Part shown: positions 1-64,000 of the stretch, one piece after another
Position numbering within the stretch: the stretch's first letter is position 1
How the letters are laid out: every line of letters begins with the position of its first letter
Source of the DNA: Terriglobia bacterium
GTDB taxonomy: Bacteria > Acidobacteriota > Terriglobia > Terriglobales > Acidobacteriaceae
DNA length: 64,000 bases
Assembly (NCBI GenBank): GCA_020072585.1
Contig: JAIQGL010000006.1
Coordinates: 37,808-101,807 of the forward strand
Direction: 5' to 3'
Position numbers and translations under genes: made by a program
The notes under the pieces: model-generated
The model's input: only the letters and a program-made list of their open reading frames with translations
What the model was told of the DNA's origin: nothing
Databases searched by the model: none

Positions 1-804
1 GTGCGAAAACGTCCGGCTCAATAATTGCGGATCGCGTTTTAAATGCTCTTCCAGCAGATCAAGCCGTCCGCGATGCAGCGCCATCGGCGGCGTGTCCGGC
101 AACTCAATGCCATGCTTGGCAACAAGCTCAAGACACTCGCGCTTCCCTTTCGGATAGCGCGAATAAGTCTGTAGCAAAAGCGCAACCGGCGCCAATCGAT
201 TGCCATGTTCGTCGCTCAGCGGAGCGCCAAGCTCCAGCAGGAATGAGAGGCCGGCAACGTTGAGCGTCTCGCATGGCCCCATCACGGCATTGGCCTCCGG
301 ACGAGCGCCCATTGCATAAAGCTGCCGTGCACTCTCAAGCCTTCCCTGGAGACAAGCGCGATCAAAGGCATGCTGCAAGTCCGTTGCTCCAAGTCCGCGA
401 AGCATCTGGATAATCTTGCCCTGGCCGATATTTGCCGCATAAGACATGGGCGGCCCCCAATTGCTGGGAAGTCCTCGAGCGTCTTCATGCAATAACTTTG
501 GGTCCTGTAACACCAGTTCGCGGACGGCCTCGACATCGCCGCGCCAGATTGCATCTGTCATCCGGCAGGCGAGCACCAGCCGCGGCCAGCTCGGGAGCCC
601 GTAACTGTGGGCAAGCGTAAGCTGCGCGTCGGCCAGCTTGGCGGCGTCTGGATTGGGTGGCTTTGGATGATGTTTCTGCAACTCTGCCAGAGCGGAAGGC
701 TCACCCCTCTTGATGTCGCGGAGCAAATCCTTGGCCTGGTGTTTGAGTTGTTCAAGGTTAGGACGGACGGGAAAGTGACGATCTGCAAAGTAGCGATCAG
801 CCAT
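1..804 (-). CDS. Ankyrin-repeat protein, partial (C-terminus beyond window)
   Basis: An uninterrupted minus-strand frame of 268 codons runs from an ATG at 804 off the left edge. An AAGGAGG ribosome-binding site lies just upstream of the ATG, which fixes the start. The N-terminus (ADRYFADRHFPVRP, then NLEQLKHQAKDLL) resembles a head region I associate with soil-bacterial ankyrin proteins. It is followed by ankyrin-like helix pairs such as DAIWRGDVEAVRELVLQDP and ALHRGRLDLLEEHL. There is no signal peptide, so it is probably cytoplasmic. Such proteins usually mediate protein-protein contacts, and the partner here is unknown. The C-terminal end is not visible. Confidence 0.8.
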   Translation of the reverse strand, partial: MADRYFADRHFPVRPNLEQLKHQAKDLLRDIKRGEPSALAELQKHHPKPPNPDAAKLADAQLTLAHSYGLPSWPRLVLACRMTDAIWRGDVEAVRELVLQDPKLLHEDARGLPSNWGPPMSYAANIGQGKIIQMLRGLGATDLQHAFDRACLQGRLESARQLYAMGARPEANAVMGPCETLNVAGLSFLLELGAPLSDEHGNRLAPVALLLQTYSRYPKGKRECLELVAKHGIELPDTPPMALHRGRLDLLEEHLKRDPQLLSRTFSH

Positions 805-1023
805 GACGGACCTCCTTGGGTGGTCATGCCCGTGGTCCGCTGTCTGGGGCGAAAAGGAGATTCGCAATGAACTTTATTTCAAACCGCTCAGGTGGACTCG
901 GTCCTCTCCGCGGACGGGCGGCGTCCTGTACGCCGATGAGAAGTATACCCCGAGCGTGAAGACACGTTACTCAGCAAATTTTTCGTGATTCAGGCTGGTC
1001 CCCTGGACGAGCCCGCAATTCTG

Positions 1024-2361
1024 CTAGTGCGCTGCCTGCCCCGTAATCGCGTCTTTGAACACCGCGCCGCCTTTCATCACAAAGCCAACGTTCTCCAGGG
1101 CACGCACGTTTTGCAGAGGATCGTCGGTCACGGCAATCACGTCAGCGAATTTGCCTGCTTCCACAGTGCCAACGTCTTTGGCGCGTCCAATCAGGTCAGC
1201 AGCGTTGCTGGTGGCCGCATGGATGGCCTGGGCCGGCGTCAACCCAAACTTCACCATATAGAAGAATTGTTTCGCGTTGTCGCCGTGCGGATACACGCCG
1301 GCGTCAGTGCCGAACGCCATCTTTGCGCCGCCCTTGACTGCGCGCTCAAAGTTTTCCCGTTGCAGGCGTCCTACCATCTTTTCTTTCTCAACGTTCTCTT
1401 TCGGCAGCCCGAATTCGATGGCCTTGCCGAGAATGTAATCGTCGTTATAGATGTCCATCACCAGGTACACGCCGCGCTCTTTTGCCAGGCGGATGCCTTC
1501 ATCATCAATCAGGCTGGCATGCTCAATGGAGTCGATTCCGGCAAGGATCGCATTCTTGATGCCCTGCGTTCCGTGTGCATGTGCGGCGATCTTGCGTCCC
1601 GCCATGTGTGCTTCTTCCGCGGCGGCCTTTAGTTCTTCTGGCGTAAATTGCGGCGCGCCCGGGCTGTCGCCCTTGGAGAGCACGCCTCCGGTCGCAAGGA
1701 TCTTGATCACGTCCACGCCATATTTCACCTGCGCGCGCACCACATGGCGGATCTGGTCAACGCCATCGGCAATCTGGAAATCACGCTCTTCGGGAAACAT
1801 GGTGACGCGCGTCTGCGGTGAAAAGTTGTTCAGATCGCCGTGCCCGCCGGTGATGGAGATGCCCGGCCCGCTGGCCACAATGCGTGGCCCGGGAATGAGT
1901 CCCTCGTTGATCGAGTTGCGCAGATCCACGGCAAGAAATGGTTCTGAGCCGACGTCCCGCACGCTGGTAAACCCTGCTTCCAGGGTTTTGCGGGCATTGA
2001 TTACCGCTGCAAACGCATGCTGAAACGGCGTGTCCTTGAAATTGTAAATCTCATCATAGCGGTCAGCGCGCGCGCCCAGGTGCGTATGGCAATCAATCAA
2101 CCCAGGCAGCACGGTCGCGTGAGAAAGGTCCAGCACCGCTGCGCCCGATGGAATTGAGATGGCGCTGGCCGGCCCCACATTTTGAATGCGATCACCCACG
2201 ACCATGATCACCATATTCTCGCGGACCTTGTCACTGGTACCGTCAAACAAGCGTCCAGCGCGAATATAGACCGTCTTTGGCCCAGGCTTCTGCGTTTGCT
2301 GTGCCAGCGCTGGTACAACCAATGACAACAGGATCAAAAGGGAAAGAACGGCGCGTCTCAT
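1024..2361 (-). CDS. Secreted amidohydrolase-family metal-dependent hydrolase
   Basis: A 445-residue protein of the amidohydrolase superfamily (imidazolonepropionase/prolidase-like branch). The start at 2361 follows a GGAG site and opens directly into a signal peptide (MRRAVLSLLILLSLVVPALAQ), so export is likely. Metal-site motifs appear in family order: DCHTHLG (HxH), DVIKILATGG (bridging Lys), AHAHGTQG, EHASLID and FGTDAG (Asp). A likely role is hydrolysis of amide or cyclic imide bonds, perhaps in peptides, but the substrate cannot be read from sequence. The open frame continues upstream to 2514 through a GC-rich tandem repeat, and I reject that extension as non-coding. Confidence 0.88.
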   Translation of the reverse strand: MRRAVLSLLILLSLVVPALAQQTQKPGPKTVYIRAGRLFDGTSDKVRENMVIMVVGDRIQNVGPASAISIPSGAAVLDLSHATVLPGLIDCHTHLGARADRYDEIYNFKDTPFQHAFAAVINARKTLEAGFTSVRDVGSEPFLAVDLRNSINEGLIPGPRIVASGPGISITGGHGDLNNFSPQTRVTMFPEERDFQIADGVDQIRHVVRAQVKYGVDVIKILATGGVLSKGDSPGAPQFTPEELKAAAEEAHMAGRKIAAHAHGTQGIKNAILAGIDSIEHASLIDDEGIRLAKERGVYLVMDIYNDDYILGKAIEFGLPKENVEKEKMVGRLQRENFERAVKGGAKMAFGTDAGVYPHGDNAKQFFYMVKFGLTPAQAIHAATSNAADLIGRAKDVGTVEAGKFADVIAVTDDPLQNVRALENVGFVMKGGAVFKDAITGQAAH

Positions 2362-2407
2362 CCAAGCTCCTTGGGGAAAATTAACGGAGAGTATATACGA
2401 ATGCAAA

Positions 2408-2529
2408 GCGGCGAGGCCGGGGCCCCCGACACGCGCGGGTTTCACGTGGCGGGGTGGGAGGCCGGGGCCCTCGACACGCGCGGGTTTCGCGTGGCGGGGT
2501 GGGAAGCCGACCACGCGCCGAGCCGCCTG
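2408..2529. repeat. GC-rich dispersed element with internal 45-bp tandem duplication
   Basis: It starts with GCGGCGAGGCCGGGG and ends with GCGCCGAGCCGCCTG. It contains two tandem 45-bp units (2413-2457 and 2458-2502) that differ at two positions, plus a degenerate third start. A second, shorter copy lies at 8251-8328 with the same two ends and a single unit. Both copies are followed about 45 bp later by a GCGGGTTGGA-type 21-mer. Confidence 0.8.
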
Positions 2530-2572
2530 TTTTCAAGGCTGGATGATTTTAGAAAAGAGCCATGCTGTTTAA

Positions 2573-2593
2573 GCGGGTTGGAGCGTAGCGACA
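2573..2593. repeat. Dispersed 21-mer GCGGGTTGGAGCG(A/T)AGCGACA
   Basis: One of four near-identical 21-bp words in the window. The others are at 8208-8228, 8370-8390 and, inverted, 57378-57398. They differ by one or two bases and all lie between genes. Confidence 0.75.
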
Positions 2594-2621
2594 ACAAACA
2601 ACGAAGCGGCGCGCTTCGGGA

Positions 2622-3332
2622 CTACTGTTTGGCAACCAAAAGCACTCGAGAAAAATTCAGCCAGATTCTCCACCGGTCATATTCGCGGCTATGGGATGTT
2701 GCAGTGACCGTGGCATCTTCCACGCAGTTCTTACTGAAGATCACCTGCAACTTGGACCCCAGGCTGACCAGCGGACCAATCAACATGGTGGCATCTCTTT
2801 CGCCTACGGGAAGAATCAGGTCACGCTCCTGAAACGGAAGACCGTTGCTGGCAATGCCTCTCAGGATAGCGATGGTTCCGCCTTCGGGCAGATGCAATGG
2901 TTCCGGCTCTGAGGAAGTTGGAGAAGGTTCCGATTGCATCATGACACGGGGCTGCGTTGCTCCGCTGTTCGCTTCGCTGCTGACCACGGTCACGGCGGGA
3001 ACGCCCAGTTCCCAGTCTTCCGGAGGAAAGTAGATCCCCCAGAAATTCTCCGGACGAAACAGTTCTATTCCGTATTCACTCTCGCCCGAATCTGCCCAGA
3101 CCACCTGGCCAACGCGCCATTTATATGGCGCCAGCATGGCCACGCGAACTTCCATTTTGGGCTCAAGCGGTACGGTAGAACGAATCTTCGCCCCATGCCG
3201 GTTGACCAGGATAGTTTCAGCGGCCCCACTCACATGGGACCCGTCACTTTTCTGGCCGGAAACCGCCAACGCTAGCGAAACAAGAACACGAGAGCTTCTG
3301 CGCCCCCGCTCATTTGCAATGAGTTGCGCCAT
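2622..3332 (-). CDS. PilZ-domain protein
   Basis: A 236-residue cytoplasmic protein. Residues about 10-105 look like a PilZ domain, the usual c-di-GMP-binding fold: an arginine-rich start (RGRRSSRV), then a VNRHGAKI segment in place of the usual D/NxSxxG, then ESEYGIELF. A Pro/Ser/Glu-rich linker (about 115-150) leads to a second beta-rich region of about 80 residues (DLILPVGERDATMLIGPL onward) that I do not recognise. The second motif is degenerate, so c-di-GMP binding is uncertain. It stands alone; the nearest neighbours are on the same strand but well separated. Confidence 0.7.
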   Translation of the reverse strand: MAQLIANERGRRSSRVLVSLALAVSGQKSDGSHVSGAAETILVNRHGAKIRSTVPLEPKMEVRVAMLAPYKWRVGQVVWADSGESEYGIELFRPENFWGIYFPPEDWELGVPAVTVVSSEANSGATQPRVMMQSEPSPTSSEPEPLHLPEGGTIAILRGIASNGLPFQERDLILPVGERDATMLIGPLVSLGSKLQVIFSKNCVEDATVTATSHSREYDRWRIWLNFSRVLLVAKQ

Positions 3333-3611
3333 ATGTCATCAGACACGTTTTGGATTTCAGGAAACTATAGAACCTACGGCCAGTTACGGCTATATTACTG
3401 GCAACGTAGAAAGACGCCACCAAAAAGCCAGCCCCTATTGTCCTAAGGTAACCTCGGTCATCAATACCTTGAATTGTTCCCAATCTCACTTCTCTAACTG
3501 CCCTTTTACCGTCTCAAATTACACCAAAACCCCTTGTAAATCAGCCATTTCCGTAGAGAATGGCATCGTCCGATCCATCTCCCGTGGCCCCGCTTAGAAG
3601 CCTTCTACCGG

Positions 3612-4016
3612 TCAGTTAGCCTGCTCAATGCTGCTTACATAAATCGTATTCGTGGACTTATCCAGCGCACCTTTGATCTTCACTCTCTTCGCTGCCAGCT
3701 CGGCCGGACGTTCCTGGTCACTCAGCTTGTAGATTTTCTTTGTGGTTGGAACATACAGAACGTATCCGAATTTTCGAGAGCAGCCTTTCACGCAGTTGGC
3801 GTCACTATTTACGCTGGCTTTCTTCCTGATCTCGCTGTGCGACCCCTTGATCGCGCACTGGCCATCGGAAATTACGCCCACAAAAGTCTGGATCGGTGCG
3901 GCGGCCTTTGCCGGAGCTTTCTGTTGCGTGGGTCGCGGAGGCGGGCTCTGCAAAGCCAATCCGCAGACTGACAACATCCCGATTGCAACCGCGCTTAATG
4001 CCGAATATTTGTTCAT
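3612..4016 (-). CDS. Small secreted protein of unknown function
   Basis: A 134-residue protein starting at an ATG with an AGGAGA site about six bases upstream. The first 25 residues form a signal peptide (KYSALSAVAIGMLSVCGLAL), followed by a Pro/Ala-rich linker. A compact domain then contains FVGVISDGQCA, NCVKGCSRKFGYVLY and a lysine-rich segment. The three cysteines in the domain suggest disulfides. Proteins of this layout are common in acidobacterial genomes as uncharacterised periplasmic proteins. I assign no function. Confidence 0.7.
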   Translation of the reverse strand: MNKYSALSAVAIGMLSVCGLALQSPPPRPTQQKAPAKAAAPIQTFVGVISDGQCAIKGSHSEIRKKASVNSDANCVKGCSRKFGYVLYVPTTKKIYKLSDQERPAELAAKRVKIKGALDKSTNTIYVSSIEQAN

Positions 4017-4124
4017 TCACTTCTCCTGTAACGATTCCTTGGGTTCTCCGCGTCTCCGCAGGTGGTTGCTCATTGGTCTTCAATCGTAAATTTTGGTAAT
4101 TTTGGCGATCTTGGCGATCTTCCC

Positions 4125-6032
4125 CTATCCTCCCAAATGCTCCTGGAAGAACCGCACCATCTCCACCGTCGACCGTATCCGGTTGGGGACCTTGCGCCAG
4201 CCGTGGCCTTCGTCGGGAAACAGGATGTACTCTACCGGCACACCGCGGTCTTTTAGCGTCTTCACAATCTGCTCCGCTTCGATGACCGGCACATTCGTGT
4301 CATTGGCGCCGTGTTGCACCATGGTTGCCGCCTTGATGCGGTCCAGCTTGTAAATGGGTGACAGGCGGTCCAGCATGTCTTTCTGCGTCGCCGGATCGCC
4401 GTATTCAATCGTCGAAATCGCCGCCATCCACGGCTGCGTGTGCTGAAAGAAGGTCATAAAGTTGACGATCCCGAACAGGTCCACGCCCGCGGCAAACAGG
4501 TCCGGATACTCCGTTATACCTGCCATCGTCATATAGCCGCCGTACGAGCCGCCCGTGATGCCGATGCGCTTCGGATCGGCAATGTGATTGTTTACCAAAT
4601 AATCGACGCACGCCTTGATGTCTCTCACGCCGTTGACCCGCAGTTCGCCGTTATCCAGGTTCACAAACCTCTTGCCAAACCCCGACGATCCGCGCACGTT
4701 GGGCGCAAATACGCCGATCCCCTGGGCCAGCAGCGCCTGATAGTCGCTGCGGAAGGGCGCGCGCTCCTGCCCTTCTGGTCCGCCATGAAAACTCACTACG
4801 TACGCGCCTGGCCCGGTTTGATTTTTCGGGCGATAGAGCCAGCCGCTCAGCTCCAGCCCGTCAAACGACTTGAAGGTAACCAGCTCCGGCTTCACCAGCG
4901 CCGTCAGGTCCACTCCCGGATGTGGGCTAAAAGTAAGCTGGCGGAACCGCTGGGTCTTCACGTCCATGATCCATATGTCGGTCGTCTGCGCCGCGCCGCC
5001 AATATTCATGGCCAGCTTCGAACCATCTTTGGAGAAAGCCAGGCCGCCCGCCAACTCTCCCGGCAAGTCCGTCACATACGTGTGCGCATTCTTTGCCGGA
5101 TCGTACAGCGAGAGCGTGGTCTTACCTTTCACGTTCCACAGCAGCGCTGCCATGGTGCCCTGCTCGTTCAGCCGCAAGCCATCCAGTTCACCGTTGCCCA
5201 GGGACGAGAGAATCTCGATGTCGCTGGGCGTGCCGTCTGCCGCGAACTTGATCCTCCCGAACGCCATCAGATCGCGGTCTTTGTTCGTGCCGATGTATGC
5301 CGCTCCGCCGTCCGGCATAAGCTCGCCGAAAAACAACGCCACGCCATCATGTTTGGTGATCAGCGTGTCTTTGCCGCTGACCAGGTCCAGCAGGTACAGA
5401 TTATTGTCGCCGCGACTCTTTAGACGGCTCAGCAGCGCCCGCTTGCCGTCCTTGGAAATTCCATCAATGCTTCCGACACCCGGGTTCTTCGCCACCAGTC
5501 TGGTCCCGCCCGAAGCCACGTCGATCATGAAGCTGTCGCGTCGCGCCGGATCATCCCGGCTGGAATCAATCGCGATCTGCTTGCCATCGTCCGTCCAGGC
5601 GTCAAAACCGTTGTTGTCTTTGCCGCCCAGCGTCAGCAGCCTCATGCCGGTACCGTCCGGCTTGACCACATAAACTTGTGTGTTCAGTCCTCCGCCCGGC
5701 GCGATCGTCACCGCGATCCAGTCGCTCGCCGGCGACCACTCCTGCTCCGTTACCGGATCGTCGCCGTTGGTGACCATCCTCGGATACCCGCCCTCCGCCG
5801 GCACAATCCACACCTGCGGCGCGCCGCTTATGTTGGAGATGAAGCTCACCCATTTGCCATCGGGAGAAAACCGTGGCCCCACTGCGCTGCCCACGCGCGC
5901 CATACGAGCAACCGCGGCGGCAACGTCCTGCGTCTTGGCAGCCGAAGCCGAAGTCTGGCTCGCACCCTGCCCCATCGCGGCCACGCTCAGGCAACTCATC
6001 AACACAACAATTGAAGTTCGGCGAGAGCTCAT
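4125..6032 (-). CDS. Prolyl oligopeptidase family (S9) serine peptidase, secreted
   Basis: A 635-residue protein. The start at 6032 has AGGAG nine bases upstream and gives a signal peptide (MSSRRTSIVVLMSCLSVAAM) ending near AMGQGA. Residues about 40-370 are WD40/PD40-like beta-propeller repeats (SPDGKWVSFIS, TDDGKQIAIDSS, SKDGSKLAMN). The C-terminal alpha/beta hydrolase carries the nucleophile in GGSYGGYM, the acid in GANDTNVP and the catalytic His in DEGHGW. It probably cleaves peptides, possibly dipeptidyl or acylaminoacyl type, in the periplasm. Confidence 0.92.
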   Translation of the reverse strand: MSSRRTSIVVLMSCLSVAAMGQGASQTSASAAKTQDVAAAVARMARVGSAVGPRFSPDGKWVSFISNISGAPQVWIVPAEGGYPRMVTNGDDPVTEQEWSPASDWIAVTIAPGGGLNTQVYVVKPDGTGMRLLTLGGKDNNGFDAWTDDGKQIAIDSSRDDPARRDSFMIDVASGGTRLVAKNPGVGSIDGISKDGKRALLSRLKSRGDNNLYLLDLVSGKDTLITKHDGVALFFGELMPDGGAAYIGTNKDRDLMAFGRIKFAADGTPSDIEILSSLGNGELDGLRLNEQGTMAALLWNVKGKTTLSLYDPAKNAHTYVTDLPGELAGGLAFSKDGSKLAMNIGGAAQTTDIWIMDVKTQRFRQLTFSPHPGVDLTALVKPELVTFKSFDGLELSGWLYRPKNQTGPGAYVVSFHGGPEGQERAPFRSDYQALLAQGIGVFAPNVRGSSGFGKRFVNLDNGELRVNGVRDIKACVDYLVNNHIADPKRIGITGGSYGGYMTMAGITEYPDLFAAGVDLFGIVNFMTFFQHTQPWMAAISTIEYGDPATQKDMLDRLSPIYKLDRIKAATMVQHGANDTNVPVIEAEQIVKTLKDRGVPVEYILFPDEGHGWRKVPNRIRSTVEMVRFFQEHLGG

Positions 6033-6331
6033 GCAGTCTGTCTCCTTGACATTCAAAAATCCGTGCAACCATGTTATCCGTTTGTCAATTTTTAATCATT
6101 GACTCACTTGACGCGCTTTGGCTCGAGCCTCTGTAGGTATCAGGGACTGGCCAGCCCATGCTTGTAAGCATGAGTGAGCGACGCGAAAAGCTGCAAAAAG
6201 TGCCGTAGTGAAACTTCTGATTAAAGAGAAACTTCTGATTAATCGGGCTTTGCTCTCTGCGAGCTTGTAAGATCTTTCGGGTAGGTGTGGCGCGAAATAG
6301 GTTCCGTAAAGTAAACAGGCAGAAGAAATCC
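6033..6331. other. Gene-less stretch with a short direct repeat
   Basis: Between the S9 peptidase start and the small basic protein I see no gene. It holds a tandem pair of GAAACTTCTGATTA words (about 6210-6242) and a short CATGCTTGTAAGCATG hairpin near 6158-6173. No terminator was identified. Confidence 0.5.
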
Positions 6332-6595
6332 TTATCTGGATTTCTTTGCTTTAAAGGCGACTTTCTTTTTTGCGCTCTTGGGGGCGGTCTTCAGATCGAC
6401 CAGCGCCTTGAAATTGACATGGGGCGATGTCTTGATCCGAAGAATGTTTTCCATCTTCAGACCAAGATTGTTGGTGGACTTGAACTGTGATCCGGATATC
6501 ACCAGAGGCACTGCCGAACTGGTTTCGCGGGATACGCCCCACTCCGGAACAGATGCTCCAAAGTCCATCACGTCAATGAGTTTATTCCTGGCCAT
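6332..6595 (-). CDS. Small basic protein downstream of the SIR2-GAF gene
   Basis: An 87-residue frame, 54 bp after the stop of the SIR2-GAF gene on the same strand, so probably co-transcribed. The N-terminal two thirds (MARNKLIDVMDFGASVPEWG onward) look like a small folded domain. The last 20 residues are lysine-rich (KSAKKKVAFKAKKSR), suggesting nucleic-acid or anionic binding. The ribosome-binding site is weak (GGTGGAG, about 14 bases upstream). I do not recognise the family. It could be a partner or regulator of the upstream protein, but that is inferred from position only. Confidence 0.5.
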   Translation of the reverse strand: MARNKLIDVMDFGASVPEWGVSRETSSAVPLVISGSQFKSTNNLGLKMENILRIKTSPHVNFKALVDLKTAPKSAKKKVAFKAKKSR

Positions 6596-6649
6596 CTGAA
6601 GTAAGTTTACTCCACCTGCTATCTGGAATCCACACTCTTTTGATGCTGC

Positions 6650-8188
6650 TCAAGACGAAACCGCTGCAAAACCTGTAAGGCAGAAAGCCGCGGTACGGCG
6701 GATAATCGCGTGCAGCTCAGCTTCAAGAAGGTCTTGCTTCTTGCCGAACCGCGACCAGAAAGGGTCCGCCATGCTGGAAGTCAGGTTCAGGACAGCCACC
6801 GGCAGCCAGTAAGGCGTGTCGATAATTGGAATCGATAGAATCGACCGCCAGTCCCGGTAGCCCTTACGCGACACCCATTGCGTTCTCATACTGGCAGGGA
6901 AATTAATGTCCACGTCTCCTTCTCCATAGGAGACGGCCCTGACGGTACCGCTCACGAAACTGACTCCGGCAATGCCCTGCTCTCTTCCCTTTTTAATTTG
7001 CAGCCGCCGGTGACGCGCCTGCTTTTTTGCCTCATTCGCGGTGGACTGCCCGCCGGAGTAGCCAACCATGCGTATATCCACGGAAGAGCCATCAGAAAAC
7101 GGCACGAAGAGCGAAGCATTGATGTGCTCCTCCTGGGGAACGGCGAACATCTCCCTGATCTGCTGGCACAGCGCGTCCAGGCTCAGATGCACCAGAGTCT
7201 GCCAGTTGTCATTAAATATCAGCCGCTGTGGGACCTCTCTTTCGCGCCACTTCGCGGAGGCGTGCGCCCACGCAGGCAGCCGGCCGGGTCTGGGTTCACC
7301 CCATTGCACGTCACGAAGCAGACCTGGTATTTCTTCGTAGTTTTTCAGAAACAGCAAACGCAACCCGCGCTGCATCCAGTGCATGTCAAGATAGTGGTCC
7401 ACCACCGGCTGCTGCCGCACGGTCACTACAAAAATGTTTTTGGTTGAACTCAGTCCGTACTTGTTAAGAAAGTAGAGCACCCGCCGGAAATTCTGGTCAG
7501 CCAGGCTCATGCCCATGATGAGCGTAACGTTGTCGCCGGCCAGCATTCTTACCAGCTTGCTGTTCGCCGCCGCACTGGGGCGGGCCGTTAGCTCAATATA
7601 CTGTGACTCAGTCAGGACCAGCTGGTTGGCATTGCCATCGGGGTCAATCCAGCCATGGAGATGCTCGATCTTCTTTTTCACGAATTTTGTTTTTGTACCG
7701 CCGACTTTTCCGGGGCTGCGAAAATCAGTCCACTGGCTGCCCGGAAAACGCCGTGCCATGGCAAGTTCCAGCAGTGGATCAAAATTAAGCGTCCACACCC
7801 GCGCTTTTTCCGTCAGCGCGCTGATCTGATAGTGCACGGACCCCACGGGCAAGTCACCAATCTGACGCCCCTGATACAGCACCGCGGCCAACAGTGCGTC
7901 AAAATTTTGCGGAGCAGCGTGTCGTACAAAGTCCGCAACAGAATCTCTCCCCAGCACTGAATAAAGGGCGTCTACAGTGGAGCCAATGTAGGGTGTGGCC
8001 ACCAGCGCGGCGGGCGTGGCGCTGCCAATGGCCGAGGCAAGATATCCCTGCAGCAACGCCTTGTTCATCGCTTCCCAGCCTGGAAACCCTGATCCCTGCG
8101 AAATGCCGGCGCCTACAAAAACATTGAGCTTGCCCTTTCGGTAAGCCGCATGAAGACTGGCTACATACCCTGAACGAGGATCTTTCAT
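6650..8188 (-). CDS. SIR2-like NAD-binding domain fused to a C-terminal GAF-like domain
   Basis: A 512-residue protein with an AGGA site seven bases before the ATG. The N-terminal half is a SIR2-like Rossmann domain: NVFVGAGISQGSGFPGW (residues 22-38), TLNFDPLLEL (N135, D137) and EHLHGW (H176/H178). These correspond to the GAGxS, TxNxD and HG motifs needed for NAD hydrolysis in defence SIR2 enzymes. Residues about 335-505 read as a GAF domain: NASLFVPFSDG, REQGIAGVSFVSGTV, RSILSIPIID and LPVAVLNLTSS. There are no membrane segments. By analogy with other SIR2 NADases, it may degrade NAD when the GAF domain senses a ligand or infection cue. Function is inferred. Confidence 0.8.
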   Translation of the reverse strand: MKDPRSGYVASLHAAYRKGKLNVFVGAGISQGSGFPGWEAMNKALLQGYLASAIGSATPAALVATPYIGSTVDALYSVLGRDSVADFVRHAAPQNFDALLAAVLYQGRQIGDLPVGSVHYQISALTEKARVWTLNFDPLLELAMARRFPGSQWTDFRSPGKVGGTKTKFVKKKIEHLHGWIDPDGNANQLVLTESQYIELTARPSAAANSKLVRMLAGDNVTLIMGMSLADQNFRRVLYFLNKYGLSSTKNIFVVTVRQQPVVDHYLDMHWMQRGLRLLFLKNYEEIPGLLRDVQWGEPRPGRLPAWAHASAKWREREVPQRLIFNDNWQTLVHLSLDALCQQIREMFAVPQEEHINASLFVPFSDGSSVDIRMVGYSGGQSTANEAKKQARHRRLQIKKGREQGIAGVSFVSGTVRAVSYGEGDVDINFPASMRTQWVSRKGYRDWRSILSIPIIDTPYWLPVAVLNLTSSMADPFWSRFGKKQDLLEAELHAIIRRTAAFCLTGFAAVSS

Positions 8189-8207
8189 CGAGTTTTCCTA
8201 GGCGAAT

Positions 8208-8228
8208 GCGGTTTGGAGCGAAGCGACA
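8208..8228. repeat. Dispersed 21-mer (GCGGTTTGGAGCGAAGCGACA variant)
   Basis: It lies just upstream of the SIR2-GAF start. It forms a direct repeat with 8370-8390 (two mismatches), and the two copies bracket the GC-rich element. Confidence 0.75.
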
Positions 8229-8250
8229 TTTGATTCGTCCACAATATGGA

Positions 8251-8328
8251 GCGGCGAGGCCGGGGTCCCCGGCACGCACGGTGTTTGCGTGATGGGGTGA
8301 GAGGCCGACTTGCGCGCCGAGCCGCCTG
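8251..8328. repeat. GC-rich dispersed element, single-unit copy
   Basis: It shares both ends and internal order with 2408-2529 but lacks the second 45-bp unit. It sits between comM and the SIR2-GAF gene, flanked by direct 21-mer repeats. Confidence 0.8.
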
Positions 8329-8369
8329 CATCAGGAGCCTGTCAACAGTAGCCACGTCAAAACTCTTGA

Positions 8370-8390
8370 GCGGGTTGGAACGAAGCGACA
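8370..8390. repeat. Dispersed 21-mer immediately after the comM stop
   Basis: GCGGGTTGGAACGAAGCGACA, ending four bases from the comM stop codon. It matches the 2573 copy at 19 of 21 positions. Confidence 0.75.
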
Positions 8391-8394
8391 TAGA

Positions 8395-9945
8395 TTAAGC
8401 CCAGTACGTTCTATCCAGCGTCCTGTACTGGATCGCCTCCGCGATGTGTTGGCTCTCAATCTGCGGATTGCCTTCCATGTCCGCCACTGTTCGAGCGACC
8501 TTCAGGATCCGGTCATGCGCCCGCGCGCTCAAGCCCTGCTGCTGCATGGCCCGCTCCAGCATGCGCTCGCTGTCACTTCCCAGATCGCAATACGCCCTGA
8601 TCTGGCGCGAACTCATCTGTGCATTGGAGTAGTTGCGTTCCCCGGCAGCGGCAAAGCGGTTGAGCTGCACCTCACGGGCGCGCACCACGCGTTCCCTGAT
8701 CTGCGCCGAGCTTTCCGTTTTGCTGTCACTGCCGCGCAGCTCCTTGTAATTCACCGCCGGCACGTCGATGTGAATATCGATTCGGTCCATCAGCGGCCCG
8801 GAGATTTTCGACACATAACGCTGGATCATCGGTTCCGTGCACTGGCACTGCCGCTGCCCTGAACCGTGATAGCCGCACGGGCATGGGTTCATGGCCGCTG
8901 CCAGCATGAATCGCGCAGGAAAAGTCAGGGACATCGAGGCCCGCGCAATCGTCACGTTGCCGTCTTCCAGCGGCTGCCGCATCACCTCCAGCACGTTGCG
9001 CGGAAACTCCGGCAGCTCATCAAGAAAGAGCACGCCGTTGTGCGAAAGGGAAACTTCCCCCGGGCGCGGAATGATTCCGCCGCCGATCAATCCCGCGTCA
9101 GAAATCGTGTGGTGCGGAGCACGGAAAGGACGTGTGCTCACCAGACCGGCCGCGGCGTCCAACACTCCGGCCACGCTATGGATCTTGGTGGTCTCCAGCG
9201 CTTCTTCAAACGTAAGCGGCGGCAGTATGCCGGAGACGCGTTTGGCCAGCATGGTCTTGCCCGAGCCAGGCGGCCCGATCATCAGGATATTGTGCCCGCC
9301 GGCGCAGGCAATCTCCAGCGCCCGTTTGGCCGTGAATTGGCCACGCACCTCTTTAAAGTCCGCCGCGCCGCGCTCCGTCTCCCCCAGCATCTGTGAGGTA
9401 TCCACTTTCAGCGGCAAAACCCCGTTGCCGCTGTTGAGCAGGTTCACCACGTCAATCAGAGACCTCACCGGATACACATTCACGCCGCTCACCACAGCAG
9501 CTTCCCGCGCGTTCACTTCCGGCACAATCAGGTTGGCAATGTTTCTTGCCCGGGCCGCGATGGCAATGGGCAGCGCGCCGCGCACCCCGCGAATACCGCC
9601 ATCAAGTGAGAGCTCTCCCACCATCACAAACTCCGGCAGCTCTTTCTTTACCAGGCCGCCGTAGGCCCCCATGATTCCCATTGCCATGGGCAGGTCAAAG
9701 CCGGAGCCTTCTTTCTTGATGTCCGCTGGCGCCAGATTAATAGTGATCTGGCTCAGCGGTATCTCATAGCCGCAATTTCTCAGCGCCGCGCGGATTCTCT
9801 GCCGGCTCTCGCGCACCGCGGCATCCGGCAGCCCGACTGTCTGGAAGTTTTCTTTAGGGTCTCGCGCCGGACTGACATCGACTTCCACTTCAATGATGTT
9901 GGCGTCAATGCCGTAGACTGCTGCGCTCTGGGTTTTGAAGAGCAT
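8395..9945 (-). CDS. comM: YifB/ComM family Mg-chelatase-like AAA+ ATPase
   Basis: A 516-residue protein, the usual length for ComM/YifB. The N-terminal domain ([20 protein letters not shown], then [15 protein letters not shown]) is the Lon-protease-like fold of the family. The AAA core has Walker [14 protein letters not shown], Walker [11 protein letters not shown] and sensor segments. [15 protein letters not shown] is a zinc-binding cysteine cluster typical of the family. In Gram-negative bacteria ComM is a helicase promoting branch migration during natural transformation, which fits a genome with a type IV pilus operon. It stands alone. Confidence 0.95.
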
Positions 9946-10132
9946 GCTTGCGGGCGTTCTCCTGACTGGAAGAGAATTCTAGCAAGAGAGGGATGAATTA
10001 CAGAATTTACCTTAGCGACAGGGCTCAACCTTCTCCCCCAGCGCCGCTCTTTAAAACGTTACCCAAGTGCATGTTTCCATTGAATCCTGTACCCTTTTGA
10101 CAGTACCATCTAGCCAACCCTCTCCAGTATTT

Positions 10133-11320
10133 ATGGTCCGGCGCATCGAGCCTCGTGTTGCTATCAGCCTTGACGTGAAGGTTTGGGGTCTGGATCTGTA
10201 TGGAAAGCCGTTCGTGCAGCATGCGCGTACGGTAAATGCCACATCGGTCGGTGCGCGGCTGATCGGTATCGACTGTGTCCGTGAAGGCGAGGTAATCTCT
10301 TTGCAGCACGGTGAACAGAAAGCACGCTGCAAGGTGGTATGGGTAGGCCGTGACGCTGCCCGGTCCAGGCAGATTGGAATTTTTTGCCTGGAAGCGGGCA
10401 AAAGCCTCTTCGGCCAGCAACTGCGGGCGCAGGCTACGCCCCCAGCCAGATTTACGACGGACATCACTGGAAGAAGTGGAGCGGCGCTACCACCCTCTGA
10501 AGCAAGGAGACCTATGCAGGATATGCCAGGAACCCGGAGAAACCAGCAGCGTTTCCACGTAGCCGGTGGCGTTGAGTTGCGCCGTAATGAAGGCGCCCCG
10601 CCGGTCTTTGGCAATTTGAGTGACATCAGCACGACCGGTTGCTATGTTGAAACTGTCTCCACGCTCCCGGTCGGCACCGAATTGCTTTTCATGCTTCGCG
10701 TCAATGATGCCGTGGTGCGAGGCCGCGCCCAGGTTAAAACTTCTCATCACGCTGTCGGCGTCGGTTTGGTCTTTCTCCACTTGAGCAAAGAAGACCAGCA
10801 GAAGCTTGAGTTTCTTGTAGGCACGATTGCCGGATCGCAGGAGCTGCGTCCTGAAGGCCAGCGAAACATTGTGCATGAAGATCCTTTGCCGCCAGTCCGG
10901 CCGCTCTCTGGAAACACCGTCCGCCCGGCTTCAAGCGGAAGCACCAGTCAGCTGTCGATCCAGGTCACGCGCACGATCGCTGAGCTGAATCAGGTTGAAC
11001 AGGGGCTGGTGGTGGATAAGGTTGATCCCCGCATCATCGCCCAGTTTCATGACGCGGTGGAGCATATCCGGCAGACAGCGTGGTCCATGGTGCAATGGGT
11101 GGAGTTGCATTCCACAGGCGGCGATCCCTTTGAAGTTCTGCCGCAACTGGAAGCGGAACGCATGCACATGCTGCGCAAACTGGCCCACAACGTTACCGCC
11201 GATCTTGACTCCGGCAGCATCACGCGCTTTACGGAAGGAATATCAGATATTTATGAGGTGGTGCAGGCGCTTTACCGCGGTCTGAGAAAAATCGTGATTG
11301 ACTCGCCTGAGGACCAGTAA
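10133..11320 (+). CDS. Tandem PilZ-domain protein with helical C-terminus
   Basis: 395 residues from the ATG at 10133, where the first PilZ domain begins (MVRRIEPRVAISL). A longer frame starts at 10067, and neither start has a clear ribosome-binding site. PilZ 1 spans about residues 1-95. PilZ 2 spans about 140-235 (RRNQQRFHVAG, then NLSDISTTGCYVE, then GVGLVF) and has a well-formed RxxxR and D/NxSxxG pair, so it is a good c-di-GMP binder candidate. Residues about 265-395 are alpha-helical (ELNQVEQGLVVDKVDPRIIA, then QLEAERMHMLRKLAHNV) without a recognised domain. It probably couples c-di-GMP to an unknown output. Confidence 0.8.
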   Translation: MVRRIEPRVAISLDVKVWGLDLYGKPFVQHARTVNATSVGARLIGIDCVREGEVISLQHGEQKARCKVVWVGRDAARSRQIGIFCLEAGKSLFGQQLRAQATPPARFTTDITGRSGAALPPSEARRPMQDMPGTRRNQQRFHVAGGVELRRNEGAPPVFGNLSDISTTGCYVETVSTLPVGTELLFMLRVNDAVVRGRAQVKTSHHAVGVGLVFLHLSKEDQQKLEFLVGTIAGSQELRPEGQRNIVHEDPLPPVRPLSGNTVRPASSGSTSQLSIQVTRTIAELNQVEQGLVVDKVDPRIIAQFHDAVEHIRQTAWSMVQWVELHSTGGDPFEVLPQLEAERMHMLRKLAHNVTADLDSGSITRFTEGISDIYEVVQALYRGLRKIVIDSPEDQ

Positions 11321-11326
11321 AGTACA

Positions 11327-11350
11327 TCTCGAACGGAGTGAGAGATCCCT
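11327..11350 (+). repeat. TCCCGA-family repeat after the PilZ gene stop
   Basis: TCTCGAACGGAGTGAGAGATCCCT, seven bases after the stop and oriented with the gene. It faces an inverted copy at 11461-11486. Confidence 0.7.
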
Positions 11351-11460
11351 GTTGCTCCCCAACAATCTGTAAGAAACAAAAAAACCGCGATTCTACGTGA
11401 ACCGAATTTTTTATTCGTGTTCATTCGCGTGATTCGCGGCCCAGCACTTTTCGCGCCTAC

Positions 11461-11486
11461 AGGGCTCCCTCACTACGTTCGGGATT
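11461..11486 (-). repeat. TCCCGA-family repeat after the thiolase stop
   Basis: On the minus strand it reads ATCCCGAACGTAGTGAGGGAGCCCT-like sequence, ten bases beyond the thiolase stop codon. It is the inverted partner of 11327-11350. Confidence 0.7.
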
Positions 11487-11495
11487 TCAGAAAAG

Positions 11496-12683
11496 TTAAA
11501 CCCGCTCCACCGCCAGCGCCACCGAGTTACCGCCGCCCAGGCACAGGGCAGCAATGCCCCGCTTCCCATTGCGCCGCATGAGTTCATAAATCAACGTCAC
11601 CAGTACGCGCGTGCCGCTGGCTCCAATCGGATGTCCCAACGCCACCGCTCCGCCATTCACATTCACCCGCGCCGGATCAAGGCCAAGTTCCTTGATGACC
11701 GCCACGGACTGCACCGCAAACGCCTCATTGATTTCGTACAGGTCAACGTCTTCCGGCTTCCACCCGGTCTTGGCCCAGATTTTTCTTATGCCGTCCACTG
11801 GCGCCATCATCACCCACTCCGGGGCCGTGCCGCTTGTGGCTTGCGCCACCACGCGCACCATCGGTGATGCGCCCAGTTGGCTTGCCCGTGAAGCTGAGGT
11901 CACTACCACGGCAGCGCCGCCGTCATTCATGGTTGACGCATTGCCGGCCGTGACGGTGCCATCCTTCTTGAAGACCGGCTTCAGGTTTCCAAGCGCCGCC
12001 GCGGACGAGTCTTCGCGCGGGCCTTCATCTTTCTCAAACAGAGTCGGGGCTTCGCCTTTCTTCTTCGCCGGCAGCTCCACCGGCACGATCTGGCTCTTGA
12101 AGCGGCATTCCTTCCACGCCTGCACCGCCTTTTGGTGTGAGCTGACCGCGTATTCGTCCTGCTGCTCGCGCGTTACGCCATACTTCTGCGCCACGTTCTC
12201 GCCGGTCAGGCCCATGTGGTAGTTGTTGTAAATGTCCCAGAGACCGTCATTCACCACGGAATCGATGATCTGCGAATTGCCCAGACGGTAGCCCTTGCGT
12301 GCCTGCGGCAGCAGATACGGCGCATTCGTCATGGATTCCATGCCGCCCGCCACCACGATTTCCGCATTGCCTGTCTGGATGGCCTGCGTCGCCAGTGCTA
12401 CTGCTTTTAATCCGGAGCCGCAAACTTTATTGATGGTCATGGCGCCCACGGTATTCGCGAGTCCGCCACCCAGCGCGGCCTGGCGCGCCGGGTTCTGCCC
12501 CAGTCCCGCAGCCACCACCAAGCCCATGATGCACTCATCCACCTGTGCCGGCTCCACGTTGGCCCGCTTCACCGCCTCGCGCACCGCGATGGCGCCGAGC
12601 TGCGGCGCGGAAAACGGCTCCAGCGCTCCCTGAAATTTACCAATCGGTGTGCGCACTCCGCTGATGATCACCACATCTTCCAT
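11496..12683 (-). CDS. Acetyl-CoA C-acetyltransferase (thiolase)
   Basis: A 395-residue thiolase starting at an ATG preceded by AAGGAG. The acyl-accepting cysteine is C88 in [10 protein letters not shown]. The C-terminal catalytic His and Cys lie in [14 protein letters not shown] and [10 protein letters not shown]. Length and motifs match biosynthetic/degradative thiolase II, which condenses two acetyl-CoA to acetoacetyl-CoA or does the reverse. It is divergent from a CPBP protease gene. No polyhydroxyalkanoate or beta-oxidation partners lie next to it, so the pathway is open. Confidence 0.93.
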
Positions 12684-12721
12684 AAACGTCTCCTTAGGAA
12701 ATCCAAACCCTTCATTATAAG

Positions 12722-13543
12722 ATGAAGTCCAGCGCCCGCGCGCTTCCAAAAACTATGTCCATCGAACCGCAACCGCCTTCCGAAGCCTCCTCAGCCATCC
12801 CTAGCCCGTCCGCCGCTCCCACAATGGAAAAGCCCGCCCTTATCGCGCCGCTTTGGCACACCGCGATTATCGTCGGACTGATCCTTATCAATTCGTTTGC
12901 TGGTTCCTCCAAGCTGGGTGCTGTCCATGGGTCAACTGCGCGCATCCTACTTTATGGTGGAACATTCGTCACCCAGTTGGTGTTGATCCTGATGATCTGG
13001 TTTGGCATCCGGCTGCGCGGGGTCCGTATGCGCGACGTCATTGGCGGCCGGTGGAAGACTGTAGAGGCTTTTCTGCTCGATGTTGCGCTTGCGATCGGAT
13101 TTTGGATTACGTCGTTACTACTACTTTTTGGTATCCGCGTTGCTCTGGGTACCATCGATCTCCGCAATATGCAGAAATCGGTCGACGATACCGTGCGCCT
13201 TCTGGGTCCAATGGCTCCCCACACTTATCTTGAAGCCGGCCTTTTTGTCCTGCTGAGCGTCTGCGCAGGCCTGTTCGAAGAAATCATTTTCCGCGGATAC
13301 CTACAGCGCCAATTTGGCGCGCTTAGCCGGAATGCGATCATCGGCATCGTCACCTCGGGAATCATCTTTGGGCTGGCGCATCGATATCAGGGAGCGCGAA
13401 TGATGGTTGCAATCGGCTTCTTTGGTGTGTTCTTCGGCATACTGGCGCATCTCCGGAAGAGCCTGCGGCCAGGCATGATGGCACACGCCTTTCAGGATTC
13501 CATCGCCGGTATCGGGCTTTTCAAACTCGTTACCCGGCATTGA
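12722..13543 (+). CDS. CPBP-family intramembrane metalloprotease
   Basis: 273 residues from the first ATG; a second ATG at 12755 is equally possible, and no ribosome-binding site distinguishes them. After a Pro/Ser-rich head come several membrane helices ([47 protein letters not shown]). The CPBP/Abi signature follows: [13 protein letters not shown] (paired Glu and Arg), FGLAHRYQG (His) and MMAHAFQDS (second His). These residues form the zinc site of the Rce1-like fold. Roles of bacterial members range from peptide maturation to immunity; the substrate is unknown. Confidence 0.88.
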
Positions 13544-13833
13544 TCGCTTTTCGCATGGCATCAATCTCCGCTGTCACGAATCGCGGCATGCGCAAAAAAT
13601 AATGGTTACCAAGGTACCCGCAACTCGACGCTCTGCCGAATTTGTTCTGCTTGATCTCACCACGCAAAGATCAAAATCATTGTTCAGCAGATGCACGAAC
13701 CCCGCTAACATCAAGGGGTTTTTACTCGCTCCATAATTTTTGTTTTTGAAATTGCAAACACGTTTTTGCCTGCCTCTTCACTTTTTGCCCCTTTTGCCCG
13801 GTCCTGAAATCAAAGATGACATCAATTTTTTTC
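13544..13833. other. Gene-less stretch between the CPBP gene and the micro-peptide unit
   Basis: Apart from the terminator at 13698-13723, this stretch is AT-rich and T-rich near 13730-13800. I see no gene of recognisable type in it. Confidence 0.5.
13698..13723 (+). terminator. Rho-independent terminator for the CPBP protease gene
   Basis: AACCCC pairs with GGGGTT around an 11-base loop and is followed by a run of T. It lies 155 bp beyond the stop. Confidence 0.55.
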
Positions 13834-13862
13834 TTGACTTCGATTTTCAACCACTCTATACA
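13834..13862 (+). promoter_or_regulatory. Sigma-70-type promoter of the micro-peptide unit
   Basis: TTGACT (13834-13839), 17-bp spacer, TATACA (13857-13862), preceded by a T-rich stretch. A short hairpin (TGCGGT pairing with ACCGCA) follows in the predicted 5' untranslated region. Confidence 0.65.
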
Positions 13863-13928
13863 TTCATCAATTGCGGTTTTTCACTTAGGACCGCACATCC
13901 ATGAAAAATGGAAAGGGAGAATAGAAAC

Positions 13929-13973
13929 ATGGCAACCAAGAAAAAGGCAAAAAAGAAAGCCAAAAAGAAATAA
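13929..13973 (+). CDS. 14-residue lysine/alanine peptide
   Basis: ATG GCA ACC AAG and so on encodes MATKKKAKKKAKKK, with nine lysines out of 14. It has an AAGGGAGA ribosome-binding site about nine bases upstream, a consensus-like promoter about 65 bp further up, and a perfect 17-bp-stem terminator 16 bases after the stop. The unit is about 190 bp in all. A compact promoter, SD, ORF and terminator set argues for real expression, either of the peptide or of a small RNA that contains it. The composition resembles histone-H1-like tails, suggesting DNA, RNA or phosphate binding. No function is known to me. Confidence 0.55.
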   Translation: MATKKKAKKKAKKK

Positions 13974-13989
13974 CTGGCTTTCACATCAA

Positions 13990-14027
13990 AAAACTAAAGG
14001 GGACGCGCAAGCGTCCCCTTTAGTTTT
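13990..14027. terminator. Strong bidirectional terminator hairpin (17-bp perfect stem, GCAA loop)
   Basis: The left arm 13990-14006 (AAAACTAAAGGGGACGC) pairs without mismatch with 14011-14027 around a GNRA-type GCAA tetraloop. The A-run on one side and T-run on the other allow it to act both for the micro-peptide unit (+) and for rmuC (-). Confidence 0.85.
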
Positions 14028-14032
14028 GAGTT

Positions 14033-14095
14033 GTCATCCTGAGCGAGCCCGAGGGAGCAACGCGACTGAGAGCGAGTCGAAGGACCCCGGTGCGT
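14033..14095. repeat. GTCATCCTGAGCGA-type dispersed repeat
   Basis: It begins TGTCATCCTGAGCGAGCC and ends GAGTCGAAGGACCCC. From memory, this resembles a word common between genes in many soil bacteria. There is a single copy in this window. Confidence 0.5.
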
Positions 14096-14184
14096 TATTT
14101 CGCTCCATGCGGTTTCAGGGAGTACTTTCCAAAACCGGATTCAAGCGACGCTTCGTTCAATCCGGCCATTTAAATCGCCCTGCG

Positions 14185-15612
14185 CTAATCCGAAGCTTTA
14201 CTCGCCGGCAACGCTTTGCCGTTCAACCCAAGATCGCCCTGGGCTTCCGGTTCGGCTTCCGTATTTTCAGGATCATCGAACTCAAGCGTCAGATTTCTGG
14301 TCGTAGTCTCGATAGGACTCAGCTCGGCAATCTCTTCCGTAACCGGCGATCCCAGTTCAACAAACTTCCGGGCTGAAACCATCACGCGGCTTTCCAGCGA
14401 TCCCACGGCCTTGTTATATGACTCAACCGCCCGGTCAAGCCCTTTGCCCACATTTTCAATATGCGTACCCAGCAGCCGCAGCCGGTCATGCAGCTCTTTG
14501 CCCAAAACGCTGATCTCCTGTGCGTTGCGCGCCAGCTTCTCCTGGTTCCATCCGTAGGCAACTGCTTTGAGCAGCGCGATCAACGTGGTGGGAGAGGCCG
14601 GAATGACCTTTTGCGACACTCCCCGCTCAATCAGCGCGGGGTCCTGTTCCAGGGCCGCGCTGAAAAATGTCTCGCCCGGAAGAAACATCACAACGAACTC
14701 CGGTGTGGGCTCAAACTGCTCCTGATACAACTTGGAGCTGAGTTGCAACATATGGGTGCGGACCTGGCTGGCATGGTCCTGGAGCCTTTGACGCCGGTGT
14801 TCATCGTCCGTGGCTTCCACCGCTTCCAGGTATGCGAGCAGCGGAGTCTTGGCGTCCACCACCACGTTCTTCCCTCCCGGCAGCCGCACAATCAAATCAG
14901 GACGAAACCGGCCCGCGTTGGTCGTGACCGTCTCCTGTTCCACAAAATCGCAATACGGCAGCATGCCGGCAATCTCCACCACGCGTTTGAGCTGAATTTC
15001 TCCCCAGCGACCGCGCACCGTGGGACTGCGGAGTGCTTTCACCAGATTGCCGGTCTCGCTCTGCAGCTTTTCCTGGGTGGTAATCAATGACCGGACCTGG
15101 GTCGTGAGATCGCCATACGCCCGGTCCCGTGTACTTTCCATCTGCCGGATCTGCTCATCCACTTTTTTGAGAGATTCCCCGATAGGGGCAACTAGGTTCT
15201 CCACCGCCTGTTGCCGCAGCTCCAGATCGCCTTTGGCTTCGCTCTGGAACTTTTCCAGGGTCGAGTGTGCCAGGTGCAGAAAAGCCTGATTATTGCTTTT
15301 TAGCGCATCTGCCGAGAGCGCCTGAAAGCTCTGGCGCAGTTCTTCCGTCATCTGATTCAGCAATGCGATCTTTTCTTCGTTGGACTTGCGTTCCAGGGCT
15401 ACAGTCGTTTCCAGCTTCACCTTGGCGGCATTCAATTGGGCATTCAGGTCATTGAATTTCGCCGCTTCTCCACGCACCTTCGCCAGTTCCTGCTGCAGGG
15501 CGGACAAACGCGCATTCAATACCGCTGCATCCGGACGCACCAGCAGCCATGCGATCGCAAATCCAAGGACCGCGCCCACCACTACAAGTAGAACGTTCGC
15601 TGCACCCATCAT
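14185..15612 (-). CDS. rmuC: RmuC-family DNA recombination protein
   Basis: A 475-residue protein with an N-terminal membrane anchor (ANVLLVVVGAVLGFAIAWLL). A long coiled coil follows (about 30-150, Glu/Lys/Gln-rich). The RmuC nuclease-like core contains VRGRWGEIQLKRVVEIAGM, RPDLIVRLPGGKNVVVDAKT and FVVMFLPGETFFSAAL. The last 40 residues are acidic and disordered. RmuC limits DNA rearrangements such as inversion at short inverted repeats, and is implicated in defence. A GGGAGT site precedes the ATG. Downstream of the adjacent helicase-nuclease gene on the same strand, with a 48-bp gap. Confidence 0.93.
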   Translation of the reverse strand: MMGAANVLLVVVGAVLGFAIAWLLVRPDAAVLNARLSALQQELAKVRGEAAKFNDLNAQLNAAKVKLETTVALERKSNEEKIALLNQMTEELRQSFQALSADALKSNNQAFLHLAHSTLEKFQSEAKGDLELRQQAVENLVAPIGESLKKVDEQIRQMESTRDRAYGDLTTQVRSLITTQEKLQSETGNLVKALRSPTVRGRWGEIQLKRVVEIAGMLPYCDFVEQETVTTNAGRFRPDLIVRLPGGKNVVVDAKTPLLAYLEAVEATDDEHRRQRLQDHASQVRTHMLQLSSKLYQEQFEPTPEFVVMFLPGETFFSAALEQDPALIERGVSQKVIPASPTTLIALLKAVAYGWNQEKLARNAQEISVLGKELHDRLRLLGTHIENVGKGLDRAVESYNKAVGSLESRVMVSARKFVELGSPVTEEIAELSPIETTTRNLTLEFDDPENTEAEPEAQGDLGLNGKALPASKASD

Positions 15613-15660
15613 GAACCCACTCCCATCAGAACTGCCCCTCAGCCGATCTGGTCATTAAAA

Positions 15661-18609
15661 TCATCCAGTCACTCCAGCCGCTTTTTGCTCAGACTCCCGT
15701 TCCAGCGGTTTCACCGGCAGGAAAACGCGCTGCTCCGTCGCCGGGCACAGGCTCTTGTAATCACACCAGCGGCAATGCGATCCAGGGCTGGGATCGAACT
15801 CGCCCCGGCTGATTCCTTCGGCGGCGTCTTCTATCTCCTGGCGGGCGGTATCCAGTTGCTTTACCGTGCGTCCGGCAACGGCATGGCTATTGTCCTGCAC
15901 ATTGACCAGAACCAGTTCGCGCGGAGAGAGATTCATCTGCGCCACAGCCATCGCGTATATGGATAATTGCAGGCTCTCTTCCGCGAACTTCCGGTCTTTC
16001 GGTGCGCCGGTCTTGTAGTCGATCACGCGCACCACGCCGTCCTCAAGCTGGTCGATGCGGTCAATACGCCCTCTGATCTCACGTCCGCCCAGCTTGAAGC
16101 TGAACTTGTGCTCCGCGGCAATTACATTCACAGAACCTCTCGGGCTCGCATTCAGAAGGGTCCGCAGTTGGTCTTCGCCCCTCTCCTCATACATCTTTCT
16201 CTGGACCGGGTCATCGATGTAGCCTTTGGCAAACTCGTGCCTGAACGCCTGAATGGCGTCGTCAATGCTCAGCTCCTTCGCGTGCGCCGCCGGATCATAG
16301 TAGTTCTTCAACACCGTGTGGATGGCAAAGCCATATTGCATGGCAGCGGCGGCCTCGCCGGGAATTCGCCAGTCACGCTCCAGCTTGAATTTCATGGGGC
16401 ACGTGGAGTAGCTCTGCACTGCGTTCGCACTCAGCGCCATCTCGTCTTTGGCAAAAGTTGGCGGCAGAAGCATCCACGCTCCCACCGCCGAGGGCTCCAG
16501 CGGGAGCTTGACTGATCGTAAGCCATCACTGTTTCTCGTGGTCAACGCCGGCTTCAGCCTGCGATCGCCAATGAGCGGGCGCAGGAAGCCCGGCGGTGTT
16601 GGGTCTTTTTTCCCTTTTCCCGGACGCGAACCAATGCTCATCCGGTCGCGTGCCCTCGTGATGGCAACGTAGAACAGCCTGCGCTCTTCCTGATCGTGTA
16701 CCAGTTTGCCCTCGCCCACCGCAATGGAGCTGCGCAACGCCGGCGGAAATTCAAACAGGCTTTCCTTGAAATACGTTGGAAAAGCCCCCGAAGTAACGCG
16801 CAGCAGCCATACGTGGGAGAACTCCAGTCCCTTGGCGGCGTGCACACTCATCAGTTGTACCGCCTCTGGATGGCGGCGCTCCAGCTCAGCCATTTGCTCT
16901 TCCGTATACAGCGGAAGGATTCCGCGGCCCTGCTGGTAGTATTCAAGGTATTGCAGGAACTCCGGCAATGAATCATCCCTGACGAAGGCTTTCTTCTCCC
17001 ATGTGGCGGCGAAGCGCAGAATCGCCTGAACCACTGGATCCTGTTCCGGCAAACCAAACTGCCGGACAAGATACGTGATGGCCCCTTCCGCGCTCAGCTT
17101 CTGCTCCGCGATAAATTCCCGAGCTTGTTTAACGGCAGCCAGCATCGGAGCAGCCGACTCCACCGTTTGCAGCACGGCCCTGAAACTTTTGGGTCCACCG
17201 GAAGCACCCAGCTTTTTCCGCAGATCATCGGCGGAGACATTGAACTTTGGCAGCGCGCACACGCGGAACAGGCTGTCTACATCGTTGTCATGGCCCACGG
17301 CACCCGCCAGTGCTAGCAGGTCGCGTGCCATGGCCGTCTCCAGCACATTGAGTCCAGTCACGATAAACGGAATGTCGCGTGCCGCCAGCTCGGCCATCAG
17401 GTCTTCGCGCTGCATATGCTGGCGGTATAGGACCGCCAGGGAGCACTCATCCGCTGGGCGGTTGCCGCGCAGCCGCGCAATCTCTTCCCCAATCACAGCC
17501 GCTTCGCCTTCATGGGAATCACTGAGCACGATCTCCACCGGCTCGTCAAAAACAAAGCGCCCGCCTTCCTGGTCACGGCGGTCGCGTCCGGATTCAAGCT
17601 GTGCCCGCTGGAACTTCACTCTTTCGCCCAGCGACTGCACTGGTGGATTTTCATTGATGGCCGCATAGGCGACGCGCAGAATATTGCCGCGCGATCTCTG
17701 GTTCTCATCCAGTACCACGCCCTCAGTCTGCGGGAAGCGTTTCTGGAACTCCTCAAACGCCGCGCTGGAGGCCCCGCGAAAGCGGTAGATGGCCTGGTCC
17801 GGATCGCCCACGGCAAAAATGTTCTGCGCTTCCCCTGCCAGCAGTTGCGCCAGGATGATATTGCTGGAGTTGCAGTCCTGAAATTCATCAATCAGGATGA
17901 AACGCGCCTTCCGCTGCTCACGCCCCAGCAGGGCCACGTCTGACTCCAGCAGCCGCACGGCATTCCGGATCATCATGCCGAACGTTCCCATGTTCTCACG
18001 TTCCAGCAGCCGCATTGAGTTGGTATAGACGCGCGCAATCTCCTGCCAGCGTTCAATGATCTCCGGACCGCCCATCTCTTCCACTTCCTTGGAGCGGCAG
18101 TTGCGCGGCATGTCGCTGCCTGCACGCAGGCAATCGACATATTGCTGGAACTGCTCCGGGCCTACCAGCTCTTCATGGCAGCGATCAAAAAAATTCTTCA
18201 GATCTTCAAGAAACTGGCCCAGGTCGGCTGGCTTGATAAAGCGCTTCAGTCCAAGCTGGTCAATCCTCTGGCGTAAAAAGACATACACATCTTCTGGCAG
18301 CAACAGGTTAAAGTCATGGCCCGCTCGCTTGAGCACGCCCAGGCAATACGCATGAAACGTTCCGGCGAATATTGCCGTCTTGCGGCGCAAACGTTTCTCT
18401 ACCCGCGCCTTCAGTTCCGCAGCTGCATTGTCAGTGAACGTTATGGCCAGTATCTCTTCCGGCTTGGCGTGGCCCTGTTCGATCAACCAGGCAATGCGCT
18501 CCACCAGCACCGTGGTCTTGCCCGTTCCGGCGCCTGCGAGCACCAGCATGGGCCCCAGCGCATGCTCAATGGCCTGTTTTTGCCTCGGATTGGGAGTAAA
18601 AGTTGCCAC
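15661..18609 (-). CDS. UvrD/PcrA-type helicase fused to a RecB-like Fe-S nuclease
   Basis: 982 residues. An SF1A helicase core has Walker A AGAGTGKTT (about 25-33), motif II LIDEFQD, motif III GDPDQAIYRFRGA and the C-terminal motif LMSVHAAKGLEFSHVWLL. From about residue 730 a PD-(D/E)XK nuclease domain follows (ALSANAVQSYSTCPMKFKL, RGRIDRIDQLEDGVVRVIDY). It ends in CRWCDYKSLC, whose cysteines with the earlier TCPMKF cysteine form the AddB/AdnB-style 4Fe-4S staple. It probably processes double-strand-break ends or foreign DNA. It lies directly upstream of rmuC, a suggestive pair for DNA end handling. Confidence 0.92.
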   Translation of the reverse strand: MATFTPNPRQKQAIEHALGPMLVLAGAGTGKTTVLVERIAWLIEQGHAKPEEILAITFTDNAAAELKARVEKRLRRKTAIFAGTFHAYCLGVLKRAGHDFNLLLPEDVYVFLRQRIDQLGLKRFIKPADLGQFLEDLKNFFDRCHEELVGPEQFQQYVDCLRAGSDMPRNCRSKEVEEMGGPEIIERWQEIARVYTNSMRLLERENMGTFGMMIRNAVRLLESDVALLGREQRKARFILIDEFQDCNSSNIILAQLLAGEAQNIFAVGDPDQAIYRFRGASSAAFEEFQKRFPQTEGVVLDENQRSRGNILRVAYAAINENPPVQSLGERVKFQRAQLESGRDRRDQEGGRFVFDEPVEIVLSDSHEGEAAVIGEEIARLRGNRPADECSLAVLYRQHMQREDLMAELAARDIPFIVTGLNVLETAMARDLLALAGAVGHDNDVDSLFRVCALPKFNVSADDLRKKLGASGGPKSFRAVLQTVESAAPMLAAVKQAREFIAEQKLSAEGAITYLVRQFGLPEQDPVVQAILRFAATWEKKAFVRDDSLPEFLQYLEYYQQGRGILPLYTEEQMAELERRHPEAVQLMSVHAAKGLEFSHVWLLRVTSGAFPTYFKESLFEFPPALRSSIAVGEGKLVHDQEERRLFYVAITRARDRMSIGSRPGKGKKDPTPPGFLRPLIGDRRLKPALTTRNSDGLRSVKLPLEPSAVGAWMLLPPTFAKDEMALSANAVQSYSTCPMKFKLERDWRIPGEAAAAMQYGFAIHTVLKNYYDPAAHAKELSIDDAIQAFRHEFAKGYIDDPVQRKMYEERGEDQLRTLLNASPRGSVNVIAAEHKFSFKLGGREIRGRIDRIDQLEDGVVRVIDYKTGAPKDRKFAEESLQLSIYAMAVAQMNLSPRELVLVNVQDNSHAVAGRTVKQLDTARQEIEDAAEGISRGEFDPSPGSHCRWCDYKSLCPATEQRVFLPVKPLERESEQKAAGVTG

Positions 18610-18708
18610 CGTAAGAAGATCTTATCCTTATTATGCGAATCTAAGGCGAAGGGGGCAATGGCTAAATGAAATTAAGTTGAGGAAAACTAGGCAACATGGG
18701 TATATTCC

Positions 18709-18752
18709 AAAAAAAATGCTGCTGACCCCCACCCACTTGAAGGCCAGCAGCA
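18709..18752 (-). terminator. Rho-independent terminator of the tyrosinase gene
   Basis: On the minus strand TGCTGCTG pairs with CAGCAGCA around a loop of about 20 bases, followed by eight T. It lies 13 bases after the stop. Confidence 0.7.
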
Positions 18753-18764
18753 ACTTTGTTTTCT

Positions 18765-20255
18765 CTAACGTTTCTGCGCCCTGATTTCCGCCCGCTCAGC
18801 TTTCAGCTCAAACGCATACTCAAGCTTTTGGCCGGGACGCATGATTTCGCCTGCAATTCCAGGTTTCTGCTCGGTTGGCCTGCGCACCACGCGCAATGTT
18901 GCCGGTTTCTCCTTGGCCAGCAAGTCTCCCGCAGCCTGGGTAATATCCAGCACCACCGTTTGCAGCCCATGTTGCTTCGTGTGCCGGCCTTCTCCATGCT
19001 CCACAATGGCGAAGGAACCCAGATGCTGCCTGCGCTCGCCGCGCACTGAGAGGATCTCAAATATCCCGCTGGCGTTGGGCGGTACGGGCACGCCTTGCAG
19101 CACCAGCAGCATTGTCGATTGCTGTCGCACGGCGTTCAGGGCCTCTTCCCGTATCCGTTCGCTGACTTCAAGGATCGGCCCTGGATCAGGACCGGGCAGA
19201 CAGCAGATCAGCTTGCAGATCCAGATCAGTTGTAGCGGAGGAACCCTGAAGATGGGGACTTTATACGTGTAGCGAAGGTTCGAGTTGTGGTCCAGAACAT
19301 CGGCGGCGCTCATGGACACAATTTGCTGGTTCTCGTCATAGAACGACCAGCGCGCGTTCAGGAACGCGGCATCGGTCGGGTTCTTGTAAGCATTGGGTGG
19401 AAGACCTCCTCCTCCCGCAAGATCGTTCCAGCCGCTCCAGAGCTTGTCAATATTGCAATGATGGGCGAAGAACAGTGGATCGCGGGCCGCATAGCCCAGA
19501 CTACCCATATCATGAAACGGCGGCGCAGGCTGCCCCACGTCCACGTGAATGGTGCCGTGAGGGTTGTTTTCCATGGCGCCGGCGGAAAAAGCGTTCCCGC
19601 CGAACGATGCAAAGTCAGTGAGCAGGTTGAGCGTGTTGATGCGTGCCGTGGTTCCGTCGGCCACTGGTAGATTTCCCCCGCCGGCCAATCCGGAGTTGCG
19701 GATGCCATCCCACAGCGGGTTGGCGGCGCTCCCCGGCGAACGATATGGCGTGGGCAGAGTTCGGATGTTCTCCCAGTCCCAGTAAGGCAGACGGAAATGG
19801 TTGAGATCGCCAACCAGCGAACCCAGGATACGCTCATAGTAGTAAAGGTATGCGCGATGCCAGGGAAAGAAATTCCATGATCCATGAATATCAGTGGGCG
19901 AAGTGGTGCAGGAATCGCAGAACAGGGCATGCATGTCCGCCTGCAGTACCCAGGTCCGTTTGTCGGTGGCGGGAAGCGCGCGCAGGGCCGCATAAGCATT
20001 CTGCAACTTTGTGAGTTCTGCGGCGCTGAATGCATTAATCGACTTGCGCAGAATAATCGGCCGCGTATCACTGCCGGGAACGAAATGCGTTCCTCCGGTG
20101 GGCGGCGCCGGACAGCCACTGGGCGGGTCCTGAGCAAACGCCCTGAGACTGGAGAAAACCGTGCTGGGACCTGCAAACACTGAGCCTCCCGCAAGGGCTG
20201 CCGCGCCCCTCAGGAAACGCCGGCGGCTTGGACCGCTTGCATTGTCATGTTTCAT
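18765..20255 (-). CDS. Tat-exported tyrosinase (binuclear copper polyphenol oxidase)
   Basis: 496 residues. The start at 20255 is chosen for its GGGAGA site and because it opens directly into a twin-arginine signal (SRRRFLRGAAALAGGSVF). CuA histidines lie in LQADMHALFCDSC, DIHGSWNFFPWHRAYL; CuB histidines in NPHGTIHVDVG and DPLFFAHHCNIDKLW. The C-terminal third (about 330-496) is a beta-rich domain that often caps plant-type polyphenol oxidases. It oxidises phenols to quinones outside the cytoplasm, plausible for soil humic chemistry. The extension upstream to 20429 is rejected because it precedes the Tat signal. Confidence 0.92.
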   Translation of the reverse strand: MKHDNASGPSRRRFLRGAAALAGGSVFAGPSTVFSSLRAFAQDPPSGCPAPPTGGTHFVPGSDTRPIILRKSINAFSAAELTKLQNAYAALRALPATDKRTWVLQADMHALFCDSCTTSPTDIHGSWNFFPWHRAYLYYYERILGSLVGDLNHFRLPYWDWENIRTLPTPYRSPGSAANPLWDGIRNSGLAGGGNLPVADGTTARINTLNLLTDFASFGGNAFSAGAMENNPHGTIHVDVGQPAPPFHDMGSLGYAARDPLFFAHHCNIDKLWSGWNDLAGGGGLPPNAYKNPTDAAFLNARWSFYDENQQIVSMSAADVLDHNSNLRYTYKVPIFRVPPLQLIWICKLICCLPGPDPGPILEVSERIREEALNAVRQQSTMLLVLQGVPVPPNASGIFEILSVRGERRQHLGSFAIVEHGEGRHTKQHGLQTVVLDITQAAGDLLAKEKPATLRVVRRPTEQKPGIAGEIMRPGQKLEYAFELKAERAEIRAQKR

Positions 20256-20391
20256 TGAATTCTCCCGAAGCAAATTTACCGTCGGCAGGGCGACTGAAAC
20301 ACACGTTACCGCAAACTTCCTTGATCGCTTGCTGGAACGGCTAGTCTTAGAGTGCATTGCCAGGGCGATTCGTTTCGGAAAAAATGGTTTA

Positions 20392-21099
20392 TCAGAACAG
20401 TTCTGCGGCAGCCACTGCCACGGCGGCAATCGCCGCAGTCTCAGCCCGGAGAATTGTGTTGCCTAATGAGGCCGGCTTCCATCCGCTGGCGTGGAAAAGC
20501 TCCAGTTCGGTCTCTGACCATCCACCTTCCGGACCAAATGCCAGGGCCAGTGGAGGGTGACATTCGGCCAGTGCGGCCTTCAGGGAAACCTGCTGTTCGG
20601 TTTCAGCAAGCACAATTCTGCCGCCCCCTGCTGCTGTAAGCGCTTTCTTTAGTTCCGCAGGATCGGCGATCTGCGGGGGTGCAACCCGCCGCGCCTGCTG
20701 CGATGCCTCGCGCGCAATCTTACGCCAGCGCTCCACGCGCGCCAGAGCGGCCTTGGCCAGATGCTTCTCCGTCCGTTGGGCAATCACCGGAACAATTTCT
20801 GCTACGCCCAGCTCAGTCAGCTTCTCCAGTGCCCACTCCATGCGGTCAAATTTGAAAATGGAAAGATAAACTGTGATTTGCGGAAGGGACTCGCTCTCAA
20901 CCACCGCGCCAAGGTGAAATTCCACCTGCTCATGCGAAGCAGCAGCGACCGTGGCTAACCTGAGCACACCGTTTGCCGCAACTTCAAAAGTTTGTCCGAT
21001 TTTTACGCGAAGCACGCGAAAGAGATGGTTTGCGTTCGGTCCCAGCAGCCAGGCGCGATCGCCTTCCACACGATCAGCAATCCAGCGTCTCCGGGTCAT
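20392..21099 (-). CDS. rsmE: 16S rRNA (uracil-1498-N3)-methyltransferase
   Basis: A 235-residue SPOUT-class methyltransferase. An N-terminal PUA-like domain (NHLFRVLRVKIGQTFEV) is followed by the SPOUT knot (LALAFGPEGGWSETELELF, SLGNTILRAETAAIAAVAVA). It methylates U1498 of 16S rRNA. Its ATG overlaps the stop of the preceding membrane protein by ATGA, placing it last in the heat-shock operon. The dnaJ-rsmE adjacency is common in bacteria. Confidence 0.95.
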   Translation of the reverse strand: MTRRRWIADRVEGDRAWLLGPNANHLFRVLRVKIGQTFEVAANGVLRLATVAAASHEQVEFHLGAVVESESLPQITVYLSIFKFDRMEWALEKLTELGVAEIVPVIAQRTEKHLAKAALARVERWRKIAREASQQARRVAPPQIADPAELKKALTAAGGGRIVLAETEQQVSLKAALAECHPPLALAFGPEGGWSETELELFHASGWKPASLGNTILRAETAAIAAVAVAAAELF

Positions 21100-21467
21100 A
21101 CGCGCGCAAGCATTACGTAAGAGCCGGCAGCCAGCCCCAGATAGAGTATCCCCAGCAGACGGCTCTGGAAGACAAGCGATTCCAGCGTGGGAAACCGGGC
21201 CTGAAAATAAGCTTCAGCGGCGCTCAGGATGGAAAAAATGGTGCCGATGATAATCCAGCTCTGATGCCCCCATGGAACGAAGTAGATGCCTCCAAAAACC
21301 ACTCCCACCACAAGGAAGAGCAAGCTGCGCATCTTCGCTTTTGCAATGGCGTTGGTCGCCTTGAAGCGCTCCAGTTGCAGCTCGGCAAACCGGCGCGGCA
21401 GCAGAAGGCGGATCACCCCGGCCAAGCCGGCCACAATCACTACGAACCAGATGTAGTATTTACCCAA
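21096..21467 (-). CDS. Small membrane protein between dnaJ and rsmE
   Basis: 123 residues from a TTG at 21467, chosen because it begins at the dnaJ stop (overlap of a few bases) and directly precedes a membrane helix (GKYYIWFVVIVAGLAGVIRLL). Two to three more hydrophobic segments follow (LLFLVVGVVFGGIYFV, GTIFSILSAAEAYF, LGILYLGLAAGSYVMLA). The longer frame to 21548 lies inside dnaJ. No family recognised. Co-translation with dnaJ and rsmE suggests expression under heat-shock control. Confidence 0.7.
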   Translation of the reverse strand: MGKYYIWFVVIVAGLAGVIRLLLPRRFAELQLERFKATNAIAKAKMRSLLFLVVGVVFGGIYFVPWGHQSWIIIGTIFSILSAAEAYFQARFPTLESLVFQSRLLGILYLGLAAGSYVMLARV

Positions 21468-22578
21468 AGATGTCTTTGACCTTTTCAAACAGGCTGCGCG
21501 GTTCCGGCTTGTTCTCAATCGTCTCACCCAGTTCAGACAGCAGTTCACGCTGGCGTTTGGTGAGTTTATGCGGCGTCTGCACTCTTACCTTGATGTACAT
21601 ATCGCCTTTGCCGGAACTCTGCAGTGCCGGCACGCCTTTGCCGCGAACGCGGAACGTGGTTCCCGACTGCGTACCCTCAGGTACCTTGAGCTTGTGCTCG
21701 CCGCCATCCAGAGTTGGGATATGAATTTCCGCTCCCATGGCAGCCTGGCTGAATGAAATTGGCACGGAACAGTGCAGGTCCTTGCCTTCGCGCTCAAAAA
21801 ACGGATGCGGTTTGACCTGAAGCACAACGTAAAGATCGCCGGCAGGGCCACCGTTCGGGCCTGCGTCACCCTGCTCCTGATAACGGATCCGCGTGCCGTC
21901 TTCCACGCCCGCTGGTACGCTCACGTCAATGACGTGTTCCTTCATCACGCGGCTTTCACCTTTGCACTTGCTGCATGGATCGGAAATGACCCGGCCTGCG
22001 CCCTGACAGGAAGGGCATGTGCGCGCGATGCTGAACATTGCCTGTTGATACCGCACCTGGCCACGGCCCGCGCATGTTGGACAAGTGGAAGGCGACTTTC
22101 CGGCTTCTGATCCGCTGCCTTTGCATTTTTCGCAAGTCTCATAGCGCCGGACTTTAATCTGGGTCTTCTTGCCGAAAGCAGCTTCTTCAAAAGTAAGAGT
22201 AAGGTCGGCGCGGGCGTCGCCGCCGCGTTGCACCCGGCTGCGACCGCGTCCGCCGCCAACATTCACGCCAAAAAAATCGCTGAAGATGTCGCCGAACACG
22301 TCACTGAAATCGGTAAAGTTGGAAGGATCAAAACCGCCTCCGCCATTCACCGCGGCATGGCCATACTGGTCATAGCGTGCGCGCTTCTCGGCGTCCATCA
22401 GGACGCTGTAAGCCTCAGTGCACTCTTTAAACTTTTCTTCCGCCTCGGTGTTTCCCGGATTGCGGTCAGGATGGTACTGCATGGCCAGCTTGCGGTAAGA
22501 GCTCTTGATCTCCTGCTCTGTGGCCGTGCGGGTCACGCTCAGTATTTCGTAGTAATCACGTTTTGCTTGCGTAGCCAA
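21460..22578 (-). CDS. dnaJ: Chaperone DnaJ (Hsp40)
   Basis: 372 residues. The J domain has its HPD intact at residues 36-38 (AMQYHPDRNPG). A Gly/Phe-rich linker (GFDPSNFTDF, then GGGRGRSRVQRGG) follows. Four CxxCxGxG-type zinc motifs are present: CEKCKGSG, CPTCAGRG, CPSCQGAG and CSKCKGES. The substrate-binding C-terminal domain completes it. It stimulates the DnaK ATPase. Fifth from last in an operon that starts at hrcA; dnaK itself is not in this window. Confidence 0.96.
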   Translation of the reverse strand: MATQAKRDYYEILSVTRTATEQEIKSSYRKLAMQYHPDRNPGNTEAEEKFKECTEAYSVLMDAEKRARYDQYGHAAVNGGGGFDPSNFTDFSDVFGDIFSDFFGVNVGGGRGRSRVQRGGDARADLTLTFEEAAFGKKTQIKVRRYETCEKCKGSGSEAGKSPSTCPTCAGRGQVRYQQAMFSIARTCPSCQGAGRVISDPCSKCKGESRVMKEHVIDVSVPAGVEDGTRIRYQEQGDAGPNGGPAGDLYVVLQVKPHPFFEREGKDLHCSVPISFSQAAMGAEIHIPTLDGGEHKLKVPEGTQSGTTFRVRGKGVPALQSSGKGDMYIKVRVQTPHKLTKRQRELLSELGETIENKPEPRSLFEKVKDIFG

Positions 22579-22609
22579 AATTACCTCAATCGTCTATTGG
22601 ATGAATGCT

Positions 22610-22951
22610 TTATTTGAACAGCAGAAGGTCAAAAATCACGTCAATCCAGCTACCCGAGCGCCTATTCCGGTTACGACGGTGGTGATGGCTCTGCAGGTAA
22701 GCATTCAGCTCCGCATCTTTCTTGTCTTCTTCGTCGTCCTCCGCCTTAAGACGCGCATCGTAATTGGAACGCTTCTGGGGATCGCGAAGAACAGCATATG
22801 CAGCTTCCACTTCTGCCAGTTCTTCCGGCGCATCTTCTACCGTAGACACGCGCAACTCGGCTACGCGTTTGCCGTAAACCTTCTCAACTTCCTGCTGGCT
22901 CGCCTTGGGATCAACTCCCAGGTCCATGTAGTAGTCGGGCAGCTTGGCCAT
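22610..22951 (-). CDS. J-domain-like protein lacking the HPD motif
   Basis: 113 residues. Residues 6-66 follow the J-domain helix pattern (DYYMDLGVDPKASQQEVEKV, then EVEAAYAVLRDPQKRSNYD). Where HPD should stand, between helices II and III, the sequence reads LRVSTVEDAP. The tail is acidic then His/Arg-rich (SHHHRRNRNRRSG) and ends in a hydrophobic helix (WIDVIFDLLLF). Without HPD it cannot stimulate Hsp70 in the known way, so it may modulate or compete with DnaJ, or anchor something. It sits between grpE and dnaJ. Confidence 0.8.
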   Translation of the reverse strand: MAKLPDYYMDLGVDPKASQQEVEKVYGKRVAELRVSTVEDAPEELAEVEAAYAVLRDPQKRSNYDARLKAEDDEEDKKDAELNAYLQSHHHRRNRNRRSGSWIDVIFDLLLFK

Positions 22952-23086
22952 TAAATGCTCCTTCGATAAAACAGGGCCCGACTCACGAATATTTAACTTA
23001 GCGCTTTCCCGCGGAGTACCCTACCCCCCATCCCCTCAACTAGGATTCCAAAGGAGTTACAGCTTTCATCCCCCGGGGATTGCCGC

Positions 23087-23761
23087 TCACTTGTTACCGC
23101 CCACCGCTTTAGCCACTCTCACCATCGCCGGCCGCAGCAGCCGCCCTTTAATCCGGTAGCCGGGCTGCAACTCTTCCAGAACATGATGGTCCGGCGCGGC
23201 ATCGCTCTCAACCATCTCAATGGCTTCATGCACCCGCGGATCAAACAGTTCACCTTGCGCGGGTATGCGCTCCACGTTCAGCTTTTGCAACACGTCCTGA
23301 AGCTGTTTGAAGATCAACTCCACGCCTTTGCGCAGATCCTCAGGCTTGGCGGACGAATTCTTGAGCGCCAGGGTGAAACTATCGATCACCGGGAGCAGAG
23401 TGCGGGCCGCATCAGAGACTGCAAAGTCGCGGAAATCGGCGTTCTCTTTGGCCGCGCGCTTGCGATAATTATCAAATTCGGCTTGCAGCCTTGCCAGACG
23501 GTCAAACAAATCAGAGCGCTCGGCTCGCAGCTTCTGTAACTCGCTCTCCGCGCCGATTGCTACGGAAGCCTGGGGATCGTCCACAGACGCGCTCTTCTCT
23601 TCAAAACCGTCCGCTGGGTCCGCAACGGGGAGTTCATGCTCCAAAACCTGCTTCTGTTGCGTGTCTTTCAATGGCCCGTCTTTCTGCTGTTCGTCTTTCA
23701 ATGGCTCGTCTTTCAACTGTTCGTCAAGGCTGATATCAGCCCTTCCGTTACCCTTGCTCAT
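23087..23761 (-). CDS. grpE: Nucleotide exchange factor GrpE
   Basis: 224 residues from the ATG at 23761, which has AGGTG at good spacing. A GTG at 23794 that overlaps the hrcA stop is an alternative. The N-terminus has an imperfect repeat (LKDEPLKDEQQKDGPLKD) in a long disordered acidic head. A coiled coil (about 80-130, LQKLRAERSDLFDRLARLQ) leads to the GrpE core (ENADFRDFAVSD, then RIPAQGELFDPRVHEAI, then LQPGYRIKGRLLRPAMV). It releases ADP from DnaK. Confidence 0.95.
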   Translation of the reverse strand: MSKGNGRADISLDEQLKDEPLKDEQQKDGPLKDTQQKQVLEHELPVADPADGFEEKSASVDDPQASVAIGAESELQKLRAERSDLFDRLARLQAEFDNYRKRAAKENADFRDFAVSDAARTLLPVIDSFTLALKNSSAKPEDLRKGVELIFKQLQDVLQKLNVERIPAQGELFDPRVHEAIEMVESDAAPDHHVLEELQPGYRIKGRLLRPAMVRVAKAVGGNK

Positions 23762-23790
23762 TCCTGCACCTGGTCTCTTGATTGGAATTT

Positions 23791-24837
23791 TCACGTGTTC
23801 TCATTCAGCAGCTTGTCAAAAAGCTGCGCGATGTACGAGACCGCCGTGATGGTGTGCTGATAATCCATGCGGGTTGGACCAATCACCGCCAGCGATCCGC
23901 GCATCTCTTCCCCGACCCTGGCCGGCGCACCGATTAAGACAAAGTTGCGCATCTCCGGCACTGCCTCTTCCAGTCCGATGACAACACGTACCGCTTCCTG
24001 GCGCGTGTCCAGGTAGGCGGCAAGCAATTCTGCCACCCGTTCTTTCTCTTCCAGGGTCTTGACCATGCCGCGCAAACGCTCGCGGTCCTGGTCATTGCCC
24101 ACAAGATTGGCCACGCCTTCTACAAAGATGTTCTTGGCAGGCTCTTCGGCTGCCAGAGCGCCGCTTTTATCGAGTTCGTCCAGGCTTTTCATCAGCCGGT
24201 CATATTCGCTGCGTTCGTGGTCAATACGCCGGCGCAGCTCGGTCTTTACATTGCTGATGATCCAGCCCCGGAAATTTTCATTGATATAGTTCGCGGCAGT
24301 GTTCAGATCACTCTGGTCCAGATCACGCTCCAGCCGCATCATGCGGTCATGGACAACGCCCGCCTTAGTCACCACTACGGCCAGCACGCGGTTGTTCGCC
24401 TGACGGGAGAAGTAAACGTGTTCCAGAGCATTCTTTGGCCCGGCGTTTCCGATCGCCACCCCGACTCCACTGGAAACCAGAGAGAGCACGTGGGAGGTCC
24501 GCTCCAGAAACTCCTGCACGTCGACCGTGCCCTGCAACGTGTCCGAAATCAATGTCTGATCAGCTACCGAGATAGTCGCCTTGCCTGAAATCTGGTCCAC
24601 ATAATACCGGTAAGCCTGTGAGGTAGGAACCCGTCCGGCTGAGGTATGAGGCTGCTCCAGGAATCCGCTGTCAGATAGATCCGCCATTACGTTGCGTATT
24701 GTCGCCGGACTAAGTCCATCCTTATTGTGGCGGGAAAGCGTACGTGAACCTACGGGCTCACCCGTGGAGATGTAGGTTTCCACAATGGCCGTAAGGATTT
24801 CCCGCTCACGAGGGCCGATTTGTCCTGGATTTGGCAT
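23791..24837 (-). CDS. hrcA: Heat-inducible transcription repressor HrcA
   Basis: 348 residues. An N-terminal winged helix (REREILTAIVETYISTGEPV, then LSPATIRNVMADL) is followed by the GAF-like dimerisation core. It binds the CIRCE operator, and a CIRCE-like sequence lies 100 bp upstream at 24937-24963, so the operon is very likely autoregulated. It is first in the operon. Confidence 0.95.
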   Translation of the reverse strand: MPNPGQIGPREREILTAIVETYISTGEPVGSRTLSRHNKDGLSPATIRNVMADLSDSGFLEQPHTSAGRVPTSQAYRYYVDQISGKATISVADQTLISDTLQGTVDVQEFLERTSHVLSLVSSGVGVAIGNAGPKNALEHVYFSRQANNRVLAVVVTKAGVVHDRMMRLERDLDQSDLNTAANYINENFRGWIISNVKTELRRRIDHERSEYDRLMKSLDELDKSGALAAEEPAKNIFVEGVANLVGNDQDRERLRGMVKTLEEKERVAELLAAYLDTRQEAVRVVIGLEEAVPEMRNFVLIGAPARVGEEMRGSLAVIGPTRMDYQHTITAVSYIAQLFDKLLNENT

Positions 24838-24905
24838 ACCACAGACTTACCAAGAGTCCTGTTTACAACAACTTGACAGGAATTTAACGAACTCCTGCTG
24901 ATTAG

Positions 24906-24935
24906 ATTTTAAGGATGTTAGTGGGTTATTGTCAA
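24906..24935 (-). promoter_or_regulatory. Sigma-70-type promoter of the hrcA operon
   Basis: On the minus strand TTGACA (24935-24930), an 18-bp spacer and TAAAAT (24911-24906). The CIRCE element ends one base upstream of the -35 box. Confidence 0.75.
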
Positions 24936-24936
24936 G

Positions 24937-24963
24937 ATAGCACTAGGGTAGGAAGAGTGCTAA
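24937..24963 (-). promoter_or_regulatory. CIRCE operator for HrcA
   Basis: On the plus strand ATAGCACTA, exactly nine bases, then GAGTGCTAA. One arm matches the consensus perfectly and the other at 7 of 9. Position just upstream of the -35 box fits repression. It overlaps the last codons of the neighbouring pseudopilin-like gene. Confidence 0.85.
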
Positions 24964-25503
24964 CCAGGGGTGGTAGCTACCTGGGTCATAGGACATAGCT
25001 TGGCATTCCTCAAGCGTGTAGGGTCGACTCAGTGGAACATTCTGTTCTGACCTCATTACAGCATCGGAAAGCGAACAGTAATTCCTGACCTTCGGGTTCG
25101 CATGAACCGGAGTCGCAGTAATCCAGTAATCCTTATAGGGAGGCTCGGTTGAGCTACTCTGAATGTTGTAGCGATAAAGACGGTCGGCGCACCAGGCTGC
25201 CCCAAGACCGGAGGGGCAAGCGACCTTTGGGTCGACCAAGCACGCGAGCGTCTGGGTTGGATGGCATTGGGAGTAATCTGCCACATCAGGCCCCAGGACT
25301 GCGAGATTTGGAGCATATCCCTGGAGTGGATATGTCGTGGCATAAATGATTTCGCTCGTGTTGAGTGTTCGAACCGTCGAAGCGCCTGGCGTTGGAGGTC
25401 CGCTCATTCGCGATCGCTGCAAATTTGGTATCACGATTGCCATCGCGAGCAAGACACCCATCGCCACCGCTACGCCTATGAATATTCTCTTCCGCTCCGC
25501 CAT
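24943..25503 (-). CDS. Pilin/pseudopilin-like secreted protein
   Basis: 186 residues. A positively charged start and one hydrophobic helix (FIGVAVAMGVLLAMAIVIPN) lead into NLQRSRM, then TVRTLNTSEIIYATTYPLQG and YAPNLAVLGP. This pattern is common in acidobacterial pilin-like proteins. The classic prepilin peptidase site (G before FTLIE) is absent, so processing is doubtful. Four or more cysteines in the C-terminal half suggest disulfides. Its stop codon region is shared with the CIRCE element of the next operon. Confidence 0.65.
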   Translation of the reverse strand: MAERKRIFIGVAVAMGVLLAMAIVIPNLQRSRMSGPPTPGASTVRTLNTSEIIYATTYPLQGYAPNLAVLGPDVADYSQCHPTQTLACLVDPKVACPSGLGAAWCADRLYRYNIQSSSTEPPYKDYWITATPVHANPKVRNYCSLSDAVMRSEQNVPLSRPYTLEECQAMSYDPGSYHPWLALFLP

Positions 25504-25615
25504 GATTTGGTTTTCGATTTTAGAACGCAGAGAGAGCTGGTACGTTGCAGTAAATCAGAAGACAAAGCCAAAGGCTAAGAGCTAAAAGCCAAGAGCCAGT
25601 CGGCCACAGGCCGTC
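25504..25615. other. Word-like degenerate intergenic sequence
   Basis: The stretch repeats near-synonymous words (AAAGCCAAAGGCTAAGAG, CTAAAAGCCAAGAGCC) and ends in a GGCCACAGGCC hairpin. No gene is seen. Confidence 0.4.
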
Positions 25616-26464
25616 CTACTGCACCTGAATCACATCGCCTGGCGCACTGCTGCTCTTTACTTCCGCCAGGCGCATCAGCACCTGTTTGGCGAAATCATAA
25701 AGAGGCTTGGCATGGGGATCGTTCTCGCCCGCCAGCGCAGGCGGCTTGCCTGAATCCCCGCCCTTGCGGATATCAGGATCAAGCGCAATCGAACCCAGGA
25801 ACGGCACGCCGAACTGCTGTGCCGTGCGCTCCACGCCGCCCTTGGAGAAGATATCAATTTCCTGGTGGCAGTGAGGGCAGAGAAAAACACTCATGTTCTC
25901 CACCAGGCCCAGCACATCGACGCGCGCGGTGCGGAACATCTCAATGGCCTTGCGCCCGTCTTGCAGCGAGACATCAGACGGCGTGGATACCACCACCGCG
26001 CCGGTGAGCGGCACGGTCTGAAAGAGTGAAATCACTACATCGCCCGTGCCCGGAGGGAGATCCACCACCAGATAATCCAGCTCTCCCCAGACTACCTGCT
26101 GTAGGAACTGGCGGATAATCTGGTGCAGCATGGGCCCGCGCCATACGATGGGCTTGTCCCCGGGATTGAGAAATCCCACGGAGATGATCTTCACCCCAAA
26201 GTTCTGCAGAGGCTCAATCAGGTTCTCATTCAGCACGCGCGGCTGCTGGTTGGTATGCATCATGAGCGGAACGTTGGGGCCATAAACATCGGCGTCAAGC
26301 AGGCCGGTCTTGTATCCCATATTGGCCAGGGCAACCGCCAAATTCACGGCGATGGTGGTCTTACCCACTCCGCCCTTGCCCGAACCCACTGCAATAATGT
26401 TGTTTACACCCGGCAGCGGGAATGGTCCCTGCTGCTGGGCTCCGTGCTGATGTCCGTGAGCCAC
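25616..26464 (-). CDS. Mrp/NBP35-family Fe-S carrier P-loop ATPase
   Basis: 282 residues. The deviant Walker A is GSGKGGVGKTT (27-37), followed by LLDADVYGPN, LVVDLPPGTGD and a CPHC metal-binding pair in VFLCPHCHQE, the Fe-S ligand in this family. A His/Gln-rich head precedes the ATPase, and the N-terminal MIP18-like domain found in longer Mrp proteins is absent. It probably delivers Fe-S clusters to target proteins. It stands alone with a clear gap on both sides. Confidence 0.93.
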   Translation of the reverse strand: MAHGHQHGAQQQGPFPLPGVNNIIAVGSGKGGVGKTTIAVNLAVALANMGYKTGLLDADVYGPNVPLMMHTNQQPRVLNENLIEPLQNFGVKIISVGFLNPGDKPIVWRGPMLHQIIRQFLQQVVWGELDYLVVDLPPGTGDVVISLFQTVPLTGAVVVSTPSDVSLQDGRKAIEMFRTARVDVLGLVENMSVFLCPHCHQEIDIFSKGGVERTAQQFGVPFLGSIALDPDIRKGGDSGKPPALAGENDPHAKPLYDFAKQVLMRLAEVKSSSAPGDVIQVQ

Positions 26465-26538
26465 AATGAGCCTTTCTGGATGGGGTTAACTCTTGATTAT
26501 ACGGGAAGACGTGGAATCATCCTGTGCCGAACAGAGAC

Positions 26539-27063
26539 TTAGCTCTTCACCGCATTCTTCCGGCCCAGCTCCCACTTCCTGAGCTCTCTGCGCCGTCCTG
26601 CATCCTCATAGCGTCTCTTTTCTTCATCCGTTTCCGTCGCCACCTGGGGTACAGATTTGTGCTTCCCGCGCGTATCCACGGCAACGAACGTCAGATACGC
26701 TGAAGCGACATGCTGCTTGGTCCCGGCAATATAGTTTTCCACCCAGCACTTTACGCCGATCTCCATGGACGTATTGAACGCGCGGTTGACTGAAGATTTC
26801 AAAATCAGCAGGTCTCCGATGTGGACCGGCCGTCGAAAATCAATGTGGTCAATGGATGCCGTGACCACATGACTGTGCGAGTGCCTGTGCGCCGCCAGCG
26901 CTCCAGCAATATCAATAAAGTGCATCAGCCTTCCGCCAAGCAGGTTGCCCAGGGGATTGGCATCATTGGGCAGAACAACCTCCGCCATCTGTGATTGTGA
27001 TTCACTTACGGCCCGCGGCGGCACAATATGGATCGGCGTGTCGTGGCCATCATTCGAATTCAT
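26539..27063 (-). CDS. Hotdog-fold acyl-CoA thioesterase (YciA/BFIT-like)
   Basis: 174 residues. The hotdog core has MAEVVLPNDANPLGNLLGG, then LMHFIDIAGALAAHRHS and VVTASIDHIDFRRPVHIGDL, with the Asp/Asn and helix positions typical of acyl-CoA hydrolases. The C-terminal extension is basic. It hydrolyses acyl-CoA to free acid and CoA in the cytoplasm; chain preference is not predictable. Confidence 0.9.
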   Translation of the reverse strand: MNSNDGHDTPIHIVPPRAVSESQSQMAEVVLPNDANPLGNLLGGRLMHFIDIAGALAAHRHSHSHVVTASIDHIDFRRPVHIGDLLILKSSVNRAFNTSMEIGVKCWVENYIAGTKQHVASAYLTFVAVDTRGKHKSVPQVATETDEEKRRYEDAGRRRELRKWELGRKNAVKS

Positions 27064-27231
27064 AACAAATTCCTTGTGGCAACAAATATGGAACGAGTCA
27101 AGCGGAGGACTCTCTCTTTAAAACATATCAGAAACGTTGAGGAAGTTTTTCAAAAGAAAGGTAAGAGCGCTTAGCAAAAATAGACGGCAGAGAAAGCCAT
27201 CGCTCAGGTGAACGCCGCGCATCGCTCATTG

Positions 27232-27705
27232 CTATACGGGTTTTCGTGGCCGCCGCTCAAGATATACAGCCACGTAGCATTCAGCCTGGCGGCGAAGACA
27301 CGCATCGCGCAAGGGCACTGCCCAGCTCTGTTGTGCACAATCGTATTCCAGGCGTCCGTACTCCACCGGCTCGTGATGGCGCTCGCTCACGTAGTGCAGC
27401 ACGATCCGGGATTCCTCATCCCTGGCTACCGTAAACCGTACACCATCTGCGCCACGTTGTGCCGGCATGCGGCAGCACCCAGTAGCATAGCCAAGGTTGC
27501 AGAAACTGCGCAATTCATCTTCTGACGGAATGACCTCAGTGGCTCCGGCCCGGCAGGTACCCGTAAATCCCGCGCCCAGCGGCAAGCGGGCAGGAAACGC
27601 CCAGCCAAGGGAGATTCTTTCGGTAGGGAAAAAGAAGGGGCAAGCCACGACTTGGCGATAGTAGCGCGGCCAGCCCAGCGAGTAAAGATCAATCCATCGC
27701 TGCAT
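27232..27705 (-). CDS. Cysteine-rich conserved protein of unknown function
   Basis: 157 residues from the ATG at 27705. A TTG at 27765 would add 20 residues but has no better context. The sequence is rich in aromatic residues and cysteine (QVVACPFFFPTERI, FCNLGYATGCCRMPAQ, YDCAQQSWAVPLRDACL). Spaced Cys residues could bind metal. Family not recognised. It is convergent with nothing nearby and divergent from the TPR gene. Confidence 0.55.
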   Translation of the reverse strand: MQRWIDLYSLGWPRYYRQVVACPFFFPTERISLGWAFPARLPLGAGFTGTCRAGATEVIPSEDELRSFCNLGYATGCCRMPAQRGADGVRFTVARDEESRIVLHYVSERHHEPVEYGRLEYDCAQQSWAVPLRDACLRRQAECYVAVYLERRPRKPV

Positions 27706-27791
27706 TCTGTGGAAATCCGGGGAACAGCATTGGTTGGGCAACAAAGGCGTTCCGGCAAGGTGCAACCCTTTTCCTGTGGTAGATTTCTCTT

Positions 27792-28112
27792 ATGCCTGAG
27801 CCCAGCCGGCTGGAAATGCTCACCCAATTCCTGGAACAGAACCCGAGCGATGCCTTTGCCCGCTATGGACTTGCCATGGAGTATTCCAACGCCGGACAGA
27901 CGGAACAGGCCCTGGCTGAGTTCAAGAAGCTCCTCGAACTTCATCCGGACTATACGAACGGCTATTTCATGGCCGCGCAGGCCCTGGAACGCTCCGGACG
28001 CACGCCTGAGGCAAAGAAAATGCTGGAGAGCGGCGTGGAAGCAGCCCGCCGGACCGGCAACAAGCACGCCCTCTCGGAGATGACGGGGATGTTGGAAGAA
28101 CTTTCTTCTTAA
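27792..28112 (+). CDS. Small tetratricopeptide-repeat protein
   Basis: 106 residues with about two and a half TPR units (AFARYGLAMEYSNAGQTEQA, then NGYFMAAQALERSGRTPEA, then NKHALSEM). There is no signal peptide. A TAGATT hexamer six bases before the ATG, with no Shine-Dalgarno sequence, suggests leaderless translation. Probably a protein-interaction scaffold; partner unknown. Confidence 0.8.
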   Translation: MPEPSRLEMLTQFLEQNPSDAFARYGLAMEYSNAGQTEQALAEFKKLLELHPDYTNGYFMAAQALERSGRTPEAKKMLESGVEAARRTGNKHALSEMTGMLEELSS

Positions 28113-28115
28113 CAT

Positions 28116-28137
28116 TTCGAGCGAAGCGAGAAACCCT
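28116..28137 (+). repeat. TCCCGA-family repeat after the TPR gene stop
   Basis: TTCGAGCGAAGCGAGAAACCCT, four bases after the stop, oriented with the gene and facing an inverted copy at 28225-28264. Confidence 0.65.
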
Positions 28138-28224
28138 ATCACTACAAAACCGCTACAAGTTCAGCCACAAATTGATTGCGGTCACTAAGTTCTCATTCTT
28201 GACTTTGAGAGCATGCTGGCTATA

Positions 28225-28264
28225 GAGCTCCCTCACCCTTCGAGAAGCTCAGGGTTCGGGATTT
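28225..28264 (-). repeat. TCCCGA-family repeat after the SDR gene stop
   Basis: A longer variant carrying an inner hairpin (CCCTTCGAGAAGCTCAGGG) between GAGCTCCCTC and TTCGGGATT. It lies 10 bases beyond the SDR stop and points with that gene. Confidence 0.65.
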
Positions 28265-28274
28265 CAAAAAAAAG

Positions 28275-29093
28275 CTATTTTTTCGCCGCGTCCGCCATTA
28301 CCTGTGAGGTCGGCTTCAACCTCTTGCGGATGGTTCGTTCCACCATCGATGGCGAAGTCTGATACAGCTTGATGAACCATTTGTAAAACCTGGGCACAAT
28401 CACTTCCCGCTTGCGCTTGAGCAGGCCCTGCAACGTGGCATCGGCCACCACGTCCGGCGTAACCGCGTATTTTACTGACGACCCCACGCGCTGCGGGTTC
28501 TTGCCCTTGGTCATGTTCTTCACAAAGTCCGTAGCAATATAGCCAGGGCAAACCGTCAGCACATTAATGTTGTGCCGCAGCAGCTCCATGCGCGCAGCCT
28601 TGCCAATGGCGTTCATGGCATGCTTGGTGGCAGCATAGCCCGACATATAAGGCGTGGAGATATGCCCGGAGACGGATGAAATGTTCACGATGTCCCCGCC
28701 GCCCTGCTGCCGCATGACCGGGACCACAGCCTGCATGCACTCAACGGCGCCGAACAAATTCGTGTCAAACATACGCCGGAACTCGGCCATGTCCATATCG
28801 GCAACGCCGTCATTCAACCCAAAGCCGGCATTGTTTACAAAAATATCGATACGTCCAAACTTATCGACCGTAGCTTTCATCAGCGCGTCCACCTGGTCGC
28901 GCCGGCTCACGTCACAAGCGACGCTCAGGGTCTTTGCGCCGCCGCCAATGCGTTGCTCGGCCGCCTGGGTGCGCGCCAGATCGCGCGAGCACAACACAAC
29001 TTTGGCGCCTTCCTGTAAAAACAATTTTGCAATTGCCTCCCCAATCCCCATGGAAGCGCCGGTAATCACAGCCACTTTGCCTTCAAGCTTCAT
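28275..29093 (-). CDS. Short-chain dehydrogenase/reductase
   Basis: 272 residues. The NAD(P)-binding TGASMGIGEA lies near the N-terminus, then NNAGFGLND, the catalytic Ser in NISSVSG and YAATKHA (Tyr and Lys). The basic residue after the Rossmann glycine motif (CSRDLAR) suggests NADP(H). The C-terminal 40 residues are basic (KRKREVIVPRFYKWFIKLYQ), a feature of membrane-associated SDRs. Substrate unknown. Confidence 0.9.
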   Translation of the reverse strand: MKLEGKVAVITGASMGIGEAIAKLFLQEGAKVVLCSRDLARTQAAEQRIGGGAKTLSVACDVSRRDQVDALMKATVDKFGRIDIFVNNAGFGLNDGVADMDMAEFRRMFDTNLFGAVECMQAVVPVMRQQGGGDIVNISSVSGHISTPYMSGYAATKHAMNAIGKAARMELLRHNINVLTVCPGYIATDFVKNMTKGKNPQRVGSSVKYAVTPDVVADATLQGLLKRKREVIVPRFYKWFIKLYQTSPSMVERTIRKRLKPTSQVMADAAKK

Positions 29094-29227
29094 GGCAGCT
29101 TTGTAGTTTGTTAAGCACGGCTAAGTCAAGTTCCCCGAAAAAAATATCTCTCGTCTTTCATGTCTGTTTTCCGATCACCCGAATCGCTCGATCACGTGCG
29201 ATCGACCGATCTTCAATGTTATGGTTG

Positions 29228-29240
29228 TAAAATAGTCTGT
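29228..29240 (+). promoter_or_regulatory. -10 element of a probable leaderless transcript
   Basis: TAAAAT at 29228-29233 ends five bases before the GTG start at 29239. No Shine-Dalgarno sequence is present, so transcription would begin at or near the start codon. The -35 region is not consensus. Confidence 0.4.
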
Positions 29241-29841
29241 GCCCTTGCTTCCGTTATTCCCGCTCGAAATCGTGCTCTTCCCCGGCGCTCCGCTGCCTCT
29301 GCATATCTTTGAACCTCGCTATAAAGAGATGATTGGCGAGTGTCTTTTGCAGAACCGGCCGTTTGGCATGGTCCGGGTGAAGGAGAACGCGCTATCTGTC
29401 ATCGGCTGTTCCGCAAGCATCGTCAGTGTGATCAAAAAATATGACGATGGACGGCTTGATATTGCGGCTGAGGGCGCGCAGCGATTTGAGATCAAACAAG
29501 TCAACCAGGAGCGCTCTTTCCTTCAGGGCGATGTTACGTACTTTGAAGACGAGCCTTCCGTACCCGGCAAGGGCGCCAGGGATGCCGTGGTCCAGTTACA
29601 CCAGCAGCTCTTTGAAGTCCTGGGCCAGCATGTTGAGATTGAGCCCGACATTTCGCCGCTCTCATTTCACCTGGCGCAGGAGCTGCCCGTGGACCTGGAC
29701 TTCAAGCAGGCTTTGCTGGAAATGAAGTCGGAAGCAGAGCGGATTGAAACCCTCACCGAGTACTATCGCGCCACCATTCCCAAAATAGAAATGACCATGC
29801 GCGCCCGCCAGCGCGCCAGCGGCAATGGACATGTGCATTGA
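29239..29841 (+). CDS. Lon N-terminal (LonN) domain protein
   Basis: 200 residues from GTG. The whole protein is the Lon substrate-binding fold without ATPase or protease: LPLFPLEIVLFPGAPLPLHI, then FEPRYKEMIGECL, then AAEGAQRFEI. A helical tail (LDFKQALLEMKSEAERIETL) completes the domain. Stand-alone LonN proteins are common and of unclear role; they may bind substrates or, like the cereblon fold, small ligands. Confidence 0.9.
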   Translation: MPLLPLFPLEIVLFPGAPLPLHIFEPRYKEMIGECLLQNRPFGMVRVKENALSVIGCSASIVSVIKKYDDGRLDIAAEGAQRFEIKQVNQERSFLQGDVTYFEDEPSVPGKGARDAVVQLHQQLFEVLGQHVEIEPDISPLSFHLAQELPVDLDFKQALLEMKSEAERIETLTEYYRATIPKIEMTMRARQRASGNGHVH

Positions 29842-29884
29842 TCTTTACTTGCACGGCGTATAATTCCGTACAGAGGCCCCCTTC

Positions 29885-31378
29885 ATGAATCTTCCCCGTA
29901 CTCTGGGCGAGCTCAAGAAAAGTTCTTTCTCTGAGCAAAGGCTGCGTACCCGCAGGGTCAAAGACGAGCTCCGCGAAAATCTGATTACCCGGCTGCGCGG
30001 CGGCGAAACCATTTTTCCCGGCATTATTGGCTATGAAGACACGGTTGTTCCGCAACTGGTGAATGCCGTGCTCTCACGGCATAACTTTATTCTGCTTGGC
30101 CTGCGCGGACAGGCCAAGAGCCGGATTCTGCGCGCACTTACGACCCTGCTTGATCCGCAAATACCGTATGTCGCCGGCTGCGAGATCCGCGACAATCCAT
30201 ATGACCCGATCTGCAAGCGCTGCCGCGAGTTGCTTGCACGTGAAGGCGACAACACACCCATTGCCTATCTCACGCGGGATGATCGCTACGTGGAAAAACT
30301 GGCCACGCCGGATGTGACCATCGCTGACCTGATCGGAGACGTGGACCCCATCAAGGCCGCGCGCGGCGGGCATGACCTTTCCAGCGAAATGACCGTGCAT
30401 TACGGCCTGCTGCCCCGCGCCAACCGCGGCCTCTTTGCCATTAACGAACTGCCTGACCTGGCGGGAAAAATTCAGGTTGGCCTCTTCAACATCATGCAGG
30501 AAGGCGATGTCCAGATCAAAGGTTATCCGCTGCGCCTGCCACTGGACGTGGCGCTTGTGTTCACGGCGAACCCTGAAGATTACACGGCCCGCGGCAAGAT
30601 CGTTACTCCGCTCAAAGACCGCATTGGCTCGGAAATTCGCACGCACTATCCCGGTACACTGGAAGAAGGGATCAACATTACGGAGCAGGAAGCATGGCTG
30701 CATCGCGATGGCCTGGAGTTGCATGTGCCAAAGTACGTCCGCGAAGTGGTGGAGCGTGTCGCTTTCCTTGCCCGCGAGGACAAGAAGATTGACAAGCGCT
30801 CAGGCGTGAGCCAGCGCTTGCCCATTAGCGTGCTGGAAAACGTGATTTCAAACGCTGAGCGGCGTGCCGTGCGCAGCGGAGAAAAGATGATCGTGCCGCG
30901 CATTGGGGACGTTTACGCCGCGCTGCCTTCAATCACCGGCAAGCTCGAACTGGAATATGAAGGCGAGATGCGCGGAGCCGATACCGTGGCCCGCGAGTTG
31001 ATCCGTATGGCTGTCGCCAAGACCTACGACACTTATTTCAAAGACCTGAATATGCAACAGGTGGTGCAGTGGTTTGAGCTTGGCGGCGAGATCAAGCTCT
31101 CTGACACGGCCAGCGCGCAGGAGGTACTGGACGGCCTGAGGAACATTCAAGGGCTCACGGAAAAGCTGGCGCCCGTGGGCGTGAAATCGAAAGAGGCACC
31201 TGAGGTGCTGGTTTCGGCTGCGGAGTTCGTGCTGGAAGGATTGCACGCGCATCGCAGAATCGGAAGAACAGAAGAACGCGTTTTCGGTGCAGAAAAACAA
31301 CCGAAAAAACATGAACGTCCGTTTGAACGGGGTGACGACGAGCCGCCCCCGTTAAGGAATCGACGGCCGTATAACTGA
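29885..31378 (+). CDS. Mg-chelatase-like AAA+ ATPase (MoxR/ChlI type)
   Basis: 497 residues. Walker A is LLGLRGQAKSR (about 70-80). Walker B reads LFAINELPDL, with Asn where most relatives have Asp. FTANPEDYTARGKI is sensor 1, followed by RLPISVLENVISNAERRA. A CxxC pair (CKRC, 110-113) precedes the core. Its partner, the von Willebrand A gene, follows after an intervening GIY-YIG gene. AAA/VWA pairs of this kind insert metals or remodel proteins; no tetrapyrrole genes are nearby, so chelatase activity proper is unlikely. Confidence 0.88.
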   Translation: MNLPRTLGELKKSSFSEQRLRTRRVKDELRENLITRLRGGETIFPGIIGYEDTVVPQLVNAVLSRHNFILLGLRGQAKSRILRALTTLLDPQIPYVAGCEIRDNPYDPICKRCRELLAREGDNTPIAYLTRDDRYVEKLATPDVTIADLIGDVDPIKAARGGHDLSSEMTVHYGLLPRANRGLFAINELPDLAGKIQVGLFNIMQEGDVQIKGYPLRLPLDVALVFTANPEDYTARGKIVTPLKDRIGSEIRTHYPGTLEEGINITEQEAWLHRDGLELHVPKYVREVVERVAFLAREDKKIDKRSGVSQRLPISVLENVISNAERRAVRSGEKMIVPRIGDVYAALPSITGKLELEYEGEMRGADTVARELIRMAVAKTYDTYFKDLNMQQVVQWFELGGEIKLSDTASAQEVLDGLRNIQGLTEKLAPVGVKSKEAPEVLVSAAEFVLEGLHAHRRIGRTEERVFGAEKQPKKHERPFERGDDEPPPLRNRRPYN

Positions 31379-31386
31379 GTTTCTGG

Positions 31387-31410
31387 TCCCGAACGAAGTG
31401 AGGGATCCCT
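31387..31410 (+). repeat. TCCCGA-family repeat after the AAA gene stop
   Basis: TCCCGAACGAAGTGAGGGATCCCT, eight bases after the stop, inverted relative to the copy at 31762-31785. The two bracket the GIY-YIG gene. Confidence 0.75.
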
Positions 31411-31441
31411 ATTGAATAAATAGACGCGTAAGGAATCGCAA

Positions 31442-31741
31442 TTGTTTTTTGTTTACATCCTGGCAAGCCTAAGCGGCACGCTATATGTGGGATTAATCGA
31501 TGACTTGCGGCGTCGGGTAGAAGAACACAAGCTCGGCCTTGTGGATAGTTTCACAAAGAAATACCACGTGAACCGTTTAATGTACTACGAGACATTTCAC
31601 GATTCGAAAATTGCGGAGAATCGCGAGCTACAGATTAAGAAATGGCGGGAAAAGAAGATAGCACTATTCGCCAATTCGAATCCACGTTGGGAGGATTTGA
31701 GCAAACAACTGTCGGGTTCTTACAAAGACGTGTTGATGTAA
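31442..31741 (+). CDS. Single-domain GIY-YIG nuclease-like protein
   Basis: 99 residues from a TTG start with an AAGGA site. The GIY-YIG fold is recognisable: VYILASLSGTLYVGLIDDL (first Tyr and YVG in place of the second motif), RRRVEEHKLG (catalytic Arg region), LMYYETFHDSKIAENRELQI (Glu) and WREKKIALFANSNP. This is the small UPF0213-like branch that occurs as scattered stand-alone genes. It interrupts an AAA/VWA gene pair and is flanked by inverted repeats, so it may be recently inserted or mobile. Confidence 0.85.
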   Translation: MFFVYILASLSGTLYVGLIDDLRRRVEEHKLGLVDSFTKKYHVNRLMYYETFHDSKIAENRELQIKKWREKKIALFANSNPRWEDLSKQLSGSYKDVLM

Positions 31742-31761
31742 TTTAAGCCAGTCGTACAAAT

Positions 31762-31785
31762 AGGGTTCCCTCGCTACGCTCGGGA
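31762..31785 (-). repeat. TCCCGA-family repeat upstream of the VWA gene
   Basis: On the minus strand TCCCGAGCGTAGCGAGGGAACCCT. It is the only copy not oriented with the gene it follows, and the inverted partner of 31387-31410. Confidence 0.75.
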
Positions 31786-31795
31786 TAAAAAACGA

Positions 31796-33034
31796 ATGAA
31801 GTACACCAAATACTCCAAATACGTTGCCGACCTCGCGGATGAGATGAGCATGGAAGATCTGCTCAGCGCCCTATCTGACTACATGCTTGAGTCGGGGTTT
31901 CAGAGCGATTCCATGTACTTTCAGCAACTGGATGAGCACTCGCTCGACGCGTTGCGCCAGGCCATTCAGCAGGCGCTGGAGATGGGCGACTTCCTGGATG
32001 AAGAAATGCGTGAACGCCTGGAGCAAATGCAGGCCGACGGCACCATGGATGAATTGATCGAGCGGCTCATCGAGCGTATGCAGCAGGAAGAACTAATCTC
32101 CGTGGACCAGCCGCATGATCCCTCGCGCCCCTCGACCACTCCCGGCCAGACTGGCGAAGCCCAGACGGAAGCGCGGTTTGAAATCACTGACAAGAGCCTG
32201 GACTTCCTCGGCTTCAAAACCTTGCGCGATCTTCTCGGCTCGCTGGGCCGCTCCAGCTTCGGGCGGCATGACACGCGTGACCTGGCTACCGGCATCGAGT
32301 CCAGCGGCGCCTCCAAGCCGTATGAGTTCGGCGACACGATGAATCTGGACATCACCGAGACGCTCTCTTCGGCCATCCAGCGCGAGGGACTGCATCTGCC
32401 GCTGAATATTGAATACTCTGATCTTCAGGTGCACCAGTGTGAGTATCAGTCGTCGTGCGCCACGGTCGTGATGCTGGACTGCTCGCACAGCATGATCCTC
32501 TATGGTGAAGACCGCTTTACTCCGGCCAAGAAAGTGGCCATGGCGCTTTCCCACCTTATCCGTACACAGTATCCGGGCGACTCGCTTTCATTGGTTCTGT
32601 TTCACGATTCGGCTGAAGAGATGCCGATCTCGCAACTGGCGCGCGTAAAAGTGGGGCCGTATTACACCAACACACGTGAAGGGCTGCGGCTGGCCCAGCG
32701 CATTCTGCAACGCCAGCGCAAAGACATGAAACAGATCGTGATGATTACTGACGGCAAGCCCTCAGCGCTCACGCTGGAAGACGGCAGGATTTACAAGAAT
32801 GCTTTTGGGCTCGATCCGCTGGTCGTCAGCCAGACGCTGGAAGAAGTCTCTCGCTGCAAGCGCGCTGGCATCATGATCAACACCTTCATGCTGGCTTCCG
32901 ACTACGGTCTGGTCCAGTTTGTGCAGAAGGTCACGGCCATGTGCAAAGGCAAAGCGTATTTCACTACTCCACAAAATTTAGGCCAGTATCTGCTGATGGA
33001 TTACATGTCACGGAAGATGAAGACGATTCACTGA
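31796..33034 (+). CDS. Von Willebrand factor A domain protein (AAA partner)
   Basis: 412 residues. The N-terminal 130 residues are helical and acidic ([19 protein letters not shown], then [17 protein letters not shown]). The VWA domain occupies about 220-410 with an intact metal site: DCSHSM (228-233), the TDGKPSALT segment and a conserved Thr in YYTNTREG. There is no signal peptide. It probably acts with the upstream AAA ATPase as a BchD-like adaptor. Confidence 0.9.
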
Positions 33035-33070
33035 TCGTCGCCCGCCGAAACTGGGCTGCGCTGTCGGTTC

Positions 33071-33715
33071 TTATTCAAAATCCCCATCCGCCTTCTTGCT
33101 TCCCACCGTTTCATGGACCACATCTTTCACCATCTGACGGCGGAACTTGTCTGCCTGGCGGGTGGCCAGCACACGGACGCGGCGGGCCGGCAGCGTGACC
33201 GGCTCGACCTTCTCAAACCGTCCTCGTTCCACTGCTACGTCAAAGCGGAACCAGTCACTGCGGTAGAGACGCCCAGCGGCATAGAAGCTGACAGAGGCGG
33301 CAATTGTGCCCTCAAAATCTTTTCCCGTGATGGCAAGAATGCGTTCGCCGATGTGCTGCGTCCACGTATTGCCGCCAACCAGTGGATCGTTGAGGTACTG
33401 GCGCTCAAAGGGCATGGCATGCGTCATGGTGCGCAGTTGCACCAGCTGCAGGAGCACGGAAGAGCGCGCCAGATTGGTAATCACGATCTTGGCATCGGCG
33501 GTGGAGGCGCGTTCCAGGCGCACATGCAGTTCCGGCGCCCATTCGCGTTCAAACTGCTCGCGTGAAAGCTCCAGCCCGCGGTCGGCTGCCTTGGCATAGC
33601 GCAGCGTGGCCCGCGCCAGCACCACGCTCAGGATCGTGGTAACGATAGTTGCGGCCACGGGGATATATTCCAGCAAGGTGGAAAACGGCACACGACCGAT
33701 GATTACCATGAGCAT
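33071..33715 (-). CDS. Membrane-anchored protein of unknown function
   Basis: 214 residues with one N-terminal membrane helix (LLEYIPVAATIVTTILSVVLA), a short coiled segment (RYAKAADRGLELSREQFERE) and a cytoplasmic beta-rich domain (APELHVRLER, then IVITNLARSSVLLQLV). The C-terminus is basic. Related proteins in other bacteria are uncharacterised. A second ATG at 33709 is an alternative start. Confidence 0.65.
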   Translation of the reverse strand: MLMVIIGRVPFSTLLEYIPVAATIVTTILSVVLARATLRYAKAADRGLELSREQFEREWAPELHVRLERASTADAKIVITNLARSSVLLQLVQLRTMTHAMPFERQYLNDPLVGGNTWTQHIGERILAITGKDFEGTIAASVSFYAAGRLYRSDWFRFDVAVERGRFEKVEPVTLPARRVRVLATRQADKFRRQMVKDVVHETVGSKKADGDFE

Positions 33716-33786
33716 TGGAGCTCAAGCTTACCGGGATACGCGGGTTTCCCCGAGATGCGAGACGTCTTGGGGCTTTGGTAACGGCA

Positions 33787-33831
33787 AGAAAAAAGGCAGG
33801 TAAGTGCTTGAAACAGAATGAGGAGCCTGCC
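33787..33831 (-). terminator. Possible terminator of the CDGSH gene
   Basis: On the minus strand GGCAGG can pair with CCTGCC around a 25-base loop, followed by six T. A competing hairpin (AGGAGCC with GGCTCCT, 33821-33838) next to a run of ten A on the plus strand is also present. Confidence 0.35.
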
Positions 33832-33867
33832 GGCTCCTAAAAAAAAAATCCTGCATGTGGGATGCGG

Positions 33868-34092
33868 CTATCCGCCGGTTTTTACCGCGGCCTCAGCGGC
33901 CTGGAAGCCGATCTTGGAATGCTGCCCGTCACAGAAAGGCTTGTTTACTGACGCGCCGCAGCGGCACAGCGCGATCGTCTGTTTACCGCTGATGTCATAC
34001 TTGTTGCCGTCGGCATCTGCCAGATTGAGCTCACTCAGATCGCCGGTTACGATATATGGCCCGTTCTTCTTGGGCACGATGTTGATTGCCAT
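33868..34092 (-). CDS. CDGSH-type iron-sulfur protein
   Basis: 74 residues; the start at 34092 has GGAGGGG upstream. The motif CRCGASVNKPFCDGQH gives the three cysteines and one histidine that hold a 2Fe-2S cluster. The N-terminal half is the small beta-sandwich of the family (NGPYIVTGDLSELNL). Probable electron transfer or Fe-S transfer in the cytoplasm. Monocistronic. Confidence 0.92.
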   Translation of the reverse strand: MAINIVPKKNGPYIVTGDLSELNLADADGNKYDISGKQTIALCRCGASVNKPFCDGQHSKIGFQAAEAAVKTGG

Positions 34093-34224
34093 GCAGTTCC
34101 CCTCCAACAATTTCTACGCTGAACCAATCTAAATGGTACTGGGGGAGGGTGCAACTGACTCTCTTGTTGCTTGCCTGTGGGAGCGCTGCGGTTTTCGATC
34201 TCCCGTTCTGAACTCGCAGTTAAA

Positions 34225-34249
34225 GAGTCCCCCTCGCTGCGCTCGGGAC
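34225..34249 (-). repeat. TCCCGA-family repeat after the debranching-enzyme stop
   Basis: On the minus strand GTCCCGAGCGCAGCGAGGGGGACT, about ten bases after the stop and oriented with the gene. There is no inverted partner nearby. Confidence 0.65.
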
Positions 34250-34258
34250 AAGAAAAGC

Positions 34259-36475
34259 TTATCGCTTCTTAAACGCCACATTCACCAGCAGCTTGTCGCC
34301 TTCAATATCCACCACGTTGCAGAATGTGCGCTCACCGCGCCGGGTAAAGTCGAGCCCAACACGGCTATCGCCTACACGTATGTTGCGAATACTTAAATGG
34401 TCCAGAAATTCTGGCAGAGCCGGATCCACGATGTTCATTTCTTTTCTGGGCGCGCTGGGACGAATGCCGAGCACCGACATCATGATCAGGAAGACCGCGC
34501 CCGACGCCCACGCTTGCGGCGAACAGGAGACCGGATACTGCACTGGCTCATCATGTTCGCGCCGTTCAATGCCGCAGAAGAGTTCAGGCAACCGGTAGCC
34601 GCGGAAATTGAGCGCCGCCTGAAACAGCGTGGTGAAGAGCCGGTTCGCAGGCTCGCGAAATTCATAGAGCGCCATGCCATGGACGATCAGAGAATTATCA
34701 TGCGGCCAGACCGAACCGCGATGATAGCTCAGCGGATTGAACACTCGCTCGTCGCGCGACATGGTGCGCAACCCCCAACCGGAAAACATGTCTTCACGCA
34801 TGAAGCGCTGCGTAATGGTCTTGGCGCGGTCCTGCGCCAGCATGCGGGTGAAAAGCAGATGACCGGGGTTCGAGGAGATGACCTGCGTCTGGCGCTTGTC
34901 ACGGTCCAGCGCCATGGCGTAAAAGCCAAGCTTCGGCATCCAGAAGGCTTTTTCAAACCTCTTGGCCATTTCCGCGGATTCCTTTTTCAATCTGTCCGCG
35001 GTCTTGATGTCTCCGAAGGAGCGCATGAGCGAAGCCATTCTGTACTTGGCTTCATAGACATAGCCCTGAATCTCGCACAGCGCAATCGGAGATTTCGCAA
35101 TCTCGCCATCACGATGCATGATGGCGTCCCACGAATCTTTCCAGCCCTGGTTCGCCAGCCCTTTGGGGGAGCGGCGCTGATATTCCACAAAGCCATCGCC
35201 ATCCAAGTCTCCAAACTTGTCAATCCATTCCAGCGCGCGATGAGCGTGCGGGAGCATGTCTTTTACCAGTTGCTCATCGGCGGTCCAGTTGAAGGTCTCA
35301 CTGAGCAGGATAAGCCAGAGCGGCGTCGCGTCCACGGAGCCATAGTAAGGACCAAAGGGCATCTCGCCGGCGCGGGTCATCTCGCCTTCACGATACTCAT
35401 GCAGTATCTTGCCGGGCTCCTCATCGCGCCAATCGTTCTTCTCCTTGCCCTGGAGCTGGGCCAGCACACGCAGCGTCTCAACGGCGAGCTGCGGGTTCAA
35501 CATGAGCGACTGGTAAGCGGCAATGATGGAGTCGCGCCCAAACATGGTGGCGAACCATGGAATGCCGGCGGCGATCACGCGCTCCTTGGCCTCTGGGATT
35601 TGCAGCGCGTGAAAATCAGCTTTGCAGGTACTAACCATCTCATTGAAGATGCTGTTGCTGGAGCCAAAGCTGGTGGAGTGCGACGCCCACTCTTTCAGGG
35701 CCTCACGGCGCAGCTGCAATTGCTGGGCAAAGTCAGGGCGGCTCGACCGGGAGCGCTTGCCCTCGACCTGCGGGACGATTGTGGTGTGGAGCTGGAAACG
35801 TTTGAACGGCGGCAAACGCAGCTTCCAGCGCGCCGTGGTGCCATTCACTGACTCGGGCTCGGGCGAGAGATGGATGATGGTTTCGCGCGCCACGCGGTCC
35901 AGTCCGCAGTAGTGAAAAACTATGGAATCGCCGCGCACAATCGGCTGGTAATAGTGCCCAAGGTCCTGCCGCGCCACGCCACGCACCTGGAAGACATCCA
36001 TGAAATCGGCTTCGTAAGCCAGTTCAATGACCAGTTCAAGTTCCTTGAAGTTGAAATTCTCAAAAGAAAAATTATCAAAGAGCGTATCGGAAGACAGCAG
36101 CTGTTCCCGGCGGATGTGCACCGTATTCTCGGGAATCTCATAGGTCTCCCGCATGGTGCTCTTGCCGGTTGTAAGCTCTATCTGTGAGGTAAACGTCTGT
36201 TCGGTGCTGGAAGAAAGCACCACCGTTCTATATCCATCCACGCGAAGTTCCAGCCGGCTAAGAAAGCGCGTGTCATCGTGAAAAAAGCCCACATCGGGCG
36301 CGCCCGGTGGCATGATGTCACCAGCAATGGTGGTGGAGAGAAAGGTCTTGCCATCGATCAGTGTAAGGTTGTTGACTTTGCGCGGTTCGGCGTTCTGGTA
36401 AACCAGCCGCGGCTCCGGATACGGCGCGGCGATCTCCACCAGCTCAGAGTGGGCGATCATTAGTTTTGCGCTCAT
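34259..36475 (-). CDS. Glycogen-debranching-enzyme-like protein (amylo-alpha-1,6-glucosidase type)
   Basis: 738 residues. The N-terminal domain (about 30-250: LTLIDGKTFLSTTIAGDI, GFFHDDTRFLSRLELRVDGY) is the GDE_N-type beta-sandwich. The C-terminal (alpha/alpha)6 barrel contains PWFATMFGRDSIIAAYQSLM, PYYGSVDATPLWLILLSETF, DGFVEYQRRSPKGLANQGWK and GSVWPHDNSLI, including the expected Asp/Glu residues. It probably hydrolyses alpha-glucosidic branch linkages. It is the last gene of the glycosyl cluster and its ATG overlaps the preceding glycosyltransferase stop. Confidence 0.88.
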   Translation of the reverse strand: MSAKLMIAHSELVEIAAPYPEPRLVYQNAEPRKVNNLTLIDGKTFLSTTIAGDIMPPGAPDVGFFHDDTRFLSRLELRVDGYRTVVLSSSTEQTFTSQIELTTGKSTMRETYEIPENTVHIRREQLLSSDTLFDNFSFENFNFKELELVIELAYEADFMDVFQVRGVARQDLGHYYQPIVRGDSIVFHYCGLDRVARETIIHLSPEPESVNGTTARWKLRLPPFKRFQLHTTIVPQVEGKRSRSSRPDFAQQLQLRREALKEWASHSTSFGSSNSIFNEMVSTCKADFHALQIPEAKERVIAAGIPWFATMFGRDSIIAAYQSLMLNPQLAVETLRVLAQLQGKEKNDWRDEEPGKILHEYREGEMTRAGEMPFGPYYGSVDATPLWLILLSETFNWTADEQLVKDMLPHAHRALEWIDKFGDLDGDGFVEYQRRSPKGLANQGWKDSWDAIMHRDGEIAKSPIALCEIQGYVYEAKYRMASLMRSFGDIKTADRLKKESAEMAKRFEKAFWMPKLGFYAMALDRDKRQTQVISSNPGHLLFTRMLAQDRAKTITQRFMREDMFSGWGLRTMSRDERVFNPLSYHRGSVWPHDNSLIVHGMALYEFREPANRLFTTLFQAALNFRGYRLPELFCGIERREHDEPVQYPVSCSPQAWASGAVFLIMMSVLGIRPSAPRKEMNIVDPALPEFLDHLSIRNIRVGDSRVGLDFTRRGERTFCNVVDIEGDKLLVNVAFKKR

Positions 36476-37518
36476 GCCACGATCTGCTCCGGCTCGGCCA
36501 CTCCATCGCGCAGGATTTCAGTATAGAGATTGATGTAATCAGCCGTCATACGCGCAACGGAAAATTTTTTCTCCATGTAACCGCGAACGGTCCGCGCCGG
36601 GAGTTTCAGGTCGCGCGCGCATTGGGCCAATTCAGTGGTGCTCTGGCGCACGTATCCGCTTACTCCGTCCTTTACCACTTCACCCACGGACCCGCCGGGC
36701 ATCGCCAATACCGGGGCTCCGCAAGCCATGGCTTCAATCATCACCAGACCAAAGGGCTCATCCCACTGCACGGGAAAGAGCATGGCCAGGGAGTGGCCCA
36801 GCAGCTCAGCTTTATCGTCCATTCCCACTTCACCCACGTATTCAATGAACTTGCCGTCCACGTGCGGCTTTACCATGGTCTCCCAGTAATCTTTGTTGAT
36901 CGGCTGTATTTCACCCGCAATCTTTAGAGGAATACCGGCTTTTTTTGCGATCTCAATCGCCAGATGCGTACCCTTGGCCGGCGCAATCCTGCCCAGAAAG
37001 CTCAGGTATTCGCGCTTCCCTTCCAGCACCGGATAGAGCAATGGATTGACTCCATGGTGGATGGTCCGCATATGCGGCAGGTTCAACTTTTCGCGCTGAA
37101 AGTCACTGATGGTGACGTAAGAAATTTCTCGATAAGACTGGTAAAACTCAACCAACGAGGTGTCATACGCGTGATGCACGGTATAAACCATGGGAACATC
37201 AGTAAACCTGGCATAGCTCAGGCCAGGTGCGCTGTTGATATGGATCAAATCGGCATCCTGCGCCGCCTCCTGAATGGCCCAGGCAAAGTGATTTAATCCC
37301 TTCAGCGAAGCTTCCATCTCATGGCGCAACGGCCACTCACCCGCGGGGTACAACCAGCGCGTGGGAACGTTGATGGTGGACTCGCCATGGGTGTATACAG
37401 TCACATCAATCTTCTGGGCCTGAAGCCCGAGAGCCAGCTCGGCAATAAATAACTCTGTGCCTCCATATCTGAGTGGAGGTACTGCGATGAACGGAGGTGC
37501 AATAAGCGCTATTCTCAT
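36472..37518 (-). CDS. Family 4 glycosyltransferase
   Basis: 348 residues from the ATG at 37518, which begins the Rossmann fold (MRIALIAPPFIAVPPLRYGG). This GT4 protein has a GT-B layout: donor-domain segments YLSFLGRIAPAKGTHLAI, MLFPVQWDEPFGLVMIEAMA (E-x7-E region) and GGSVGEVVKDGVSGYV. Retaining transfer from a nucleotide sugar is expected. Its stop overlaps the debranching-enzyme ATG, so the two are translationally coupled. A 107-bp gap separates it from the preceding gene. Confidence 0.9.
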   Translation of the reverse strand: MRIALIAPPFIAVPPLRYGGTELFIAELALGLQAQKIDVTVYTHGESTINVPTRWLYPAGEWPLRHEMEASLKGLNHFAWAIQEAAQDADLIHINSAPGLSYARFTDVPMVYTVHHAYDTSLVEFYQSYREISYVTISDFQREKLNLPHMRTIHHGVNPLLYPVLEGKREYLSFLGRIAPAKGTHLAIEIAKKAGIPLKIAGEIQPINKDYWETMVKPHVDGKFIEYVGEVGMDDKAELLGHSLAMLFPVQWDEPFGLVMIEAMACGAPVLAMPGGSVGEVVKDGVSGYVRQSTTELAQCARDLKLPARTVRGYMEKKFSVARMTADYINLYTEILRDGVAEPEQIVA

Positions 37519-37625
37519 GGGAGTGTTACAGACAATAAGTAAGATGCGGAATCCGACCATGGTGGCTCGGAATACTTTTTCTGATGACTTGGAATACTTT
37601 AAGGCGAAGACGCCAGCATTTTTTC

Positions 37626-38726
37626 TTACATCGTTGAGAGCGCTTTGGCCGAAATTGAACTCATGGCAATTTCCACGGCTTGCTCAAATTCGCGCGCTCG
37701 CACATCGCTCGTGTGACTCGCCAGTACGCGTTCGCGGGCCGCTCGGCCAATACGCCTCAATTCGGCCACGTCGTAATCCCGGAGATAACGCACAACGTCA
37801 TCGCTTCCCATTGGTAAAAGAATTTCCCGTCCGGGAGCCAGAAAAGTTTCCAACCCTGGCCAATTATCAGAGACCATGGCGGCGGCGCAGGCGGCAGCTT
37901 CAAACAAACGTACCGAGGGCGAGTATCCGGCCAGCACCATCTCGCGCCGCGTGACATTCAGCGTGATGCGCGAAGAGCTATAGAGAGCGGCATGATGGCG
38001 CGGATCCAGGTGGATGATGCGCTCTACGTTCGCGGGCCATTCAACACCCGCAGGATACTGTGGACCGGCCACAATAAACTTGCTGCGAGGCAGCCTGCGA
38101 GCAGGGGAACAGAGTAGTTCGTCGATCTTGGACTGGCGGTCCGGCGCATATGTGCCCATGTAACTCAGGTCGCATGCGAACCGTGCATCCGGGGAAAGTT
38201 CGCGGTGTTTTTCCGGATCAACCGAGCAATAGAGCGGTACTGCAAAAGGCGCGCCCAATTCCTCTTCAAGCCGCTTCAACATTGGGCCACCGGTAAAGCT
38301 GAAATAAATATCCAGTTCAGGGAGATGCTGTTTGAGTAGATAGTCCGCGCGCCCGTGCTCTTTGAGGCTTCTTACCGTCACCGGCGTATCGATGTCATAA
38401 AAAGCCTTCACCGGAACACTGGAAGACAATACTTCCTCCAGCGCGGCAATACCGTCAGGAAAATAGGACCCTACCAGGGTGATATCTGAGTCGCGGAGCT
38501 CAGCTCGCACCGTGGGCAAAATTTCATTCCAGTTTTCAAAGACTTTTACGTCACAATAAGGCGGGTGGGGTAGGTCACGATTGTTCTGGTACCACTCAAG
38601 ATTGTGCTCAAAAAAAGTAATGCGGTGCCCACGGCGATGCAACGCCTGGCACAGCGCGCGAAACGTTGTCGCGTGCCCGTTACCCCAAGATGAGGTGATC
38701 GAAAGCCCAAAGATAGTCAGTTTCAT
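37626..38726 (-). CDS. CgeB-type glycosyltransferase (third of three)
   Basis: 366 residues. N-terminal FGLSITSSWGNGHATTFRAL matches the opening of the next gene (FGSSITSSYWNGAATYYRGI), so the two are paralogues. The C-terminal half has the CgeB/GT-B donor site (CDLSYMGTYAPDRQSKIDEL, LNVTRREMVLAGYSPSVRLF, EAAACAAAMVSDNWPGLETF, PGREILLP). Donor and acceptor are unknown. Confidence 0.85.
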   Translation of the reverse strand: MKLTIFGLSITSSWGNGHATTFRALCQALHRRGHRITFFEHNLEWYQNNRDLPHPPYCDVKVFENWNEILPTVRAELRDSDITLVGSYFPDGIAALEEVLSSSVPVKAFYDIDTPVTVRSLKEHGRADYLLKQHLPELDIYFSFTGGPMLKRLEEELGAPFAVPLYCSVDPEKHRELSPDARFACDLSYMGTYAPDRQSKIDELLCSPARRLPRSKFIVAGPQYPAGVEWPANVERIIHLDPRHHAALYSSSRITLNVTRREMVLAGYSPSVRLFEAAACAAAMVSDNWPGLETFLAPGREILLPMGSDDVVRYLRDYDVAELRRIGRAARERVLASHTSDVRAREFEQAVEIAMSSISAKALSTM

Positions 38727-38813
38727 AAATTAGCAATGAGCAGCCAGCAAATGGCTCTTGCCTGCTTGCTCCCAACATCGATCCGCCCCTCCTTGGTCTT
38801 TGATAGCCGGGAT

Positions 38814-39890
38814 TTATAACGACTTAGCCAACATGCTGGCGGTCATGCCGTCAAATTCCTTCGCACGCAACGCATACGTATGGTCGTGAAGGGCCCGTTG
38901 CCGCATGTTGTTGCCAATCTCTTTAGCCCTGGCACTTGTAACGCTCCGCAAATAGGTTACGATTTCTTCTGCGCTGCCGGCCACCAGGATTTCCCGGCCC
39001 GGCGCAAAGAAGGTTTCAATCCCGGCCCATTGATCAGTTATCAGGCATGCACCAGCGCCGGCAGCCTCAAAGACGCGTGTGGGCGGGGAGAAGCCAACCC
39101 CAGCCATGGAATCCCGGTTAATGTTGAGCACCATCCGCGCGGAACAGTTCATCCGATTGTGGTCCCCGGTGCCAACATGGCCAATCCAGCGCACATTGGC
39201 TGGAAGGCGCTTGCCGCCCCACCCTTCCCCGCCTAAAGCAAATTGAGAATTGGGAGCCAGCTCCGCGGCACGAAAGAAAAACTCTTCTACGCGCCGCTCG
39301 CGGTCCGGCAGGCGGTGGCCCACAAACAAGAGATCGCAAGAGAACGCTGGATCTGGCGGGACGGGATGGTGCGTTTCCGGATCGAGCGCGTTGTAAATCG
39401 GATGACAGTTCATTGCGCCCAGACGCCGATAGTGCTCCATTACAGGAACGCCGCCACCGTAGGTAAAGATGAAATCGTATTCAGGGATGAGTCCGCGAAA
39501 CGCGTCCGCCGGGTCCGCTTCGACCCGGGCCAGGGTAGCGGGCGCGTCCACATCCCAGAAGGCCACGCTCGTACCTGCCGAGCGGCATTCGAGCACTTTT
39601 TCTTCCAGCAGTTCGTCAAATACGCCAACGCCGCTGTGTTTGATGACCAAATCGCATTGCGCCGCTCGCTGAAGCAGAGCGGGTATCTCATCAACGTTTT
39701 CATAAACAATACTGCTCACATAGGAGAAATCTCCGGCATCACGGTTCTGCTGACGGCCATAGGCATCCGGCTCGGCAAAGGTAACATGATGGCCCAGAGC
39801 ACTCAGCTGCTTATAGATACCGCGGTAATAGGTGGCCGCGCCATTCCAGTAGGACGATGTAATGCTGGAGCCAAATGCAAATATCTTCAT
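38814..39890 (-). CDS. CgeB-type glycosyltransferase (second of three)
   Basis: 358 residues. The GT-B architecture is the same as in its neighbours: N-terminal FGSSITSSYWNGAATYYRGI, C-terminal CDLLFVGHRLPDRERRVEEF, LNINRDSMAGVGFSPPTRVF, EAAGAGACLITDQWAGIETF and PGREILVAG. Its ATG overlaps the stop of the preceding paralogue. Three adjacent paralogues suggest successive sugar additions to one chain. Confidence 0.85.
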   Translation of the reverse strand: MKIFAFGSSITSSYWNGAATYYRGIYKQLSALGHHVTFAEPDAYGRQQNRDAGDFSYVSSIVYENVDEIPALLQRAAQCDLVIKHSGVGVFDELLEEKVLECRSAGTSVAFWDVDAPATLARVEADPADAFRGLIPEYDFIFTYGGGVPVMEHYRRLGAMNCHPIYNALDPETHHPVPPDPAFSCDLLFVGHRLPDRERRVEEFFFRAAELAPNSQFALGGEGWGGKRLPANVRWIGHVGTGDHNRMNCSARMVLNINRDSMAGVGFSPPTRVFEAAGAGACLITDQWAGIETFFAPGREILVAGSAEEIVTYLRSVTSARAKEIGNNMRQRALHDHTYALRAKEFDGMTASMLAKSL

Positions 39891-41008
39891 GAAGCGATCT
39901 CCTGGCAGATTGAGATCAGCTCTTGCGCCCGGTGCGCGCAGGTATGGCGTTCGCGAATGGTCTTCAATCCATTTTCAGCAAGCTGGCGTCGCGCACTCGT
40001 GTCACGCACAAGATGCTGCAACTCGGCCGCCATCTGGTCACCGTCATCAACCACCAGGTAGTCTTCGCCGGGACGAAATAATCCTTCATCATCATTCCAC
40101 GGAGAGCACACCAGAGGAATCCCACAGGCAAGCGCCTCAAAAACGCGGATGGTGGGAATGCCGGCAAGACCATTGGCGTAATGCCGGCGGGGAATGTGCA
40201 CCGTCACCATGCTCTCGGCATAGGCCTGGGAAGAAAAAATATTCGGCAGATAGCCACGATAGCCAACATTGGCTGCGGCGAGTTTTTGGAGAGCGACTTC
40301 CGGATAGCGAACGCCATGCGCCACCACTTGCAAATCGGGCAGCTTGCTTGCCGGTCCGATCAGGAACTCTTCCATCTCGGCGGTCCGCTCTTCATCACCC
40401 CAGTTGCCGATCCAGATCACGTCGATCTCTTTTTTGCGGTCCAACGGGTGGAACTGCTGCACATCGGCCGCTTCATGGAAGGTCCATACGCGTCGCACCC
40501 CAAACCCATTCACATAGATGCGGCGGATGGATTCGCCAAAGGCGAGGACGCCATCCACCAGATGCAGATTGAACTTCAGGATCTCTCCGGCGCGGGTATG
40601 AGCGCGGTGATGGCTGTCATGAAACAAGGCAATGAAACCATATTTCTCTTTGAGGGCCAGCACACGATTCACCACCTGCGGATCATTCCACTCATGCAGC
40701 AAAACCAGGTTTGTCTCTCGAAGCTCATCTTCAAGAAACTGCTGGAATTCGCTGTTGCCTGACTTGTAAAAGCGGATATCCAGCTCCGGATAAGCGCGGC
40801 GGAAGGCATCAATGGCCTCAATGGCCCGTTCGCCTTCAGACTTCATCATGTTGGCGAGCGACCACGAATTCAGCTCTTCATAACAGCGGACAGTATGTCC
40901 CATGCGGACCAGCTCACGCATGAGCCCGCGCAGAAAATGAGCGTTGCCGTGGTTCCAGTCAGAGACCATGGAGTGTGAAAAGAGCGCGATATTCAGCTTC
41001 TGGCTCAT
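39887..41008 (-). CDS. CgeB-type glycosyltransferase (first of three)
   Basis: 373 residues. N-terminal ALFSHSMVSDWNHGNAHFLR, C-terminal VIWIGNWGDEERTAEMEEFL, VHIPRRHYANGLAGIPTIRV, FEALACGIPLVCSPWNDDEG and PGEDYLVVDDGDQMAAEL. It is more diverged than the other two. Both ends overlap neighbouring genes by ATGA. Confidence 0.85.
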   Translation of the reverse strand: MSQKLNIALFSHSMVSDWNHGNAHFLRGLMRELVRMGHTVRCYEELNSWSLANMMKSEGERAIEAIDAFRRAYPELDIRFYKSGNSEFQQFLEDELRETNLVLLHEWNDPQVVNRVLALKEKYGFIALFHDSHHRAHTRAGEILKFNLHLVDGVLAFGESIRRIYVNGFGVRRVWTFHEAADVQQFHPLDRKKEIDVIWIGNWGDEERTAEMEEFLIGPASKLPDLQVVAHGVRYPEVALQKLAAANVGYRGYLPNIFSSQAYAESMVTVHIPRRHYANGLAGIPTIRVFEALACGIPLVCSPWNDDEGLFRPGEDYLVVDDGDQMAAELQHLVRDTSARRQLAENGLKTIRERHTCAHRAQELISICQEIAS

Positions 41009-42111
41009 GCGCTGATCGCCCTGGCAGGAAGAAGGCCCTGATAGAGATTTCTGTAGCCTGCCACCATCCGCTCAGCAGAAAAATGCTGCCGTGCATGCTG
41101 GTATGCCAGATTGCCTTGTGCCCGCCGCAGAGCAGGATCGCGCTGGAGACTTTCAACCGCGTGGCACAGGCTCATGGCGTCATTGTTGCGGAAGAAAACC
41201 GCGGTGCCCTCCCACAATTCGCGGAATGTAGGAATGTCACTGGCGATGATGGCGCAGCGTGACAGCGCGGCTTCCACCGGCGCCAGTCCGAACGGCTCAT
41301 ATTGCGAAGTAGCGGCATAAATGCCGGCCCGCGCCAGCGTCTGGACAATCTGCCGTTCATCCTGCTCCGGCTCAAGGTGGACGTTGGACGCGAATACCTC
41401 AGCGGCCAGGGTCTGGCTCTCAAACTCAGGATGGCGGTCACTGCCAATAATGTGCACTGGAAGAGGCAGATCCTGCCGCAGCAAAAGCGCAACGTTTTTG
41501 CCGCCGTCCCAAAGCCGCCCCATGCTCACGATATTTTCTTCCTTGCTCATGTGCGGATTAAACAATCCGGCGGTCCGTCCGTTGTGAATGACTGAGGTCG
41601 ACTGGAGCTTGCCATAGTGAAGCCCGATTTGCTCCAGCATCCAGCGGGAAGGCGCAACCACGGCTGATGCTTCGCTCAGACCGCGCACAACCGCCTGGCG
41701 ATACCAGCGCAGCCACGCCGTCTCCGGCGGAGTCTTGCCGTGAACAGCCATCCACCAGCTCACCACATCACTATGCGCCACAACCACGCGTGGCACATCG
41801 CACTCCAGGGCTCCATAATAAAACTGGCTGAAGTGGAGCAGGTCAGGTTTGGTTTCCTGGATGACGGCTTCCAGATACTCTGACGACGCCACCATGTCCG
41901 CTTCCGAGTCCAGCATCCACTCCAGTTTGAACGCGGTAGGGCGATAATCAAGGTTCGGCAGGTCCTCCATCCACCTTGTTTGGCCTGTGGTGGGAATGTC
42001 ACCAAAGCTGACGAGCGTAATACGATCGCCGCCGCTCACCAGGCCGGTCACCAACTCTCGTGTATATGTCCAAACACCGCCGAGCGTATCCGCGGTGACT
42101 AAGATATGCAT
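41005..42111 (-). CDS. Family 4 glycosyltransferase
   Basis: 368 residues. The N-terminal acceptor domain opens HILVTADTLGGVWTYTREL. The donor domain has VAPSRWMLEQIGLHYG, NIVSMGRLWDGGKNVALLL, AATSQYEPFGLAPVEAALSR (E-x7-E) and FRELWEGTAVFFRNND. Starch-synthase-like opening motif. The ATG lies inside the 3' end of the radical SAM gene (13-base overlap). Confidence 0.9.
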   Translation of the reverse strand: MHILVTADTLGGVWTYTRELVTGLVSGGDRITLVSFGDIPTTGQTRWMEDLPNLDYRPTAFKLEWMLDSEADMVASSEYLEAVIQETKPDLLHFSQFYYGALECDVPRVVVAHSDVVSWWMAVHGKTPPETAWLRWYRQAVVRGLSEASAVVAPSRWMLEQIGLHYGKLQSTSVIHNGRTAGLFNPHMSKEENIVSMGRLWDGGKNVALLLRQDLPLPVHIIGSDRHPEFESQTLAAEVFASNVHLEPEQDERQIVQTLARAGIYAATSQYEPFGLAPVEAALSRCAIIASDIPTFRELWEGTAVFFRNNDAMSLCHAVESLQRDPALRRAQGNLAYQHARQHFSAERMVAGYRNLYQGLLPARAISA

Positions 42112-43394
42112 TCTTCAAGTTCCTCAAGTGCGAGTGGTGCCTGTTCCTGAATATCGCTATAGCCTTTGCCGGCGAACCTGGAGGTGTAATGCCGGTGGGC
42201 GCGCTCCCACGCCAATTCATCTGGAGCAGCGGCAAACGTCTGCGTGTAGAGCGGGCTTCCGGGAAAAGGGAACATAGGCACAGGCTCACTCACCCATACG
42301 CCCTGCGATTTCAGGCGGTCCTGCCACTTGCGAATCTCCGCGCGATCATCTCTCTCCGTGAGAATCAGGTTGGCCTGCACCCAGGGAATACGCCCGCGGG
42401 CAAAGACCAGCAACTCGGCAATTCGCTCCGTATCCAGACGGCAATTCTTGTGGAGATCTTCTCGCCCTTCATGGGTGATGGATTCAACCCCGCACTCCAT
42501 GGAGATGCAGTGCGCCCGGCCGAGCAGGTCCAGCGTCTCCTCGGTCCAAAGATCGATACGGGTCTGGAAGCCGATCTTTAACGGACGTTCGGCAATTCCT
42601 TCCAACAAACGATGTACGTTTTTGCCCACGCCAAAAATCTCATCGATGAAATAGATGTACTCCACACCTCGTGCAATCAGCATATCTACTTCTTGAAGCA
42701 CCGCATCCACGCTACGCTCACGAAATTGATTGCGGAAAAGCGTCTTGTTGCAGAAAGTGCAGGCCCAGGGACATCCGCGGGCAAACTCCAGCTCCGCGCC
42801 AAGGCCATGGTCATTGGTAAACACATGATGACGGTGCCAGTGAGCTTCAACGTTATAGTTACGGAAATCGAGCTGGCCCAGCACGCTCATGTCAGTGACA
42901 GCTGAAGCCGGGCTGATGTGGAATCCGTCTTCCTTCCTGAAGCAACATCCAGCAATGTCCTCCCACGGCCTGGACGCCAGCTCGGCTAACGTCTGATCGG
43001 GTTCTCCACGCAAGGCCACGTCGCATCCGGTCTTGCGAATCGTGGTGGCTGGAGTGGCAGAGGGGTGCGGCCCGATCATGACTTTGACCGCTTTGCTCCG
43101 TAAACCCGCAAGCCACTCCATGGGTACACGCAGCTCCGGCGGCGGGCAGCGCCAAAAGAGATAGGAAGGCGCCGTGGGAACCACCAGGAAATCCGGCGCG
43201 AATGCGTTGACGCGGCGTCTGGCTTCTTCCAGCAAGAGAATATCCGTTTGCGCGTCAACCAACAGTGCGTCATGACCAGCGGTGAGTAACTGGTCGGCAG
43301 CAAACAGCAGCTCCAGCGGAGTATGCGGGTCCCGGCAGCCGAAGTAGGTTGAGCCCTTAAAGTCCCAGTTGGGATTGAGGAGGGCAAACTTCAT
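42099..43394 (-). CDS. B12-binding-type radical SAM protein
   Basis: 431 residues. An N-terminal Rossmann region (about 1-135: LLNPNWDFKGSTYFGCRDPH, VKVMIGPHPSATPATTI) resembles the B12-binding module of this class, but the DxHxxG cobalamin ligand motif is not evident. The radical SAM core has C208-x3-C212-x2-C215 in ARGCPWACTFCNK and a partial barrel (EYIYFIDEIFGVGKNV, SMECGVESITHEGR). It may catalyse a methylation or rearrangement of a sugar or lipid. ATGA overlap with the epimerase upstream. Confidence 0.88.
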   Translation of the reverse strand: MKFALLNPNWDFKGSTYFGCRDPHTPLELLFAADQLLTAGHDALLVDAQTDILLLEEARRRVNAFAPDFLVVPTAPSYLFWRCPPPELRVPMEWLAGLRSKAVKVMIGPHPSATPATTIRKTGCDVALRGEPDQTLAELASRPWEDIAGCCFRKEDGFHISPASAVTDMSVLGQLDFRNYNVEAHWHRHHVFTNDHGLGAELEFARGCPWACTFCNKTLFRNQFRERSVDAVLQEVDMLIARGVEYIYFIDEIFGVGKNVHRLLEGIAERPLKIGFQTRIDLWTEETLDLLGRAHCISMECGVESITHEGREDLHKNCRLDTERIAELLVFARGRIPWVQANLILTERDDRAEIRKWQDRLKSQGVWVSEPVPMFPFPGSPLYTQTFAAAPDELAWERAHRHYTSRFAGKGYSDIQEQAPLALEELEECIS

Positions 43395-44503
43395 CCCACC
43401 CTCCCGGAGAATTCAGCCGCAAGGGCAAATGGTGACAAGCCATGCGCAACCGCGCGGCGACGCGTTGTAAGCACGTTATGGTTCTGCTCCCAGAACTCGC
43501 ACAGAAGGCGCACAGTTTTCCTGAGCCCAATCTCCGGCTGCCAGCCGGTATCATGCTGAATTTTACTGTTGTCAGTAACGTAGACGAGCTGATCGCCTGG
43601 GCGGCGTTCATCCATCACGCATTCCAGACGTTGGCCGGTAAGCAATTCAATTTCATCCATTAACTCAAGCAGAGAAACGGAATTCTGCGGCCCGCCGCCC
43701 ACGTTGTAAACCTCAGTCCGGGTAGTTTCAATATTCTGGTGTACAGCCTCGAACGCGCGAATGAGATCTTCAACGCAAAGCACGTCGCGGACCTGGCGGC
43801 CATCGCCATAAAGGACCACGGACTGGCCTTGCAGGGCGGAATAAACAAAGTGCGCTACCCATCCCTGGTCTTCCGTCCCAAACTGCCGCGGCCCGGCAAT
43901 GCAGGACATGCGGAAAACGACTGTAGGCAAACCATAAATACGCCCGAAATCGCGCACATACTGGTCCGCGGCTCCCTTGGAGCATCCATAAGGAGAGTGG
44001 AAATCGAGCGGCTGTGATTCCGCGGTGCCCTTGTGCCCGGGTATCACGTAACGTTCTCCGCTGACGACCGGCAGGCCAAGTCCCAGATCCCCATACACTT
44101 TGTTGGTGGAAGTAAACAGAATGAAGGGCCGGTTCCCGCTGCGGCGCGCAGCATCAAGAACATTGAAGGTGCCGGCGAGATTGACCTCAAAATCCAGACG
44201 CGGATCAGCAACGGAAGTAGTAACAGCTACCTGCGCGGCGAAATGATAAATCTCATTCGCATGGGCCACCGCTCTGTCCACCAGCCGCGCATCACGCACG
44301 TCACCCACGGTAACCTGCAACCGCGCGGAGGCGCCGGCGGCCTTTCTCAGCCATTCGAGGTTATGGTGCACTCCCGCGCGCGAGAGGTTATCAAAAATGT
44401 GCACCTTCGCGTTGGTGCGGGTGAGCAGCACGTGGGCCATGTTTGACCCAATAAAGCCGGCTCCCCCAAAAATCAACACCGAGCGCGCTTCTTGCTTCCG
44501 CAT
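43391..44503 (-). CDS. NAD-dependent sugar-nucleotide epimerase/dehydratase (CDP-paratose 2-epimerase-like)
   Basis: 370 residues from the ATG at 44503, with a GGGGGGAG site. An alternative TTG lies at 44518. The extended-SDR fold has FGGAGFIGSNMAHVLL, FTSTNKVYGDLG and YGCSKGAADQYVRDF (Tyr, Lys). The VFRMSCIAGPRQFGTEDQGW segment resembles CDP-tyvelose/paratose epimerases. It acts on an activated sugar and is probably a donor-supplying step for the cluster. Confidence 0.88.
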   Translation of the reverse strand: MRKQEARSVLIFGGAGFIGSNMAHVLLTRTNAKVHIFDNLSRAGVHHNLEWLRKAAGASARLQVTVGDVRDARLVDRAVAHANEIYHFAAQVAVTTSVADPRLDFEVNLAGTFNVLDAARRSGNRPFILFTSTNKVYGDLGLGLPVVSGERYVIPGHKGTAESQPLDFHSPYGCSKGAADQYVRDFGRIYGLPTVVFRMSCIAGPRQFGTEDQGWVAHFVYSALQGQSVVLYGDGRQVRDVLCVEDLIRAFEAVHQNIETTRTEVYNVGGGPQNSVSLLELMDEIELLTGQRLECVMDERRPGDQLVYVTDNSKIQHDTGWQPEIGLRKTVRLLCEFWEQNHNVLTTRRRAVAHGLSPFALAAEFSGRVG

Positions 44504-44543
44504 GCTCCCCCCTTTCAAAATCCGCGCATTTGAACCGGTGCGC

Positions 44544-45662
44544 CTAGGCAGTCAGGCCAAATTCACTCAGATGCGCCACTGCTTCGGCAGCGCGGTCTTG
44601 CGGCTGCTGTGAGCACAGCCATTGCACTAAATCCTTGAGTCCATCAGCAAAGCGCACGGTGGGTGTATAGCCCAGTAATTTCCTTGCGGCAGTGATATCA
44701 GCAAAACAGTGGCGCACGTCGCCAGCGCGGTATTTTTGCGTAAGCTCAGCCGGGAGCTCCGCATCCATGGCATGGGCCAATTCCGCGGCCACTTCGTGAA
44801 TAGAAATCGGTTCGCCTGATCCGATGTTCACCGCTATGCCGTCAGCCTGTGAAGATTCCATTGCCAGCAGGTTGGCGCGGACCACGTCCCGCACGCTAAT
44901 AAAGTCGCGCAGCTGCCTTCCATCTTCAAAGATCATGGGCTGGTGACCATTCATGAGCCGTGAAGCGAAAATTGCAGCCACGCCGGTATAGGGGTTTGAA
45001 AGCGCCTGGCGCGTTCCGTAGATATTGAAATAGCGCAGAGCAACCACCGGCAGCGCGTAGGTGCGTCCGAAGAGCAGGCACATGTCTTCCTGGTCTCGCT
45101 TGGAAAGCGCATAGATCGAGCTGCATTGCAAAGGTTTGGATTCGTCCGTGGGAACCGGCGTGAGCGCTTCGCTGCATACTGGACAATTCGGCTCCCACTG
45201 TTTCGTTCTGAGTTGAATTACGGAACGAAGTTGCGGCGCCACACCACCGCATTGAGCGCAAAGATATTTCCCCTCCCCGTAAATCGACATGGACGAAGCC
45301 AGCACCAGCTTTTCCACGCGGCTCTTGCGTTGCAAAAATTGCTGCAACAGCACGGCGGTGCCCTGCGTGTTCGTGCCCATGTAGTGTTCAATTTCATACA
45401 TGGACTGGCCTACGCCGACCGCAGCGGCCATGTGAAATACAACGTCAATCCCATTCAGCGCACGCCGGATCGCTCCGCTGTCCCGCACGTCACCGTGCAC
45501 AAACTCTGCTTCTTCGGGGAGATACTCAGGAATTCCATGGTGGTGGACCTGATCGGTCAGGTTGTCAAAGATGCGCACGTTGTGTCCGGCAGCCAGCAAA
45601 GCGTCCGCAAGATGCGAGCCTACGAAGCCTGCTCCACCGGTGATGAGTATGTTTTTGGCCAT
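44544..45662 (-). CDS. NAD-dependent epimerase with a zinc-knuckle-like insertion
   Basis: 372 residues. Extended SDR: TGGAGFVGSHLADALLAAGH, LASSMSIYGEGK, and Y184/K188 in SSIYALSKRD. Between the Ser region and the catalytic Tyr about 45 residues are inserted with CAQC (135-138) and CPVC (160-163), a rubredoxin-like or zinc-knuckle pair. UDP-glucose 4-epimerase-like overall. The insertion is next to the active site and may shape substrate choice. Two bases separate its start from the preceding stop. Confidence 0.88.
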   Translation of the reverse strand: MAKNILITGGAGFVGSHLADALLAAGHNVRIFDNLTDQVHHHGIPEYLPEEAEFVHGDVRDSGAIRRALNGIDVVFHMAAAVGVGQSMYEIEHYMGTNTQGTAVLLQQFLQRKSRVEKLVLASSMSIYGEGKYLCAQCGGVAPQLRSVIQLRTKQWEPNCPVCSEALTPVPTDESKPLQCSSIYALSKRDQEDMCLLFGRTYALPVVALRYFNIYGTRQALSNPYTGVAAIFASRLMNGHQPMIFEDGRQLRDFISVRDVVRANLLAMESSQADGIAVNIGSGEPISIHEVAAELAHAMDAELPAELTQKYRAGDVRHCFADITAARKLLGYTPTVRFADGLKDLVQWLCSQQPQDRAAEAVAHLSEFGLTA

Positions 45663-45664
45663 TC

Positions 45665-46579
45665 CTAGCGGGCTCCTATCAAAATGTCGTTGGGTTTTCT
45701 GGCCGATGCATACTTACGCACGGCCCAAACAGCGAACTCCGCAAAGTCTTCCACTCTTCTCGGCGGACTCGTGTAGTGGGGCGCAAGCCCCATGTGCTCA
45801 GGAGTAAAGCATAGCGTCAACGTAGTGGTGAAAGGCTCCAGCGCCTGCATCTGACGATCAAACCAGGCCTGAGCGTTGGGGCGGAACCAATCCGCCCAGC
45901 TGATGCCGGTGCGCAAATACTTAACGCCAAGACGCTGCATCCATTCGACCGCGAGATCCAGCCGCGGATCTTCATAGTGGAACCACTGGCAGATACCCAT
46001 GCCGCTGGGAAACGATTCCGCTGCCAGCTTCGGCGAGCCATCCTCACGCAGAAGCCCCATATAGTAGTGGCGATAATAGGCGCTGCCTTCGGCTTCTTTG
46101 TGGCGTGTGGTGGCAGACCATGTGGCAGGCAGGTCCAGCAGGCTGTACCAGTGCACCCGGTCCACGATGGGCAAAAGCAGCTCTGCCGTGCGTTCAAGAC
46201 CAAACAACTGTACTTCCTCGGCACCGAAGGATGAAACACCAGCCTCAGACACCCATATCGGTTTTTTCGTCACGGCGCGGATTTCCTCGATCTTCTTTGG
46301 CCAGTCCTGAATCTGCCAGTGGTTCCAATCCAGTGGAAAGCCGTGTACAGAGACGACATCCACGGCATCCAGCACGCCGTAAGAACCAAGCAGTTCGATG
46401 AAATTCGGATCGATGGGCGAAATGCCGCCCAGCGCTATTGGCAGCTCCGGATTCTCCTTGCGAATGGCCTTGCTGGCGGCAATGACCATACCGGCAAAAA
46501 TCTTCCAGTCAGGATCCAGTTTGAAATCCCAGTGGGAAAGATTATTCGGCTCATTCCACAACATGACTGCTTCAACCAT
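45665..46579 (-). CDS. Glycoside-hydrolase-like TIM-barrel protein
   Basis: 304 residues with an AAGGTG site before the ATG. A TIM-barrel glycosidase pattern is visible: MLWNEPNNLSHWD carries the candidate acid/base Glu (NEP), and KKPIWVSEAGVSSFG the candidate nucleophile Glu, as in clan GH-A (GH39/GH5-like). No signal peptide, so it acts in the cytoplasm amid glycosyltransferases; it may trim or proofread an intermediate, or be a transglycosylase. Family assignment is tentative. Confidence 0.75.
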   Translation of the reverse strand: MVEAVMLWNEPNNLSHWDFKLDPDWKIFAGMVIAASKAIRKENPELPIALGGISPIDPNFIELLGSYGVLDAVDVVSVHGFPLDWNHWQIQDWPKKIEEIRAVTKKPIWVSEAGVSSFGAEEVQLFGLERTAELLLPIVDRVHWYSLLDLPATWSATTRHKEAEGSAYYRHYYMGLLREDGSPKLAAESFPSGMGICQWFHYEDPRLDLAVEWMQRLGVKYLRTGISWADWFRPNAQAWFDRQMQALEPFTTTLTLCFTPEHMGLAPHYTSPPRRVEDFAEFAVWAVRKYASARKPNDILIGAR

Positions 46580-46614
46580 GCACGCACCTTTGCGTAAGAG
46601 AGCTGGGGCGAGAT

Positions 46615-47415
46615 TTACAGGGTGCCCGCTAATTCGTGGTCCAAAATGTACTTGCCATCGTCTTTTGTGACATGAGAGGGAGCGCAGATCCAGGTTTCCT
46701 GCTCTGGATGGGCCGTGATTTTCAGGCCGGAGCTACGCAGCATTCCTTCCATGGCGCCGTGATTGGGGATCCACCAGTTCGTTGGATCGCCCGAATAATT
46801 TTTCTCAATAAAGTACATGCAGGGGAAGTCTGGATTATGGAAAACTTCCGTGTTCCAAAAATGATAATCCTCATGCAGTTCCGGACTAGTGAGCGAGCCA
46901 CGGACCATGGTTTGCAAAATCAGGCTGCCCTTAACCTTCTTGATCACTTTATCCAGCGCGAAAAGAGGGTAGCGCAAATGGTAAAAGACCCCCATGAACA
47001 GAACGTAATCGAACTGGCCCGGAATAGAATCAACATCATAGACGGAACACTTGGCAAACTCGATCTCCAAACCCAGCACCTGAGAGGCAAAACGCGCCTG
47101 ATCGAGATACCGGTCATCCACGTCAATGCCCAGAACGCGGCTGGCGCCTCTTTTCTTGAGTTCAATGGAATGGAAGCCGCCATTGCATCCGATATCGAGC
47201 ACAGTGGCGCCTGACAAATCGGCGGGCAGAGCGGGAGCGATATGCTTCCACTTGACGCTGGGAAAATCGCCCAGAAAATGATGCGGCGCCGTAAAAACGC
47301 CTTTCAGGTTAATGTTATGGAACCACTCACCCATTTCTGAGATACGGCGTGTGATTTCCTGGAGGCCATTCAGAGCTACATCCTCCCGGCTGATGTTCGT
47401 TCCCATTGTGGCCAT
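46615..47415 (-). CDS. SAM-dependent methyltransferase, first gene of the glycosyl cluster
   Basis: 266 residues from ATG 47415; a TTG at 47424 and an ATG at 47406 are alternatives. Class I Rossmann methyltransferase: TVLDIGCNGGFHSIELKKRG, VLGIDVDDRYLDQARF, FDYVLFMGVFYHLRYPLFAL. An unusual N-terminal 60 residues (GEWFHNINLKGVFTAPHHFL, KWKHIAPALPADLSG) resembles tRNA cmo5U carboxymethyltransferase-type proteins. It probably methylates a sugar or lipid carrier, judged from context. Confidence 0.88.
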   Translation of the reverse strand: MATMGTNISREDVALNGLQEITRRISEMGEWFHNINLKGVFTAPHHFLGDFPSVKWKHIAPALPADLSGATVLDIGCNGGFHSIELKKRGASRVLGIDVDDRYLDQARFASQVLGLEIEFAKCSVYDVDSIPGQFDYVLFMGVFYHLRYPLFALDKVIKKVKGSLILQTMVRGSLTSPELHEDYHFWNTEVFHNPDFPCMYFIEKNYSGDPTNWWIPNHGAMEGMLRSSGLKITAHPEQETWICAPSHVTKDDGKYILDHELAGTL

Positions 47416-47722
47416 CGTGTACAACCGTCTCCGTCCGCTAAATGCTTACTTTCATTGGATTAGACTCGGCTTGAGGAACTTGGGATGTCCCTGTGTGTGG
47501 GGCCCATGGAGCAAAGAAACGCCTGAGAAAGCAGAATGATAAAGATTGGCAAATAACAGATTAGTAAAACACAACAATGCCCCGGCGTATTCCTGGCGTA
47601 AATCTGTTTGCTTTCCGTTGCTGGGGAAAAAATCGAGGAGTGGGCTACTGGTCCTATAGCTCCTCTCGTGTGTGAGACTTCAGAACGGTCCGCCTGCCAT
47701 GGCCTGTTGGCGTCCAGCCACG
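47416..47722. other. Gene-less stretch upstream of the glycosyl cluster
   Basis: No gene, strong promoter or repeat is recognised here. It must contain the leader of the methyltransferase-led operon on the minus strand. Confidence 0.4.
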
Positions 47723-47869
47723 CTAAACGGTTCTGCGCCCGGTAACCAGATTAATGACCGCAACAACTAATGCGATTACCAGCAAAAGATGGATCAAACC
47801 GCCAGCTACATGGAATCCCCAGCCCAAAAGCCAGAGAATGATGAGGATTGCGAAAATGGTCCAAAGCAT
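47723..47869 (-). CDS. 48-residue lmo0937-like membrane protein
   Basis: ATG at 47869 with AAGGGGT upstream, stop at 47725-47723. The sequence is two hydrophobic helices (MLWTIFAILIILWLLGWGFH and LIHLLLVIALVVAVINLV) joined by VAGG and ending GRRTV. It matches, from memory, the short lmo0937 family found in stress-related settings across bacteria. Role unknown; probably inner membrane. Confidence 0.8.
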   Translation of the reverse strand: MLWTIFAILIILWLLGWGFHVAGGLIHLLLVIALVVAVINLVTGRRTV

Positions 47870-48007
47870 AAGTACCCCTTGAAAATCAGAAAACTCTATC
47901 GACTGCCACCCAACATGAGAAGCTGGTTTTCAGAGCGGAGTTGTCCCTGAATCAACGGATTTCAGCAGGAGTATTACGGCGGAGACGCAGGGGCCGAATT
48001 GACGCGC

Positions 48008-48034
48008 AAAAATATGCCGGCCATGCGGCCGGCA
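48008..48034 (-). terminator. Rho-independent terminator of the NtrC-like gene
   Basis: A perfect 8-bp stem (TGCCGGCC with GGCCGGCA, 4-base loop) followed on the minus strand by ATATTTTT. Confidence 0.75.
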
Positions 48035-48058
48035 CATTCGATCACTTTATTTTTTCGA

Positions 48059-49501
48059 TCATTTCATCATGCTTGGACCGGGCAGCGGCGCGGCCGATAC
48101 CCAGTGGGTTATTCCGTATTCTTTCAGCTTGCGATACAAGGTGGTCTTGCCGATGCCAAGCGCCCGCGCTGTCATCAGTTTATCGCCATTGAGTTGCTGC
48201 AACGCATCCAGAATGGCCTGCTTTTCCATTTCGGCCAGCGGAAGGATCCGCGCTTGTTTCCCTGGCGGAATCGTGCGCAAAGCAACCGTTCTTATATGAG
48301 GAGGAAAATCGGCTGACTGAAGCACAGGTCCAGGGCTCATGGCCACGGCCCGTTCCAGACAATTTTCCAGTTCGCGGACATTCCCGGGCCAATCATAAAG
48401 CTGCAACAGCTTCATGGCCTCAGGGTTAATGGAATACTGCGCCTGCTTGGTCTGCCCGATGCGCTCCAGGAAGTGCTCCGCCAATGCGCGAATATCTTCC
48501 TTGCGCTCACGCAGTGGCGGCAAACGAAGGCCCACTACATTGAGCCGGAAGAAGAGATCGCGGCGGAACGTTCCCTGCTGGACCGCCATCTCCAGATCGC
48601 GGCTGGTAGACGCTATAATGCGCACTTCCACCGGGATGGCTTTGGCGCTTCCCTGCGGATGGAACTCCCGTTCCTGCAAAGCGCGCAACAGCCTGCCCTG
48701 AATATCCAGCGGCATCTCTCCGATCTCATCAAAAAAGACCGTGCCACCGCTGGCCAACGCATACGGTGCTTCCTTGGTTTTGGATAAGCCCACGGCTGCC
48801 TTCATGGGGCCAAATAGTTCGTTTTCAAGCGTGCCAGGGGCCGGAGAAGCGCAATCGACCAGCAAGAAGGGACGGTCGCGGAATGGGCCGTCCGCGTGAA
48901 TAGCACGCGCCACGGTTTCCTTTCCTGTACCGCTCTCGCCCTGTACCAGGACGGGATGTTTGCTGGTGGCCACTTTGGCGATAATGCGATAGAGCTTTTG
49001 CATTTCAGGGGAAAGTCCGAGCATACCTTTGTACTCTGGCTTGGTTTGTAAGTGTTCACGAGAAATACGGTCTTCCAATGAATTGCGCAGTCGTCCGGCG
49101 GCACGGGTAAGCAGCACTTTGAGTTCCTCGCCTTTGAATGGCTTGCGGATGAAATCACAAGCACCACTCTTCATGGCAGTCACAACAGAATCAATGCTGG
49201 CCTGGCCGCTGACCATGATGACTTCAGTCTGCGGATGCATTTCCTTGAATTTAGCCAGGAGATCCAGTCCGTCCTGGGTTGATTGGCGCACGTCTAACAA
49301 GACTACGTCTACCGGCTGCATCTCCATTTGGCGCAAAGCCGACCGTGTATCCTCGGCGGTGTACACCTTGAAGCCCATGCTACCGGCAACTTCCTTACAC
49401 AAGTCCCGAACCCAGCGCTCTCCATCCACAATAAGCAGAAACAATGACTCAGCAGGCGAAGCTTCTTCCTGCGATGTGGCCCGTACTGCGATCGACGACA
49501 T
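48059..49501 (-). CDS. NtrC-family response regulator with degenerate sigma-54 loop
   Basis: 480 residues; the ATG at 49501 has AAGGGA upstream. The receiver domain has the phosphoacceptor D70 (VVLLDVRQS). The AAA+ domain has Walker A QGESGTGKET (about 188-196) and Walker B VFFDEIGEM. Where other members have GAFTGA, this one reads LFGPMKAAVGLSKTKEAP (about 230-246), so the residues that touch sigma-54 are lost. The Fis-type helix-turn-helix is intact (QQLNGDKLMTARALGIGKTT). It may activate or repress by DNA binding alone. Confidence 0.88.
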   Translation of the reverse strand: MSSIAVRATSQEEASPAESLFLLIVDGERWVRDLCKEVAGSMGFKVYTAEDTRSALRQMEMQPVDVVLLDVRQSTQDGLDLLAKFKEMHPQTEVIMVSGQASIDSVVTAMKSGACDFIRKPFKGEELKVLLTRAAGRLRNSLEDRISREHLQTKPEYKGMLGLSPEMQKLYRIIAKVATSKHPVLVQGESGTGKETVARAIHADGPFRDRPFLLVDCASPAPGTLENELFGPMKAAVGLSKTKEAPYALASGGTVFFDEIGEMPLDIQGRLLRALQEREFHPQGSAKAIPVEVRIIASTSRDLEMAVQQGTFRRDLFFRLNVVGLRLPPLRERKEDIRALAEHFLERIGQTKQAQYSINPEAMKLLQLYDWPGNVRELENCLERAVAMSPGPVLQSADFPPHIRTVALRTIPPGKQARILPLAEMEKQAILDALQQLNGDKLMTARALGIGKTTLYRKLKEYGITHWVSAAPLPGPSMMK

Positions 49502-49915
49502 AGATTCCCTTTCTGCGATTCTGGACGCCATGCTTTAACCTTGATCCAAGGTTTGAAGTCCCAATGGTTCTAAACATCCGTCACAGCGGCGAAAGCCCAA
49601 GGTCTAAATGGTTTCAGCAAGACTGCCCTGAATCATTTATCGTCAAAATAAGAAAAGACTTAGCGACTCTGCCGCTAACGGTGTTCGCTTTATAAAGTTA
49701 ACTGCAGTTCGCAAGTTACATGAGAGCCAATACTTTTTTACCTTTTGGCTTAAAAATTTCCAATTTCAGAACAGAGGTCATGCAGTTTTAACAGGCCATC
49801 GCCTCTTTAGGTAGACATAGTGATTACTTATGAACGCGATTACTCAAGGACTACGCTGGCTTGACTTAAGCCGAACCCACGCGATACCTTCGCCACAACA
49901 CGCACCGACGAACCT
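49502..49915. other. Divergent intergenic region, no gene
   Basis: 414 bp between the NtrC-like regulator and the SAM hydrolase. AT-rich. TGGC at 49857 and GC at 49870-49871 have sigma-54 spacing (GG-N10-GC), but the core is otherwise unlike the consensus. Confidence 0.4.
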
Positions 49916-50755
49916 ATGGGAGAAAAAACATTGTCTTTTCAGCGAATGATTACGCTCACAACCGATTTCGGATTGACTGAGCATTATGTTGGTGCAATGA
50001 AAGGGGTTATCTACAGCATTAACCCTGCGGTCCAAGTGGCGGAAATTACCAACGCCATACAGTCATTTGACGTTTTGGACGGTGCACTCGCCATCGCTCA
50101 GGCCTACAGCTATTTCCCAAAGGACACGGTGCATTTGGTGGTGGTAGACCCCGGGGTGGGGGGAACGAGAAGACCGATTGTGGCCAGTGTTGGACAATAT
50201 TTTTTTGTGGCGCCAGACAATGGCGTGCTTTCTCTGGTTTATGAACGCGAAGAGCGGGTGACGGTGCGCCACATCACGTCTGAGTATTATTTCCGTCAGC
50301 CGGTCAGCAATACATTCCATGGCCGCGATGTGTTTGCTCCCGTGGCCGCCTACCTGAGCAAAGGCGTAGATTCAAGCAAATTTGGCGAGGAGATCACCGA
50401 TTATGTCCGCTTTGCTGCGCCCAAGCCAAAAGCCACGGCGACGAATACGTGGAAAGGCATCGTTCTGAAGGCGGACAAATTTGGCAACCTCATGACCAAC
50501 ATTTCCGCAAAAGATATTCCACAGATATTTGATGGCTCGTCCAATGCATTCAAACTCACAGTGGGCAAAGCTGAGGTGACCCGGCTGCTTTCCAACTACG
50601 CGGAGGGCGCACCGGGAGAGTTATTCGCTATTTTAGGCAGCTCCGGCTTTCTGGAGATTTCCACGAACAAAGGCTCGGCTTCACGCATAGCGGGAGCGGA
50701 CAAAGGCAGCGAAGTGGCCGTCAGTGTCGCCGAAGGTCCGGCACGCGGTGACTGA
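49916..50755 (+). CDS. SAM hydrolase (DUF62, SAM hydroxide adenosyltransferase)
   Basis: 279 residues. Conserved N-terminal ITLTTDFGLTEHYVGAMKGV, the VVDPGVGGTRRPIVA loop and SNTFHGRDVFAPVAAYLSKG, which contain the Asp-Arg-His triad of the family. The C-terminal beta barrel (KADKFGNLMTNISAKDI) is complete. These enzymes split S-adenosylmethionine with water into adenosine and methionine. An ATG at 49946 is an alternative start. Confidence 0.92.
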   Translation: MGEKTLSFQRMITLTTDFGLTEHYVGAMKGVIYSINPAVQVAEITNAIQSFDVLDGALAIAQAYSYFPKDTVHLVVVDPGVGGTRRPIVASVGQYFFVAPDNGVLSLVYEREERVTVRHITSEYYFRQPVSNTFHGRDVFAPVAAYLSKGVDSSKFGEEITDYVRFAAPKPKATATNTWKGIVLKADKFGNLMTNISAKDIPQIFDGSSNAFKLTVGKAEVTRLLSNYAEGAPGELFAILGSSGFLEISTNKGSASRIAGADKGSEVAVSVAEGPARGD

Positions 50756-50782
50756 GCACCTGCTGGTTATACTCAATAACAC

Positions 50783-51016
50783 ATGCGTCAACTTTTACTC
50801 TTTTTCTGGAACGCAACCCGCGGTCATCGACTAGCGCCGTGGCGCAGCCCGTACCTGCGCTGGCGCATGGAAACCTACTCCGGGCTGAAAATGAACCAGA
50901 TCGGCTTTCTGGAATTCTGGGGGTTCATGTTTCGGGAAAGAAAACAACTGCGGCATTTTCTGAAGTGGACCGCTGAGATGGACAACTACGCGCGTCCGAA
51001 GCCGAAGAACCCGTGA
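50783..51016 (+). CDS. Small conserved protein of unknown function
   Basis: 77 residues, 27 bp after the SAM hydrolase stop, same strand. Rich in aromatic and basic residues (LLFFWNATRGHRLAPWRSPY, GFLEFWGFMFRERKQLRHFL). No membrane span. Its close position suggests co-expression with the SAM hydrolase. I do not recognise a fold. Confidence 0.65.
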   Translation: MRQLLLFFWNATRGHRLAPWRSPYLRWRMETYSGLKMNQIGFLEFWGFMFRERKQLRHFLKWTAEMDNYARPKPKNP

Positions 51017-51020
51017 GCGA

Positions 51021-51036
51021 AGAAGCAATTGGCAAC
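51021..51036 (+). repeat. Left arm of a 16-bp perfect inverted repeat around the Tat-ankyrin gene
   Basis: AGAAGCAATTGGCAAC. Its exact reverse complement occurs at 51826-51841, and the two enclose the 51183-51782 gene. Confidence 0.7.
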
Positions 51037-51182
51037 TGCAATGAGCAAACAGCCAAAAAAGAATAGTATTCCCAATACCAGCAAGACAAGAATGGATGCG
51101 TTCTCTCCGATTGCTATCTGCCAATTGCTATCTGCTGATGCTTTCGTTTTACGTTGAGCAGCGTCGAACAATTGGAGACGCC

Positions 51183-51782
51183 ATGAAGCAGGACACGAAG
51201 GTCATCACCAATCGTAGGAGCTTTTTGATCAGTTCGGCGGCAGCGGCAGGACTGGTCCTTTATCCAGAGACTTTATTGTTCGGCCAAGCTGCCAGCGCGA
51301 GCCCAACAAGCCCGGCAACAGCGTCACAAACCCCGTCAGCCAATGCAGGCACGAGCAAACCGCGGCCTGACCCTCTGAAACCGGAGCTGGTAAAGGAATT
51401 TGTTGTAGCGGCGCACGGTGATCTGGAAAAGACCAAAAGCCTGCTGGCCGAGACACCAAGCCTGCTGAATGCCACGTGGGACTGGGGTGGCGGAGATTTT
51501 GAAATGGCGATTGGTGGCGCCGGTCACATGGGCCGCCGGGACATCGCGCTGTTCCTGATCGGCCAGGGCGGACGCTTTGACCTGTTTGTAGCCACCATGC
51601 TCGGCCGGCTGGACGTGGTCAAACCGATGCTCACGGCATTTCCTTATCTGGCAGAGTCGAAAGGGCCGCATGGCATTCCTCTGATGGTCCATGCGCAAAA
51701 GGGCGGGCAGGAAGCAGCGGAGGTAATGGCGTTTCTGGAAGGGTTGAAATTACGACAGGCAGTCATTGGCAATGGCTATTAG
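51183..51782 (+). CDS. Tat-exported ankyrin-domain protein
   Basis: 199 residues from the ATG at 51183 (GGAG upstream). A twin-arginine signal (TNRRSFLISSAAAAGLVLYP) is followed by a Ser/Thr/Pro-rich linker and then ankyrin-type helices (VKEFVVAAHGDLEKTKSLLA, MGRRDIALFLIGQGGRFDLF, MLGRLDVVKPMLTAFPYLAE). Probably periplasmic. The start 87 bases upstream is rejected because it precedes the signal peptide. Flanked by a 16-bp inverted repeat. Confidence 0.8.
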   Translation: MKQDTKVITNRRSFLISSAAAAGLVLYPETLLFGQAASASPTSPATASQTPSANAGTSKPRPDPLKPELVKEFVVAAHGDLEKTKSLLAETPSLLNATWDWGGGDFEMAIGGAGHMGRRDIALFLIGQGGRFDLFVATMLGRLDVVKPMLTAFPYLAESKGPHGIPLMVHAQKGGQEAAEVMAFLEGLKLRQAVIGNGY

Positions 51783-51825
51783 GCCAAACGTGCTCCGAAG
51801 GCATTCTCAACTGGCCAGTTGCTTC

Positions 51826-51841
51826 GTTGCCAATTGCTTCT
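51826..51841 (-). repeat. Right arm of the 16-bp inverted repeat around the Tat-ankyrin gene
   Basis: GTTGCCAATTGCTTCT, exact reverse complement of 51021-51036. Related words (GCCAATTGCTATCTGC) also lie at 51110-51140. Confidence 0.7.
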
Positions 51842-51859
51842 CGCGCTGAGTGCTGATTG

Positions 51860-53233
51860 CTAGATATCGTATTTCTTCAGCAGATGGCGGAACGACCGGT
51901 AAGACACTTTCAACAACTCAGCCGCGCGGATCTGCACACCGCCGGATTGTTCCAGCGCCGATTCAATCAGTGACCGCTCGATGCCGGCCACATACTTTTC
52001 AAAGTCAATTCCATCCGCAGAGACGTGCGCGCTATCACCGTTGGTTGAGGCTGCGGCGGGGCGAGTGCGCGGACGGTCCGCCTCAAGATCGACCTTCAAT
52101 TCATCGCCGGTTTCCATCGCGACTGCCCGTTCAATCGTGTTCTCCAACTGGCGCACATTGCCCGGCCACTCAAAGGCCCGCAACGCTTCCAGAGATTCCG
52201 GCTTGATCCGCAAGATGCTTTTTTGCGCGGCAGCGGCATATTTTTTAAGGAAATGGTTGGCCAGCAATTCCACATCTTCACGGCGTTCACGCAAAGACGG
52301 GACCTGAATCGGGATCACGCTCACGCGATAATAAAGGTCTTCACGGAATGTGTTGTTGGCCACCATCTCGCGCAGGTCGCGATTGGTGGCGGCGATCACC
52401 CGCACATCCACGGCGGTCTCCTGGGTGCCGCCCACCGGGCGGATGGTGCGCTCCTGTAGGACGCGCAGCAGCTTTACCTGCATGGAAACACTCATTTCCC
52501 CGATTTCATCCAGGAAGATGGTTCCTCCGCTGGCCACTTCAAAAAGCCCGCGCTTGTTCTGGCTGGCGCCGGTGAAAGCGCCTTTCACATAACCAAAGAG
52601 TTCGCTTTCCAGCAGTGTTTCCGGAAACGCTCCGCAGTTGATGGAGACAAAGGGTTCATTGGAGCGCGGCGAGCAGGAATGGACAGCACGCGCCACAAGC
52701 TCCTTGCCGGTGCCGCTCTCTCCATAGATCAACACGGTGCTCACGGTGGGCGCGACGGTGCGGATGGTGCTCTTTAGCTTTTCGATTACCGGACCATCAC
52801 CAATGATGTTCTCAAGCGAGTTGCGCGTGGCGGCATCACGCTTCAACGCAAAGTTTTCCCGCTGAAGCACCAGAGTTTCCAGGGCGCGCCCCACGGCAAT
52901 TTTCAGCTCTTCCAGCAGACCGGGGCCCTTGTGAATGTAGTCAAAGGCGCCGCCCTTCACGGCCTGCACGGCTGCCTCGTAGTCCTCAACCGCCGTAATC
53001 AGAATGACCGAGGTTTCCGGAGAAGACTGGCGCGCATAGCGCAGCACTTCAATGCCATCGGTCTGGGGCATCTTGATGTCAGTAATCAGAAGCTCATAGT
53101 TGGCGGAGCTAAGCTTCTTTTTTGCCGCTTCACCACCGTTGACGGTTTCAACCCGATGGCCATCCTTGCGCAGCGAAATGTCGAGCATTTCGCAGATGGA
53201 ACGCTGATCGTCACAGACAAGGATGCTAGCCAT
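51860..53233 (-). CDS. pilR: Sigma-54-dependent response regulator PilR
   Basis: 457 residues from ATG 53233. Receiver domain (ILVCDDQRSICEMLD, phosphoacceptor in LLITDIKMPQTDG), AAA+ domain (GESGTGKELVARAVH, intact GAFTGAS loop, FLDEIGEMSVSMQ) and Fis-type helix-turn-helix (SGGVQIRAAELLKVSYRSF). It activates sigma-54 promoters, classically pilA. Its start overlaps the pilS stop by eight bases. Last gene of the visible pil operon; no pilA lies in the window. Confidence 0.93.
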   Translation of the reverse strand: MASILVCDDQRSICEMLDISLRKDGHRVETVNGGEAAKKKLSSANYELLITDIKMPQTDGIEVLRYARQSSPETSVILITAVEDYEAAVQAVKGGAFDYIHKGPGLLEELKIAVGRALETLVLQRENFALKRDAATRNSLENIIGDGPVIEKLKSTIRTVAPTVSTVLIYGESGTGKELVARAVHSCSPRSNEPFVSINCGAFPETLLESELFGYVKGAFTGASQNKRGLFEVASGGTIFLDEIGEMSVSMQVKLLRVLQERTIRPVGGTQETAVDVRVIAATNRDLREMVANNTFREDLYYRVSVIPIQVPSLRERREDVELLANHFLKKYAAAAQKSILRIKPESLEALRAFEWPGNVRQLENTIERAVAMETGDELKVDLEADRPRTRPAAASTNGDSAHVSADGIDFEKYVAGIERSLIESALEQSGGVQIRAAELLKVSYRSFRHLLKKYDI

Positions 53234-54881
53234 GTGACACCTCAGCATTCACAGGAGCAACTTCTGTTTCTACTTCGGCGGCCCTGGCATGCAGAATTTC
53301 CAGAATAAATTCCGCGCCTTTTCCCAGGATCGACTGCACAAAAATCTTGGCGCCGTGGGCCTGCACGATCTGGTACACAATGGCCAACCCCAGCCCGGTG
53401 CCGCCTTCAAACTGCGACTGAAAGGGCTCGAAAATTTTCTCCGCCAGATTCGGTGGAATGCCCGGACCGGTATCGCGAATGCCGATGCGCAGATAGTCTC
53501 CAACAGCACGCACGGAGACGGTTATCGTTCCCTTGCCATCCATCGCGCGCACCGCGTTTTCCAGCAGGTTCCAGAACACCTGCTTGATGCGGTCCGCATC
53601 AATGGCGGCAAATGCCTCAGGGATCGCGTAGTTGCGAACAATGGCCAGCTCTTTGGTGTGCGAGCGGTTCCCCAGAAGCACCAGGGCATCTTCCAGCAAC
53701 GGAATTATGTCCATACGAGAGAACTTAAAACTCTTCTCCCGCGAATACACAAGAAAATCAGAGATGATGTTATTCAGCCGGGTGGATTCACGAGTGATGA
53801 TATCCACCAGGGTCTTTTGCTCCTGGTTAAACGGAGTCACATCGGCAAGCACATTGATGGAGCCGGCAATCGAAGCCAGAGGATTACGGATTTCATGGGC
53901 AATGCCAGCAGCCAGGCGTCCGACGGCAGCCAGACGGTCCCGCATGCGGACCTCACCTTCCAGGCGGCGAAGTTCGGTGCGGTCTTCAAAGGTATAGACG
54001 TAGCCGATGGTCCCCTGCTCGGGAACAATCAGCGCGGTCACATTCACATCAAAAGTTTTTTCCTTGCCTGAAGGCGTAAGTCCCCGGACTTCACACTGCG
54101 CGGAGAGCGATTCCAGGTGCGGCAGCCGGTCCACAAAAAGATCAGCAATGTGACGCCCATAGACCGAGGAGGCCGTGCGCTCCAGCAATTTCTGTCCGGG
54201 CACATTCATCAGCGTGATGCGGCCTTCAAGATCAGTGGTGATCAGAGCGCTGCGGATGGAATGAATCACATTTTCATGCAGCGCCTGAAGGCTGAGCAGT
54301 TCACCGCTCTTGTCATGCAGCTCCATGCCGGCCTGGCGCAGCTTGGCCGACAGGGCGCTGGAAAGATGCGCCACGGCCAGATACGCGAAAAAGTTCACCA
54401 CGATCACGACCTGCAGCGATTTCAGATCGGCGCGCGGAGAAAACTGGAAAGAGGGAATACGCTCGAAATAACTGAGTTCCAGCAAGGCGCCAAAGCAAAT
54501 GAAAGAGACTGCCGCAGTCAAATAAGCCCAGTAACGCGGCAGAAGGATGCTGGCCACAATGATCACCAGCGGATACAGGAAGTTGAAAAATGTATCGATG
54601 CCGCCAGTTACGTAGACCACGGCGGTGGCGAAAGCCAGATCAGTAAAAATCTGGACGATCGCCTGGAGCCTGTATTCCTGCCAGAGAGAATGTAGAACGA
54701 TGAAGAAGACGGAAATCGTGTACCAGACAAGAACGATGGTGATGAAAAGGCGGGTGGGAACATTGTTCGGCGTAAGGTTGACGATGAGCAATTCAACGGC
54801 AAGCAAGAACGAAATAATAATGACACGCACTTTTACAAGCCATGCCAGCCATGCCCGCTCGTTAAATCGAATGTCTCCCAT
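53226..54881 (-). CDS. pilS: Sensor histidine kinase PilS
   Basis: 551 residues from ATG 54881. About six membrane helices in the first 190 residues (VIIISFLLAVELLIVNL, LFITIVLVWYTISVFFIVLH, FLYPLVIIVASILLP, VVIVVNFFAYLAVAHL). A PAS domain follows (about 230-330). HisKA has its phosphorylated His in GIAHEIRNPLASI. The HATPase has the N box NLLENAVRAM and IRDTGPGIPP. It pairs with pilR in the classical control of pilin expression. Confidence 0.92.
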   Translation of the reverse strand: MGDIRFNERAWLAWLVKVRVIIISFLLAVELLIVNLTPNNVPTRLFITIVLVWYTISVFFIVLHSLWQEYRLQAIVQIFTDLAFATAVVYVTGGIDTFFNFLYPLVIIVASILLPRYWAYLTAAVSFICFGALLELSYFERIPSFQFSPRADLKSLQVVIVVNFFAYLAVAHLSSALSAKLRQAGMELHDKSGELLSLQALHENVIHSIRSALITTDLEGRITLMNVPGQKLLERTASSVYGRHIADLFVDRLPHLESLSAQCEVRGLTPSGKEKTFDVNVTALIVPEQGTIGYVYTFEDRTELRRLEGEVRMRDRLAAVGRLAAGIAHEIRNPLASIAGSINVLADVTPFNQEQKTLVDIITRESTRLNNIISDFLVYSREKSFKFSRMDIIPLLEDALVLLGNRSHTKELAIVRNYAIPEAFAAIDADRIKQVFWNLLENAVRAMDGKGTITVSVRAVGDYLRIGIRDTGPGIPPNLAEKIFEPFQSQFEGGTGLGLAIVYQIVQAHGAKIFVQSILGKGAEFILEILHARAAEVETEVAPVNAEVSHG

Positions 54882-54917
54882 TGCCGCCTGTTTCTTATGC
54901 CGGTCTTTGGTTTGAGA

Positions 54918-54938
54918 CCCGCCTGCAATACAGGCGGG
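54918..54938. other. Perfect hairpin between pilC and pilS
   Basis: CCCGCCTG and CAGGCGGG, a perfect 8-bp stem with a 5-base CAATA loop. No T-run follows, so it may be an RNA-processing or attenuation structure that sets relative expression. Confidence 0.55.
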
Positions 54939-54966
54939 CCCGATGTGGACTTGCAAGTCCGGCTTG

Positions 54967-56175
54967 TTAGCCGGCCAGTTTTGAAATCATTGAGAACAGC
55001 GGCATGTACAGAGAAACCACAATGCCGCCGACGGCGATGCCCAGGAAGCCGATCATGATCGGCTCCAGCAGGGTCAACATGTCCTTGGTGGCCGCATCCA
55101 CTTCGTCCTCATAGAAGTCAGCGATCTTCTGGAGCATGGCATCCATGGCGCCCGTGGCTTCACCCACGCCGATCATCTGCGTGACCATGTTGGGAAACAC
55201 GCCGCATTCCTTCAAGGGATCCACGATGGTGCGCCCTTCTTCAACCGCTTTACGAACTTTCATGAGCGCATCTTCAAGAACGGCGTTTCCTGACGTTCTT
55301 GCGGTGATCGATAACCCTTCAAGAATCGGAACGCCAGACGTGATTAAGGTGCCCAGGGTGCGGGTAAAGCGCGCGACGGCAATCTTGCGCAGCACCGATC
55401 CCAGAACGGGCAGGTTCAACAACATCTTGTCAAACATGTAACGGCCTTTGGGATCTTTGCGGATGTACTTGACGCCGACAAACGCAAATATGCCCATGGC
55501 GAACATGAGCCACCAGAAGCGGCCCACGAAGTTACTGAGCCCGATCACAATCTTGGTGGGCAAGGGCAGATCTACGCCCATGCTGTTAAACATGTTGGCG
55601 AAGATGGGCACCACAAACTTGAGCAGACATCCCACGACCAGGCAGGCAATCGAGATGACTGACACGGGGTAGATCAACGCGGACTTCACCGCCGATTTCA
55701 ACTTCACGGCCTTTTCCACGTACTGCGCCAGGCGCTGCAAAATGGTATCCAGAATACCGCCCGCCTCACCCGCTTCAATCATGTTGGTGGTGAGATCGTC
55801 AAAAATCTTGGGGAACTGGCGCATGGCGTTGGAGAGCGTTGAACCGCCTTCCACGCTGGTGCGCACTCCGGTCAGGCACTTCTGGAAGACCTGGTTTTCC
55901 TGGTTTGCGGCCAGAATTTCCAGACACTGCACCAGAGGAAGACCGGCATCGATCATCACGGAAAACTGCCGGAAGAACACGGCGGTATCTTTGATGGGAA
56001 CTGTACCGGTGCCCAGTTTGGGCAGGGCAAATTCTTTGCCTTTCTCCTTAATGGCCCCTGGCGTAATGCGCTCGCGGCGTAACTGCATGGTGACCGCGGC
56101 CTTGCTATCGGCTAACCGTTCCCCGGCAATTCTTTTGCCCTGGGAATCAGTCCCTGTAAATGTGAATACCGGCAT
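54967..56175 (-). CDS. pilC: Type IV pilus inner-membrane platform PilC
   Basis: 402 residues from ATG 56175 (GGAG nine bases upstream). Two T2SSF domains (AVFFRQFSVMIDAGLPLVQC, ARFTRTLGTLITSGVPILEG) with three membrane helices (ALIYPVSVISIACLVVGCLL, FWWLMFAMGIFAFVGVKYI, LLEPIMIGFLGIAVGGIVVS). It is the platform on which PilB and PilT act. Third gene of the pil operon. Confidence 0.95.
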   Translation of the reverse strand: MPVFTFTGTDSQGKRIAGERLADSKAAVTMQLRRERITPGAIKEKGKEFALPKLGTGTVPIKDTAVFFRQFSVMIDAGLPLVQCLEILAANQENQVFQKCLTGVRTSVEGGSTLSNAMRQFPKIFDDLTTNMIEAGEAGGILDTILQRLAQYVEKAVKLKSAVKSALIYPVSVISIACLVVGCLLKFVVPIFANMFNSMGVDLPLPTKIVIGLSNFVGRFWWLMFAMGIFAFVGVKYIRKDPKGRYMFDKMLLNLPVLGSVLRKIAVARFTRTLGTLITSGVPILEGLSITARTSGNAVLEDALMKVRKAVEEGRTIVDPLKECGVFPNMVTQMIGVGEATGAMDAMLQKIADFYEDEVDAATKDMLTLLEPIMIGFLGIAVGGIVVSLYMPLFSMISKLAG

Positions 56176-56242
56176 ACCGTGCACTCCTCTCGTCCTATTT
56201 GCCTACCGATTTTTCCTACCAACCAGGGGAGAGTTGGAATTT

Positions 56243-57352
56243 TTATCTGCGCTGCGGAGCGGCCGCAGCAGTTTTTGTGGCTTGTACGCCACGGTTGATC
56301 ATGTCTTGCAACTCGTCTGGCATGGAAGAGCGCGCCAACGCGGTCTCAAGCGTGATGGCTTTCTGGAAATAGAGTCCCGCCAGGGCCTGGTTGAACGTCT
56401 GCATGCCGAATTTGTCTTGTCCTGACTGCATGGCCGAATAAATTTGATGAATCTTGTCTTCGCGGATCAAATTTCTCACCGCGGCATTGGGCACCAGGAT
56501 TTCCATCGCCATGGCTCGTCCCTGCCCGCCGACACGCGGAAGCAGCGATTGGCAAAGGATCCCTTCCAACACCAGCGACAGCTGCGCCCGAATCTGCGAC
56601 TGCTGGTGCGATGGAAAAACGTCAATAATACGGTTGATTGTGGAGGCGGCCGAATTGGTATGCAAGGTACCGAAAGTCAAGTGGCCGGTTTCCGCAATAC
56701 GCAGGGCCGATTCAATCGTCTCCAGGTCACGCATTTCGCCGATCAGCACCACGTCCGGGTCTTCGCGCAACGCCGCGCGGAGCGCGTTGGTAAATGACTG
56801 TGTGTCAGAATGGACTTCACGCTGGTTCACCAGGCAGCTTTTGTTTTGGTGCACGAATTCAATTGGATCTTCAATAGTAATGATGTGATCGTGGCGTTCC
56901 GTGTTGATTTTATCGAGCATCGCGGCCAGCGTGGTGGACTTGCCGGAGCCCGTAGGACCGGTCACCAGAATCAGGCCGCGCGGCTTGTCGCACAGCCGGG
57001 AAATGACCTGCGGCAGGTTCAATTGCTGGAATGTCTTGATCTCAAACGGAATCACGCGATAAACAGCGCCTACCGCGCCGCGCTGGTTGAAACAGTTACC
57101 GCGGAAGCGGGCCAGCCCTTTTAATCCGAAGGAGAAGTCCAGTTCCAGGTTCTCTTCAAAACGGTGTTTTTGCGCATCAGTGAGTACGCTATACGCCAAT
57201 TGCTTGGTTTCTGACGGAGTCAACGGCGGCATGTCCAGCGGTTGCAGGTGGCCGTGTACACGTACCTGCGGCGGTGAATTGGTGGTGATATGGAGATCGC
57301 TACCTGTCATATCCAACATCTTTTTTAACAGATCACTGAGCGTGACATTCAT
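56243..57352 (-). CDS. pilT: Pilus retraction ATPase PilT
   Basis: 369 residues. N-terminal PAS-like domain (MLDMTGSDLHITTNSPPQVR), Walker A VTGPTGSGKSTTLAAML, the Asp box (IITIEDPIEFVH), Walker B VVLIGEMRDLETIESAL and His box (TGHLTFGTLHTNSAASTI). AIRNLIRE-type segment present (NAAVRNLIREDKIHQI). Powers depolymerisation of pili and twitching motility. Confidence 0.96.
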   Translation of the reverse strand: MNVTLSDLLKKMLDMTGSDLHITTNSPPQVRVHGHLQPLDMPPLTPSETKQLAYSVLTDAQKHRFEENLELDFSFGLKGLARFRGNCFNQRGAVGAVYRVIPFEIKTFQQLNLPQVISRLCDKPRGLILVTGPTGSGKSTTLAAMLDKINTERHDHIITIEDPIEFVHQNKSCLVNQREVHSDTQSFTNALRAALREDPDVVLIGEMRDLETIESALRIAETGHLTFGTLHTNSAASTINRIIDVFPSHQQSQIRAQLSLVLEGILCQSLLPRVGGQGRAMAMEILVPNAAVRNLIREDKIHQIYSAMQSGQDKFGMQTFNQALAGLYFQKAITLETALARSSMPDELQDMINRGVQATKTAAAAPQRR

Positions 57353-57377
57353 AATGCCGTTTTATCCTCTATTGTTT

Positions 57378-57398
57378 TGTCGCTTCGCTCCAACCCGC
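57378..57398 (-). repeat. Dispersed 21-mer between pilB and pilT
   Basis: On the minus strand GCGGGTTGGAGCGAAGCGACA, identical to the 2573 copy except one base. It lies between pilB and pilT, in the pilT leader. Confidence 0.75.
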
Positions 57399-57460
57399 TT
57401 TTGCGACCTGGAGGGGCTTGCTGTATTCCGCTCTTTAGCTTGCCGTGCGGCGCGCTTTCA

Positions 57461-59182
57461 TCAGTGCAGCGTTTCGCGCGCTACTTCTTCCAACGTCGTG
57501 ACGCCATCTTTTACCTTGACCAAACCGCTGCGCCGCAAGGTGATCATGCCTCGTTCGATCGCTTTCTTTTTCAGCTCCACGGCGGAGGCGCCAATAAGAA
57601 TCAGCTCGCGTATTTCATCGTCAACTTCCATCACTTCATACAGACCCGCTCGGCCCTTGTACCCCGTGCCATTGCAGGTGCTACAGCCCTTGCCTTTGAA
57701 AATCTTTACCGTTTTGGCCTCTTCCGGCGTAAACCCAGCCTCAACCTTGGCCTGCGGAGGCATGGGGACTTCTTCCCTGCATTCCACGCAGATGCGGCGG
57801 ATAAGCCGCTGTGCGCAGATCAGGTGGACGGCCGTCGCCACCAGGAACGGCTCAATACCCATGTTCATCATGCGGCTGATCGTCTCCGGCGCGCCGTTGG
57901 TATGGAGCGTCGACAACACCAGGTGGCCCGTGAGTGCGGCCTTAATGGCGATTTCCGCGGTTTCAAAGTCGCGGATCTCGCCTACCAGGATCACGTTGGG
58001 GTCCTGGCGTAGAAAGGCGCGCAGCGACGCGGCAAAGTTCAGGCCGATCGACTCCTTCATCTGCACCTGGTTCACGCCGTGCAACTGGAACTCAACCGGA
58101 TCTTCCGCCGTCATGATGTTGGTATCCGGCTTATTGAGCAGAGAAACAGAAGAATAAAGAGTATTGGTTTTGCCGGAACCCGTGGGGCCGGTGACCAGCA
58201 CCATGCCGTAGGGCTTAAGCACCGCGCGCTGGAACTTTTCCAGCGACTCTGGTTCAAAGCCGAGCTTGGTCATATCGAGCCGCAGATTTTCTTTATCCAG
58301 CAGCCGCATGACAACTTTTTCGCCCCACAGCGTGGGCAGGCAGTTGACGCGGAAATCGAGCTGCTTCTTCCTGCCGCCCATCTGCATTTTCAGCATGATG
58401 CGTCCGTCCTGCGGCAGACGCTTTTCGCTGATGTCCATCTTGGCCATGATCTTGATGCGCGAGGTGATGGCGTCTTTCAGCTTCATGGGCGGTGACATGA
58501 TGTGCTGTAACACGCCGTCAATGCGGAAGCGGACTCGGTACTCTTTTTCGTAAGGCTCAATATGGATGTCGCTGGCGCCGCGCTTCACCGCGTCCGTCAT
58601 CACGATGTTCACCAGCTTTACGATGGGCGCTTCTTCAGCTGATTTCTCCAGCTCATTGAGGTCTATGTCCTCCTGGTCAGCCTGGAGTTCAACATCGGCC
58701 TCTTCACCCATCGAGGCCAGCAGCTCGTCGACGTTGGCTGAATCCTGCTGCGATCCGCCATAGGCCTTTTCAATCGCGTCCATAATGGCGGATTCAGACG
58801 CTACGACCGGCTCAATATTGAAGCCGGTCATAAACTTGATGTCGTCCATGGCAAAGACGTTCGTCGGGTCCACCATGGCAATGGTCAGCGACGCGCCAAC
58901 GCGGCTCAACGGCAGTATCTGGTACCGCTTGGCCGTCTCTTCCGGAATCAGCTTGACCACGGAAGAATCTATTTCAAAATATTGCAGATTGATGGCCGGG
59001 ACACCGTACTGGCGCGAGAGGAAATTCGTGACTTCCTCATCGCTCACAAATCCCAGGTGCACCAGCGTGGATCCCAACCGCGAATTCGGGCCGGAGTCGC
59101 GCTGCGCCTTCAGCGCCTTATCGAGTTGATCCGCTGTAATGATCTTCTCTCGTACAAGAAGATCGCCTAACCTTTGTGACAT
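57461..59182 (-). CDS. pilB: Pilus assembly ATPase PilB
   Basis: 573 residues. MshEN-type N-terminal domain (LGDLLVREKIITADQLDKAL, VHLGFVSDEEVTNFLSRQYG). The ATPase has Walker A VTGPTGSGKTNTLYSSV, Asp box MTAEDPVEFQL, Walker B VILVGEIRDFETAEIA and His box TGHLVLSTLHTNGAPETI. The tetracysteine zinc site is in CVECREEV and CSTCNGTGYKGR. Drives pilus polymerisation. First gene of the operon. Confidence 0.96.
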   Translation of the reverse strand: MSQRLGDLLVREKIITADQLDKALKAQRDSGPNSRLGSTLVHLGFVSDEEVTNFLSRQYGVPAINLQYFEIDSSVVKLIPEETAKRYQILPLSRVGASLTIAMVDPTNVFAMDDIKFMTGFNIEPVVASESAIMDAIEKAYGGSQQDSANVDELLASMGEEADVELQADQEDIDLNELEKSAEEAPIVKLVNIVMTDAVKRGASDIHIEPYEKEYRVRFRIDGVLQHIMSPPMKLKDAITSRIKIMAKMDISEKRLPQDGRIMLKMQMGGRKKQLDFRVNCLPTLWGEKVVMRLLDKENLRLDMTKLGFEPESLEKFQRAVLKPYGMVLVTGPTGSGKTNTLYSSVSLLNKPDTNIMTAEDPVEFQLHGVNQVQMKESIGLNFAASLRAFLRQDPNVILVGEIRDFETAEIAIKAALTGHLVLSTLHTNGAPETISRMMNMGIEPFLVATAVHLICAQRLIRRICVECREEVPMPPQAKVEAGFTPEEAKTVKIFKGKGCSTCNGTGYKGRAGLYEVMEVDDEIRELILIGASAVELKKKAIERGMITLRRSGLVKVKDGVTTLEEVARETLH

Positions 59183-59279
59183 AGTCCTGGCAGGTCCTGG
59201 AATGAAATTGACTCAAGCGCACCATGTCTGAAGTGGCCGGGGGGACAGCCGCTGGCTTGGGAAAAACTTGAGCAAGCCG

Positions 59280-59308
59280 ATTGTGGGCTGGGTGACAGAA
59301 ATTGTCAA
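59280..59308 (-). promoter_or_regulatory. Candidate sigma-70 promoter of the pilB operon
   Basis: On the minus strand TTGACA (59308-59303), 17-bp spacer, CACAAT (59285-59280), about 100 bp before the pilB start. Confidence 0.45.
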
Positions 59309-59458
59309 TTACCCGTTCCCCTCTAAGGTTCATGCACTTACGGGAATTCAGTAACCACCTGAAGTACTCCTAAGGCGAATTGCTGATGAAATCCTTTTCC
59401 CGATTCACCCAGGATCGGCGCTTCCTACGGTCCACATAGCGGGATTCCCCTAAATTGA

Positions 59459-59644
59459 AAAGCCAAAGCCCTGAAACGCAAAGGAAATGGAGGAAGCAGA
59501 GGAAAAAACCAGCAAGGGGAAGCCAAACGCCTCAATTCGCTTGACACCATTGAACACAAAGACTGGGTGCAATTCGGCAAGGTCCGAACTGCGCTCGAAA
59601 AACGGCTCAAAACACCACTGCCAGAGCGGCGACGAAAAAAATAA
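59459..59644 (+). pseudogene. Possible 3' remnant of a coding sequence
   Basis: After an in-frame stop at 59456-59458 an open stretch of 61 codons without an ATG start ends at a TAA. It reads protein-like near its end (LNSLDTIEHKDWVQFGKVRT, then LEKRLKTPLPERRRKK). It is truncated at its 5' end and abuts the group II intron. Family not recognised; it may instead be chance. Confidence 0.3.
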
Positions 59645-59654
59645 TTAATCCACA

Positions 59655-59725
59655 ATCGGGTAGGAGGCGGGGTCACCCCCGCCGTCCTCCCACACCACCG
59701 GACGTGCGGTTCCGCATCCGGCGGT
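59655..59725 (-). ncRNA. Group II intron domains V and VI
   Basis: Domain V is 59725-59694 on the minus strand: a 9-bp stem from ACCGCCGGA and TCCGGTGGT, with an inner TGCGG-AA-CCGCA hairpin. Domain VI (59692-59655) pairs GGCGGGG with CCCCGCC and carries the bulged A. The stop codon of the reverse transcriptase touches domain V. Confidence 0.82.
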
Positions 59726-61120
59726 TCATGAAATACTCTGGAAGCGCTGCTGAGTTTCCAACAGCGAAACTAGCCCCATCCGGTCAAACCGGGTTTTGGG
59801 ATAGGCTTGGTGCATATGGGACGCGCTTCCGTTCCACCACGAACCGTGTCCGTTGATGGCCGATTGCCACGCCCGCGCCTTGTCGATCCCGCTTCGCATC
59901 AGGTTTTGTGCTCGTCGATAAGCACGTTTCCACTGCCGCCACAGCAGCGTCCGCAGTTTATGTCTGATCCAGCCGTCGAGTTTCTCCAGCACACCTTTGA
60001 CTTCAGTGAGCCGGAAGTATGCCACCCAACCCCGCAACAACGGATTGAGTTCTTCAATCACCCGTTCCAGACTTCGACTGCGGCCAGCCTTCAGCGCCTT
60101 GCGTACCTTGTCCGCGAAACGCTGACGACTTGGCTCGGCGATTTTCAGCTTCGGTTTCTGATGCCATGTCATGCTGTAGCCCAGAAACTTCCGCTGCCAC
60201 GGCCTTGCTACCGCGCTCTTGTCGGCGTTCACCCTGAGTTTCAGTCTCTTCTCCAGAAACTCCGTGATCGCCACCATCACCCGTTCCCCTGCCGCTCGAC
60301 TGCCTACGTAGATATTGCAGTCGTCGGCATAACGACAGAAGTGATGTCCCCGGCGTTCCAGTTCGCGGTCTAGATCGGTGAGCAGAATGTTCGATAGCAA
60401 CGGCGAGAGCGGTCCGCCTTGTGGCGTTCCCTCCCCTCGTGCACTGGCCACCCGGCCTTCCATCAATCCCGCCGTTAGGTATCGCCGGATCAGCTTGAGC
60501 ACCCGCTGGTCCTTCACCTTCCGCGCCACTCGCGCCATCAAAATGTCGTGGTTGACGCGGTCGAAGAACTTCTCTAAATCCACATCTACGACCCACCGCT
60601 TACCTTCCGCAACGTAGCTCCGCGCCGCTTCCACGGCTTGGTGTGCCTTGCGTACGGGGCGAAAGCCATAGCTGGACTCAGAGAACTCGGACTCATACAG
60701 CGGTTGCAGTACCTGATGTAATGCCTGTTGGATGAGTCGGTCCAATACCGTCGGGATGCCCAGGCTCCGTACCCCGCCTTGCGGCTTCGGTATTTCCACC
60801 TTGCGCACCGCCGCTGGCATGTACCTTCCCGCCAACAGTGTCTCCCTGATTGTTCCCCAGTGCGCCTGTAGCCAGGGCTTCAACTCGGTGGTCGTGAGTC
60901 CATCGACTCCCGGCGCACCTTGGTTCTTCACCACTCGCTTATAGGCGCACAGCATGTTGCTGCGTTCCACTACGGCTTCCATCAACCGCAGTGCTTCCGG
61001 TTTCGTTTGCTCACCAGCCGTCGTACCGGCCTCCGCACCCCTGTCCGTCTCTGGCAGGTTCCGCCTGCCGCCTACGCCGGGGGCCGCACTTGCGCGCGCT
61101 TCTGCTTCCTTAGCTGGCAT
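59726..61120 (-). CDS. ltrA: Group II intron reverse transcriptase/maturase
   Basis: 464 residues. Fingers and palm motifs in order: NQGAPGVDGLTTTELKPW, IPKPQGGVRSLGIPTVLDR, SSYGFRPVRKAHQAV, VVDVDLEKFFDRVNHD, GTPQGGPLSPLLSNILL and FCRYADDCNIYVGS (YADD). The X/maturase domain runs from about 340 (LNPLLRGWVAYFRLTEV). It ends WWNGSASHMHQAYPKT, LGLVSLLE-like, without an HNH endonuclease domain, typical of class C. Catalytic residues are intact, so mobility may persist. Confidence 0.93.
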   Translation of the reverse strand: MPAKEAEARASAAPGVGGRRNLPETDRGAEAGTTAGEQTKPEALRLMEAVVERSNMLCAYKRVVKNQGAPGVDGLTTTELKPWLQAHWGTIRETLLAGRYMPAAVRKVEIPKPQGGVRSLGIPTVLDRLIQQALHQVLQPLYESEFSESSYGFRPVRKAHQAVEAARSYVAEGKRWVVDVDLEKFFDRVNHDILMARVARKVKDQRVLKLIRRYLTAGLMEGRVASARGEGTPQGGPLSPLLSNILLTDLDRELERRGHHFCRYADDCNIYVGSRAAGERVMVAITEFLEKRLKLRVNADKSAVARPWQRKFLGYSMTWHQKPKLKIAEPSRQRFADKVRKALKAGRSRSLERVIEELNPLLRGWVAYFRLTEVKGVLEKLDGWIRHKLRTLLWRQWKRAYRRAQNLMRSGIDKARAWQSAINGHGSWWNGSASHMHQAYPKTRFDRMGLVSLLETQQRFQSIS

Positions 61121-61427
61121 CGAGTTCTTGGTGTCCTACTTCCGGTCCTTCATGTTCGGCCCTTCATCCTGGCAGGCCAGGACTACTACGGCCTCTGCTG
61201 ACTTCTGCATCGCCCTTTTAAGCATCTTCCGATGCTCGTTGCTCATGGCCACGATGCAGATCTCCCCGGGTATGACGCACTCACCGTCACGCTTATGCCC
61301 GTCGGATTTACGTCGCAGTGTTCCGTGCAAGAACTGGGCTTCACAGAGATTTGCCTGCTCACCCCACTGCGCCGCCTCTATCCGCTTCCTGTTCGTCGAG
61401 CCAGCGCTTTGCTTACAGCTTCCTTCA

Positions 61428-61458
<31 letters not shown>

Positions 61459-61531
61459 TCAGCTAACACTTCCCCTTGCCGGGCGTGTAGAGGACTTTCA
61501 CCTCCAAGTGAGTGCGCCCTGCCGGGCGCAC

Positions 61532-61567
61532 AAAAACAAGACCCCGCCGAAAAAGCGGGGTTTTGTT
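61532..61567 (-). terminator. Rho-independent terminator of glgC (intron target)
   Basis: On the minus strand CCCCGC pairs with GCGGGG around a 7-base loop, followed by TCTTGTTTTT. The group II intron begins at the next base. Confidence 0.8.
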
Positions 61568-61660
61568 CTGCCTGCGGGCGACCCAACCCTTTTCGCTGCT
61601 TCTGCGAAAGGATGGGATCTCTCCTTCGTGTTCCCTCGTACCCTTTGTGTTTTGGGTTTT

Positions 61661-62914
61661 TTATTCTGACGTGAAGTAGTCCACCGCCACCGGGCTTTCA
61701 AACAGAGAATAGTCGCGCGTTACCACTGTGATGCCGGTTTCAGTCACAACATAATTTTTCGCGTCCTCAACCGGATCAAATCCGATCACCGTTCCTTCCG
61801 GGATATGGACATCGCGATCAATAATGGCCTTGCGGATGCGGCAATGGCGGCCGATATTCACATGCGAAAAGATAATGCTGTTATCCACTTGAGTGTAGGA
61901 GTTCACGCGCACGTCAGAAGAGAGCACGCAGTTGCGCACGTAGCCTCCGGAAAGAATGGACCCGGGGCAGACGATGGAATCAATGGCCATGCCGGTGCGG
62001 CCGGGCTCGCCAAAAACAAACTTGGCCGGCGGATACTGCCGCTGGTGCGTGCGGATGGGCCAGTGCTTGTCATACAGGTTGAACACCGGCGAGACTGACA
62101 CCAGGTCCATGTTGGCTTCGTAATAGGCTTCAATCGTGCCCACGTCGCGCCAGTACTGCGCTTCCTTCATGTTCTCATCGATAAAATTGTAGGAATACAG
62201 TTTGTATTGCTCAAGAATTTTCGGCAGGATGTCCTTGCCAAAGTCGTGCGACGAATTAGGGTCTTCCGCGTCCTTGAGCAGCACGGGCAGCAGTACGTCA
62301 GTATTAAAAATGTAAACGCCCATGGACCCTGACACCATCTCAGGGTTATAGGGCGAGCGCAGCGTTGTCGCCTTGGGCTTCTCTTCAAAGCCCGTGATGC
62401 GTCCATTGCGGTCAATGTCCACCACGCCAAAGCGGTCGCACTCGTCCGGCGAAACAAGAATCGTGGCCAGTGTCACATCCGCCCCGGCGAAATTGTGATG
62501 GTCCAGCATAAGCTGGTAATTCATTTTATAAATGTGGTCCCCGGAGAGGATCAGCACATGCTTTGACTGCTCGCTGCCGATGGAATAAATGTTCTGGTAG
62601 ACCGCGTCCGCTGTGCCCAGATACCAGTTGTCGCTCACCCGTTTCATCGGCGGCATGATCTCAATGAATTCGCCCAGCTCGCTTGCCACAATGGAACTCC
62701 AGCCTTCGCGGATGTGGCGGTTCAATGAGAGTGCTTTGTACTGGGTAAGGATGTAGACCTTGCGCAAGTCAGAGTTGATGCAATTGGAGAGCGTAATATC
62801 GATGATGCGATAGTTGCCGCCGAAAGTTACGGCCGGCTTCGCGCGGTCGCGCGTAAGCGGGTAGAGCCGTTCCCCGGCCCCTCCAGCGAGCAGTACTCCA
62901 AGCGTATCTTTCAT
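61661..62914 (-). CDS. glgC: Glucose-1-phosphate adenylyltransferase
   Basis: 417 residues. N-terminal nucleotidyltransferase [20 protein letters not shown] with Lys and Asp boxes, [29 protein letters not shown] and [10 protein letters not shown]. The C-terminal left-handed beta-helix ([40 protein letters not shown]) follows. It makes ADP-glucose for glycogen; the ATG overlaps no other gene. Its product could feed the same polymer that the debranching-like enzyme (34259) acts on. Confidence 0.95.
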
Positions 62915-63023
62915 ATGTGTCTTAGCGGGCGGGGAACAGTCCCGGACCCCAGGAAATTTTTATGCTAGCAGAAAAAAGAAAACCCGGCGCACCACTGCTC
63001 TTTGCGGAGACTGAAGGGTCTGG

Positions 63024-63317
63024 TTATGAGGCATCGTCAACGCTGATGCGCAGTGATTTCAGGAAGCGCACGTCATGGGCATTAATGCTGAATTCAGGTT
63101 CACCGTTCTTTTTGCGTGTGCCTACCAGCTCCGGCGGCGCGTCTACCGCCTCTTCATCATGGCGATTGAAGCCCACAGTGGCTTCCAGCACCAGAAAAAC
63201 GTCAAACCCTTCTTCTTTGATCTTTGAGATCACGCGCGCGATCTGCTCGGATTCTGAAAGAGAGCCATTAATGGCTTCTCCCAGTTCTTTCATCAGTTGT
63301 TTCAAGCGTGTGTTCAC
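63024..63317 (-). CDS. Small conserved protein of unknown function
   Basis: 97 residues from GTG with AGAGGAG upstream. The first 50 residues are helical (LKQLMKELGEAINGSLSESE, QIARVISKIKEEGFDVFLVL), and the rest is charged and likely beta (PPELVGTRKKNGEPEFSINA, HDVRFLKSLRISVDDAS). Same strand as glgC with a 109-bp gap. No domain recognised. Confidence 0.7.
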   Translation of the reverse strand: MNTRLKQLMKELGEAINGSLSESEQIARVISKIKEEGFDVFLVLEATVGFNRHDEEAVDAPPELVGTRKKNGEPEFSINAHDVRFLKSLRISVDDAS

Positions 63318-63443
63318 CGCAAACTCCTCTGGCCCCTAATCCTTAGATGCCCGTGAGGTTACCTGCGTTTTACTCTTCAGCTTATTCTTAATCCCTTTAT
63401 TCTTATCTAAGGATACGCCGATTTTCGGGCTACAATAAGCAAA

Positions 63444-63761
63444 ATGCCGGAAATTTCCACTGTCAAAAACGCTCTGCAAACCGTTGTAAAGAAAGACCGG
63501 CTGCTTAACGCCGTGTTTGCCGGCGGAAAATCGCTGATCGTTTCCATCAGCCGTACCTTTTATGCACTCTGGTTGCAGACCACTGGCCTGATTTTCCTGT
63601 TTTTTACCGTGGGCGGCGGCGCTTCTCTGGTCCGCCAGTACCGGAAAGATGGGTTCGCCGATCACCAGCGCGTCTTGATTGAAAGCGCTTTTACCCTGAT
63701 TTGCGCCTACTTTACTTTGCTCTCATTTCTGAAAGCCAGGCGCACCGCAAACCGAAAATAG
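63444..63761 (+). CDS. Small membrane protein of unknown function
   Basis: 105 residues with two membrane helices ([40 protein letters not shown]) around a basic loop ([15 protein letters not shown]). It is divergent from the small gene at 63024 and stands 15 bp before methylmalonyl-CoA mutase, so co-transcription is possible. Unknown role. Confidence 0.7.
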
Positions 63762-63776
63762 CCTGCTCGGATTCAA

Positions 63777-64000
63777 TGCCTGAGGACCTCAAACTCGAAC
63801 GCGCTGCCCAGCGTAAAGCCGACGCCGGTCAGCTCAAAAATATCGATCCGCAGCCGCTCTATACTCCCGCCAATCTTGAAGGCTGGGATTACGATGCTGA
63901 CGCGGGCTATCCTGGAGAGTTTCCTTTCACGCGCGGCGTGCAGGCAACGATGTATCGCGGACGCCTCTGGACCATGCGCCAGTACGCCGGCATGGGCGAC
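63777..64000 (+). CDS. Methylmalonyl-CoA mutase, partial (N-terminus only)
   Basis: The ATG at 63777 opens a frame of at least 74 codons to the window end. The N-terminus reads [20 protein letters not shown], then [20 protein letters not shown] and [11 protein letters not shown]. The last two are characteristic of the substrate-binding start of B12-dependent acyl-CoA mutases, most like the methylmalonyl-CoA mutase large subunit. The cobalamin domain lies beyond the window. Confidence 0.88.

Follow-up and report, generated by a model that had tools for sequence, protein, structure and literature searches.

Which role can be assigned to a SIR2-like enzyme whose C-terminal half is predicted to fold as a ligand sensor and whose gene is followed by one for a small lysine-tailed protein? 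The question is raised by two genes on the minus strand of a 64,000-nucleotide stretch of contig JAIQGL010000006.1 from a Terriglobia bacterium, referred to here as the window. SIR2 NADases are recurrent executioners in bacterial immunity, and the systems that employ them differ in how they are triggered. As a sensor, the GAF domain is well studied and ligandable, and its fusion to a SIR2 enzyme would tie NAD depletion to a small-molecule signal within one protein, and the small downstream gene would provide a second control point. On our analysis, the two genes probably form a phage-defence switch of an undescribed kind.

The SIR2-GAF protein

The ORF at 6650..8188 (minus strand) is open for 512 codons and has many full-length homologues, which confirms it as a real gene. 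Its product was modelled by AlphaFold2 with a pLDDT of 90.9. SIR2_2 (residues 131-260; 48.9 bits, cut-off 24.5) was the sole Pfam domain found in it at E ≤ 1, and no NCBIfam model matched at the same threshold. The predicted SIR2 NADase-like domain comprises residues 1-300 (7289..8188), and comparison of the model with known structures placed the NADases of defence systems nearest to this fold. The motifs VGAGIS (residues 25-30), TLNFD (133-137, including N135) and HLHG (176-179) are present. Across 64 of the 72 family proteins, aligned with the shorter rows omitted, the predicted catalytic residues N135 (7784..7786), whose role we assume from sirtuins, and H178 (7655..7657) are each kept in 63 rows and D137 in all 64. 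The GAGIS loop (residues 26-30, 8099..8113) is gapped in three rows, and its G26, G28 and S30 are found in 61, 60 and 60 rows, respectively. H178 aligns with the residue mutated in the PDB entry named KomC(H146N). The original prediction of an intact SIR2 site was thus borne out, and a check of the homologues for loss of the NAD-site residues found them kept in 63 of 64. The lone exception, P0071, is a degenerate paralogue of 663 residues that has lost N135 and H178, kept the GAF part and gained a C-terminal extension. Outside this alignment, the SIR2 protein of the diverged locus L107 (618-2039) reads HLNG for HLHG, so that the predicted catalytic histidine is replaced. The front half of the window protein is therefore predicted from the model to fold like NAD-destroying anti-virus enzymes, with the active-site residues retained.

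A GAF domain had been proposed for residues 335-505. The predicted structure does contain a GAF-fold domain, with its core at about residues 327-509 (6662..7210, minus strand), and residues 320-512 folded alone (pLDDT 93.7) gave a model that matches GAF domains; SLOG is absent among the listed structural matches of this region. The proposal was upheld at the level of fold but not by sequence profile, since at E ≤ 1 the Pfam GAF family matched neither the window protein nor its relatives at L107, L105, L009, L108 and L008. Diverged GAF domains may go undetected by sequence profiles. The conserved motif of this part is RDWRSILSIP (residues 445-454, 6827..6856, minus strand), in which S449 and P454 are kept in 64 of 64 rows, R448 in 62, and R445 and W447 in 61. 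A search with the GAF region for fusions to other effectors, limited by shared words, returned 11 proteins, all of them within the 72. By its modelled fold, the back half is predicted to be a small-molecule sensor of the GAF type.

The small downstream gene

The second ORF, announced as an 87-residue reading frame 54 bp downstream, was confirmed at 6332..6595 (minus strand), 54 bases after the SIR2-GAF stop codon. It encodes a lysine-tailed protein with a pI of 10.5, the candidate partner. No consensus promoter or terminator was found between the two window genes. At three other loci (L006, L007 and L009), an extended −10-like element, TGCTACA(G/C)T or TGCTATACT, was noticed by eye just ahead of the small ORF, after the stop codon of the SIR2-GAF gene. 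The 87-residue ORF was at first read as incidental because it has four homologues (66-94% identical over 77-85% of the ORF), has no Pfam family and is absent from the 60 related genomes other than its own. Moreover, the homologue P0074, which is 85% identical, is located on a 29,577-base contig for which no family protein is listed; this counter-evidence is weak because the listing gives the longest contig per cluster only.

Other SIR2-GAF genes also have a small ORF directly downstream, differing from that of the window. The recurrence was counted by a strict rule (ATG start, same strand, beginning −10 to +60 relative to the stop codon, length 55-95 residues), which was fixed after nine SIR2-GAF loci had been inspected. 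It was satisfied by eight of these nine, in comparison with 20 of 331 background genes, and by three of the seven loci scored later (L008, L108 and L109 fit; L110-L113 miss). In total, such an ORF follows 11 of 16 SIR2-GAF genes; among the other SIR2 genes the count is 1 of 15 (Fisher 4.8e-4), and in the background it is 27 of 382 (Fisher 4.4e-9). These probabilities are post hoc and come from non-independent loci, L006/L007, L108/L109/L111/L112, L110/L113 and L104/L105 being close. L008 was moved from the controls to the SIR2-GAF group because its C-terminal part looked GAF-like; before the move the control count was 2/16, and the final 15 controls, for which L106, L114 and L115 were considered, exclude it. 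L005 and the SIR2 controls L026 and L035 were omitted for short downstream DNA. Extending the rule to +100 gave 12/16 against 3/15 controls and 39/382 background genes, with a weaker contrast to the controls. When GTG starts were also accepted, the counts were 15/16, 5/15 and 75/382, and in L006, L007, L108, L109, L111 and L112 the first ORF so found differs from the homologous one. L110-L113 fail the strict rule because of GTG starts or larger gaps: the homologue of the L108 small ORF is an annotated 62-residue GTG ORF at +83 in L111 and a 60-residue ATG ORF at +95 in L112, and L110 and L113 have a 59-residue GTG ORF starting at +40. After the SIR2-GAF gene of L105 no small ORF was found. The suggestion that the small protein is a partner was accordingly supported by the recurring downstream companion (11 of 16), although linkage could not be demonstrated for the four homologues of the 87-residue ORF itself.

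The small ORFs do not form one protein family. This possibility was rejected, as pairwise scores exceeded those of shuffled sequences solely for L006/L007 (0/500) and weakly for window/L003 (7/500), the latter similarity lying around EWG[VL]S. The L107 small protein is unrelated to those of Rhodococcus. Seven of nine are basic (pI 9.7-11.3), the exceptions being L006 (pI 4.8) and L007 (6.6). Between L006 and L007, the small ORF (79% identity) has a dN of 0.164 and a dS of 0.895 (dN/dS 0.18), and the enzyme (90.5% identity) a dN of 0.059 and a dS of 0.930. For the Rhodococcus loci L108/L111 the dN and dS values are 0.291 and 0.981 for the small ORF and 0.164 and 1.844 for the enzyme; for L111/L112 they are 0.108 and 1.081, and 0.110 and 1.642, respectively. 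The small-ORF dN/dS is 0.10-0.37 in the Rhodococcus comparisons involving L111 or L112. Judged by these substitution rates, the small ORFs are coding and under purifying selection in two lineages (L006/L007 and Rhodococcus). In six of seven pairs dN is higher for the small ORF than for the enzyme, as would be expected for a rapidly evolving partner.

Distribution and genomic neighbourhood

The protein search, which scored the 7995 candidates sharing most words, yielded at E ≤ 1e-5 at least 72 proteins, one of them the window protein itself. Query coverage is 91% or more for 63 of these, and most have a length of about 515 residues. The SIR2-GAF gene is rare and its distribution very patchy. 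It was found in one of 61 relatives (its own genome only). At E ≤ 1e-40, the order of the window genome had it in 1 of 397 genomes (again its own), the class to which the L006 genome belongs in 4 of 317, and the order containing the L003 genome in 3 of 257. Across 396 genomes of the phylum there were 26 matches at E ≤ 1e-3, of which the window's own was the only one to cover the whole profile. A scan of genome contigs confirmed 12 loci. The phage records gave no SIR2-GAF match, and the viral contigs no confirmed locus.

The GAF-part profile scored 208-226 bits at L003, L004, L006 and L007, 86 bits at the truncated L005 and a marginal 13.7 bits at L009. In hhalign, L009 reached 94.6% over 163 columns and L105 71.8% over 49, and the C-terminal part of L107 alone gave 3.1%. 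The GAF profile did not match any ORF scanned from L105-L107, and in the case of L104 the correct ORF lay outside the scanned set. On the other hand, a seven-row alignment (L107, L008 and five plasmid loci) matched the 64-row family at 99.9% over 400 columns, spanning window residues 11-473 and running through the RSI..P and PVAV segments. The diverged relatives thus seem to keep the SIR2-GAF layout, less certainly than the close ones do. L104 and L113 were assigned to SIR2-GAF by eye, the latter being a 321-residue ORF without the SIR2 N-terminus. A plasmid search with the window protein gave a SIR2-only match and nothing else; the same search with L107 gave 12 records.

In the window, the two genes occupy the interval 6069..8394 between an S9 peptidase gene (4125-6068) and comM/yifB (8395-9945), beyond which the neighbours are ordinary by eye. 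The spot after comM is variable among relatives: within 5 kb on the comM-downstream side, 67 of 117 ORFs are singletons, versus 18 of 97 upstream. A defence island around the window gene was considered and rejected; judged by eye, the variable spot mostly carries ordinary genes. From the 56 variable ORFs listed for it, seven were picked by eye for a PADLOC scan and eight for a Pfam scan; these scans gave clear matches to PsyrT in L069 (PADLOC, 924.1 bits) and HEPN_AbiU2 in L071 (61.7 bits), and weaker ones to PDC-S11 (28.1 bits) and the FokI cleavage domain (19.8, below the cut-off of 25). In the same-genus relative L069 (2865-5910), the PsyrT protein directly follows comM and precedes a 360-residue ORF that is DprA/SMF-like by eye, and in the same-family relative L071 (4308-6533) HEPN AbiU2 and a PDC-S11-like protein are encoded after comM. 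A foreign base composition was likewise rejected (gene GC 0.563 versus 0.559 for the window). The intergenic sequence at the SIR2-GAF start (8190-8394) is a repeat that recurs at 2407-2529 with 81-83% identity; short parts of it are found near 57.4 kb (57378-57404), and pieces match next to comM in L046 and L049.

The surroundings of the diverged relatives are of another kind. L008 is flanked by QatC (195.8 bits), a CAP12/Pycsar-type TIR gene (70.9 bits) and an integrase (52.7 bits), L112 by an AbiJ-type gene (AbiJ_NTD3 105.8 bits; PADLOC AbiJ 57.4) and L107 by a Schlafen-group-3 helicase (308.9 bits). L107 also adjoins a 178-residue ORF with neither a Pfam nor a PADLOC match. The neighbours of L009 are LigD_N and PHP genes, the latter with a PADLOC match to Ppl (64.0 bits). 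The six annotated loci L108-L113 lie on plasmids of Rhodococcus and Paenarthrobacter, close to genes for integrases, recombinases or transposases. Of the diverged relatives, three adjoin defence genes and six are on plasmids, which partly supports the defence role proposed originally; the ordinary neighbours (by eye) of the window pair and of L003, L004 and L006 do not. The expected clustering of homologues with defence genes was likewise seen at L008, L112 and L107 but, by eye, not at L003, L004 and L006 or at the window spot.

Known systems, the proposed switch and its rivals

We rate the pair, from its sequence and modelled fold, as a SIR2-effector system with a putatively new sensor and a candidate new companion. 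In ThsA of Thoeris (SIR2-SLOG, PADLOC class STALD), the sensor is given as SLOG in passages of PMC11204291, whereas that of the window protein has a predicted GAF fold; the TIR protein ThsB is not encoded beside the window gene, where the small ORF is found instead. KomC has 264 residues and lacks a C-terminal sensor, in contrast to the 512 residues and predicted GAF fold of the window protein; its partner in KomBC is KomB, which is absent from the flanking genes, and the candidate partner here is a small protein without a Pfam family. The DSR2 chains of the DSR1/DSR2 group comprise 1,004-1,005 residues and thus also differ from the 512-residue protein with its modelled GAF part. Neither a HerA helicase nor a short Argonaute gene flanks the window gene, unlike in SIR2-HerA (Nezha, described as a SIR2-helicase system in parts of PMC11559045) and SIR2-APAZ/short Argonaute, and the STAND NTPase domain of Avs5 (AVAST type 5) was not found in the window protein, where SIR2_2 was the only domain at E ≤ 1. 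GAF is named among the nucleotide-binding domains of conflict systems in passages of PMC7159879 that do not mention SIR2. Among the matches listed from the openly licensed literature, no paper that brings SIR2 and GAF together in a defence setting was found, which agrees with the earlier remark that no described defence system is known to have this exact fusion.

The proposed mechanism is as follows. Before the cue, the GAF domain or the small protein would keep the enzyme off. A signal arising at the time of infection may then bind the GAF pocket or displace the small protein, the SIR2 domains would assemble and hydrolyse NAD+, and the cell would stop or die ahead of phage spread. Whether the pair is such an NAD-depleting, GAF-triggered abortive-infection module, with the small protein predicted to restrain the enzyme, we judge to be evenly balanced. 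The least certain step is the antitoxin-like role of the small protein, which is proposed by analogy. It is preferred because the defence toxin Sofic has an antitoxin, the short protein AS1, whose gene lies downstream of its own, as described in passages of PMC12249575; the likeness, a short-protein gene placed after an effector gene, concerns gene layout only, and the effector of Sofic is a FIC enzyme. A broader proposal is that the SIR2-GAF protein and its fast-evolving companion form a new, self-contained two-gene immune system, in which the GAF domain would read an infection-made small molecule directly and the lineage-specific small protein would set the trigger of the NADase, a system that would occur in Acidobacteriota, Chloroflexi and Actinomycetota (in the last on chromosomes as well as conjugative plasmids) and in one or more other lineages. 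We put it forward tentatively, as rather more probably wrong than right.

The main rival to the inhibitor role is that of an activator or sensor subunit, by which the small protein would recognise a phage component and switch the SIR2-GAF protein on. Its sequence varies by lineage while its position is kept, as expected if it tracked changing phage proteins, and DSR2 is described as switched on by a phage tail-tube protein and as turned on and off by phage proteins. On the other hand, the small proteins are short, mostly basic and without a recognisable domain, and the Sofic precedent for a downstream short protein is antitoxic; we regard an activator as unlikely. Also unlikely is an effector working in the manner of Thoeris, in which the GAF domain would bind a nucleotide synthesised by the product of a gene elsewhere, e.g. 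a TIR protein or a cyclase. GAF domains of phosphodiesterases bind cyclic nucleotides according to the titles of structure entries, ThsA was the best of the weak PADLOC matches of the window protein (32.7 bits, followed by LmuA with 31.0 and Dsr1 with 16.1), and L008 lies beside a TIR gene. However, the genes immediately flanking the window pair encode the S9 peptidase and ComM, and the TIR gene at L008 is on the opposite strand and belongs to a Pfam family named for effectors.

That the SIR2-GAF protein is a one-gene effector, the small ORFs being incidental genes or chance reading frames, would fit their lack of relatedness across most lineages, the absence of one at L105 and the contig of P0074. 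The enrichment over other SIR2 genes and the background, the purifying selection in two lineages and the homologous small ORFs found even at Rhodococcus loci that fail the strict rule argue against this reading, which we consider quite improbable. A housekeeping or stress regulator unrelated to phage, e.g. an NAD-dependent deacylase or a metabolic sensor, would suit the ordinary neighbours and the lack of matches in phage records and viral contigs but is decidedly improbable in view of the very patchy distribution, the predicted fold nearest to defence NADases and the diverged relatives on plasmids and beside defence genes. The preferred reading, a GAF-triggered NADase restrained by its small companion, is directly testable, since diverged relatives are carried by plasmids of named cultured Rhodococcus and Paenarthrobacter.
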